Shown here piece after piece: positions 1 through 33,487 of a stretch of 33,487 bases of DNA; positions within the stretch are counted from its first letter, which is position 1, and every line of letters starts with the position of its first letter. The notes beneath the pieces were generated by a model that did no database searches, had not been told where the DNA came from, and saw nothing but the letters and a program-made list of their open reading frames with translations. The stretch is from the IMG/VR virus record IMGVR_UViG_3300044837_000038, positions 1-33,487 of that record; one strand, given 5' to 3'. The translations under genes and the position numbers were made by a program. This DNA is from a virus.

Positions 1-95
1 ACGGCAACGGCAACGGCAACGGCTACGGCGACAGCTACGGCTACGGCAACGGCTACGGCAACGGCAGATATCCTTACAATTTGGCGGTCCGATGA
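1..95 (+). CDS. Glycine-rich repeat miniprotein, C-terminal part only
   Basis: This open frame enters from the left edge (first full codon at 3) and ends with TGA at 93-95. It alternates Gly with Tyr, Asn or Asp and finishes with RYPYNLAVR. The following miniprotein at 92-253 ends with the similar RYPSFLIVK, so the two look like tandem paralogues. Its stop overlaps the next start as ATGA. No start is visible in the window. Function unknown; Gly/Tyr/Asn-rich miniproteins of this kind are seen in phage early regions. The alternative is a low-complexity stretch that only looks coding. Confidence 0.45.
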   Translation, partial: GNGNGNGYGDSYGYGNGYGNGRYPYNLAVR

Positions 96-228
96 ACTAC
101 CCAAGCGGCTACGGCTACGGCAACGGCTACGGCTACGGCAACGGCTACGGCGACGGCAACGGCTACGGCGACGGCTACGGCTACGGCAACGGCAACGGCA
201 ACGGCAACGGCTACGGCAACGGCAGATA
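3..228 (+). repeat. Hexameric GGCxAC repeat tract in two blocks
   Basis: The region is built from six-base units of the form GGC followed by TAC, AAC or GAC, in two blocks (3-65 and about 105-223) separated by a unique spacer. A 24-base exact direct repeat ends each block (51-74 and 209-232). The units keep frame in both coding blocks. Such tracts can change copy number by slippage in whole dipeptide steps. The window begins inside the tract, so the left edge may be an assembly break. Confidence 0.85.
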
Positions 229-253
229 TCCTAGTTTTTTGATTGTAAAATGA
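92..253 (+). CDS. Glycine-rich repeat miniprotein (53 aa)
   Basis: The ORF starts at ATG 92 (MNYPSGYGYGNG...) and ends at TGA 251-253. After the start it consists of Gly-Tyr, Gly-Asn and Gly-Asp dipeptides up to residue 44, followed by RYPSFLIVK. The start overlaps the stop of the previous frame (ATGA), and its stop lies inside the ribosome site of the next gene (GAGGTAAG before ATG 262), so it sits in a translationally coupled series. There are no acidic clusters, cysteines or membrane segments. Function unknown; recognition rests on the maintained frame through repeats and on the shared C-terminal motif with its neighbour. Confidence 0.55.
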   Translation: MNYPSGYGYGNGYGYGNGYGDGNGYGDGYGYGNGNGNGNGYGNGRYPSFLIVK

Positions 254-261
254 GGTAAGTT

Positions 262-723
262 ATGTTTCCTGACTGGATACCAATAGAACCATGGAATGAA
301 TTTGTAGCAATGCGAAAGAAGAAGAAAAAACCTATGAATGACTACATGATTAAATTAGCGATTGGAAAACTTGAAAAATTAAAGGATGCAGGACAGGATT
401 TAACGGCGGTTATCAATGAATCAATATTTTGCCAATGGGATAGTTTCTACGCAATCAAAGCGCAGAAAGCTGATTTAGGTAACTGGTGGGATACGAAGGA
501 AAAGACAGCGGCCAAGGCGCAGGAATTGCATATAATGCCGATGGTTGGTGAAACAAGCGATATGTTTAAGCAACGCATAAACCGAGTTATTCAGCATGGA
601 GGTATCGAAGCAGCAGCAGCAGCACCAGCAAGGACGCATAAATCGGCAGAGCCAGCGACGTTCCGAAGTGAGGCAGCTAGGGCCGAACTACAAAGGGCAA
701 TTGCATTAACCAAGCGGCATTAA
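262..723 (+). CDS. Phage replication-protein C-terminal-type domain protein
   Basis: A 153-residue protein beginning MFPDWIPIEPWNEFVAMRKK, with a helical segment around residues 25-68 (DYMIKLAIGKLEKLKDAGQD, then INESIFCQWDSFYAI). This pattern, W-x-P-x-x-x-W-x-x-F followed by K-K-P and a helix ending near W-x-x-[FL]-Y, is what I know as the C-terminal module of phage replication initiators (lambda O/DnaT-like). Here it stands alone without the usual N-terminal winged helix, and the C-terminal tail is Ala-rich (residues 115-150). Start choice is supported by GAGGTAAG at 253-259. It may recruit primosome or helicase components; this is inference from family resemblance. Confidence 0.55.
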   Translation: MFPDWIPIEPWNEFVAMRKKKKKPMNDYMIKLAIGKLEKLKDAGQDLTAVINESIFCQWDSFYAIKAQKADLGNWWDTKEKTAAKAQELHIMPMVGETSDMFKQRINRVIQHGGIEAAAAAPARTHKSAEPATFRSEAARAELQRAIALTKRH

Positions 724-766
724 ACAGCGTTGGACTGAATCCAACAACTTATGGGAAAGAAGAATA

Positions 767-1648
767 ATGGAAAGCTTCATCAACAAAACAACGATTAAAT
801 TTGCAGCCATCGCATTCATCAGCTTTATTGCACTGATATGGATTTGGCCTTTCAATGCTGTCCCTACTGGGAGTCGTGGTGTTATCACATCGTTCGGGAA
901 AATTGTAAGCGTAGAAGATGAGGGATTCGTTTTTCTTCTGCCGTGGAAAAAACTTGCTATTTTCAGCATTCGTGCAGAACGCGCTGACGTTGAAAATGCA
1001 GAAGGTAGTACCAGCGATACACAGCCGGTCAAAGTCAGTATGACAGTCCGTTATTCAATTGCAACAAATAACGTTGCAGAAGTCTATGAAAAATACAGCC
1101 ATGATGGCGATCTGTCATCTTATGTACAGACTGCCACACAGGAGGTATTCAAGGCTGTCACGGCACGATACAGTGCGCCAGATTTGATTGCCAAGCGTTC
1201 AGAAGTCAGTAATGATATCAGTTCAGCACTGCGCGCCAAGTTATCGATTTACGGCGCTCAAGTCATTAGCATTGATATGCGTAACTTTTCATTTTCGCCA
1301 TCTTACATGGATGCAATTAACGTTAAGGTTACGCAAGAGCAATTGCGACTGGGCGCAGAAAACAAGCTGAAAACGGTTGAAGCAGAGCAAAAGCAGAAAG
1401 TTGCGATTGCCGAAGCCGAAGCCAATGCGATCAAGGCACGGGCTGATGGCGATGCATATGCGCAGTTGAAGGTTGCTACAGCACAAGCAGAATCGCTGAA
1501 AATTCAGAATGCTGCTCTTGCACAAAACAAAGACGTACTGGAATTGCGCCGAATCGAAGTTGATATGGTACGTGCCAAGCAATGGAAAGGAGATGTTCCG
1601 GCGACGATGTACGGTTCTGCGCCAATTCCTTTCGTGACAAACAAGTAA
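767..1648 (+). CDS. SPFH/band 7 (prohibitin-like) membrane protein
   Basis: A 293-residue protein with one N-terminal membrane segment (about residues 12-28), then a band 7/SPFH domain (residues 30-190; note VPTGSRGVITSFGKI and YSHDGDLSSYVQTATQEVFK) and a long Ala/Glu/Gln/Lys-rich coiled coil (about 190-265) with EAEANAIKARADGDA. This is the standard architecture of HflC/HflK and prohibitin-like proteins, which form large ring assemblies at the inner membrane and modulate proteases such as FtsH. The ribosome site is poor (AAAGAAGAATA before ATG 767). In lambda, FtsH controls CII stability, so a phage SPFH protein could tune lysis-lysogeny or membrane integrity; that role is a guess. A terminator follows. 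Confidence 0.85.
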   Translation: MESFINKTTIKFAAIAFISFIALIWIWPFNAVPTGSRGVITSFGKIVSVEDEGFVFLLPWKKLAIFSIRAERADVENAEGSTSDTQPVKVSMTVRYSIATNNVAEVYEKYSHDGDLSSYVQTATQEVFKAVTARYSAPDLIAKRSEVSNDISSALRAKLSIYGAQVISIDMRNFSFSPSYMDAINVKVTQEQLRLGAENKLKTVEAEQKQKVAIAEAEANAIKARADGDAYAQLKVATAQAESLKIQNAALAQNKDVLELRRIEVDMVRAKQWKGDVPATMYGSAPIPFVTNK

Positions 1649-1678
1649 TTCAATCGTGCGCTCTGGCGATGCTAAAGT

Positions 1679-1705
1679 ACCTATCAAAGCAGCGATAGGT
1701 TTTTC
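1679..1705 (+). terminator. Rho-independent terminator after the SPFH gene
   Basis: ACCTATC (1679-1685) pairs with GATAGGT (1694-1700) around an 8-base loop and is followed by TTTTC. It lies 31 bases past the SPFH stop. The remaining 220 bases to the next start hold only a weak CACTC/GAGTG hairpin (1748-1764) and no convincing gene or promoter. Confidence 0.7.
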
Positions 1706-1925
1706 ATTGGTACATAGAATAATCTGACGAGATTCGATATGTCGGTTCACTCACGAAACGAGTGTCAACATGAAGGCAGATTGATAGGATAGAGGCCGGT
1801 CATTTGAGTGTCATAATCGGTGTCTTGCAAGCAAACTGATGTACAACTCATTCATCCCGAGCGCCCTGTGTGGATCGCAACCACAACAGTCTGCCCCCAT
1901 GTTTGTTCAATACTAGGAATAAATA

Positions 1926-2522
1926 ATGCTTGCACGATCACCAATGAGCCGTACTAAGCCCGATCTGGTGAAATGTAAAGTAATCGGCTGCAAGGTGAAA
2001 TTCAAGCCGAAGACGCCCAAACATCGGGCTTGCTGTTTAGAGCATGCAGAAAAATTAGTTTCTGATGACAAGGAAAAGCAACAACGAATTGCATTGCGGG
2101 CAGAAAGATTGCGCCATAACCAGCAGAAGGAATCGCAGAAGACGCGTCAGAAGTGGTTAGAAGAATGCGAAAAGGCATTTAATGACTATCGGCGCACTTT
2201 AGGCATTATGGAGGGACTTGGCTGTATATCTTGTGGGTCGTTGAGCAGTTATCCTCGCTGGCAAGCTGGACACTTCATCTCTGTTGGTGCAAACCGCTCA
2301 CTACGATTTACAGAGGATAATGTTCATTTGCAATGTGTTCACTGCAATATGCACCAGGCAGGCGCAAATGGGCCTTATCGCGGTGCATTGATAGCCAAGA
2401 TAGGGATTGAACGAGTGGAAGCACTGGAAGGCCCGCATGAGCCAGCAAAGTGGACGATAGATGAACTCAAGGCCATTAAAGCTGAATATGTGGCTAAACT
2501 AAAAAAACTGAAAGGTAAATAA
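1926..2522 (+). CDS. ninG: NinG/Rap-type recombination nuclease
   Basis: The 198-residue protein matches the lambda NinG family, a structure-specific DNA nuclease (Rap) acting on Holliday-junction and D-loop intermediates. Visible landmarks are an N-terminal Zn-type cluster (CKVIGCKVKF then CCLEH), a basic coiled region (residues 45-90), and the C-terminal HNH-like part with GCISCG, GHF and LQCVHCN-x-H. ATG 1926 has AGGA seven bases upstream; ATG 1944 (MSRTKP) is the other possible start but lacks a ribosome site. Its stop overlaps the next start (TAATGG). NinB is also in the window but in the opposite-strand operon. Confidence 0.9.
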   Translation: MLARSPMSRTKPDLVKCKVIGCKVKFKPKTPKHRACCLEHAEKLVSDDKEKQQRIALRAERLRHNQQKESQKTRQKWLEECEKAFNDYRRTLGIMEGLGCISCGSLSSYPRWQAGHFISVGANRSLRFTEDNVHLQCVHCNMHQAGANGPYRGALIAKIGIERVEALEGPHEPAKWTIDELKAIKAEYVAKLKKLKGK

Positions 2523-2743
2523 TGGCCGTCAAAGTATGTAGGGAATGTAAATACTACAAAGACCCATCATTGGCAGACAATATTTTCAGGCCTGGATGGA
2601 TGTTTGGTCCAAAATGCTCCCATGAAAATGCACGTGATGAGGTTAGTGGAGAAAAAACTCCATGCGTCACAATGCGAGTTAATAAATGCAGTGCTGGACA
2701 GTTATTTGAGCTAAAACGACTGAAAGGTGGCCGGAATGACTAA
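2522..2743 (+). CDS. Small Cys-rich, probably zinc-binding protein
   Basis: A 73-residue protein with CxxC at residues 6-9 and further cysteines at 32, 48 and 56 plus His34, spaced like a small zinc-binding fold. It starts on the stop of ninG (TAATG). Nin-region genes of lambdoid phages often include such small zinc proteins, but I do not recognise a named family. Function unknown. Confidence 0.7.
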   Translation: MAVKVCRECKYYKDPSLADNIFRPGWMFGPKCSHENARDEVSGEKTPCVTMRVNKCSAGQLFELKRLKGGRND

Positions 2744-2918
2744 TACCGAATTGACACTAAAAGCCGCAGAAAGCATTTCTTTAATCCTTCATTCCAATCC
2801 TGAATACACAAAAGAACAACTCATGTTCAAAGCATATATGGACGGGTTAGCAGAAGGCGGCAACATCGTCGCCGGCCACGTCGAAAGTTACGCAACGATT
2901 CAAAAGGCGAAATTATGA
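2736..2918 (+). CDS. Small hypothetical phage protein (60 aa)
   Basis: I chose ATG 2736 (MTNTELTLKA) over ATG 2727 because AAAGGTGG lies just upstream and the overlap with the preceding gene is then eight bases. The protein is mostly helical, with no cysteines and no membrane segment, and includes EQLMFKAYMDGLAEGG. Its stop overlaps the next start (ATGA at 2915). Function unknown. Confidence 0.65.
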   Translation: MTNTELTLKAAESISLILHSNPEYTKEQLMFKAYMDGLAEGGNIVAGHVESYATIQKAKL

Positions 2919-3379
2919 ATCCTTGGCTAATATTGCTGATTTGTGGAGGAATTGCCTTTTTGCTTTCTATTTTGGTCTTGAGGCCGGTAGAGAAGGCTGA
3001 GAAGAAATATTCCGATTTTGGAAATATAATGAAACTTCGATGCGATCAAATCTATATTGATTCGACTAGGATAGCTGAAAAAGCATATTGGAAATATAAG
3101 CATGAAGCTAAAGAGAAGTCAGAAAATCCACATCTATATTGGACAGTAAAACAAATTGATATAAAGACCGGGCGAATTGAATGTCATGTCAGCTATCCTA
3201 CATTGAAGGAAGCACAAGACAAGGGCGCTGAATGGCTAAAACCATATCCAGGCATTCCACAGGATCACTATGTCGCTATTTTTTCCGATAACAGAATCCA
3301 TCAAGCGGCTGGAAATAAGCTAATCTCATTGGAAAGTTTCGGTGCTGAAACCATGAAAGCAATAAGGGGCAACTCATGA
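2915..3379 (+). CDS. Membrane-anchored hypothetical protein (154 aa)
   Basis: One N-terminal membrane segment (about residues 3-23, MNPWLILLICGGIAFLLSIL) is followed by a soluble region of mixed charge without a recognisable domain. A segment near residues 75-130 (YWTVKQIDIKTGRIECHVSY, DKGAEWLKPYPGIPQDHYV) has an alternating beta look. The start overlaps the upstream stop and the stop overlaps the next start (ATGA), placing it within a coupled run of small genes. Function unknown. Confidence 0.65.
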   Translation: MNPWLILLICGGIAFLLSILVLRPVEKAEKKYSDFGNIMKLRCDQIYIDSTRIAEKAYWKYKHEAKEKSENPHLYWTVKQIDIKTGRIECHVSYPTLKEAQDKGAEWLKPYPGIPQDHYVAIFSDNRIHQAAGNKLISLESFGAETMKAIRGNS

Positions 3380-3549
3380 AATTTAAGACTACCGCTAAAG
3401 TCACAAGCAAGTATGTGCAGACTATGGATACATTGCAGGCGATTTTGAATTCTCCTGAAAATATTGCTGAAGTTGATAGGCAAATGACAAATTTATTGTT
3501 GTATGGCACCACGCATCCTGAGCATTACAAGGAATTTCAGGCTGATTGA
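3376..3549 (+). CDS. Small hypothetical protein (57 aa)
   Basis: ATG 3376 overlaps the stop of the previous gene (ATGA), and AAGGGG lies about nine bases upstream. The product begins MKFKTTAKVTSKYVQTMD and ends YKEFQAD. It is helical and soluble, with no recognised motif. It is the last gene before the tRNA cluster. Confidence 0.6.
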   Translation: MKFKTTAKVTSKYVQTMDTLQAILNSPENIAEVDRQMTNLLLYGTTHPEHYKEFQAD

Positions 3550-3573
3550 CTTGCATTATCCAATAGGTAATGT
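3546..3573 (+). promoter_or_regulatory. Weak candidate promoter for the tRNA cluster
   Basis: TTGACT at 3546-3551 and TAATGT at 3568-3573 are separated by 16 bases. The -35 is good and the -10 poor. The 112 bases between 3550 and the first tRNA also contain an ATCCCA/TGGGAT inverted repeat (3621-3645). Offered only because the tRNAs otherwise depend on read-through. Confidence 0.25.
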
Positions 3574-3661
3574 AAGATTGAAGACGGAAAACTCCGAGAA
3601 AGTAATCCAAGCCAAAAGCTATCCCATTAACGTGCAAAGTGGGATGGTGAGTAGGCACAAA

Positions 3662-3745
3662 GGAAGATGCCGCGTAGGACGCAAAGGAGTTTTGAAAGCT
3701 CTGGTAACGGGAACGTTAATGGTTCGATTCCTTCATCTTCCGCCA
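3662..3745 (+). tRNA. tRNA-Ser(UGA)-like with 8/4 acceptor/T architecture
   Basis: GGAAGATG (3662-3669) pairs perfectly over eight bases with CATCTTCC (3734-3741), followed by discriminator G and encoded CCA. The anticodon arm GGAGT/GCTCT carries loop TTTGAAA, giving anticodon TGA (3693-3695). A class II variable arm TAACG-GGAA-CGTTA (3705-3718) follows. Exactly four bases lie on each side of the T loop TTCGATT, so the T stem is four pairs with one T-T mismatch. The D arm is compact (GCGT/ACGC with loop AGG). The standard 7/5 reading gives two mismatches in the T stem. The eight-pair acceptor, G73 and long arm resemble tRNA-Sec and the allo-tRNA class, and the ends match the E. coli selC ends as I remember them; the anticodon, however, reads serine. 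Functionality is unproven. Confidence 0.75.
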
Positions 3746-3751
3746 AGTTTT

Positions 3752-3843
3752 GCGTCACAGCCGAATACTGGTTAAGTCGGCACGGACTGTAAATCCGTAG
3801 CGTGCTAGACACGGTCGAGGTTCAATTCCTTGGTGGCGCACCA
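3752..3843 (+). tRNA. tRNA-Tyr(GUA)
   Basis: The acceptor stem is GCGTCAC (3752-3758) with GTGGCGC (3833-3839, one G-U pair), then A73 and encoded CCA. The D stem is CCGA/TCGG with GG in the loop. The anticodon stem ACGGA/TCCGT is perfect, with loop CTGTAAA and anticodon GTA. A class II variable arm (CGTG/CACG) and a five-pair T stem with TTCAATT loop follow. All elements fit a normal 7/5 tyrosine tRNA. It lies six bases after the Ser-like tRNA, presumably on the same transcript. Confidence 0.92.
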
Positions 3844-3883
3844 GAAATCCCTTCATGTGCTGATTCAAGCCAGCATATGTTCA

Positions 3884-3913
3884 CCGTAGTGCTTAACTGC
3901 ACGCGGTTTTTTT
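3884..3913 (+). terminator. Terminator after the tRNA genes
   Basis: CCG-TA-GTGC (3884-3892) pairs with GCAC-G-CGG (3899-3906) around a six-base loop and is followed by seven T residues (3907-3913). It separates the tRNA cluster from the late operon. Confidence 0.75.
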
Positions 3914-3938
3914 ACATAGTACCTATTTGACATAACAT
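3911..3938 (+). promoter_or_regulatory. Candidate late-operon promoter
   Basis: TTTACA (3911-3916) and TAACAT (3933-3938) are spaced by 16 bases, directly after the terminator and just before AGGAG and ATG 3951. Each box matches four or five of six consensus bases. The position is attractive; the sequence is only moderate, and a phage late promoter may use a different code. Confidence 0.35.
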
Positions 3939-3950
3939 CTAGGAGCAATA

Positions 3951-4157
3951 ATGAGTGAACTGACAGCAGAAGAGCGAAAACAGCTACGTGGTAAGGAATT
4001 CGGGCTGCCTGAACAGCGGGCTTATCCAATTGAGAATAAATCTCACGCAGCAAATGCCAAAGCTCGCGCCACGCAGCAAGTCAACGCAGGAAACCTCTCT
4101 GCATCCGCCAAAGCACAGATTGACGCTAAGGCGAATAAGGTGCTGAAAGGCAAATGA
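3951..4157 (+). CDS. Small hypothetical phage protein, DUF6582-like
   Basis: A 68-residue protein beginning MSELTAEERKQLRGKEFGLP. The pattern of F-x-L-P followed by R-x-Y-P-I, then SHAANAKARATQQ and a basic helical tail, resembles a short family I know from phage structural regions (DUF6582-type). Start supported by AGGAG at 3941-3945. First gene of the long late operon. Role unknown; possibly a minor head or DNA-associated protein. Confidence 0.75.
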   Translation: MSELTAEERKQLRGKEFGLPEQRAYPIENKSHAANAKARATQQVNAGNLSASAKAQIDAKANKVLKGK

Positions 4158-4324
4158 TGATAAGCGGGATTGACATTCAGCATATGCAAGAGGATGCATC
4201 TGAGCAGAAACAAAAGGACTGTGAGGCTTACCTATTAACGCTGCGACAAGCTGCTAAGGAATTTCGTGAAGAAATGGCTGCTGGTATCGAATCGATGTAT
4301 GGCAAAGTAATTGCAATAAAGTAA
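4154..4324 (+). CDS. Small hypothetical protein (56 aa)
   Basis: ATG 4154 overlaps the stop of the previous gene (ATGA), with GAAAGG upstream. The product MMISGIDIQHMQEDASEQKQ... is a charged helix-rich protein ending GKVIAIK. Its last codons enter the GTAACGTTAC palindrome (4321-4330). I recognise no domain. Confidence 0.5.
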   Translation: MMISGIDIQHMQEDASEQKQKDCEAYLLTLRQAAKEFREEMAAGIESMYGKVIAIK

Positions 4325-4363
4325 CGTTACCAGAGCGATTCTGGGCGTAGTCATAATGACTAC
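4321..4363. promoter_or_regulatory. Three adjacent palindromes before the small terminase gene
   Basis: The 43 bases hold GTAACGTTAC (4321-4330, perfect), CCAGA-gcgat-TCTGG (4330-4344) and GTAGTCAT-A-ATGACTAC (4347-4363, perfect eight-base arms). No T tract follows, so a terminator is unlikely. The place, immediately before the putative small terminase gene, fits a packaging (pac/cos-type) recognition site or an operator. This is an inference from position and symmetry. Confidence 0.5.
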
Positions 4364-4386
4364 TTTGGTTGAGAATGGTTATCATC

Positions 4387-4680
4387 ATGCCTAAAGGTGC
4401 TAAATACGGCGGCAGAGTAGCAGGAACGCCCAACAAGGCGACGAAACAATTCCGTGATACGGTTACTGCTTTGCTCGATAAGAACGCCGCCAACGTCGAT
4501 CTATGGCTTCAACAGGTGGCAGAGGGAATCGGCGATGCAAAGCCTGATCCTGGGAAAGCATTGGACCTGATGGCTAAGTTGGCTGAGTTTGCAGCGCCTA
4601 AGCTCGGACGTATTGAGCATGTCGGCGATGGTGGTGGCGCAGTCATCATTCAGGCTTCTACAGTAGATGAGCGGATTTAA
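4387..4680 (+). CDS. Putative terminase small subunit / DNA-binding protein
   Basis: A 97-residue protein from ATG 4387 (MPKGAKYGGRVAGTPNKAT). The N-terminal basic GGRxAGTPNKxT motif followed by a helical region (residues 20-75) and a Gly-rich end is common in small phage proteins placed directly before the large terminase. TTG 4369 and ATG 4375 are also in frame; none has a good ribosome site. The small terminase binds the packaging site and hands DNA to the large subunit. Assignment rests mainly on position and basic N-terminus. The HNH gene begins inside its 3' end. Confidence 0.6.
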   Translation: MPKGAKYGGRVAGTPNKATKQFRDTVTALLDKNAANVDLWLQQVAEGIGDAKPDPGKALDLMAKLAEFAAPKLGRIEHVGDGGGAVIIQASTVDERI

Positions 4681-5266
4681 GCAATGCTCAAGATGCGCTG
4701 ATCTGCTCCCTATCGGAGCGTACCACGCTTGTAAAAAAGAGAAGAGTGGGTATAAAAGTGCCTGCAAGGAATGTATAAAACATTCAAATGCATCTCGGTA
4801 TTTGCGTGATAAAGATAAAATTCTTGCTAAGACACGTCAGTGGCAAAGTGAAAATAAGGATTTTGTTGCAAAAATAGCTAAAGAGTGGCGCGTCAATAAT
4901 TTGAAAAAATGCGCAGAAGCAGCGTCTATATGGCGAAAAAAACATCCTGAAAAGTCTAAATCGGTAATGGCATCTTATGCCAAGAAGAATAAATCGATAA
5001 TAAATGCTATAGGTGCACGGCGTCGTGCATTAAAAGCTTTGGCGTCTCCACAATGGTCTAATAGAAGCGATATACGAGCATTTTATGAGACAGCGGCTGG
5101 GCTAAGTATGCTGACTGGCGATTGGTATCATGTTGACCATATTGTGCCAATAAACAGTAAGTATGTATGCGGATTACATGTAGCAGCAAATTTGCGTGTA
5201 ATAACGGCTACTGAGAACTCAAAAAAAGGTAATCGATACTGGCCGGATATGCCATGTTCAAACTGA
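4667..5266 (+). CDS. HNH homing-type endonuclease nested between terminase genes
   Basis: A 199-residue protein with an N-terminal Zn-ribbon-like region (CSRC, then CKECIKHSNASRYL), a long Lys-rich helical middle (residues 45-115), and an HNH centre near the C-terminus: HVDHIVPINSKYVCGLHVAANLRVITATENSKKGN. HVDHIVP supplies the first His/Asp pair and N-x-x-x-x-x-x-x-E-N-x-x-K-G-N the end of the fold. It overlaps the small terminase by 14 bases and the large terminase by 13. Its codons are more A+T rich than the terminase genes. Such genes are mobile, yet HNH proteins next to terminase can also be packaging cofactors (as in HK97-like phages). Confidence 0.88.
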   Translation: MSGFKQCSRCADLLPIGAYHACKKEKSGYKSACKECIKHSNASRYLRDKDKILAKTRQWQSENKDFVAKIAKEWRVNNLKKCAEAASIWRKKHPEKSKSVMASYAKKNKSIINAIGARRRALKALASPQWSNRSDIRAFYETAAGLSMLTGDWYHVDHIVPINSKYVCGLHVAANLRVITATENSKKGNRYWPDMPCSN

Positions 5267-6603
5267 ATAAAAAGCAAGAAGAAGCTCAGGAGATATTAGC
5301 TGGGCCAGCTACTTACCTTATGTTGTTCGGCGGCTCTCGCAGTGGAAAAACATTCCTCCTAGTCCGCAATATCATCCTCAGAGCGCTCAAAGCGCACCAT
5401 TCACGTCATTGCATACTGCGCTTCCGTTTCAATGCGGTAAAGGCGTCTGTCGTCATGGATACATTTCCAAAATGCATGCAGTTGGTGTTTCCTGGGGTGA
5501 AATACACATTAAACAAAACAGACTGGTATGCTGAATTTGAGAATGGGTCACAAATATTCTTCGGGGGACTCGATGATAAAGAACGCACTGAAAAAATCCT
5601 TGGCATGGAGTTTGTCACGATATATCTCAATGAATCCAGTCAGATTCCTTGGGGTAGCGTTGGTATTGCTATTACTCGACTGGCGCAGAAAGCGACTCAA
5701 ACGATAGGTGGCCGTCCTCCAACTGATTTGAAGCCGCGCATGTACTTTGATTGTAATCCGCCTTCTAAGGTACATTGGTCATACATGCAGTTCATTGAAA
5801 AGCGCGATCCTGAAACCAAGAAGGTTATCGCCAATCCTGAGAATTACGCCTATTTTCAGATAAATCCGATGGACAATGCGGAGAATCTATCCTCTGGATA
5901 CTTGACCACATTACAGAGTCTTTCCGCACGTCTACAGAAACGATTCCTTAAAGGCGAGTTCGCAGACGCCAATCCTAATGCACTGTTCCACGATGAAATA
6001 ATCGACAAATGGCGTGTAATCGATGGCAATGTTCCAGACCTGATCCGCATCGTTGTTGCGGTCGATCCATCCGGCTCGGATGATGTAGATAACGCGGACA
6101 ATGACGCCATTGGTATCATCATTGCCGCGCTTGGCTCAGATGGAAACGCCTATGTGTTGGAAGACTGCACTGTGAAAGCTGGGCCTGCAACATGGGGTCG
6201 CGTGGCAACTGACGGATATGATCGACATCAAGCTGATATCATCGTTGGGGAAATCAACTACGGCGGAGCGATGGTAAAGCATGTCATCCAGACGGCTCGA
6301 CCACGTACGCCATATAAGACAGTGACAGCATCGCGCGGAAAAGCTGTGCGTGCCGAACCATTCAGCGCACTCTACGAACAAGGGAAAGTTCGGCATGTTG
6401 GCGATTTTCACGAGCTTGAAGACGAATTATGTGCATTCTCGACTGTTGGCTATGTTGGTGATAGATCGCCAAATCGTGCTGATGCTCTAATCTGGGCGCT
6501 TACTGAGCTATTTCCTGGCTTGGTTGCTGATAACCGAAAACAGAAAGAATTCAATCCAAACGACATGATCCCATCAGGCGGTGGATATCCTGTGCATAAC
6601 TAG
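5254..6603 (+). CDS. Terminase large subunit (packaging ATPase/nuclease)
   Basis: A 449-residue TerL. The ATPase domain has Walker A GGSRSGKT (26-33) and Walker B VTIYLNE (121-127, catalytic Glu127). The C-terminal RNase H-like nuclease shows VAVDPSGSDD (Asp271), VGEIN (Glu333) and a late acidic residue in RADALIWALTEL. It translocates DNA into the procapsid through the portal and cuts concatemers. The start overlaps the end of the HNH gene, with only weak Shine-Dalgarno (CCGGA). The next gene is the portal, after a 57-base gap with an inverted repeat. Confidence 0.95.
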   Translation: MFKLNKKQEEAQEILAGPATYLMLFGGSRSGKTFLLVRNIILRALKAHHSRHCILRFRFNAVKASVVMDTFPKCMQLVFPGVKYTLNKTDWYAEFENGSQIFFGGLDDKERTEKILGMEFVTIYLNESSQIPWGSVGIAITRLAQKATQTIGGRPPTDLKPRMYFDCNPPSKVHWSYMQFIEKRDPETKKVIANPENYAYFQINPMDNAENLSSGYLTTLQSLSARLQKRFLKGEFADANPNALFHDEIIDKWRVIDGNVPDLIRIVVAVDPSGSDDVDNADNDAIGIIIAALGSDGNAYVLEDCTVKAGPATWGRVATDGYDRHQADIIVGEINYGGAMVKHVIQTARPRTPYKTVTASRGKAVRAEPFSALYEQGKVRHVGDFHELEDELCAFSTVGYVGDRSPNRADALIWALTELFPGLVADNRKQKEFNPNDMIPSGGGYPVHN

Positions 6604-6608
6604 CAAAT

Positions 6609-6637
6609 TGTTAAATAGAATATTTGCGCATTTAACA
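6609..6637 (+). other. Inverted repeat in the portal leader
   Basis: TGTTAAAT (6609-6616) and ATTTAACA (6630-6637) form perfect eight-base arms around a 13-base A+T-rich loop. No T tract follows. No good Shine-Dalgarno precedes the portal ATG (nearest G-rich bases GGTG are about 16 bases away), so this leader may matter for portal translation or be an operator. Confidence 0.4.
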
Positions 6638-6660
6638 TTTGGTGCTAATATCTGCACATT

Positions 6661-8829
6661 ATGTCAAATGACTATCCTCAAGCCCAAGACGAAAACACGG
6701 ATGCCGATAAGGTCATTCTCGATGAGGCGACAGAACGATTTGAGCGCATACAGTCGGATGATAAGGATAATCGTGACAATTACCGCGCAGATACATTATT
6801 CGTCTATTCTCCTGGTAATCAATGGCCTGATGAGGTAAGAGCAGTCAGGACACAATGGAAGGAACTCTGCCTAGAGTTCAACCAGCTTAAACAATTCGTA
6901 GCGCAAGTCGTCAATGATCAACGCCAGAACCGACCCGGCGTTCGATTCCATCCTGCTAGTGGGGATGCCTCCAAAGATGTAGCAGAAATCATGCAGGGCC
7001 TTACGCGTAGCATCGAGAATGACTCGAATGCAGAGGCTGTCTATGACAATGCCTTTCAAAGCGCAGTTGTTGGCGGTCGTGGTGCATGGCGTGTTTGCTC
7101 GGAATATGCTGATACAAACGGCTTCAATCAAAAGCTCTGCATTAAGCCGATCAACGACATGCTAAAGGTCTGGGCTGATCTGAATTATCAGCAACCTGAC
7201 GGATCGGACCGCAATTTCATCTTCATTGAGGAAGATTGCCCTAAGGATGAATTCGAGCGCCAATGGCCGAATGCTAAGCCTATTTCATGGGATTCACTGG
7301 ATTCCTGTTGGGGAAGCTCTGAAAATATCAAGGTGGTCGATTATTACCGGCGTGTCTGCAATAAGCGCGTCTTAGTCATGATGAGCGATGGTGCTATTGG
7401 CTTTAAAGATGAAATGCCGACGCCGCCAGAAGGAATCACCATTGTCAAAGAGCGCGATGTTGACGATTATAAGGTGGAATGGTTCACGATTGCTGGTGGT
7501 CAGCAGATTCTAGCCACATATGATTGGCCTGGTCCGATCATTCCGGTAATTATCATTCCAGGCGAGGACATGATCCTCGATGGCAAGCGCATCTATCAAG
7601 GCCTGACCCGTCATGCCCGCGATGCGCAGTCAATGCTGAACTTTGGCATGACACAGCAAGCTATTCACCTCTCATTAACGCCAAAAGCGCCATGGGTAAT
7701 TGCAGAGGGCCAAGTCGAGGGTTACGAGACCATTTGGCGCGACGCCAATCAAAAGAATTACAGCTATCTGCCATACAAGCCGGTGACTATCGGCGAAAGC
7801 ATGGCCCCGCCTCCGCAACGTACCGCTCCTTCCATGCCTGACGCTGGCTGGGATCGCTGGTGTCAGACCATGATAGCAATGATCAAGTCGACCATCGGTA
7901 TGTATGAGCAGTCTTTGGGCCAAAAGGGTAACGAGACATCCGGCCGCGCTATTACTGCACGTGAGAAACAAGGGGATACGGCCACATTCAATTTTGTCGA
8001 CAACCTGTCTCGCGGGATTGCAATGACCGGGCGCATTTTCCAATACGCATTCCCAGTCTATTACGACACTCAACAAATGGTGCAAGTGGTCAATCCTGAT
8101 GATACTCGCAAGATGGTCATGATCAACCAGTCCATGCCAAATCCAGACAATCCTGCTGAAGCGATCAAAAACAACGATATTACCGTTGGCAAATATGCTG
8201 TCACTTGTGAGGCTGGCCCAAGCTATGCCACTAAGCGTCAGGAGACTTCCGAAGCCTTAATGTCGCTCGTCCAGGCATTCCCACCAGCAGCGCAGGTTGC
8301 GGGCGATCTTATCGTTAAATCGCTTGATGTGGCCGATGCGGACATCATCGCAGAGCGATTGAAGCTGATTATGCCGCCGCAAGTAATGCAGGCCGAACAA
8401 GCTAAGAAGGAAGGCAAAACGCCTCCTGATCCGCAAATGATGCAGCAGATGCAGCAACAGCAACAGCAGCTTGAGCAGGCTAAAGAAACCATGGATGCCA
8501 TGCATAAGCAGATAACCGATCTGCAATCAGGCGCGCAAGAGAAATTACAGGCCGCGCAGGTCGATGCGCAAGTCAAAATGCAACTCGCTCAGGCAGATGC
8601 AGCGGCCAAGTTGGAGCAATCGCAGGTAGATGCAGACGCGGCGATCAAGAAAGCGCATATGGACGCGGTGACGAAGATCGAGCTTGCCAAAATTGACGCC
8701 GAAACAAAGATCACGATTGCTGGTATGAATACGCCACCTGAATTGTCAGTAACCGGACAACTTGTTCCATCGCAACAATTACCAGAAACACCACAGAATG
8801 CGCAGCAAAATCAAGAAGTTGCACAATAG
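6661..8829 (+). CDS. Portal protein, P22 type
   Basis: At 722 residues the length is close to P22 gp1 (about 725). The N-terminal half has typical portal features (AVRTQWKELCLEFNQLKQFV, DQRQNRPGVRFHPAS, AVVGGRGAWRV, then IYQGLTRHARDAQSMLN). The C-terminal part (about 590-690) is Gln-rich and then a long heptad-like helix with repeating Q-x-D-A motifs (QVDAQVKMQLAQADAAAKLE), as expected for the helical barrel of P22-like portals. It forms the dodecameric ring at the packaging vertex. No clear ribosome site before ATG 6661. Confidence 0.93.
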   Translation: MSNDYPQAQDENTDADKVILDEATERFERIQSDDKDNRDNYRADTLFVYSPGNQWPDEVRAVRTQWKELCLEFNQLKQFVAQVVNDQRQNRPGVRFHPASGDASKDVAEIMQGLTRSIENDSNAEAVYDNAFQSAVVGGRGAWRVCSEYADTNGFNQKLCIKPINDMLKVWADLNYQQPDGSDRNFIFIEEDCPKDEFERQWPNAKPISWDSLDSCWGSSENIKVVDYYRRVCNKRVLVMMSDGAIGFKDEMPTPPEGITIVKERDVDDYKVEWFTIAGGQQILATYDWPGPIIPVIIIPGEDMILDGKRIYQGLTRHARDAQSMLNFGMTQQAIHLSLTPKAPWVIAEGQVEGYETIWRDANQKNYSYLPYKPVTIGESMAPPPQRTAPSMPDAGWDRWCQTMIAMIKSTIGMYEQSLGQKGNETSGRAITAREKQGDTATFNFVDNLSRGIAMTGRIFQYAFPVYYDTQQMVQVVNPDDTRKMVMINQSMPNPDNPAEAIKNNDITVGKYAVTCEAGPSYATKRQETSEALMSLVQAFPPAAQVAGDLIVKSLDVADADIIAERLKLIMPPQVMQAEQAKKEGKTPPDPQMMQQMQQQQQQLEQAKETMDAMHKQITDLQSGAQEKLQAAQVDAQVKMQLAQADAAAKLEQSQVDADAAIKKAHMDAVTKIELAKIDAETKITIAGMNTPPELSVTGQLVPSQQLPETPQNAQQNQEVAQ

Positions 8830-8884
8830 ACAAATTATTATGTAAAATCGCTGTCATTCGATAGCATTGCTACGAAAGAACAAT

Positions 8885-9913
8885 ATGAACTCAGTGCAAC
8901 TCCGCGCAGGTCAGACAAGCCAGCCATTCACGGTTGGAATAGGTTCCATCGTCACTATCACGCCTTCAAGCATTGGCGGAGGTACTGGATATGTCGAATA
9001 TTCCCTGAGTCCTGCGGCTGACATCCTGAATGGCCTTGGAGTCTGGAATCGTTGGCCGCTTGGTTCTGTTTCTGTAACAACTTCAAAAACAGCCTTGTTC
9101 GTATTTCAGGCACGCGCAGTTTGTATAACCGGTAGTCTATCTGCCACTTTTGGCGACCCAACAAATTCTTTGGCTTTATCCGTTATGACATGGGATGCCA
9201 ATGAAGTTATTTCACAATATGACGCTACTGGTAATTTCATAGGTACAAATTCCGTTGGAACTACTAGCACAACGCCAGCATTTTTATGGGCGAATCGACC
9301 AGCAGCCACTTCTTCCAATGTTGGTCAATATATACGTATCACAGATGTCGGAGGTAATACTGGGTCAGGCGGTGGTAATTACTTCTTTTCTAATGGATTA
9401 CGTTGGAAGCCACTTAATGGCAGTATCTTACTAGATGGCATCGATACAGCGAATACATCTGTCGCAAATACAACTGAACAAAATTTAAATCCTAACCATA
9501 TCGTTATCCCTGCTGGCGTGATTGGTGATTTTGACCGTCTTCGCATACGATTTACAGCAACAAAAAGTAGCACTGTTGATACATCTGTAATCAGGCTTAG
9601 ATTTGGTCCATTAGGGACTATTGCTGATCCTGCTATATTAACAATTAGCGGATTTTCTACGACAAATATATCGATGGGTTCATTAATTGACTTTAAACGC
9701 ACAAGTGCTACGACGATTGAGAAATTAGGAAATGGGCTTACTAATAACCCATATTCTGGGTTTTCCACTATTGCATTTCCTGCTGATGTAACAATTTCTA
9801 GCATGGACGCAAATCCAATGTTCTTATCAATCACTTCGCAAATGACAACAGGTGCGGAAACTGTGTCTTTAGTTGATTACACAATGGAACTCTGTCCAAC
9901 AGATTCGCAATAA
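8885..9913 (+). CDS. Beta-rich structural protein, likely head decoration/fibre
   Basis: A 342-residue Ser/Thr/Gly-rich protein beginning MNSVQLRAGQTSQPFTVG. ATG 8885 has GAAAGAA upstream; TTG 8867 in the same frame is less likely. The segment WANRPAATSSNVGQYIRITD followed by Gly-rich turn and LRWKPLNGSILLDG (residues about 138-190) resembles a module found in tail-spike and head-fibre proteins. The C-terminal part is beta-rich (IPAGVIGDFDRLRIRFTATK). It lies between portal and scaffold, where P22 has no gene. Confidence 0.65.
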   Translation: MNSVQLRAGQTSQPFTVGIGSIVTITPSSIGGGTGYVEYSLSPAADILNGLGVWNRWPLGSVSVTTSKTALFVFQARAVCITGSLSATFGDPTNSLALSVMTWDANEVISQYDATGNFIGTNSVGTTSTTPAFLWANRPAATSSNVGQYIRITDVGGNTGSGGGNYFFSNGLRWKPLNGSILLDGIDTANTSVANTTEQNLNPNHIVIPAGVIGDFDRLRIRFTATKSSTVDTSVIRLRFGPLGTIADPAILTISGFSTTNISMGSLIDFKRTSATTIEKLGNGLTNNPYSGFSTIAFPADVTISSMDANPMFLSITSQMTTGAETVSLVDYTMELCPTDSQ

Positions 9914-9921
9914 GGATTGAT

Positions 9922-10209
9922 ATGACGATGACAGCATGTGGGTATCAACAAATTGCGTCAACTGGCCTTGCAACAGCGGTCGGTTTGACAATCCCTACAA
10001 CTTCGCAACAGAAGCCGACGCAGTGCATTATTACGTGCGAGACACAAGCTATCCGCTGGCGTGATGATGGCGTGAATCCAACCGCTACAGTTGGCTATCC
10101 GCTGGCTGTTGGTGCTGAATTGCGCTATGACGGTAATTTGCCAGCTATCCGATTTATTGAACAAACCGCAAGCGCAGTGTTGAACGTAAGCTATTACTAT
10201 GGAAACTAG
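9922..10209 (+). CDS. Small beta-rich structural protein (95 aa)
   Basis: It begins MTMTACGYQQIASTGLATAVGL and ends AIRFIEQTASAVLNVSYYYGN. The motif with R-W-R-D-D-G and the IRFIEQ-x-x-x-A-x-LNVSYY end is a familiar pattern in small phage head/decoration proteins. Start supported by AAGGA. It overlaps the next start by 11 bases. Role inferred from position. Confidence 0.65.
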   Translation: MTMTACGYQQIASTGLATAVGLTIPTTSQQKPTQCIITCETQAIRWRDDGVNPTATVGYPLAVGAELRYDGNLPAIRFIEQTASAVLNVSYYYGN

Positions 10210-10534
10210 CCCATCGCAGTACCCATCATCGCTTACATCTGTCTATCAGACGGCAACTCCTTTGGCAGGAGATACGGTAATTGGGACGGCAACGGCATCT
10301 AATCTGCTTACCTGGATTACGCCCGCTGGAACGTTGCTGACTTTGACTTACACGTTGCCATCAAATGCGAGTTCTGTCATTGGCCAAGTTGTGCGTATTG
10401 GTTCCTCTCAGGCCGTTACCACTCTGACAATTAATGGCGCGACAACAATATTGAATACGATTACAGCATTAGTCGCTGGTGCATGCGTGCAATTGATTAA
10501 AGTTGCTGATAACACTTGGACAAGATTAATTTAA
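10199..10534 (+). CDS. Small beta-rich structural protein, fibre-domain-like (111 aa)
   Basis: The protein has a fibre-type domain: LTLTYTLPSNASSVIGQVVRIGSSQAVTTL, then a Thr/Ile-rich strand series and VQLIKVADNTWTRLI at the end. This arrangement is common at the C-terminus of phage tail-fibre and head-fibre proteins. ATG 10199 lies inside the 3' end of the upstream gene. Probably a decoration or head-fibre subunit. The 93 bases after it hold only a loose CTGTTC/GAACAG inverted repeat. Confidence 0.6.
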   Translation: METSPSQYPSSLTSVYQTATPLAGDTVIGTATASNLLTWITPAGTLLTLTYTLPSNASSVIGQVVRIGSSQAVTTLTINGATTILNTITALVAGACVQLIKVADNTWTRLI

Positions 10535-10627
10535 GAAATTCGTCAGTTTTCGGTACTGTTCCTGAAAGCACAATGGCGTAACGAACAGGTGATGACAAAC
10601 ATAAACCCTCTTTTTTAGGAACATAAA

Positions 10628-11368
10628 ATGGCTACTACTTACTATCTGGTTCCGGCGGGTACTGTCTCGCCGAACATCGCAATTACGCCGCAAGTATCTG
10701 TTACCGCTGGTCCGTCTGTTTTGGGCGGCTCTGTCACGCTGGAATTCGCTACTAGTCAGCAAGGCCCATGGGCTACTGCATTCACTGGTACAACTGGCGG
10801 TTCCTACCGGCCTATCGTCAATGGCTATGTGCGGATCACTGCTGTCACCAATTCGGTGAATGCATTCGTTTCCGATCTGGGCCAGGGTGCAAATGGTGAT
10901 TTCGACACATTGATTCAACTGAATGCAGTTATGGCTTCGCCGAACTCGACATCTGCTGCATATCTGGCAGGCTTCAAGATTCCGCCTAACTTCCTGAGCC
11001 CTAACTTCCGTATTGAAGTGTCCGGCACATTGTCACTGACCAATAGCGCCACTGTGAAGACCCTGAACGTGTACGGTAACGGCATCGCTGGCACAGCACT
11101 GGCAACTTCGCCATCTCTGGCATCGATTGCCAATTACAACTTCAATACGGTCATCAGTGGTCGTGGCGATGGGGCAACGATCATTGGTTCCGGTATGCTG
11201 GCATCGCAGACAGCGGCGCAAGGTGGTTACGGTTCGACTACCACAGCCATTCCATCTCTGACATTCGCTTATTTGACTACTGAACTGGAAATTGTGGTCG
11301 GCGTCACCAAGGCGACTGGTACGGACACTGCGCAACTTGAAACACTGCGCGCAACGATTTACGTTTAA
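10628..11368 (+). CDS. Beta-rich structural protein, likely capsid decoration (246 aa)
   Basis: It begins MATTYYLVPAGTVSPNIAIT with TTAGGAAC upstream. The first 90 residues look like an Ig-like beta sandwich; a middle region contains PPNFLSPNFRIEVSGTLSLTNS, and the C-terminus TELEIVVGVTKATGTDTAQLETLRATIYV resembles the end of 8885-9913 (last strands around MFLSITSQMTTGAETVSLVDYTMEL). G+C is higher than in its upstream neighbours. A hairpin separates it from the scaffold gene. Confidence 0.6.
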   Translation: MATTYYLVPAGTVSPNIAITPQVSVTAGPSVLGGSVTLEFATSQQGPWATAFTGTTGGSYRPIVNGYVRITAVTNSVNAFVSDLGQGANGDFDTLIQLNAVMASPNSTSAAYLAGFKIPPNFLSPNFRIEVSGTLSLTNSATVKTLNVYGNGIAGTALATSPSLASIANYNFNTVISGRGDGATIIGSGMLASQTAAQGGYGSTTTAIPSLTFAYLTTELEIVVGVTKATGTDTAQLETLRATIYV

Positions 11369-11390
11369 AACGCATTTGCATCAATGCTTA

Positions 11391-11415
11391 CCAGTGAGCT
11401 TTTCCACTGGGTTTT
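11391..11415 (+). terminator. Hairpin with short T run before the scaffold gene
   Basis: CCAGTG (11391-11396) pairs with CACTGG (11405-11410) around eight bases and is followed by GTTTT. It may be a partial terminator lowering transcription into scaffold and coat, or an mRNA-stabilising 3' end for the abundant decoration transcript. Confidence 0.4.
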
Positions 11416-11430
11416 GATACTTGGGAAACC

Positions 11431-12297
11431 ATGGCTGATACTAACGAACAGCAATCATTGGCTGAAAACAATGAGGTAGTTGAGTCTGATATTGCGGAAC
11501 AAGATATTACGCAGGCCAATGAAGCAGACGCATTGGAAGATTCGGAAACGGATGAGGAAAAGAATGCTCGTGCAATAGAAGAGGAAGCGACTAAACGCGC
11601 TGCCAAGGAAGAGAAACGCCAGCTAGGGGTACAGCGACGGATTGATGAATTAACCGCCGCACGGTATCAAGAGAAGGCGCGTGCAGACCATTTGCAGACA
11701 GAGATTGAACGCCTGCGACAACCTGTGCAACCTCAACAACAGGCAAGCGGTGAACCGCAACGTGATCAGTTCGAAAGCTATGAAGACTATCTGGAAGCCA
11801 AGGTTACATTCAAGGCGCAACAGATCGTTGATAAGCAATTAGAGCAGTCAGCTACGAAGCAAAAGGAAACGACGACGGCAGCCGAAGCATATAAAACGCA
11901 GCAGGCTGAACAGCGTCAATTCCTCGAGAATCGCGGCAAGCTCGAAAAAGAAATTCCAGACTACAAGGATACGATAGAGGATTGGGAGCCAAATCTTCCT
12001 GATACTGTAGCGGCCATGTTGATCAAATTGCCTGATGGCCCTTTGATTACGTATCACATGGCAAAGAATCCAAGCCTGGAAGCTCAATTTCGTGATCAAC
12101 CTGAATACATGCATGGTGTGATCTTGGGGCAGTTAATCGCCTCACTCAAAAGTCCTCCGAAGGTAACTACAGCGCCCGCGCCGGGTAAGACAGTATCGAC
12201 GACAAAGACAACCTCTACCGGGGATGAACCGCCGTCTGATCCTGAGCAATATTTTGCGTGGGCTACACGTCAGCAGAAAGCTGGCAAACTTCGTTAA
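11431..12297 (+). CDS. Scaffolding protein
   Basis: A 288-residue acidic, helical, Gln/Glu-rich protein directly before the coat gene. Residues 1-55 are acidic, 55-165 form an almost continuous charged helix (EEKNARAIEEEATKRAAKEE, then RIDELTAARYQEKARADHLQ), and the C-terminus is Pro/Thr/Lys-rich ending QQKAGKLR, with the basic tip that P22-type scaffolds use to contact coat. It co-assembles with coat into the procapsid and leaves during packaging. Cysteine-free composition, size and order portal-scaffold-coat match P22 gp8. Confidence 0.85.
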   Translation: MADTNEQQSLAENNEVVESDIAEQDITQANEADALEDSETDEEKNARAIEEEATKRAAKEEKRQLGVQRRIDELTAARYQEKARADHLQTEIERLRQPVQPQQQASGEPQRDQFESYEDYLEAKVTFKAQQIVDKQLEQSATKQKETTTAAEAYKTQQAEQRQFLENRGKLEKEIPDYKDTIEDWEPNLPDTVAAMLIKLPDGPLITYHMAKNPSLEAQFRDQPEYMHGVILGQLIASLKSPPKVTTAPAPGKTVSTTKTTSTGDEPPSDPEQYFAWATRQQKAGKLR

Positions 12298-12309
12298 GGA
12301 AAATTTATC

Positions 12310-13551
12310 ATGGCAAACGGCTTTCAAAACCCAGTGATGTACACCGATGAGACTCTGCGAGTTCTCATGAACAATATCGTGCTTGGCAAAAAAGTATCAC
12401 GCAAGCACCAAAAGGAATTCGGCAAAGACTCGATGAAGATTGGTGACACAATCAACATCCGTCGTCCTGCTCGATTCACTGTTTCGAGTGGTCAGGCGTT
12501 TCAAGGCCAGGACTACACCGAAACATCGATCCCGCTGGTGGTCAACCAACAAAAGCACATCGATACGTCTTTCACAAGCGCCGATTTGACTTTGAAGGTG
12601 CAAGACTTTTCGGATCGCGTCATCAAGCCGGGTGCAATTCAGATTGCTCAGCAAATCGATATCGATGGTTATATCAATGCGAAAAACACCATCGGCAATC
12701 TGACCGGCACTGCCGGCACTTCGCCGAACAATGTTTCGTTCCTGTTCGACATCGGCAAGAAGCTGGATGATTTCTCCGTTCCGCGCGATGATCAACGGTT
12801 CTATGTTGCCGATCAAGGCACTACAGCATCGCAAGTCGCCGCACTGACTGGTTTTTTCAATCAGCAAAAGATGGTCGGCCAACAATACGAAGACGGTATC
12901 TTCGTTGATGGCACCAATACCATTGGCCTCAAGATCGCCATGTCGCAAAACGTGTCGCGTCAACTGGTCGGCCCTCTGGGCGGTTCGCCAGTGGTCAACG
13001 GTGCATCGCAAGGTCTGGTATCTGGCTGGGCTAACACTGGCACATTGATTACCAATGGCTGGACTGCTGCTGCTGCTCTGCGTCTGCGTGCTGGCGATGT
13101 TTTCACTGCGGTCGGCTGCAATTCGGTCAATCCAGTGACAAAGAACTCGACAGGTCAATTGATGCAGTTCGTAGTGTTGTCGGATACATCTTCGGATGCT
13201 TCTGGTAATGCAACGATCAGCATCAGCCCCGCGATCATCACTGCTGGCCCATTCCAGAACGTCACTGCATCGCCGACCAACGGCGGTGCACTGGTTGTCT
13301 CTGGTACTGCATCGACAAGCTATGCGCGTAACCTGGCATGGCATTCCGATGCATTCGAACTAGCTGTAGTCAAGATGGTTGACTTAGCTGAGTTCGGCGG
13401 CTGGGGTGCGGTCCGTTCACAAGATGGATTTGCACTGCGTGTGTTCCGTCAGGCAGCTATCTCATCTGACACTGTCGGGAATCGCGTCGACTCTTTGTAT
13501 GGGTGGGCCAGCCCCTATCCTGAACAAGCTACGCAACAGGTTAGTGCGTGA
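12310..13551 (+). CDS. Major capsid (coat) protein, P22 type
   Basis: A 413-residue protein matching the P22-type coat family (P22 gp5 about 430). Features include MANGFQNPVMYTDETLRVLM, KIGDTINIRRPARFTV, then VNQQKHIDTSFTSADLTL, and a late segment LAWHSDAFELAVVKM with GFALRVFRQAAISSDTVGNRVDSLYGW. The central Gly/Ser/Thr region (about 225-345) corresponds to the inserted telokin-like domain of P22 coat. Start has AAGGA upstream. Codons look optimised for high expression. An HNH gene follows immediately. Confidence 0.94.
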   Translation: MANGFQNPVMYTDETLRVLMNNIVLGKKVSRKHQKEFGKDSMKIGDTINIRRPARFTVSSGQAFQGQDYTETSIPLVVNQQKHIDTSFTSADLTLKVQDFSDRVIKPGAIQIAQQIDIDGYINAKNTIGNLTGTAGTSPNNVSFLFDIGKKLDDFSVPRDDQRFYVADQGTTASQVAALTGFFNQQKMVGQQYEDGIFVDGTNTIGLKIAMSQNVSRQLVGPLGGSPVVNGASQGLVSGWANTGTLITNGWTAAAALRLRAGDVFTAVGCNSVNPVTKNSTGQLMQFVVLSDTSSDASGNATISISPAIITAGPFQNVTASPTNGGALVVSGTASTSYARNLAWHSDAFELAVVKMVDLAEFGGWGAVRSQDGFALRVFRQAAISSDTVGNRVDSLYGWASPYPEQATQQVSA

Positions 13552-13555
13552 TGTA

Positions 13556-13584
13556 TTGAAATCATAGCATTGTGACTGTATAAT
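13556..13584 (+). promoter_or_regulatory. Strong sigma70-type promoter for the coat-downstream HNH gene
   Basis: TTGAAA (13556-13561) and a perfect TATAAT (13579-13584) are spaced by exactly 17 bases. Transcription would start near 13591, inside the left arm of the hairpin at 13582-13623. The -35 begins five bases after the coat stop. Confidence 0.8.
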
Positions 13585-13623
13585 CTCCAAGATGCGGATA
13601 TGTCCCCGTTAATCTTGGAGATT
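13582..13623 (+). promoter_or_regulatory. RBS-sequestering hairpin overlapping the HNH promoter
   Basis: AATCTCCAAGAT (13582-13593) and ATCTTGGAGATT (13612-13623) are perfect 12-base complementary arms around an 18-base loop. The right arm contains the GGAG ribosome site (13617-13620) of ATG 13627. Transcripts reading through from the coat gene contain both arms and would hide the site; transcripts from the local promoter start near 13591 and lose most of the left arm, leaving it open. Confidence 0.8.
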
Positions 13624-13626
13624 GTT

Positions 13627-14388
13627 ATGAAACGATGTTGTGTAGATGGGTGTAAAAAAGAAGCTAGGGCAGATAGTTATTGTTGGAAGCATCACAACCG
13701 AAGTATTAAGTATGGCGATCCATTAGCTGGTCCTCAATATTATGGAAATCTTTCTCCCCAAGAAAGATTTATGAAGTATGTTGATAAGACTGCGAAAAAT
13801 GGATGCTGGCATTGGATTGGTGCCATTGATAAAGGATATGGGAAGTTCAGAATCGATGACAAAAATGTGTATGCTCATAGAGCATCAGTACTATTTTTTC
13901 ACAAGCCGAATGTAGACTTTTCTAAATTGCTTGTATGTCATAAATGCGATAATACGATGTGTGTTAATCCAGATCATTTGTTTCTTGGAACACATCAGGA
14001 TAACGTTGATGACAAGATGCAAAAAGGTAGGCATGTTTCAACAAAAGGTGTTGATAGTCCGCATGCAAAATTGACAGAGGAAAATGTTTTATATATTCGT
14101 GACTGCGAAAAATCAGCGGAGCAGCTAGCAATAGAGTTCAATGTTTCTACTTCGAATATTAATGCAATTCGATCTGGAAAAAGATGGAAACATGTTGGTG
14201 GCAAGATCGTAGTAATTTCGAATCACGTTTCTGGCGAAAATCATCCGATGAAAAAATTGGATGAAGAAAAAGTTAGATATATTCGGAATAGTGATAAAAA
14301 AACACGTGATATTGCAATGGAATTAGGGATTTCATACGTAACTGCTTATGAAGTCCGTAAGGGTAAAACATGGAAGCACGTCATCTAA
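13627..14388 (+). CDS. HNH homing endonuclease with two C-terminal HTH repeats
   Basis: A 253-residue protein. Residues 1-33 form a small Zn-type module (CCVDGC, YCWKHH, then YGDP). The HNH core spans about 45-135: FMKYVDKTAKNGCWHWIGA, VYAHRAS, LLVCHKCDNTMCVNPDHLFL with GTHQDN. Two tandem HTH-like repeats follow (LTEENVLYIRDCEKSAEQLA and LDEEKVRYIRNSDKKTRDIA, each ending KRWKHV or KTWKHV), likely binding DNA bases near the cut. GGAG lies six bases before ATG 13627; the in-frame ATG 13600 lies in the hairpin loop and has no site. A+T-rich codons contrast with the coat gene, as in mobile homing genes. Confidence 0.92.
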   Translation: MKRCCVDGCKKEARADSYCWKHHNRSIKYGDPLAGPQYYGNLSPQERFMKYVDKTAKNGCWHWIGAIDKGYGKFRIDDKNVYAHRASVLFFHKPNVDFSKLLVCHKCDNTMCVNPDHLFLGTHQDNVDDKMQKGRHVSTKGVDSPHAKLTEENVLYIRDCEKSAEQLAIEFNVSTSNINAIRSGKRWKHVGGKIVVISNHVSGENHPMKKLDEEKVRYIRNSDKKTRDIAMELGISYVTAYEVRKGKTWKHVI

Positions 14389-14398
14389 GGAGCCTCAA

Positions 14399-14773
14399 AT
14401 GAACGAAATCGATTACAGCGAAATTAAACAACCTCAGGTTGTCAGTGCGAATGAGGAATGGGAACCGCCAGTACATAAATATTTCGGTAAGAAGCTGCCG
14501 AACGGTAAGACTGAGAAAGAACCGGTTTATACACATCAAGAATATCCTCGCTTGATGTACACGCAAGCCGATGGAAAGATCAAAGCCCGCGTTGTCGCTT
14601 CGGAAGAGGAAAAGATTGCGCTTGGCGATGGTTGGGAAAAGACGCCGGCAGCATTCGGCTATATCGGCGCACCTTCTTTTGAGGAAGCACTCGCGCTGAA
14701 AGATAAGGCAGCGGTAATTTCGGCCGACGCCGTCGATGCTCCTAAACGTGGCCGCCCTGCGAAAGTCGATTAA
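14399..14773 (+). CDS. Head-associated hypothetical protein (124 aa)
   Basis: Starts at ATG 14399 (MNEIDYSEIKQPQVV) with AAGGAG overlapping the HNH stop codon; the longer frame from 14348 runs into the HNH gene and is unlikely. Middle motifs are YTHQEYPRLMYTQADGKIKA and GDGWEKTPAAFGYIGAPSFE; the C-terminus KRGRPAKVD is AT-hook-like. Before HNH insertion it would have been the gene after coat. The next gene starts at its stop (TTAATGA). Probably a minor virion protein; role not known. Confidence 0.7.
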   Translation: MNEIDYSEIKQPQVVSANEEWEPPVHKYFGKKLPNGKTEKEPVYTHQEYPRLMYTQADGKIKARVVASEEEKIALGDGWEKTPAAFGYIGAPSFEEALALKDKAAVISADAVDAPKRGRPAKVD

Positions 14774-15468
14774 TGACAACCGTTGCGACACTTGTTAATG
14801 ATGCGGCCTACGATGCGCAGATACTAGGCCAGGACCAGACTTTATCCTCTGGCGATGGTCAACTACTGTTGCGCAAATTAAACCGCATGTTGGACTCGTG
14901 GAGCAATGAGAAGCAGTTGATTTATTCGAATACTGTGCAGACATTTTTGATGACGCCTAGTGTTGCGACGTATTCGACATCATTGCTTGCGCTGGGTCGG
15001 CCAGTATCGATTGATTCGATGACAGTTACGTTGAATAACATCGACTATCCAGTTGACATGATTGATCTGCTGAAATGGAATTCGATTACTTATAAGTTGA
15101 CCGAAGCAATTCCAAATCAGTGTTATTACAACGCCGGCATACCGAATGGCGAATTCAATTTCTATCCAAGGCCATATGCGCAATTCTTGTGTACGGTCTA
15201 TGGTAGTTACCAGCTTGCGCAGGTTCCATTGCTTCTCGCTACAGATTTGATCCTGCCGCCAGGGTATGAGGCTGCTATCGTTGCCTGTCTCGCTGTCGAA
15301 GCATGGAACTCGTTCAAGAGCGGCGATCCTTCCCCTTCAATGGTCAAGAAGGCAATCGAGACCCGCGCCGTTATCAAGCGTACTAATTTTCAACCGCTGG
15401 AAATGGCAACACCGTTTGACCATAACGATGGCGATATTTCTAATGCATTTTTATATAAAGCCTTTTGA
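14773..15468 (+). CDS. Head-to-tail connector, P22 gp4-like
   Basis: A 231-residue protein with features of the P22 gp4-like tail-accessory family: an N-terminal helical domain (LLLRKLNRMLDSWSNEKQLI), a beta-rich middle with RPVSIDSMTVTLNN and the YNAGIPNGEFNFYPRP motif, then YGSYQLAQVPLL and a helical end with YEAAIVACLAVEAWNSF. It binds beneath the portal and seals the head after packaging. P22 gp4 also has muramidase activity; I cannot see that here. Confidence 0.85.
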   Translation: MTTVATLVNDAAYDAQILGQDQTLSSGDGQLLLRKLNRMLDSWSNEKQLIYSNTVQTFLMTPSVATYSTSLLALGRPVSIDSMTVTLNNIDYPVDMIDLLKWNSITYKLTEAIPNQCYYNAGIPNGEFNFYPRPYAQFLCTVYGSYQLAQVPLLLATDLILPPGYEAAIVACLAVEAWNSFKSGDPSPSMVKKAIETRAVIKRTNFQPLEMATPFDHNDGDISNAFLYKAF

Positions 15469-15476
15469 GGAAATAA

Positions 15477-15890
15477 ATGAATACAACTACACGCGTCGAA
15501 TATGCATCTATTGCTGAATCAGTAGATGATTTCCCTTTGCGTATTTTTTCAGATATCGTGGTCATTTTGCAAGAAGTCGAAGAAAGAAGTAAGGGCGGAA
15601 TTATCTTCTCAGTTGGTAGTGAGGAAGCAAAATTGCCATGCGGGCGCGTTGTAGCGTGTGGTCCAGGTCGTATCTATACCTCAATGATGGATGCAAGCGG
15701 CGAGAACCAAATCGCTTACTTCGTACCGATGGAAATTAAGGTTGGAGATTGGTGTACATTTGGTCGCTTTCAGACTGGTGAGCCACTTGAACTGAATGGG
15801 AAAACCTATATCATGGCACGTGCTGGCGATATTGCCGCCGTGTCAAAATCCGGCGATCCAGTTCCTTTGCGCTTGGCGAAAGTCGGCTAA
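15477..15890 (+). CDS. GroES-like co-chaperonin
   Basis: A 137-residue protein with a cpn10 fold signature: PLRIFSDIVVILQEVEERSKGGIIF (matching the GroES N-terminal strand and mobile-loop region), then GRVVACGPGRIY, IKVGDWCTFGRF and LNGKTYIMARAGDIAAV, which aligns with the GroES tail ending in E-x-D-I-L-A. It is about 40 residues longer than GroES. Co-chaperonins cap GroEL-type rings during folding; T4 gp31 is the classic phage example that replaces GroES for coat folding. Here it lies in the head-gene cluster. GAGGAA precedes the start; the stop overlaps the next ATG (TAATG). Confidence 0.85.
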   Translation: MNTTTRVEYASIAESVDDFPLRIFSDIVVILQEVEERSKGGIIFSVGSEEAKLPCGRVVACGPGRIYTSMMDASGENQIAYFVPMEIKVGDWCTFGRFQTGEPLELNGKTYIMARAGDIAAVSKSGDPVPLRLAKVG

Positions 15891-17524
15891 TGTCTCAAAT
15901 TCATGTCTTCGGCATGGGAATTGCATCGCGCTCTCCCTATGTGACAGCGAAAAAATTACAGAATGTCTTCTGTGAGACTCGCCCTGCCGGAGAAAAGTCT
16001 ATGATCGTTGGTTATAAAACGCCTGGGTTATTGCAATTTGCAGACGGTGGAGATAATCCAGCGCGTGCGCTTTATTCGTTCGATAAAACAGATTCAGGCT
16101 ATGGCGTTTTCCTAAATGAGTTTGTGAATATCGGTGGAACTGGATCGATTACCAATATTGCACCGATTCAAACGTTTAATGGAAATATATCAATCGCGGA
16201 TAATGGCAATCAGATCATGATTGTAGACGGGACGTTTGGCTATATCTACATCGTCTCGCCTGTTGTTCAAACGATCTCTTCTATTACCCGCGTAGGAACG
16301 ACAGCAACGCTTACTACGGCGTTACCGCATGGTTTGGCTACTGGTATGCAGGTGACGGTTTCCGGGGCTTTACCGGCCCAATACAATGGTCTGTACACGA
16401 TTACGGTAACGAGTCCGACAGTCTTTACTTATGTGATGGCTTCCGATCCTGGCGCGAGTGCTTCGCCGGTCGGAACATATGCTGTTACATTGGCATTTGC
16501 TCGTATCACCGATCCTGATTTCCCTGTCAATCCAGTCACGGTTGCATTCCTTGCTGGCCGATTTGTCGTCAATTTCTCGCAACAAGGCCGCTATTATTGG
16601 TCAGATATTAATGATGGCACTTCTTGGGATGCGCTTAATTTTTCCAATGCAGAAACAAGCCCTGATCCGCTTGTAGCAATCTGGCAATCGAATGGTCAAT
16701 TAGTTTTGTTTGGATCGCGTACTACTGAATTTGCAGGCGTCAGTAGCTCATTAGATGCTGCCTTTGTATCGATTAAAGGTACTGCATCTGAATGGGGACT
16801 TGCTGCCGCTTTCAGCGTTGCAAAATATGATAATACACTCGCCTGCTTGATGCGCGGACGCATGGGGCAAGTCATGATCGCCAAGCTGAATGGTTATGTG
16901 CCACAGCGCATGAGTACGCCAGATATTGAATTTATCATCAATGGTTATTCGACTGTAAATGATGCGGTCGCATATAGCTATATGCTAGGTGGTCATGCAA
17001 TGTACGTGATTAATTTTCCGACTGCTGGCTTTACATGGCTGTATGATGGTTTCACGCAGATTTGGACATCGCTCAAAAGCCATGGCATTAATCGTCATCG
17101 TGTTCAATTAGCATTCTCGTTTTTGACATACACAATTGCATCAGATTTTGCAAATGGATTGCTTTATCAAATAACTGATCAAGCATATACCGATAATGGT
17201 ACGCAAATTGAATCAGAAATTATCAGCGAAAATATTAGCGATCCTGATTTGAATCGATTCTCGGTCAATAAATTCCGCGTAGATATGCAGGTTGGCATGG
17301 GCGATAACATCGTTGAGCGTCCTCAGATTGGGTTATCCGTATCGCGTGATAATGGCAAAAACTTTGGCGCTGAGATGTTGCAGGATGTAGGTCCGCTCGG
17401 AGATTACAGTAATGTGGTGGAATTTAATCGGCTTGGCGTATCGCGCGACTTTGTATTTAAGTTACGCATGAACGACGCTTTCCCGTTCATTTTAGTTAAT
17501 GCCATCATTAATCCAAAGGACTGA
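15890..17524 (+). CDS. Packaged-DNA stabilisation / tail accessory protein, P22 gp10-like
   Basis: A 544-residue protein with the opening (IHVFGMGIASRSPYVTAKKL, NVFCE, then GEKSMIVGYKTPGL) and later blocks (VGRFVVNFSQQGRYYWSDIN-type segment, SNGQLVLFGSRTTEFAG, KLNGYVPQRMSTPDIEF) of the P22 gp10 family. P22 gp10 is about 470 residues; the excess is explained by an inserted beta domain near residues 125-195 (ITRVGTTATLTTALPHGLAT, VTVSGALPAQYNGLYTITVT), a module common in phage and surface proteins. It helps plug the portal after packaging. Confidence 0.9.
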   Translation: MSQIHVFGMGIASRSPYVTAKKLQNVFCETRPAGEKSMIVGYKTPGLLQFADGGDNPARALYSFDKTDSGYGVFLNEFVNIGGTGSITNIAPIQTFNGNISIADNGNQIMIVDGTFGYIYIVSPVVQTISSITRVGTTATLTTALPHGLATGMQVTVSGALPAQYNGLYTITVTSPTVFTYVMASDPGASASPVGTYAVTLAFARITDPDFPVNPVTVAFLAGRFVVNFSQQGRYYWSDINDGTSWDALNFSNAETSPDPLVAIWQSNGQLVLFGSRTTEFAGVSSSLDAAFVSIKGTASEWGLAAAFSVAKYDNTLACLMRGRMGQVMIAKLNGYVPQRMSTPDIEFIINGYSTVNDAVAYSYMLGGHAMYVINFPTAGFTWLYDGFTQIWTSLKSHGINRHRVQLAFSFLTYTIASDFANGLLYQITDQAYTDNGTQIESEIISENISDPDLNRFSVNKFRVDMQVGMGDNIVERPQIGLSVSRDNGKNFGAEMLQDVGPLGDYSNVVEFNRLGVSRDFVFKLRMNDAFPFILVNAIINPKD

Positions 17525-17525
17525 T

Positions 17526-17768
17526 ATGCCATCCCAAATTTCACAACCTCCGCAGGGTTCAAATCCAGATTCCGTGCTTGGCATTGGATGGCAAGAATTT
17601 TTCGGTACTGCTGCTAATTTATTGGATGCGATTACGCAAAGCGGTATTACAGCAAATCGCCCAGTCAAAGGTTTATTTGTTGGCCGCCCTTATTTCGATA
17701 CAACCCTTGGCATTCCTATTTGGTATAGAGGAACTACATGGGTTAATGCTTCTGGAGGTGTAGTTTGA
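17526..17768 (+). CDS. Small tail/neck protein with fibre-like C-terminal motif (80 aa)
   Basis: ATG 17526 (MPSQISQPPQGSNPD) with AAAGGA upstream. The second half NRPVKGLFVGRPYFDTTLGI then PIWYRGTTWVNASGGVV is a short motif widely found in phage tail and spike proteins. The gene overlaps the next one by four bases, and its 3' end provides GGAGG for it. Role unknown; probably a minor virion component. Confidence 0.65.
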   Translation: MPSQISQPPQGSNPDSVLGIGWQEFFGTAANLLDAITQSGITANRPVKGLFVGRPYFDTTLGIPIWYRGTTWVNASGGVV

Positions 17769-18094
17769 ATACTTCTGAATTCCACGCAAACGCAAAGAAT
17801 CTTCCTCAAATTGAGATTGAGAAAAAACTGCATTTGACGGATAGCGTTTTGGGAATGGAAATGGCTATTCCTGCCGGCACGATGTTTGGTAAGGAAATGC
17901 ATAACTATTCTCATCTTAGCTTTTTGATGAAAGGTAATGCGATTGTAAGAAGCGGTGAAGAAACTATCAATCTTGTCGCGCCTTCCGTCATTGAAATTAA
18001 GGCAAATGTTTGGCATTCATGCGAAGCTGTAACAGATGTTATTTGGGTATGTGTACATAGTGCAAAAGAAACGGATATCACAGATCATGAATAA
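17765..18094 (+). CDS. Cupin-domain protein
   Basis: A 109-residue single cupin-like domain. Candidate metal ligands are His46 and His50 in MHNYSHLSFLMKGNAIV, Glu66 region and His84 (VWHSCEAV), arranged as in cupin motifs 1 and 2. It uses a TTG start at 17765 with GGAGG six bases upstream. It overlaps the downstream oxygenase gene by eight bases, so the two are probably made together. Cupins include many small-molecule and protein modification enzymes; substrate unknown. Confidence 0.75.
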   Translation: MNTSEFHANAKNLPQIEIEKKLHLTDSVLGMEMAIPAGTMFGKEMHNYSHLSFLMKGNAIVRSGEETINLVAPSVIEIKANVWHSCEAVTDVIWVCVHSAKETDITDHE

Positions 18095-18749
18095 TCCAGA
18101 TTATGAAAATGGCAGAACTATCTCTACAAAAGACTTCAACTTGGTTGCTCAGGGCGCTGATGTACGGCTCTACATGGAGCAGTTGATGGCGAATCAAGAC
18201 CTGTTTGGCATTCGTGATTTCAGAACCATTCCTCGTTATGGCGGTGAATTATCCCCACATCGGGAATCACAGGATATATGGGTAAGGCATCAGAAATACG
18301 CTGATATGGGAGCTTACGATACCGAGGAAGGCAAGGATTGCCTGATGAAGCCTGCCATTTCAGAATGGTATCCAGAATCTTTAAGGCTTCCCGCTGCAAA
18401 GGACATGGCCGAATGTGTTTGCAAGACTGTTGGCGCTGTTCAGATGGGAGGGCATTACATCATTAAGATAGGCCCTGGAAAAAAGGTCTATCCACACCGT
18501 GATTTTTCATGGCATAGCACGTATTACAACAAGTATTTGATCGTTCTTAAAACACAACCCGGCGTTGTTTTTGGGTGGGAGCACAGCGGGAACATGATTC
18601 CTGAAACGGGTGACTTATGGAATTTTGAGAATAATTCCGTTCACTGGGTAAATAATGATTCAGACGAAGATTTAATCATTGCGACGTTTAGCATACGCAC
18701 ATTCGATATGGATAGACAGGAAGCTGTTTTAACCGGAAAGGTAGGGTAA
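18087..18749 (+). CDS. 2-oxoglutarate/Fe(II) oxygenase, aspartyl/asparaginyl hydroxylase-like
   Basis: From ATG 18087 the protein has 220 residues. The facial triad is visible: His137 and Asp139 in YPHRDFSWH, His186 in SVHWVNN, with Arg204 (FSIRTF) as the likely 2-oxoglutarate ligand. This H-x-D...H...R spacing, with W-N-F-x-N-N-S-x-H before the second His, fits the Asp/Asn beta-hydroxylase-like group. ATG 18036 in the same frame reads through the cupin gene and is rejected. Oxygenases of this kind are known as auxiliary genes in phages; a virion or host protein could be the target. Confidence 0.82.
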   Translation: MNNPDYENGRTISTKDFNLVAQGADVRLYMEQLMANQDLFGIRDFRTIPRYGGELSPHRESQDIWVRHQKYADMGAYDTEEGKDCLMKPAISEWYPESLRLPAAKDMAECVCKTVGAVQMGGHYIIKIGPGKKVYPHRDFSWHSTYYNKYLIVLKTQPGVVFGWEHSGNMIPETGDLWNFENNSVHWVNNDSDEDLIIATFSIRTFDMDRQEAVLTGKVG

Positions 18750-18753
18750 TAAT

Positions 18754-19551
18754 ATGCCAGCAGGATGGGCCGCAGGCGCTGCCGCAGTAGGAACAATCGT
18801 TGCAGGATCAATGGCAGCAGATGCCGCTGGTAATGCGGCAGATTCGCAAGCTCGATCAGCACAAGCATCGATTGATGAACAGCGTCGCCAGTATGACCAG
18901 ACGCGAGCAGATCAAGCACCATTCATGCAGACTGGCGTTGCAGGTAATGCCAAATTGGCTAATCTACTTGGCGTCGGTGGTGATAGCACAAGTGGAGACT
19001 ATGGGTCTTTGCTGAAGAAATTCAGTTCCAGTGATCTTGCCAATGATCCTGTTTATAACAGCGGTCTCCAATTCGGATTGGATCAAGGTACTGGTGCTAT
19101 CAATCAACGCGCGTTGCAATCTGGCGGCTATGATTCAGGTGCTACGTTGAAAGCCTTAACGCAATACGCCAATGACTATGGTTCGACTAAAGCAAATGAT
19201 GCATATAACCGATATAACACTGATCAATCGAATGTTTATAATCGATTAGCTGGAATTTCTGGCGCCGGTCAAACTGCAACTAATCAAGTTCAATCAGCTG
19301 GTACAAACATGGCAAATCAGGTTAGCAATTCATTGACCGATCAAGGTAATGCGCGATCTGCCGGAATTATTGGTGGAGCAAATGCATGGGGAAGTACAGC
19401 ATCTGGGTTGAATGGCATTTACCAAAACTATAATAGCAATCAGATGCTTCAACAGTTAATGAATGGCTCTGGTAGTAATACAACTGGCTATGGCGGTCAG
19501 GGAACATATGGTGATGGCTCTGGATTTACGCAAACTGGCAGTTTGTCTTAA
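18754..19551 (+). CDS. Ejection/DNA-transfer protein, P22 gp7-like
   Basis: A 265-residue protein beginning MPAGWAAGAAAVGTIVAGSM, an Ala/Gly-rich hydrophobic N-terminus, followed by QASIDEQRRQYDQTRADQAP and a low-complexity Asn/Gly/Gln/Ser region to the end. This is typical for the first ejection protein of P22-like phages (DNA-transfer protein), stored in the head and released into the envelope on infection. Followed by two larger ejection-type genes in the P22 order. Confidence 0.75.
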   Translation: MPAGWAAGAAAVGTIVAGSMAADAAGNAADSQARSAQASIDEQRRQYDQTRADQAPFMQTGVAGNAKLANLLGVGGDSTSGDYGSLLKKFSSSDLANDPVYNSGLQFGLDQGTGAINQRALQSGGYDSGATLKALTQYANDYGSTKANDAYNRYNTDQSNVYNRLAGISGAGQTATNQVQSAGTNMANQVSNSLTDQGNARSAGIIGGANAWGSTASGLNGIYQNYNSNQMLQQLMNGSGSNTTGYGGQGTYGDGSGFTQTGSLS

Positions 19552-19563
19552 GGTGAATAAAAA

Positions 19564-20937
19564 ATGGCACTGAATCCAAATATCATTTTGCAAGGCCAAA
19601 CGCCAAAGTTTGATATGCCTGACCCTATTGCGCAATATAGCAAGGGATTGCAGTTAAAGGGATTGATGCAGCAGCAGACATTGCAGGATCAGGCCATGGC
19701 AGATGATCAGGCGACGCGTTCGGCATATCAATCAGGTGGTGGTGATACATCGGCAGTTTTAAAATCCTTGATGCAAGGTGGAAATTATAAGGCTGCTGCT
19801 GCATTACAAAAGCAATTAAATGATCAAGCTGCTACTCAATCAAAAACTGGTTATCAAAATGCACAAACTGGAAAAACATTAAATGACATTAATCTTTCTA
19901 AGTTAGCACAACATAGAGATGAATTAGCTAATGTTAATTCTCCAGAAGATGCTGTTGTATGGGCGAAACAAGGATTAGATCAAGGTATTTATCCTGGCGG
20001 GGAAGCTCAATATCAAGCCACCTTACAAAATATTCAGCGAGTTTCTTCTGATCCTCTATTGTTTAATCAATTTAAACAGCAAGCCGCATTAGGTGCTACT
20101 AAATATATTGAACAGAATGCACCTAAATATCAAACAAATAATCTTGGCGGTAAAACCGTCACTATGGCGCTGCCTGGGCTTGGTGGCGCTCCAACTATGG
20201 TCGCCTCGCAAGCAAACAGCCAAAGCCCTGATAGCGCAGCTAGTAACGCCACTACGATGCGCGGACAGAATATGGTTGATGCTCGTTCTCGTCTTACCGC
20301 AAATCAAGGAAATATCCCATCTGGATATCGACAAACTTCTGATGGAAATCTTGAGGCAATCCCTGGTGGCCCAGCAATGGGAAATATCAATAAACCATTA
20401 ACCGATAGCCAAGCTAAATCCGCAGGCTTTGGCGCTAGGATGCAAGCCGCAGATCAAACATTGAATGATCTAGCCGCACAAGGAACGAGCGTTTCTGTTC
20501 CTGGCAGTCATTCTGGCTATGGAGTTGGAGCGGTAGTTAATGCTTTAAGCCCTGCAAAACAGCAAAATCTCGACCAAGCAAAACGAGATTTTATCAATGC
20601 GATTTTGCGTCGTGAATCTGGTGCCGCAATTTCTCAAGGCGAATTTGATAATGCCGAAAAACAATATTTCCCTCAGTTGGGAGATAAGCCAGATGTGATT
20701 GCTCAAAAAGCCAAAAATAGAGCAATTTCGACTCGCGGTGTTTTGTCTGAAGTTCCAGGCAATCAAAGAGAAGACACAGTAAGTTCAATTATTGGTAATG
20801 GCGGTGCAGCATCAAACGCAGGGCAGAAAACATTCTCGTCTTTACCTGATCCTGCCTCATTGAATGGCAAGCGGATTCAAGCGCCAGATGGCAGTATTAT
20901 GCGTAGTAATGGCAATAAGTGGATTCAGGAGAAATAA
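19564..20937 (+). CDS. Internal virion / ejection protein (457 aa)
   Basis: It begins MALNPNIILQGQTPKFDMPD, then a helical Gln-rich region (50-110) and a disordered centre. The block KRDFINAILRRESGAAISQG with EFDNAEKQYFPQLGDKPDVI (about 350-390) is a recurring signature in phage internal-virion proteins. Codons in 19740-20100 are more A+T rich than the rest. Probably equivalent in position to P22 gp20. Its stop overlaps the next start (TAATG). Confidence 0.7.
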   Translation: MALNPNIILQGQTPKFDMPDPIAQYSKGLQLKGLMQQQTLQDQAMADDQATRSAYQSGGGDTSAVLKSLMQGGNYKAAAALQKQLNDQAATQSKTGYQNAQTGKTLNDINLSKLAQHRDELANVNSPEDAVVWAKQGLDQGIYPGGEAQYQATLQNIQRVSSDPLLFNQFKQQAALGATKYIEQNAPKYQTNNLGGKTVTMALPGLGGAPTMVASQANSQSPDSAASNATTMRGQNMVDARSRLTANQGNIPSGYRQTSDGNLEAIPGGPAMGNINKPLTDSQAKSAGFGARMQAADQTLNDLAAQGTSVSVPGSHSGYGVGAVVNALSPAKQQNLDQAKRDFINAILRRESGAAISQGEFDNAEKQYFPQLGDKPDVIAQKAKNRAISTRGVLSEVPGNQREDTVSSIIGNGGAASNAGQKTFSSLPDPASLNGKRIQAPDGSIMRSNGNKWIQEK

Positions 20938-22568
20938 TGCCTTATACCCTGTTAGATGACGAACCGGCACCAAAGCAAAAAGGCTATGTGCTATTAGATG
21001 ATGTGCCAAAGAATAATGGTGTTTCTGATAATCCGCTGATCGGGGCTGGCATCGGCATGTTTTCTGGCGTCGGTAAAGCATCGCTCAATTTGCAAGACTT
21101 GGCAGGGAAAGGATTAAGTCTAATAGGTGCTGAAAAGCTCGGTGGCTCGTTATCCAAAGATGCGGAAGAAAAACGTCAAAAGATGGAAGCGTCCGTCGCA
21201 CCTTATCGTGAGAATAGCCCAATTTCAGTTGGAGGTGGTGAATTGGCTGGAGAGATTGGCGCAACTTTGCCAGTCGGTGGAATCGTCGGCAAAGGAATTC
21301 AAGCCGCATCAAAGTTACCGATGCTTAGCCGATTCGCGCCAGAACTATCGAATCTGGCTGAATCAGCAACAACAAGCGGTATGCGCGCAGGCAATGCAAC
21401 TGGTGCAACTGGGTTAGCTACACGCATTGCAGGCGGCGCTGCAACTGGTGGCGCATCGGCAGCATTGGTCGATCCAGATAACGCGGGAACTGGCGCGATC
21501 ATTGGTGGAGTATTACCCCCAGCATTAAAGGCTGTAGGAGCAGCAGGAAAAGCCCTAGGGGGCGTTGCGCGTAAGGTCGCTAGTACAGGCGTCAGTGATG
21601 ACGTTGCGGCACTTGCAACCCGCGCTAAAGAACTTGGTATTGATATTCCGGCTGATCGAATTACAAATAGCCGTCCGCTGAATGCCATCGCTTCTGGCTT
21701 GAATTATGTTCCGTTCAGTGGCCGTGCGGCGAGTGAAGAATTGATGAATTCACAGTTGAATCGTGCTGTATCTAAAACATTCGGACAGGATTCGCCAAAT
21801 GTCACCATGGCACTGCGTAAGGCGAATGACCAATTGGGTGCGCAGTTCGACCACACATTGAAGAATAACGGCGTTAAATTTGATGACCAGTTATTGACTG
21901 ATATCACCGATGTATATTCCAAGGCCGAAAAAGAACTCGGTAGCGATGCATTGAAACCTATCACAAATCAGATCAATGAATTATTTGATAAGGGAGCAAG
22001 CGGAACAATAGACGGTCAGGCAGCTTATAACATCAAAAAAACATTGGACCGTATTGGTAGAGGATCAAGTAATGAAGCCTTCCATGCGCGCGAATTGAAA
22101 GACGCTTTAATGGATGGCCTTGATCGATCATTAGGCCCAGATCAAGCGGCAGCATTCGCAAAAACACGCCAGCAATATGGGAATATGCGCGCCTTGGAAA
22201 AACTCGCACCAAATGGTGTCGAGGGAGAACTTTCGGCGGCACGATTAGCAAACATGCGTAATATCAATAATCAACCATTGCAGGAATTAGCTGATATCGC
22301 TGCGCAGTTTGTAAAACCGCGTGAAGGACAGCATGGCGCGATGCAGCGCGGTGCTGCGGCAGTTGGCATTGGAAGCATGACTGGATTGCCAGGATTGGCT
22401 GCTACAGCGGCAGGCGGTAGAGGTGTGAATGCAATGCTAAACAGCCAACGACTGAAAAGTCTGATGACTGGTCAGACGTTGGATGAGGGGAAACTGTCGA
22501 AACTATTGGGAAGCGATGCAGCGCAGAAACTTATTCTTCGTTCTGCTCCGGTGGCTTCTTCGCAGTAA
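20937..22568 (+). CDS. Internal virion / ejection protein (543 aa)
   Basis: Starts at ATG 20937 (MPYTLLDDEPAPKQKGYVLL) on the preceding stop; a GTG at 20919 is in frame but less likely. Two repeats of Y-x-LLDD open the protein, followed by Ala/Gly-rich hydrophobic stretches (GGGELAGEIGATLPVGGIVG; TGLATRIAGGAATGGASAAL) that could insert in membranes, then a helical region (260-480). Position and composition match P22 gp16-like ejection proteins. A possible antisense gene overlaps its last 38 bases. Confidence 0.7.
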   Translation: MPYTLLDDEPAPKQKGYVLLDDVPKNNGVSDNPLIGAGIGMFSGVGKASLNLQDLAGKGLSLIGAEKLGGSLSKDAEEKRQKMEASVAPYRENSPISVGGGELAGEIGATLPVGGIVGKGIQAASKLPMLSRFAPELSNLAESATTSGMRAGNATGATGLATRIAGGAATGGASAALVDPDNAGTGAIIGGVLPPALKAVGAAGKALGGVARKVASTGVSDDVAALATRAKELGIDIPADRITNSRPLNAIASGLNYVPFSGRAASEELMNSQLNRAVSKTFGQDSPNVTMALRKANDQLGAQFDHTLKNNGVKFDDQLLTDITDVYSKAEKELGSDALKPITNQINELFDKGASGTIDGQAAYNIKKTLDRIGRGSSNEAFHARELKDALMDGLDRSLGPDQAAAFAKTRQQYGNMRALEKLAPNGVEGELSAARLANMRNINNQPLQELADIAAQFVKPREGQHGAMQRGAAAVGIGSMTGLPGLAATAAGGRGVNAMLNSQRLKSLMTGQTLDEGKLSKLLGSDAAQKLILRSAPVASSQ

Positions 22569-22647
22569 ATCCGATATAGAACTGCCAGACGAAGGCGATT
22601 GCGCAAAGCCCAATTAGTTTCCAGATCATGTAATCAGTAAAGTTCAT
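22531..22647 (-). CDS. Antisense small membrane protein (38 aa)
   Basis: On the - strand ATG 22647 to TAA 22531 encodes MNFTDYMIWKLIGLCAIAFV, then WQFYIGFTAKKPPEQNEE. One membrane helix (about residues 7-27) is followed by a positive-then-acidic soluble tail, a sensible small-membrane-protein pattern. It fills the otherwise empty 100-base gap before the spike gene and overlaps the end of the + strand ejection gene. No good ribosome site is seen, which weakens the call. I recall similar tiny WKLI-x-L-x-x-IAFV proteins in phages but cannot check. Confidence 0.5.
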   Translation of the reverse strand: MNFTDYMIWKLIGLCAIAFVWQFYIGFTAKKPPEQNEE

Positions 22648-22668
22648 GCAGAAAGAATAGAGAAAATT

Positions 22669-24351
22669 ATGCCTACTGTCAATCCTTCAGCTTTTGGCCC
22701 CAAACCATTTTGGGTTGATGCCGCTGGCAATCCAACCGTTTCTTATAAGCTATTTATGTATGTAGCTGGCAGCACCAGCACGAAACAGAATAGCTATACT
22801 AACTCGACTGGATCGGTTGCTAACACCAATCCAATCATTCTGAATGCGCTCGGCCAGACGCCTAATGAGCTATGGTGGGATACATCGCTGTTGTATAAGG
22901 TCGTTCTCGCACCTTCAACGGATACCGATCCGCCTACAAACCCGGTCTGGACAGTTGATAATCTACAAGGGATGAATAGCGGAGCCAGTACGATTGCTGC
23001 AAATGAATGGGTGCTATATAGCACTTCTGCAATTGCTTTTGTTAGTGCATCATCATTTACTTTGATAGGTAATCAGACCCTAACATTTCATATTGGTCGC
23101 CGACTGCAATTCATGACATCGGCTGGATTCGTATATGGGCGCATTACAAATTCTGTATTTGCAGCATCTACAACTGTAACTGTCCAAATGGATGGCGCTC
23201 AAGTATTAGATTCTGGTTTATCTGCTGTCTATTATTCCATACTGACAAATGATGTTTTAGCGCTTCCAGAACGTATCGCATCTACGACCGGAACAAATAC
23301 CTATTCCGCAACGGTCGGTATTGCAAGGTTAGTTATTGGTGATCAATATAAGATTAATATTGCGACTGCTAACAATGGAGCAGTTCCTCCAACATTATCT
23401 TTAGATGGAAATGCAGCAATTGCAATTCTTACTCAAAATGGATTGGTCCCTGGGATCGGCGCATTGAATGGCGCTCATGAAATTCGATACAACGGCATCA
23501 ATTTCATGTTGCTCAATCCAAATATTATATCGCTAAGTGCTGGTGGTTCTCGGCAATCAATTAATTCTGGACCAGTTGATGTGAATGGATTTTTTGCACC
23601 AGGGGGAGTAACAGGTGCTGCTTCACTGACAACGACCGCGATTTCTCCATCAGCACCGCTGATTATAAATGCAGCAGGCGGGTCAACTACAACGGGCAAT
23701 ATCGGTGACCGTATCGGGGTAAGTAGCGCCAATCTTACTTTCACAGGGCTATCTATCAACGGCATCATGTATCTCTATGGGGATGTGGTTGCTGGTGGTG
23801 CAATTACGCCTGGATCAGGGACACTTGCTCCAGCTTATCAGCGCGGAGGAACGTTCTCGGTGACATCCGGGCAATTTACCTATAATTCTAATGTCAAAAT
23901 GCAGACGGTTGGTACTGGTGCTGCGGCAACTCAATCGTTCCGTACTTATCTGGGCGAAGTCACTGTAGCGGGCGGTGTGGTAACCGCAATTATCTGGTAT
24001 CGACTCAATAATAAATACGATTCTATCCCTTTTGCAAATCCAAACGTTTCAGGAGGGGTATCAAATTTTAACAGCAATATTGGACTCCCATTGAATATGA
24101 TGAAACGTCCATTAGCTATGGCAACTAATCCCACTGCCTTGGATGGATGGAGCGCAGGTGCTACTTATGAATTCTTTGCCGGTAATGGATCAACAGTACC
24201 GCCAGTATATTTTCAAACACCGAATGTAACAACATTACAATCAGGCGCATCTGCTGCCAATGGTTTTTATTATCAGACAACACCAGCCGGAGCATTTCAA
24301 TCTCTTCCGGCTTCTGCTGTCATAACAATTCATCTAGAAGGAGATTTGTAA
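22669..24351 (+). CDS. Tail spike/fibre protein with P22-like head-binding domain
   Basis: A 560-residue protein. Residues 1-110 resemble the head-binding domain of P22-type tailspikes (KPFWVDAAGNPTVSYKLFMY, VAGSTSTKQNSYTNSTGSVA, NPIILNALGQ, then LWWDTSLLYKVVLAP). The following region is beta-rich with Thr/Ser/Gly and a fibre-like C-terminal half (about 310-560). No catalytic residues are obvious. It presumably carries receptor recognition. The next gene resembles a fibre-assembly protein and starts on its stop codon. Confidence 0.82.
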   Translation: MPTVNPSAFGPKPFWVDAAGNPTVSYKLFMYVAGSTSTKQNSYTNSTGSVANTNPIILNALGQTPNELWWDTSLLYKVVLAPSTDTDPPTNPVWTVDNLQGMNSGASTIAANEWVLYSTSAIAFVSASSFTLIGNQTLTFHIGRRLQFMTSAGFVYGRITNSVFAASTTVTVQMDGAQVLDSGLSAVYYSILTNDVLALPERIASTTGTNTYSATVGIARLVIGDQYKINIATANNGAVPPTLSLDGNAAIAILTQNGLVPGIGALNGAHEIRYNGINFMLLNPNIISLSAGGSRQSINSGPVDVNGFFAPGGVTGAASLTTTAISPSAPLIINAAGGSTTTGNIGDRIGVSSANLTFTGLSINGIMYLYGDVVAGGAITPGSGTLAPAYQRGGTFSVTSGQFTYNSNVKMQTVGTGAAATQSFRTYLGEVTVAGGVVTAIIWYRLNNKYDSIPFANPNVSGGVSNFNSNIGLPLNMMKRPLAMATNPTALDGWSAGATYEFFAGNGSTVPPVYFQTPNVTTLQSGASAANGFYYQTTPAGAFQSLPASAVITIHLEGDL

Positions 24352-24662
24352 TGGATTATTTTATTGGGCCTGATAGAAGATTCTATATCAGTGGAGAAAT
24401 GCCAGTTGGTGGCCGCATTGCTACTCAAGAAGAAATTGATTTCAATTTAAATCAAAATAATTGGATTGCTTATCAAAATCAAGCAAAAATTTTTCTTGAA
24501 GAAAACGATATAGTTGCAATTAGATGTGTGAAAGCATCTGTTCCTTATCCTAGTGAATGGCTAGATTATGATATGAAATTACGTACAATTGTTCATGCAA
24601 TTTCAGGGGATGCGTCAGTACCTTTCCCACAGAAGCCAGATAATAGGCCAGCAGGTACGTAA
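24351..24662 (+). CDS. Tail-fibre assembly-type protein (103 aa)
   Basis: It shows a short N-terminal strand part (MDYFIGPDRRFYISGEMPVG) and a helix with NQAKIFLEENDIVAIRCVKA, then PSEWLDYDMKLRTIVHAISG and a Pro-rich end QKPDNRPAGT. The I-R-C, P-x-E-W and L-R-x-I-V spacing is typical for the C-terminal module of phage tail-fibre assembly proteins. TAATG coupling to the spike gene supports this role. Confidence 0.7.
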   Translation: MDYFIGPDRRFYISGEMPVGGRIATQEEIDFNLNQNNWIAYQNQAKIFLEENDIVAIRCVKASVPYPSEWLDYDMKLRTIVHAISGDASVPFPQKPDNRPAGT

Positions 24663-24943
24663 TGAAATCGGAAAATGTGATCTGGTCATTAGATCGTAAG
24701 GTAACAGTCGCTGGTGTTGTTGCCGTACTGATGTTAGCCGCTTCAATATTGGGTGTCTACATACGACAAGATACGCGTATTACATCAATGGAAATCGCTT
24801 TGACATACCAAAAAGGCGTCAATGATCAGTTGAAAGAAAGCCAGAAAGACATAAAAGTAGATACGGCAAGATCGATTGATGAAGTGAAAGGTTCCATTGA
24901 TAAACTAAGCAATAAAATTGACAAATTGCTGGAACGAAAATAG
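24662..24943 (+). CDS. Single-TM coiled-coil protein, lysis-region accessory
   Basis: A 93-residue protein with one membrane segment (about residues 14-34) and a C-terminal coiled coil (45-93, KDIKVDTARSIDEVKGSIDK). Located between spike-assembly and lysis genes. The layout could fit a holin-like accessory or an inner-membrane spanin, but no partner outer-membrane spanin is visible. Starts on the previous stop (TAATG). Confidence 0.6.
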   Translation: MKSENVIWSLDRKVTVAGVVAVLMLAASILGVYIRQDTRITSMEIALTYQKGVNDQLKESQKDIKVDTARSIDEVKGSIDKLSNKIDKLLERK

Positions 24944-24980
24944 CCACTTAACCATGGATGGAAACGAAAGAAAATGATCA

Positions 24981-25166
24981 ATGAAAAATGCGGCATTGGC
25001 GGGACTGGTAATTGCCGCGATTATCGCAGGCTATGTCATTTTAAAAACAGCAACGGGATCAAGTGGTATTAAGGCAATCTGCAATGATGGGACGGTTAGT
25101 CTGAGCAAGACAAATCGAGGAACATGCTCTAAACATGGTGGTGTCGAACGGTGGGTGAACGAATGA
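24981..25166 (+). CDS. Small membrane-anchored DUF3761-like protein (61 aa)
   Basis: An N-terminal membrane or signal segment (about 3-22) is followed by AICNDGTVSLSKTNRGTCSK and HGGVERW. The C-x-D-G-T...G-T-C-S-x-H-G-G-V-x-x-W pattern is that of DUF3761 proteins, with two cysteines likely to form a disulphide in the periplasm. It precedes the endolysin gene. Function unknown. Confidence 0.7.
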   Translation: MKNAALAGLVIAAIIAGYVILKTATGSSGIKAICNDGTVSLSKTNRGTCSKHGGVERWVNE

Positions 25167-25173
25167 GGATGAT

Positions 25174-25605
25174 ATGAATCTGAGCGAACATTTTACATTG
25201 GCAGAATTGACTATTTCTGAAACTGCTGCGCGCAATGGACTTGATAATTCGCCAGATGAAAAAATACTGGCGAATCTGAAACGTCTTTGTCTAACGCTGG
25301 AAAGCATCAGATCGCTCGTAGGAAAGCCGATCAACGTTACGAGCGGGTATAGGTCGTCAGAAGTCAATAAAGCTGTTGGAGGGGCTAAGGATAGCGCCCA
25401 TATGACTGGATTGGCGGCGGATATCAATGTGAACGGTTATTCACCATTGCAACTCGCATTACTGATTCGCGATGACGGGATCGTTTTCGATCAACTGATC
25501 CATGAATATCAATCATGGGTTCATGTCGGATTGTCCGAATCACCTCCGCGCTATGAAACATTGACTATCCGCAAGGGTACTGGATATATGAAAGGATTGA
25601 CATAA
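25174..25605 (+). CDS. Endolysin, peptidase M15 family
   Basis: A 143-residue zinc peptidase with the M15 (VanY/hedgehog-type) residues: His76 and Asp83 in SAHMTGLAADI, His117 in WVHVGL, plus VTSGYRSSEVNKAVGG around 55-70. It would cleave peptide cross-links in peptidoglycan at the end of infection. No signal sequence, so release needs the holin encoded next. Start supported by GAGGATG. Stop overlaps the next ATG (TAATG). Confidence 0.9.
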   Translation: MNLSEHFTLAELTISETAARNGLDNSPDEKILANLKRLCLTLESIRSLVGKPINVTSGYRSSEVNKAVGGAKDSAHMTGLAADINVNGYSPLQLALLIRDDGIVFDQLIHEYQSWVHVGLSESPPRYETLTIRKGTGYMKGLT

Positions 25606-26015
25606 TGTGGCCCGCACTGATCCCGCTCCTTGGCGGATTGCTCGACAAACTCTTCCCTGATCCTGCGGCGGCAAATGCCGCAAAACTGCAAGTTATGCAG
25701 ATGGCGCAAAATGGCGAACTGGCTCAATTGAATGCCGATCTTCAATTAGCTACCGGACAGATCGATGTTAATAAATCAGAAGCCTCCAATTCAAGCCTGT
25801 TCGTGTCAGGATGGCGTCCGTTTGTAGGATGGATATGCGGAGCAGCATTCGCATTTAAATTCATTGGGGGGCCATCTGCTGTGTTTATCGCTGCTTATTT
25901 CGGCCATCCTATTACATTGCCTATCATGGACTTCACAGAAATGTCGACGATTTTGCTAGGCATGCTTGGAATTAGTGGATTACGCACTATCGAAAAAGTA
26001 AAAGGCGTCGCATAA
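25605..26015 (+). CDS. Holin, three-TM gene-transfer-agent type
   Basis: A 136-residue protein with a hydrophobic N-terminus (MWPALIPLLGGLLDKLF), an amphipathic helix (20-60), then SSLFVSGWRPFVGWICGAAF followed by two more membrane segments (about 70-95 and 110-125) and GLRTIEKVKG. The GWRPFVGW motif is typical of the holin-of-3TMs family. It would permit endolysin access to the wall. Last gene of the late operon; it converges with the - strand genes nine bases later. Confidence 0.85.
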   Translation: MWPALIPLLGGLLDKLFPDPAAANAAKLQVMQMAQNGELAQLNADLQLATGQIDVNKSEASNSSLFVSGWRPFVGWICGAAFAFKFIGGPSAVFIAAYFGHPITLPIMDFTEMSTILLGMLGISGLRTIEKVKGVA

Positions 26016-26024
26016 ATGTATTAT

Positions 26025-26294
26025 CTACTTTATGAATAATGGTGTGATAATATTTCCTTCTAATCCATTGATGCTTATTTCCACCTCATCATAATTTGAA
26101 TATATACCACGCTCTTTCCCATTCGGCATAGTAACTCTCCATGCGGTCGGCTTTGTATTGCTAAGAGCAGCGCGACGGCATAGCAAGCCATATTCGCGCA
26201 TCTGGTCGGCCGTGTAAATTTCATCGGAATGCGAAGCATAAGGGTCTGCTTTCGGCAATTCCGGCAGGGCTTCTATATTGGTGTTGTCAGTCAT
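26025..26294 (-). CDS. Hypothetical early protein (89 aa)
   Basis: Starts at ATG 26294 (MTDNTNIEALPELPKADPYA) with GGAG nine bases upstream, overlapping the end of the second frame of the methyltransferase locus. The segment EIYTADQMREYGLLCRRAAL is a familiar motif in short early phage proteins; the rest includes AWRVTMPNGKERGIYSNYDE. Distal end of the early-left operon. Function unknown. Confidence 0.7.
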   Translation of the reverse strand: MTDNTNIEALPELPKADPYASHSDEIYTADQMREYGLLCRRAALSNTKPTAWRVTMPNGKERGIYSNYDEVEISINGLEGNIITPLFIK

Positions 26295-27096
26295 GGCTAG
26301 CTCCCTGATAGGATATTGAATGCTGTTGCTGCCACAATTGGAACTTGCCCGTTCCCAATGGCGACAGTTCGGTCTGAGCAATAGGCCACCCCATGAGCCA
26401 TTCGAGCCAATCCGGGTTTAATCGCCGACCAGGAGCGTAGTCGCCCAAAAGTCGCGGCTCCCATGCAAGGCTCGAACCGATTGTTGCCCCGCTTTTCCGT
26501 TTCTTGCTGCCGGATGCAACTTGCTCTGCTATTGACCGACTCCATCCCCGCTTCCCGCAGCTCGCATCTGGCGTCGGCCACAATCCAGATGCGTTCTCTG
26601 ATGTGTGGAGCGCCGGTATTTTCCGCAGAAATAACGCCCCACTGCGCATCGAACCCCATCTTGGCAAGGTCACATAAAACTCTGTCAAGTCCTCTAGTAA
26701 CGAGCATTGGGCTGTTTTCAATAAATGCGTAGCGGGGTCGTACCTCGCCAATGATCCTTGCAAAATCCCTCCATAAGCCGCTGCGCTCTCCATCGATGCC
26801 TGCGCCGGCCCCTGCTGCGCTGATGTCCTGGCAGGGAAACCCGCCAGAAACCACGTCAACAAGGCCGCGCCATGGTCTGCCGTCAAAGGTTCGCACGTCA
26901 TCCCAAACCGGGAAAGGCGCGAGTGTTCCGTCGTTTTGTCGGGCCAGTAATACTGATCGGGCATAGGCGTTGTATTCGACGGCACAGACGGTTCGCCATC
27001 CGAGCAAGTGACCGCCAAGGATGCCGCCGCCAGCGCCTGCGAACAAAGCGAGCTCTCGTAATCCCTCATCATTGCGTTGCTGATTGACCATGACAC
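26287..27096 (-). CDS. Possible second protein overprinted on the methyltransferase gene (269 aa)
   Basis: A full-length open frame on the same strand covers the whole methyltransferase gene. It begins at GTG 27096, which shares one base with the preceding TAG (TAGTG) and lies eight bases after GGAG, the ideal spacing; it ends overlapping the next start. The reading contains FLAGFPARTS, ARYDPATHLLKTAQCSLLED, LPRWGSM, SGLWPTPDAS and LNPDWLEWLMGWPIAQTELS. WPTPxAS followed by LNPxWxEWLMGWP is a pattern I know from annotated phage proteins near C5 methyltransferases. It may be a real overlapping gene or a frame kept open by high G+C; not settled. Confidence 0.45.
   Translation of the reverse strand: MSWSISNAMMRDYESSLCSQALAAASLAVTCSDGEPSVPSNTTPMPDQYYWPDKTTEHSRLSRFGMTCEPLTADHGAALLTWFLAGFPARTSAQQGPAQASMESAAAYGGILQGSLARYDPATHLLKTAQCSLLEDLTEFYVTLPRWGSMRSGALFLRKIPALHTSENASGLWPTPDASCGKRGWSRSIAEQVASGSKKRKSGATIGSSLAWEPRLLGDYAPGRRLNPDWLEWLMGWPIAQTELSPLGTGKFQLWQQQHSISYQGASHD
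26297..27091 (-). CDS. C5 cytosine-specific DNA methyltransferase
   Basis: From ATG 27091 the protein has 264 residues. Conserved motifs: I, LALFAGAGGG (14-23); IV, GGFPCQDIS (83-91) with catalytic Cys87; VI, ENSP (125-128); VIII, APHIRERIWIV (161-171); X, AIGNGQVPIVAA near the C-terminus. The target-recognition region is short (about 175-230). It transfers a methyl group from SAM to cytosine, likely protecting phage DNA from host restriction. The GGAG upstream is 13 bases away, better placed for the GTG at 27096 in the other frame. G+C is clearly higher than in flanking genes. Confidence 0.92.
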   Translation of the reverse strand: MVNQQRNDEGLRELALFAGAGGGILGGHLLGWRTVCAVEYNAYARSVLLARQNDGTLAPFPVWDDVRTFDGRPWRGLVDVVSGGFPCQDISAAGAGAGIDGERSGLWRDFARIIGEVRPRYAFIENSPMLVTRGLDRVLCDLAKMGFDAQWGVISAENTGAPHIRERIWIVADARCELREAGMESVNSRASCIRQQETEKRGNNRFEPCMGAATFGRLRSWSAIKPGLARMAHGVAYCSDRTVAIGNGQVPIVAATAFNILSGS

Positions 27097-27305
27097 TATT
27101 TCTTCTCCGTATCTGGTTGAGAGGCAAGGCCGCGCCAGGCCCGACGTTGGTTGACTGCTGGTATTGAATCAGCACCCCTATAGAGAAATTCAACCCCATT
27201 CCACCAATCACGCCCAAGATTGAATCCATGGCCGTAATCACGCTCATAAAATCCGATGTGAATCGGATTGCTGTTATAAAACCACTGAGTGACCGGCGCG
27301 ATCAC
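27096..27305 (-). CDS. Small hypothetical early protein (69 aa)
   Basis: GTG start at 27305 overlaps the previous stop (GTGA), with AAGGAG five bases upstream. The product MIAPVTQWFYNSNPIHIGFY then ERDYGHGF contains the W-x-x-G/S-N-P-x-H-x-G-x-Y-E-R-x-Y pattern seen in small phage early proteins, plus several Trp residues (DWWNGVEFLYRG). Its stop is coupled to the methyltransferase locus. Function unknown. Confidence 0.7.
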   Translation of the reverse strand: MIAPVTQWFYNSNPIHIGFYERDYGHGFNLGRDWWNGVEFLYRGADSIPAVNQRRAWRGLASQPDTEKK

Positions 27306-28150
27306 TTCGGCTCCTTTGCTGCGATGGCGACATCAATAGCAGATGTGAAATGGCCCGCAGCGGAACCCCACATGACATCGCAGCCTTTGATTGGGGTCAG
27401 ATAACGCAATGTGAATTGTTGGCCGCCATCAGCACGCCCACCGCCCACGTGAAGTAGTGCCTCGCGCCAGCGCTCTGCATCCTTCGCATCTGTGGATGGC
27501 GGGGCGGCGTAAAGAGTGCGGAATTCGAAGATTCGATGGTCCATGTAGTCGCGTGGATCAGCGTTGCTATCGACTTTTTCAATCCAGCCGCAGCTCGCTT
27601 GCCGGTAAAAGTGGACCGCCTTCGCCTCTCCCAAACTAGCAGGGGCGGCGTAAATTTCAGACGCCTTTGTGAAGCCGTTTTCAAAGTGGAAATAATGGTC
27701 AGTTCCTTCGACATATCCGGCAAGTAACGCCTGATGCTTCATTGTGCGCGGGACGGCTGTTTTCTCTCCCACTTGTGGCAAGACAGCGGCAGTGAGTTCT
27801 CGAAATTTGGCAGTGATCCATTTCATCTGTTCAGGATGTGATAAACCACTCGGGCATAATGCATACGCTGACATCATTTCCTGCCACCCTGTTTGCTCTC
27901 CCCCTTGTTGTGGGAGGAGTGGGGAAGCAAGTTCCAGCGCAATGTCGATTGCCTTGCCAGCTAGTGAACCAAGCAGGTTAAACATAGCGTCGGGACCACC
28001 AATGCCATTGCAACCCATGATGTCATCCAGCGCTTTATTCAGATGGCCGTCTAGGCATATGCGGTTGCGTGCTTCCTGTGCGATGCCCGTTGGCTGCGGG
28101 TATTTTTCCTGTAGTGCCGCAGCCCATTGTTTCATGTCTTGATCGCTCAC
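27302..28150 (-). CDS. Hypothetical early protein, apparently composite (282 aa)
   Basis: I chose GTG 28150 (MSDQDMKQWAAALQEKYPQP) because GGAGAG is five bases upstream and it overlaps the previous stop (GTGA). The protein looks modular: an N-terminal helical part (1-110), a middle with ASCGWIEKVDSNADPRDYMD-type strands and a C-terminal DAERWREALLHV segment that recurs in short phage early proteins. Likely assembled from several early-protein modules. Function unknown. Confidence 0.65.
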   Translation of the reverse strand: MSDQDMKQWAAALQEKYPQPTGIAQEARNRICLDGHLNKALDDIMGCNGIGGPDAMFNLLGSLAGKAIDIALELASPLLPQQGGEQTGWQEMMSAYALCPSGLSHPEQMKWITAKFRELTAAVLPQVGEKTAVPRTMKHQALLAGYVEGTDHYFHFENGFTKASEIYAAPASLGEAKAVHFYRQASCGWIEKVDSNADPRDYMDHRIFEFRTLYAAPPSTDAKDAERWREALLHVGGGRADGGQQFTLRYLTPIKGCDVMWGSAAGHFTSAIDVAIAAKEPK

Positions 28151-28470
28151 AATTGCTCTCCTGTCGGCTCTGCCTTGATGGTGGATGGGGTGGCAGCAAA
28201 CTCCCAGTCGTTCGTTGGCAAGCCCAATGTTTCCAGAATGCGCCGCACGATACCGCATTGCGTCCGCGCTTCTTGTTTCCAGATGCCGGCCTGCTGGCGA
28301 ACATGCTCGATAGCTGTCTGCAACCGCACCAATTCGGCGTTATCGCTTGCCGCCACCAATGGCGCGGAAGAAAGTAATTCACGGATCAATTTAGATGCTG
28401 CACGGTTCTGGCCTGAATGTGGGTGAGATTCCATGTAGTACATATCTTCTGGCTTTACGCTGATTGTCAT
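28147..28470 (-). CDS. Hypothetical early protein (107 aa)
   Basis: It begins MTISVKPEDMYYMESHPHSG and is helix-rich (KLIRELLSSAPLV; ELVRLQTAIEHVRQQAGIWK), soluble, with one Cys. It lacks a good ribosome site (ATAAAACAAA before ATG 28470), and the upstream DNA holds a strong hairpin with a T tract, so its expression may depend on read-through or antitermination. Function unknown. Confidence 0.6.
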   Translation of the reverse strand: MTISVKPEDMYYMESHPHSGQNRAASKLIRELLSSAPLVAASDNAELVRLQTAIEHVRQQAGIWKQEARTQCGIVRRILETLGLPTNDWEFAATPSTIKAEPTGEQL

Positions 28471-28484
28471 TTTGTTTTATCCAT

Positions 28485-28569
28485 AAAAAAAGGGATTTAT
28501 GTGCACCGTCTAGTTTCCTAGTTGGTGGACAAAGGCCAGTAAGCCTCTGCACGACGCACATAAATCCCT
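28485..28569 (-). ncRNA. Three-way-junction RNA with terminator-like closing stem
   Basis: Read on the - strand, AGGGATTTATGTGC pairs perfectly over 14 bases with GCACATAAATCCCT (28556-28569 and 28491-28504) and is followed by a run of seven T (28491-28485). Inside the 51-base interior are two further stems: CAGAGGC/GCCTTTG with a six-base loop, and CACC..CTAG-GAAA-CTAG..GGTG with a GNRA tetraloop. It lies between ninB and the gene at 28470. It could be a terminator with an ornate loop, a riboswitch-like attenuator or a stable small RNA. I recognise no known class. Confidence 0.6.
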
Positions 28570-28608
28570 ACTGTGTTTTATCGCGCCACCAAGCACATGC
28601 AAAATATA

Positions 28609-29100
28609 TTACGGCTGATTTTTAATTGCAAGCTGTTTCGGTTCTGACCATTGAATATTCAGTTCTGCGCCAAGTGAATATAACCATTCAATGAAAACTG
28701 AAGCGAGTTTAGATGGAAACTTGCGCGTCTGTACTCCAAGCATTACAACGCCTTCACCACGCAATGATGGTGCCATTTCTGATACGCCCATCTTCGCCCA
28801 TAGATCAGCAAAGTCTGAATCGTTGACTGTATCGCGGCGAAATTGATCGACTAGGATTCGCTTCATGTCATCCAGCTTCCATTCTTTATTACAATGTCTG
28901 TATTGCTTGGCAATATCGCCGATCATGGCATGGTAGCATTCCTCTTGCTCCCGGCTCTTTGATGGCAGCGGGCAATCAATCACCATCCGTAAAGGCCGAT
29001 CTTCATCCAGCGGCACGCGTTGTAAAACTTCTATCGCACGCTGGCGCTGTAATTCAGAACGAAATAGAATTGGACCTTGATGGAAGTCAAGTGTGTTCAT
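28609..29100 (-). CDS. ninB: NinB-type recombination protein
   Basis: A 163-residue protein of the lambda NinB family (Orf), a mediator that loads recombination proteins on single-stranded DNA. Typical features are the start MNTLDFHQGPILFRSELQRQ, CPLPSKSREQEECYHAMIGD with IAKQYRH, and LDDMKRILVDQFRRDT. Its neighbours are a P-loop ATPase and a presumed DNA-binding partner, which fits a recombination module. Its start overlaps the upstream stop by four bases (29097-29100). Confidence 0.9.
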   Translation of the reverse strand: MNTLDFHQGPILFRSELQRQRAIEVLQRVPLDEDRPLRMVIDCPLPSKSREQEECYHAMIGDIAKQYRHCNKEWKLDDMKRILVDQFRRDTVNDSDFADLWAKMGVSEMAPSLRGEGVVMLGVQTRKFPSKLASVFIEWLYSLGAELNIQWSEPKQLAIKNQP

Positions 29101-29393
29101 GCTTTAGGCCAAAGTACATTGCGTAAATCTTGACGTTGCTTCGCCAGCGATTCCAATTCAATCGTAATATCAGCCGCTTCGTTCAGATGAAAGCGAATAC
29201 CGGATAAAGTCGCTTGAATCGTTTCATGATTTGGCTCATTAACCGTGGCTGCTTTGAGCGCATCATTCAGATAAGATTGCACGATAGTAAATTTTTCGCG
29301 CAATGTTACTTTCTTATCTTCGTGGACAGTACGTAAAATGCTGTACTGACCACGTGCTTTTAAAGTCTCGTCGGACTCGGTAAATGTATGCAT
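29097..29393 (-). CDS. Hypothetical helical protein in the recombination operon (98 aa)
   Basis: ATG 29393 (MHTFTESDETLKARGQYSIL) follows closely on the previous stop, with GGATG as ribosome site inside the preceding gene's last codons. It is rich in helices (LREKFTIVQSYLNDALKAAT; EAADITIELESLAKQRQDLR) and soluble. Placed between a presumed ssDNA-binding protein and NinB. Function unknown. Confidence 0.7.
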   Translation of the reverse strand: MHTFTESDETLKARGQYSILRTVHEDKKVTLREKFTIVQSYLNDALKAATVNEPNHETIQATLSGIRFHLNEAADITIELESLAKQRQDLRNVLWPKA

Positions 29394-29394
29394 T

Positions 29395-30021
29395 TTACAT
29401 CCAGTCAGGAATACCACCATCGCCTGTCTGTTGACTATCAGGCTGGCGCTGGCGGCCTGATACGCGCTTATCGCGAATAGGCCGCGCCATTAATGATTCG
29501 ATAATGCGTGGAAGTTTTTCAGGTGTCGTTTTATTTGCCAATACTTCGGATGCTGTAAGTTCTGTATCCGCTTGAAAAACACCGTATAGGATCACGCGAT
29601 CTTTGTCAGCACCATGCTGGTCAGTGTAGATTTCCTTTTGCAACAGGAAGCCAATATCACGCCCCATTAGCGATGGATAGCCTTCTGCTGTGCGTTGTTC
29701 GCGCTGTTTCGTAGATGTATCATATTTTTCAAAATTGATTGGGCCGTCTTGAGCTTCGCGCAATTTCAAAACAGCAAGAATTGCATTGACCATTTTCAGT
29801 GATGGTAGATCATCGCCCGATGCATTGATCGTGTATAGATCGAGATAGTCAGCCGTTTGTCCATCATATGATTTAAATGAAATTCCAAGACCCTGTGTTC
29901 CGTTGCCAGAGAGAAGTTTTTCGGCGCGTGTAATCTTGCCGATATATTTTCCTGTATCGCGAATGCCAGTAGCGATATTGTCAGCAGATGAAGCCGATTG
30001 AGCATTGAGTTTCAGAGACAT
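29395..30021 (-). CDS. Putative ssDNA-binding/recombination partner protein (208 aa)
   Basis: It starts MSLKLNAQSASSADNIATGI two bases after the upstream ATPase gene. The N-terminal 160 residues look like a beta-rich fold (GKYIGKITRAEKLLSGNGTQ, DYLDLYTINASGDD, IGFLLQKEIYTDQ), and the last 45 are basic/Gln-rich, ending GDGGIPDWM, an acidic-hydrophobic tip reminiscent of SSB tails. A gene of this type beside a RecA-like ATPase is common in phages. The single-strand DNA role is inference. Confidence 0.55.
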   Translation of the reverse strand: MSLKLNAQSASSADNIATGIRDTGKYIGKITRAEKLLSGNGTQGLGISFKSYDGQTADYLDLYTINASGDDLPSLKMVNAILAVLKLREAQDGPINFEKYDTSTKQREQRTAEGYPSLMGRDIGFLLQKEIYTDQHGADKDRVILYGVFQADTELTASEVLANKTTPEKLPRIIESLMARPIRDKRVSGRQRQPDSQQTGDGGIPDWM

Positions 30022-30023
30022 TT

Positions 30024-30686
30024 TTATTCCTTTGGTTGAGTAAAATAATCAACGATTGCAGCATCGACAATCGCGAGGTCATTATCGATATGATCAGTTT
30101 CAAACATATCGGCGGGAGTTTTTACGGTATCGCTACCGTTATTTTTGGTGCTAAAAACATTGACGCCGTTAATAACGTGAGTACGTAATACGATTGTCAC
30201 CAATCCCTCAATGGTGATTTTTTCGTCTAGCAGCTTGCCGATTGTTTTAATCTTGGTATGGCCGCTTTCGTCTGTCTGTGTATGCGACAGAATATAGACG
30301 CGTTTATCGTCGGATAGGTTAGCGGAAGCAGTCAAAATATCCCATGCGAAACGGGCAATTTCATTGTATTTTGTGAAAGCAGCAGCCCCAGTTTCCTTAT
30401 CTAAGACGCGGCGCATGAACTCGTTGCTCATGGTGTATTGAAAGTCATCCAACACAATTATTTTTTTCTTAGTGCGCTGCATTGCCTTCACAATTACATC
30501 ACTTTTATCGGTGACGTAGATCGATCCATCAGGATTATCTTTTGTTAGGATAGACCAGTGTTTAGCTTTGAAAGGAAGTGGCTTTTTAACAGCTTGAATC
30601 AGCAATGTATCTGCCGGATTGAGATTGCGCAGACTAAAAGTCTTTCCTGCGCCAGATTCGCCTAATACGATGGTTGCAATACTCAT
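30024..30686 (-). CDS. P-loop ATPase, phage recombinase-type (Sak4/AAA-like)
   Basis: A 220-residue protein with Walker A GESGAGKT (9-16), Walker B IIVLDDF (76-82) and VYILSHTQTDESGHTKIKTI as the sensor region. It opens ATIVLGESGAGKTFSLRNLN and has QAVKKPLPF, both common in a group of phage ATP-binding proteins encoded with an ssDNA-binding partner and often assigned to RecA-like single-strand annealing or recombination systems. Start has AGAGG ten bases upstream. Confidence 0.78.
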   Translation of the reverse strand: MSIATIVLGESGAGKTFSLRNLNPADTLLIQAVKKPLPFKAKHWSILTKDNPDGSIYVTDKSDVIVKAMQRTKKKIIVLDDFQYTMSNEFMRRVLDKETGAAAFTKYNEIARFAWDILTASANLSDDKRVYILSHTQTDESGHTKIKTIGKLLDEKITIEGLVTIVLRTHVINGVNVFSTKNNGSDTVKTPADMFETDHIDNDLAIVDAAIVDYFTQPKE

Positions 30687-30755
30687 AATCAGTAGCCTCT
30701 AAGTCAGTAAAATTTAATAAGTCGATAAATCAGATAACAATATACAGCAGCAAAA

Positions 30756-30938
30756 TTAAAATTTCAAATTATGTTTTTTTGCATATGCTTGCAGCGCAGC
30801 AGGATCATACTTAGGGAAATAGGCCGATGAAATTACTTTCGTTTCAATGTGATTCAACGGAGGAATCCCGTTTGATTTTCTCCATTCATCCACATTCACG
30901 CCAAGTGCGCTAATGATTGGTTTCTTTTCATCGCTCAT
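30756..30938 (-). CDS. Small hypothetical early protein (60 aa)
   Basis: It starts MSDEKKPIISALGVNVDEWR at ATG 30938, overlapping the upstream stop (ATGA), and ends PAALQAYAKKHNLKF. Soluble, one Trp, no cysteines. The 69 bases to the ATPase start carry no clear signal other than its ribosome site. Function unknown. Confidence 0.65.
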   Translation of the reverse strand: MSDEKKPIISALGVNVDEWRKSNGIPPLNHIETKVISSAYFPKYDPAALQAYAKKHNLKF

Positions 30939-31153
30939 TTTTTATCCCTCGTAGTTGAAACCGGCTCCGACATCTGCGCAATCGCAGAATCGGAAAATTT
31001 GGTGAACAGACGTGCTTTCATCTTTGCTTCCTGGTAGCGCTGCTGTTTTTCATCAGCGGCAGCATCCAGCACCGGAACGCGAATCACAGCGATCACCACT
31101 AAGCCCAGGACAATACCAGACACGAAGATACCAATGAGGTTGCGCCAGGTCAT
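30935..31153 (-). CDS. Small single-TM protein (72 aa)
   Basis: I chose ATG 31153 (MTWRNLIGIFVSGIVLGLVV) since it overlaps the stop of the previous tiny gene; the longer frame from 31210 is read in another frame by that gene. One membrane helix (about 4-25) is followed by a charged soluble helix (DEKQQRYQEAKMKARLFTKF) and a polar tail. Third in a series of coupled small membrane proteins. Confidence 0.65.
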   Translation of the reverse strand: MTWRNLIGIFVSGIVLGLVVIAVIRVPVLDAAADEKQQRYQEAKMKARLFTKFSDSAIAQMSEPVSTTRDKK

Positions 31154-31239
31154 ACCATCACCCAGTCGATTATTGCAATGATCAACAGCACCACAGTGAT
31201 GCATATCCATTCAGGAATGCAGTTTATGAGGCGGATCAT
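31150..31239 (-). CDS. Tiny membrane protein (29 aa)
   Basis: ATG 31239 to TGA 31150 encodes MIRLINCIPEWICITVVLLI then IAIIDWVMV, almost wholly hydrophobic, a single membrane helix. GGGA lies about eight bases upstream. Both ends overlap neighbours as ATGA. Many short hydrophobic phage proteins modulate the membrane; no function can be assigned. Confidence 0.5.
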   Translation of the reverse strand: MIRLINCIPEWICITVVLLIIAIIDWVMV

Positions 31240-31337
31240 AGGAATGTCCCATTCATCAGGTCATGCATAATACTGGCAACGCCAGTCAACATCAGGAACA
31301 GGGCGAAGACAACCATGACGATTTCATTAGCGTTCAT
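31236..31337 (-). CDS. Tiny membrane protein (33 aa)
   Basis: ATG 31337 to TGA 31236 encodes MNANEIVMVVFALFLMLTGV then ASIMHDLMNGTFL, with one membrane helix (about 5-24). GGGGGA nine bases upstream is a good ribosome site. Coupled by ATGA to genes on either side. Function unknown. Confidence 0.55.
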   Translation of the reverse strand: MNANEIVMVVFALFLMLTGVASIMHDLMNGTFL

Positions 31338-31675
31338 TTTGTTTGAATCCCCCTAACAAATTCCCGTTGATCTTCTTCCGCAGTTTCAGCGGCGCGCGCT
31401 TCTTCCTTGTCATGCTGGCGTTCACACCAGAGGATCATATCCTCCAGAAGAGATGACGATACAAGATTCAAAACACTGAACCGTGTCCCAGTGATCGAGA
31501 CTTCCATGACATCGAATTCCTTGCCGTCGTATGTGCCGAACAGGTCCAGCAGCAAGCCATCATGATCGTACTCGCTAAACAATGGTGTACCAAACTTCGG
31601 CGATACCATTTCCTGTTTCTGCACCATCACGGTAGTGGCGATTGGCGGCTTTGGAAGTCCGTATGCTGCATTCAT
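31334..31675 (-). CDS. Hypothetical early protein (113 aa)
   Basis: It starts MNAAYGLPKPPIATTVMVQK with GGGGAAAAA before ATG 31675. A beta-rich middle (LLLDLFGTYDGKEFDVMEVS) leads to a charged C-terminal helix (WCERQHDKEEARAAETAEED). No known domain. Stop overlaps the start of the 33-residue membrane protein. Confidence 0.7.
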   Translation of the reverse strand: MNAAYGLPKPPIATTVMVQKQEMVSPKFGTPLFSEYDHDGLLLDLFGTYDGKEFDVMEVSITGTRFSVLNLVSSSLLEDMILWCERQHDKEEARAAETAEEDQREFVRGIQTK

Positions 31676-31694
31676 TTTTTCCCCTACTATTGAT

Positions 31695-31708
31695 GGGGCC
31701 GAAGCCCC
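31695..31708 (-). other. GC-rich UUCG tetraloop hairpin between early genes
   Basis: On the - strand GGGGC-TTCG-GCCCC forms a very stable hairpin with a UUCG loop. No T tract follows, so it is more likely an mRNA-stabilising or processing element, or a weak terminator, between the first and second early-left genes. Confidence 0.55.
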
Positions 31709-31715
31709 GGTTAGG

Positions 31716-31865
31716 TTATTTGTTGTTCAGCGAAACCAGATATTCAAGAATCGGGATCGCTTCATATTTTTCGGTATTCAGCGCATCAACTTTGCTCTTA
31801 TCGAATGTTTCACAGATCACTTCTTTTGTCTCTTTGTTGCGCAGTACCCAGCTTGCCGTTTTCAT
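31716..31865 (-). CDS. Small early protein (49 aa), first of the left operon
   Basis: It starts MKTASWVLRNKETKEVICET at ATG 31865 and ends KYEAIPILEYLVSLNNK. The W-V-x-R-N-K-E-T...T-F...L-N-T-E-K-Y-E-A-x-P-I-L-E-Y-L pattern is common in phage early regions. A GTG at 31907 in frame lies upstream of the predicted transcription start and is rejected. Function unknown. Confidence 0.7.
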   Translation of the reverse strand: MKTASWVLRNKETKEVICETFDKSKVDALNTEKYEAIPILEYLVSLNNK

Positions 31866-31897
31866 GATCTGCTTTTTATGTGCGTTGCAATAAACAG

Positions 31898-31927
31898 ATA
31901 TTCCCACAAATCAAAATCGCATGTCAA
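31898..31927 (-). promoter_or_regulatory. Candidate early-left promoter (pL-like)
   Basis: On the - strand TTGACA (31927-31922, perfect) and GAATAT (31903-31898) are spaced by 18 bases. Transcription would begin near 31890, just before the first early-left gene. Confidence 0.5.
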
Positions 31928-31973
31928 GCATTTATGTGCGCAGCATTAAAAATAATTAAACGCAATATAGTGC

Positions 31974-32002
31974 GTGACAAATTAAATTAATTGTTTTAGT
32001 AT
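31974..32002 (+). promoter_or_regulatory. Candidate early-right promoter
   Basis: GTGACA (31974-31979) and TAGTAT (31997-32002) are spaced by 17 bases. The start would fall at about 32009, one base before ATG 32010, predicting a leaderless or nearly leaderless mRNA for the Cro-like gene. Near-repeats TGTGCGCA (about 31935) and AGTGCGTGA (31970) between the two promoters may be operator halves. Confidence 0.5.
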
Positions 32003-32009
32003 TTAGCTC

Positions 32010-32198
32010 ATGGAAAAACTCGAATACGTTCTGACGGAACTAAATCGTCGCAAAGGGCAACTTGGGGTTGTTGCAAAAAATACACATGTTAGCTTGCGAA
32101 CGATTACCTATGTCATGAGTGGGCGCGATGTACGTGTCAGTACACTCGATGCACTTCATAAGTATCTGAAGGAAAACATTAGGAGAAAAATATTATGA
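32010..32198 (+). CDS. Cro-like HTH regulator (62 aa)
   Basis: A small HTH protein: LEYVLTELNRRKGQLGVVAK, NTHVSLRTITYVMSGRDVRV, then STLDALHKYLKEN. The A-K-x-x-x-V-S-x-R-T-I-x-Y-V-x-S-G helix-turn-helix with a C-terminal short helix fits the Cro/C1-type fold. No Shine-Dalgarno precedes ATG 32010, and the predicted start site is adjacent, as for leaderless lambda cI mRNA. It stands beside the divergent promoter region, so it likely controls it. Its stop overlaps the next start (ATGA). Confidence 0.8.
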   Translation: MEKLEYVLTELNRRKGQLGVVAKNTHVSLRTITYVMSGRDVRVSTLDALHKYLKENIRRKIL

Positions 32199-32575
32199 CA
32201 TTAGGATATCGCGTTCCTGGAAGTGGCAATGCACCAAGCGCAGCATCCCTGCATCTTCGCAAGACGATTCTTACATTACTTGCGAAACATCCTGGCATGA
32301 ACTGTCGATCAATCAGAAAAGAATTATCGAAGACTATGAAGCTTGAAAAATGTATCGTTAAAAATACACTTTACATGCTTGTCGCTTCTGGGAAGTTGTA
32401 TTCGGAAAAGATCAATTCGCGCAGTTCGAATTATTATGTTAGGAAAGTTGTTACGCCGCCATCGATCAACAAGCAGCGGATTAAAGTCGTGCCGTCGAAT
32501 CAATTGCCAAAATTACCAGGGCCAGTCTATCAGCCGATGGACTGGATGATGCACCAGTTGCAAAGAGACTTATGA
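32195..32575 (+). CDS. Winged-helix-like early protein (126 aa)
   Basis: MTLGYRVPGSGNAPSAASLH is followed by a region that reads like a winged helix: RKTILTLLAKHPGMNCRSIR, KELSKTMKLEKCIVKNTLYM, LVASGKLYSEK. The rest is basic and Pro-containing, ending DWMMHQLQRDL. AGGAG precedes the start. Probably DNA-binding; might be a replication or regulatory protein. Coupled to both neighbours by ATGA. Confidence 0.65.
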   Translation: MTLGYRVPGSGNAPSAASLHLRKTILTLLAKHPGMNCRSIRKELSKTMKLEKCIVKNTLYMLVASGKLYSEKINSRSSNYYVRKVVTPPSINKQRIKVVPSNQLPKLPGPVYQPMDWMMHQLQRDL

Positions 32576-33039
32576 GTCAGTCAGTTCTCGATCCTTGTTG
32601 TGGAAGTAAAATGTTTTATTTTAATAAACAAGATCAGCGCGTCCTGTTCGGCGATATCCGTGACGAAGATCACATTCTTTGTGATGGGCGTGCGCTGTCA
32701 ATCAAGCCCGATGTAATAGTGGATTTCCGCAAGATGAATTTTCCTGATGGTGTCTTTAAATTGGTCGTATTTGATCCGCCACATTTGCGCAAGGCCGGTC
32801 CTCAAAGCTGGCTGCGTGCCAAGTACGGAATCCTCTCAGATGATTGGAAATCCGACTTGCGTCAAGGCTTCTCCGAATGCTTCCGCGTGCTGGCCACCGA
32901 TGGTGTACTTATTTTCAAGTGGAATGAAATCCAGATCAAGGTAAGCGAAATATTGTCCTTGACCGATGAAATCCCATTGTTCGGCCATAAGTCAGGAAAG
33001 CGATCTGATACCCATTGGATTACATTTATAAAGCGGTAA
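32572..33039 (+). CDS. SAM-dependent DNA methyltransferase, likely adenine-type
   Basis: A 155-residue class I methyltransferase with the SAM-binding motif VLDPCCGSKMFYF (5-17), DIVVDF-type strand (KPDVIVDFRKMNFPDG) and catalytic DPPH (68-71), a variant of the DPPY motif of N6-adenine or N4-cytosine enzymes. Later LRQGFSECFRVLATDGVLIF is the typical strand-4/5 area. No target-recognition domain, so specificity may be broad. With the C5 enzyme it gives the phage two possible DNA modifications. Confidence 0.85.
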   Translation: MSQSVLDPCCGSKMFYFNKQDQRVLFGDIRDEDHILCDGRALSIKPDVIVDFRKMNFPDGVFKLVVFDPPHLRKAGPQSWLRAKYGILSDDWKSDLRQGFSECFRVLATDGVLIFKWNEIQIKVSEILSLTDEIPLFGHKSGKRSDTHWITFIKR

Positions 33040-33069
33040 TAGGCCGCTTTTAACGAATAAGGAATAATC

Positions 33070-33228
33070 ATGCTTAAGCCTCATTTATTCAAAGACGGTT
33101 GCTACTGCGCCTGCGCAAACAGCCGCTTCGATCATCATATACTCCGTAGCACATTCGGCGAAACACCGCTGATTGCGTTTCTCATGTGGCATAAGGCCCA
33201 TAATTTATTTCATATCCGAAATAAATAA
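33070..33228 (+). CDS. Small Cys-rich hypothetical protein (52 aa)
   Basis: ATG 33070 with AAGGA eight bases upstream encodes MLKPHLFKDGCYCACANSRF and ends HKAHNLFHIRNK. CxCxC at residues 11-15 and several His suggest metal binding. The last 24 bases overlap the 3' end of the convergent OrfA gene. Function unknown. Confidence 0.5.
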   Translation: MLKPHLFKDGCYCACANSRFDHHILRSTFGETPLIAFLMWHKAHNLFHIRNK

Positions 33229-33483
33229 ACTGAGTGCTTGTTTCAATACATTCCGCTCAGTCGTTACACGTTCTAGTTCTTGATATAAGCGGTCGTATTC
33301 TGCTTTGCTTATACCGGTAGCCAGTTGTTGATTTTGAACCACGTGGCTCTCTTTAATCCAGCGTGATAGCGTAAAAACGCTGATGCCAAGCGATTTAGCA
33401 ACATGTGATTTTGTAATGCCTGGTTGTTGTGCCTGTCTTACTGCATCATGTTTGAATTCAAGACTGAAATTTTTACGCTTCAT
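33205..33483 (-). CDS. IS3-family OrfA-type transposase subunit, solitary
   Basis: A 92-residue protein of the IS3/IS911 OrfA type: MKRKNFSLEFKHDAVRQAQQ start, HTH GITKSHVAKSLGISVFTLSR with WIKES, and a C-terminal leucine-zipper helix (DRLYQELERVTTERNVLKQA). OrfA binds the IS ends and is normally followed by OrfB with the DDE catalytic domain. No OrfB lies downstream: phage early genes follow at once. No inverted repeats are visible in the few bases before the edge. It may be an IS remnant or a phage gene reused as DNA-binding protein. Confidence 0.8.
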   Translation of the reverse strand: MKRKNFSLEFKHDAVRQAQQPGITKSHVAKSLGISVFTLSRWIKESHVVQNQQLATGISKAEYDRLYQELERVTTERNVLKQALSLFISDMK

Positions 33484-33487
33484 GTTG

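Follow-up and report, generated by a model that had tools for sequence, protein, structure and literature searches.

A predicted promoter-in-hairpin switch ahead of a zinc-finger HNH endonuclease gene behind a P22-like phage coat gene

Homing endonuclease genes are generally known to occur near capsid genes (PMC10448857). A selfish nuclease that resides there sits among the genes that the virus transcribes most heavily, which raises the question of how its expression is separated from that of the head genes. The window, which is the whole stretch of DNA analysed here, is a virus record of 33.5 kb. Its head operon contains, in order, portal, scaffold, P22-like coat and HNH genes, a gene without assigned family and head-closure genes. 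The genes at the coat junction are as follows.

12310 to 13551, plus strand: P22-like coat (major head) protein gene (Pfam P22_CoatProtein, 1.9e-35; phrog_283 major head protein, 1.7e-64)
13627 to 14388, plus strand: free-standing HNH homing-endonuclease-like gene, 253 aa (Pfam HNH_3, 2.3e-6; phrog_59 HNH endonuclease, 1.5e-32)
14399 to 14773, plus strand: next head-operon gene, beginning 10 nt past the HNH stop

The last of these matched no family in the Pfam and phrog searches. The HNH protein carries a zinc-finger-like motif at its N-terminus (C-x4-C-x9-C-x2-H) and scores 27.5 bits against Pfam PF13392 HNH_3, above the gathering cut-off of 24.8. Together with matches to the HNH endonuclease families phrog_59, phrog_1872 and phrog_3593, and with the presence and absence of the gene in the related loci L016 and L014, this places it among nucleases of the homing-endonuclease type. 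The gene is a predicted homing endonuclease gene, and it may be capable of homing. Its start codon is the ATG at 13627-13629; a longer frame from 13600 would start within the loop of the hairpin described here.

The interval between the coat and HNH genes contains a promoter-like site and an inverted repeat that are interlocked.

13556 to 13561, plus strand: -35 element TTGAAA (5/6), read on the sequence
13579 to 13584, plus strand: -10 element TATAAT (6/6), 17 nt from the -35 element, last 3 bases within the left arm
13582 to 13593, plus strand: left arm AATCTCCAAGAT of a perfect 12-bp hairpin (sequence, fold)
13590 to 13592, plus strand: predicted transcription start, 6-8 nt past the -10 element, from promoter geometry
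13612 to 13623, plus strand: right arm ATCTTGGAGATT of the hairpin, covering the Shine-Dalgarno (SD) sequence (sequence, fold)
13617 to 13620, plus strand: SD sequence GGAG of the HNH gene, entirely inside the right arm
13563 to 13642, plus strand: outer helix of 13563-13573 with 13632-13642, enclosing the start codon and the hairpin in the long RNA (minimum free energy (MFE) fold)

The first-pass annotation had described a perfect 12-base hairpin holding the HNH ribosome site in its right arm, a TTGAAA-17-TATAAT promoter overlapping the left arm, and the position of this element between the coat gene and the next head gene. All three descriptions agree with the coordinates: the SD sequence at 13617-13620 is in the right arm, the -10 element shares 3 bases with the left arm, and the element lies between the coat end at 13551 and the next gene start at 14399. 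The two arms are separated by a loop of 18 nt. The promoter is the best promoter-like site in 10000-18000, with 11 of 12 positions matched. When the whole window was shuffled 200 times with dinucleotides preserved, perfect 12-bp stems with loops of 3-30 nt occurred at a mean of 0.09 (1 observed) and plus-strand 11/12 promoters at 0.38 (1 observed), and none of the 200 shuffles contained both. An Rfam search of the window gave no family match at the gathering score.

Folding of the RNA suggests what this arrangement could do. The RNA of 13552-13660 has an MFE of -38 kcal/mol (z = -6.3), and its fold exceeds the earlier description, with 14 pairs, an inner 4-bp stem and the outer helix. In silico, the SD sequence is thus buried in a stable hairpin on RNA that comes from upstream. 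By promoter geometry, the local promoter would give RNA without the 5' arm, retaining at most the final 2-4 left-arm bases. RNA starting at 13591 folds with only -11.4 kcal/mol (z = -0.75) and the hairpin is lost. Exposure of the SD sequence and AUG is calculated to cost 17.6 kcal/mol in the long RNA versus 6.5 in the short RNA.

We consider it likely that the HNH gene, although located in the coat transcription unit, carries a self-contained expression cassette that is silent on read-through coat mRNA and translated from its own transcript. The coat gene is the presumed origin of the read-through mRNA. A long mRNA from the coat promoter would contain both arms, so that the hairpin would bury the SD sequence and start region of the HNH gene and the nuclease would not be translated from it. 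In the window the coat ribosomes terminate 30 nt short of the left arm and therefore should not open the hairpin. RNA polymerase that uses the embedded sigma70-type promoter would initiate at about 13591, close to where the left arm ends or beyond it. The resulting RNA would be unable to form the hairpin and would be translated. Expression of the HNH gene would then be low, set by its own promoter and early or constitutive, and shielded from the intense transcription that the capsid gene undergoes late.

The same layout is found in the nearest relative. Locus L002 encodes an HNH protein 63% identical over the full query length, at the same site, behind a coat gene whose C-terminus is the same. 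Its promoter, TTGACA-18-TATAAT, is followed by a stem TCCGTAGGGTGGC/GCCACTCTACGGA over its own GGAG. The long RNA of L002 has z = -4.7, and the SD-covering stem is gone in RNA from its own start. The L002 stem is unrelated in sequence to that of the window. A nucleotide search of phages with the 101-bp element returned merely 20-nt chance matches, and scanning viral contigs for the exact pattern produced no match; it is therefore the layout that is conserved, not the sequence itself. A search of genome contigs found no relative, and a plasmid search found distant HNH proteins only.

To place these two loci among other HNH genes, HNH_3 loci were gathered from viral contigs and coat loci were gathered separately, by pattern scans whose counts apply among the matches listed. 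Start codons in this survey were chosen by SD sequence and codon alone, ignoring hairpins. The N-terminal zinc-finger motif was present in 38 of 197 distinct HNH genes among the matches listed. Stems covering the SD sequence with a score of at least 25, counted as strong, preceded 18 of these 38 genes, as against 1 of 159 other HNH genes and 2 of 441 control ORFs from the same kind of loci, again among the matches listed. The single strong stem among HNH genes without the zinc finger indicates that the layout is not general to HNH genes. In phages of Gordonia, Mycobacterium, Arthrobacter and Rhizobium, the zinc-finger HNH gene overlaps or abuts the previous gene or is antisense.

Among the matches listed, a P22-like coat gene is immediately followed by a zinc-finger HNH gene in 18 cases, at a distance of about 46-118 nt from the coat stop. 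These 18 genes are spread over four clades of the protein tree. For these genes the -10 element as well as the start was picked without reference to hairpins. Exposure of the SD sequence and start codon costs at least 12 kcal/mol in 16 of the 18, with a mean of 18.1 kcal/mol compared with 7.8 for 400 control genes. When the RNA is cut back to the predicted start, the mean gain is 12.8 kcal/mol versus 0.4 in controls (p = 1.4e-11, a value that also counts one further coat-site gene with a misplaced start). A -10 element of 5/6 or better is found in 61% of the 18 and 4% of the controls, and cost, gain and -10 element coincide in 9/18 versus 0/400. The overall share is inflated by the use of hairpin-bearing members as seeds for queries A2 and A3; the ten-locus test and the HNH-less test are unaffected by this.

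Because of this seeding, ten coat-site loci that were first met after the pattern was noticed, and that were unselected for hairpin, were tested separately. In eight of the ten, exposure cost 12 kcal/mol or more and truncation recovered 6 kcal/mol or more, compared with 17 of 600 control genes (p = 1e-10); 3 of the 600 also appear switch-like when a -10 element is required. One of the ten, L285, is the public annotated record MW202691.1, in which a P22 coat protein gene is followed by an endonuclease gene with the stem CCGTATAATGTCGGG..CCCGCATTATACGG. The first-pass annotation had proposed that the hairpin is shut on read-through coat mRNA and open on the local transcript, and had named loss of pairing in HNH-bearing relatives as an observation that would speak against it. 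Pairing is kept in nearly all relatives at the site, including L002, and this comparison gives the predicted switch strong support.

The promoters are less uniform than the stems. Many members are without a good -35 element at 15-19 nt, and in 6 of the 18 coat-site members a TG lies one base ahead of the chosen -10 element, pointing to extended -10 promoters in members with a poor -35 element. A convincing -10 element is absent in L126, L071 and L131. L127 is a clear exception to the layout: behind its coat gene (2440-2500), a 9-bp hairpin GAATGACGG..CCGTCATTC has the -10 element TATAAT in its loop and leaves the SD sequence outside the stem, possibly as a decayed or different form. The relatives are mostly metagenome contigs, and recognition by sigma70 is assumed.

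Two further forms of the layout were observed. One is compact: its -10 box belongs to the left arm and is paired to the region of the start codon (TATACT...AGTATG), as in L124 (TATACTGACCTCTCA/TGAGGGGTCAGTATG), L263 (TATAGTGGTGCTC/GAGCACCACTATG), L048, L254 and L128. In the second, the -10 element is in the loop; this form is seen in L145 and in the group of L067, L107, L139 and L118, which is located between exonuclease and helicase genes. Outside the capsid region, TTGTGTCTGTCATTCCTATAAAATGGACTGACTGACACAAGGAG is conserved in the roughly 60 nt that precede the HNH start in L067, L107, L139, L118 and L160. In L281 (Sulfitobacter phage phiGT1, 1960-2100), the probable start of the zinc-finger HNH gene is an ATG after GTAGGAGGG, 5' of the GTG annotated at 2100, and the upstream TTATAAAAAATGG is similar to the L067-type element. 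L172 and L114 have the layout after major head protein genes from two further families (phrog_1328 and phrog_334), and the association is therefore with capsid genes and not with the P22 coat alone.

An inverted repeat over a promoter might also be a DNA operator, where binding of the HNH protein, or of a phage repressor, over the -10 element would shut the promoter, as with I-TevI at its own operator. The repeat overlaps the -10 element in many members, autorepression by I-TevI is known, and helix-turn-helix-like C-terminal repeats in HNH proteins point weakly in the same direction. The departures from pairing argue otherwise. Across 22 stems, the positions that depart from Watson-Crick pairing comprised 25 G-U (G-T in DNA) and 3 A-C (p = 2.7e-5), as judged with a stem finder that weighted G-T and A-C equally. 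This bias indicates that pairing is selected in RNA of mRNA sense; a DNA palindrome would not favour it. In L124, L123, L048 and L128, 6 of 14 pairs are altered on both sides, a number reached in 0 of 500 shuffles, and this covariation vanishes when the partner is slid by one column. An alignment of the exonuclease/helicase group (A5, made with MAFFT) holds little information on covariation, its stems being conserved and one row misplaced. Moreover, the stems of the window and L002 are unrelated despite the similarity of their proteins, and the stems cover the SD sequence, which is unnecessary for an operator. We regard the operator as very unlikely, and pairing in the RNA, as these comparisons show, as what is maintained.

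A pair of loci with and without the HNH gene indicates what the insertion brings. L014 and L016 share 97.7% identity as far as the final codons of coat, and 96.5% from the terminator region on. Between these points L016 holds about 716 bp (1610-2325) with promoter, hairpin and HNH gene, in place of 25 bp in L014 (5254-5278). The HNH-less L014 contains neither the promoter nor the hairpin of the insert, so that, by this comparison, both are confined to it. A terminator is present downstream of the L016 insert, and since the insert lies between the coat gene and this terminator, each coat transcript that reaches the terminator includes the HNH gene. The terminator stems of L014 and L016 differ in sequence and keep pairing and T run, as if converted along with the insertion.

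Hairpins behind coat genes need not have anything to do with a nuclease, and the stem could be a 3' structure of the coat mRNA (a terminator, stabiliser or RNase III site) that precedes the HNH gene by chance. HNH-less relatives indeed have post-coat hairpins, with a T run in three cases (L014, L017 and L018). These hairpins, however, leave the next SD sequence free: it was buried in 0 of 16 genes that follow a P22-like coat gene without HNH, and none of these genes had a -10 element of 5/6. The HNH stems are also without a following T run, save a weak TTTT in L013; in the window ATCTTGGAGATTGTTATGAAA follows the stem, which is not among the predicted terminator-like sites. In addition, L016 keeps its separate terminator downstream of the HNH gene, and the layout occurs at the non-structural exonuclease/helicase locus of the L067 group. 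A coat 3' structure is therefore highly improbable as an explanation, and masking of the HNH ribosome site is the reading we prefer.

The promoter could also be supposed to act on the head genes further along the operon, from 14399 on, having been displaced or supplied by the insertion, with the hairpin merely quieting the nuclease. Insertions of T4 seg and mob genes bear promoters of neighbouring genes, and no terminator was found between the HNH gene and the 14399 gene in the window; none remains downstream of the HNH gene in L002 and L013 either. In L016 and L131, on the other hand, a terminator parts the HNH gene from the next gene, in L131 as a terminator-like stem with its T run kept. 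HNH-less relatives are without a comparable promoter before the next gene, and the exact placement that omits the left arm would be left unexplained. We give this reading only a slim chance and retain a promoter that serves the nuclease.

The window contains a second nuclease gene (4667-5266, plus strand), endonuclease VII/HNH-like (phrog_1035, 8.5e-20), just 5' of the large terminase gene; it overlaps the terL start (5254) and the 3' end of the preceding ORF. No promoter-hairpin of the HNH type is present there, so the two inserted nucleases of this phage seem to be differently expressed. An ORF at the window end (33205-33483, minus strand) resembles the first ORF of an IS3-type transposase and might mark a host or insertion boundary.

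Switches of this kind are already known for T4 I-TevI, I-TevII, I-TevIII and segB and for Aeh1 mobE (PMC2988022). As in the I-Tev genes (PMC2988022; PMC3014915), the SD-burying hairpin would form only on RNA initiated upstream, and the local RNA would be without the 5' arm. The I-Tev genes are intron-encoded, with late or middle T4 promoters and delayed translation, whereas the gene studied here is a free-standing HNH_3 gene whose promoter looks like that of host sigma70. Instead of a T4-type late promoter (TATAAATA), TTGAAA-17-TATAAT in the window and TTGACA-18-TATAAT in L002 are of sigma70 type, which makes this a variant rather than a member of the T4 set. The likeness to I-TevI claimed in the first-pass annotation stands for the architecture (PMC2988022) but not for the promoter and probably not for the timing, and the transcripts that would be silenced are those of the late capsid genes. 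With a sigma70-like promoter, the timing is probably the reverse of that in T4: late T4 promoters delay translation, while here late capsid transcripts would be silenced. The leaders of T4 gene e, soc and gene 49 share the promoter-in-stem switch and differ in being non-mobile and under T4 late promoters; for gene e, the structured RNA yields about 100-fold less lysozyme (PMC3014915).

Aeh1 mobE and T4 segB are closer in that they are free-standing intergenic insertions with an RBS hairpin, and mobE is also an HNH gene. They differ in belonging to T4-like phages, in their T4-type promoters and in their protein families, and the mobE site is nrdA. In IS10 and IS50, an SD-burying fold shields the mobile gene from read-through, and the transcript made from its own promoter cannot form this fold; protection from external promoters was reportedly described by Davis, Simons and Kleckner (1985) and by Krebs and Reznikoff (1986). 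These elements encode a transposase, their fold comes from a terminal repeat, and they are likened here by description, not by sequence. Free-standing mobE and segB and the read-through protection of IS10/IS50 are better analogues than I-TevI.

In the open-access papers searched, we found no description of the combination of a sigma70-type promoter, a zinc-finger HNH_3 gene, a capsid junction and a freely changing stem. We lean towards the view that zinc-finger HNH genes outside the T4 group carry a portable promoter-in-hairpin cassette behind at least three unrelated capsid families, with sigma70-type expression, silence on late mRNA and T4 timing reversed, and that in the compact form a single repeat is at once promoter, SD mask and start-codon mask. 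A promoter inside an SD-burying stem whose sequence is free to vary provides a computable signature for such elements, and the expression time of homing endonucleases in non-T4 phages becomes directly testable. If this view is correct, the T4 device would be a recurrent solution and not a peculiarity of T4.
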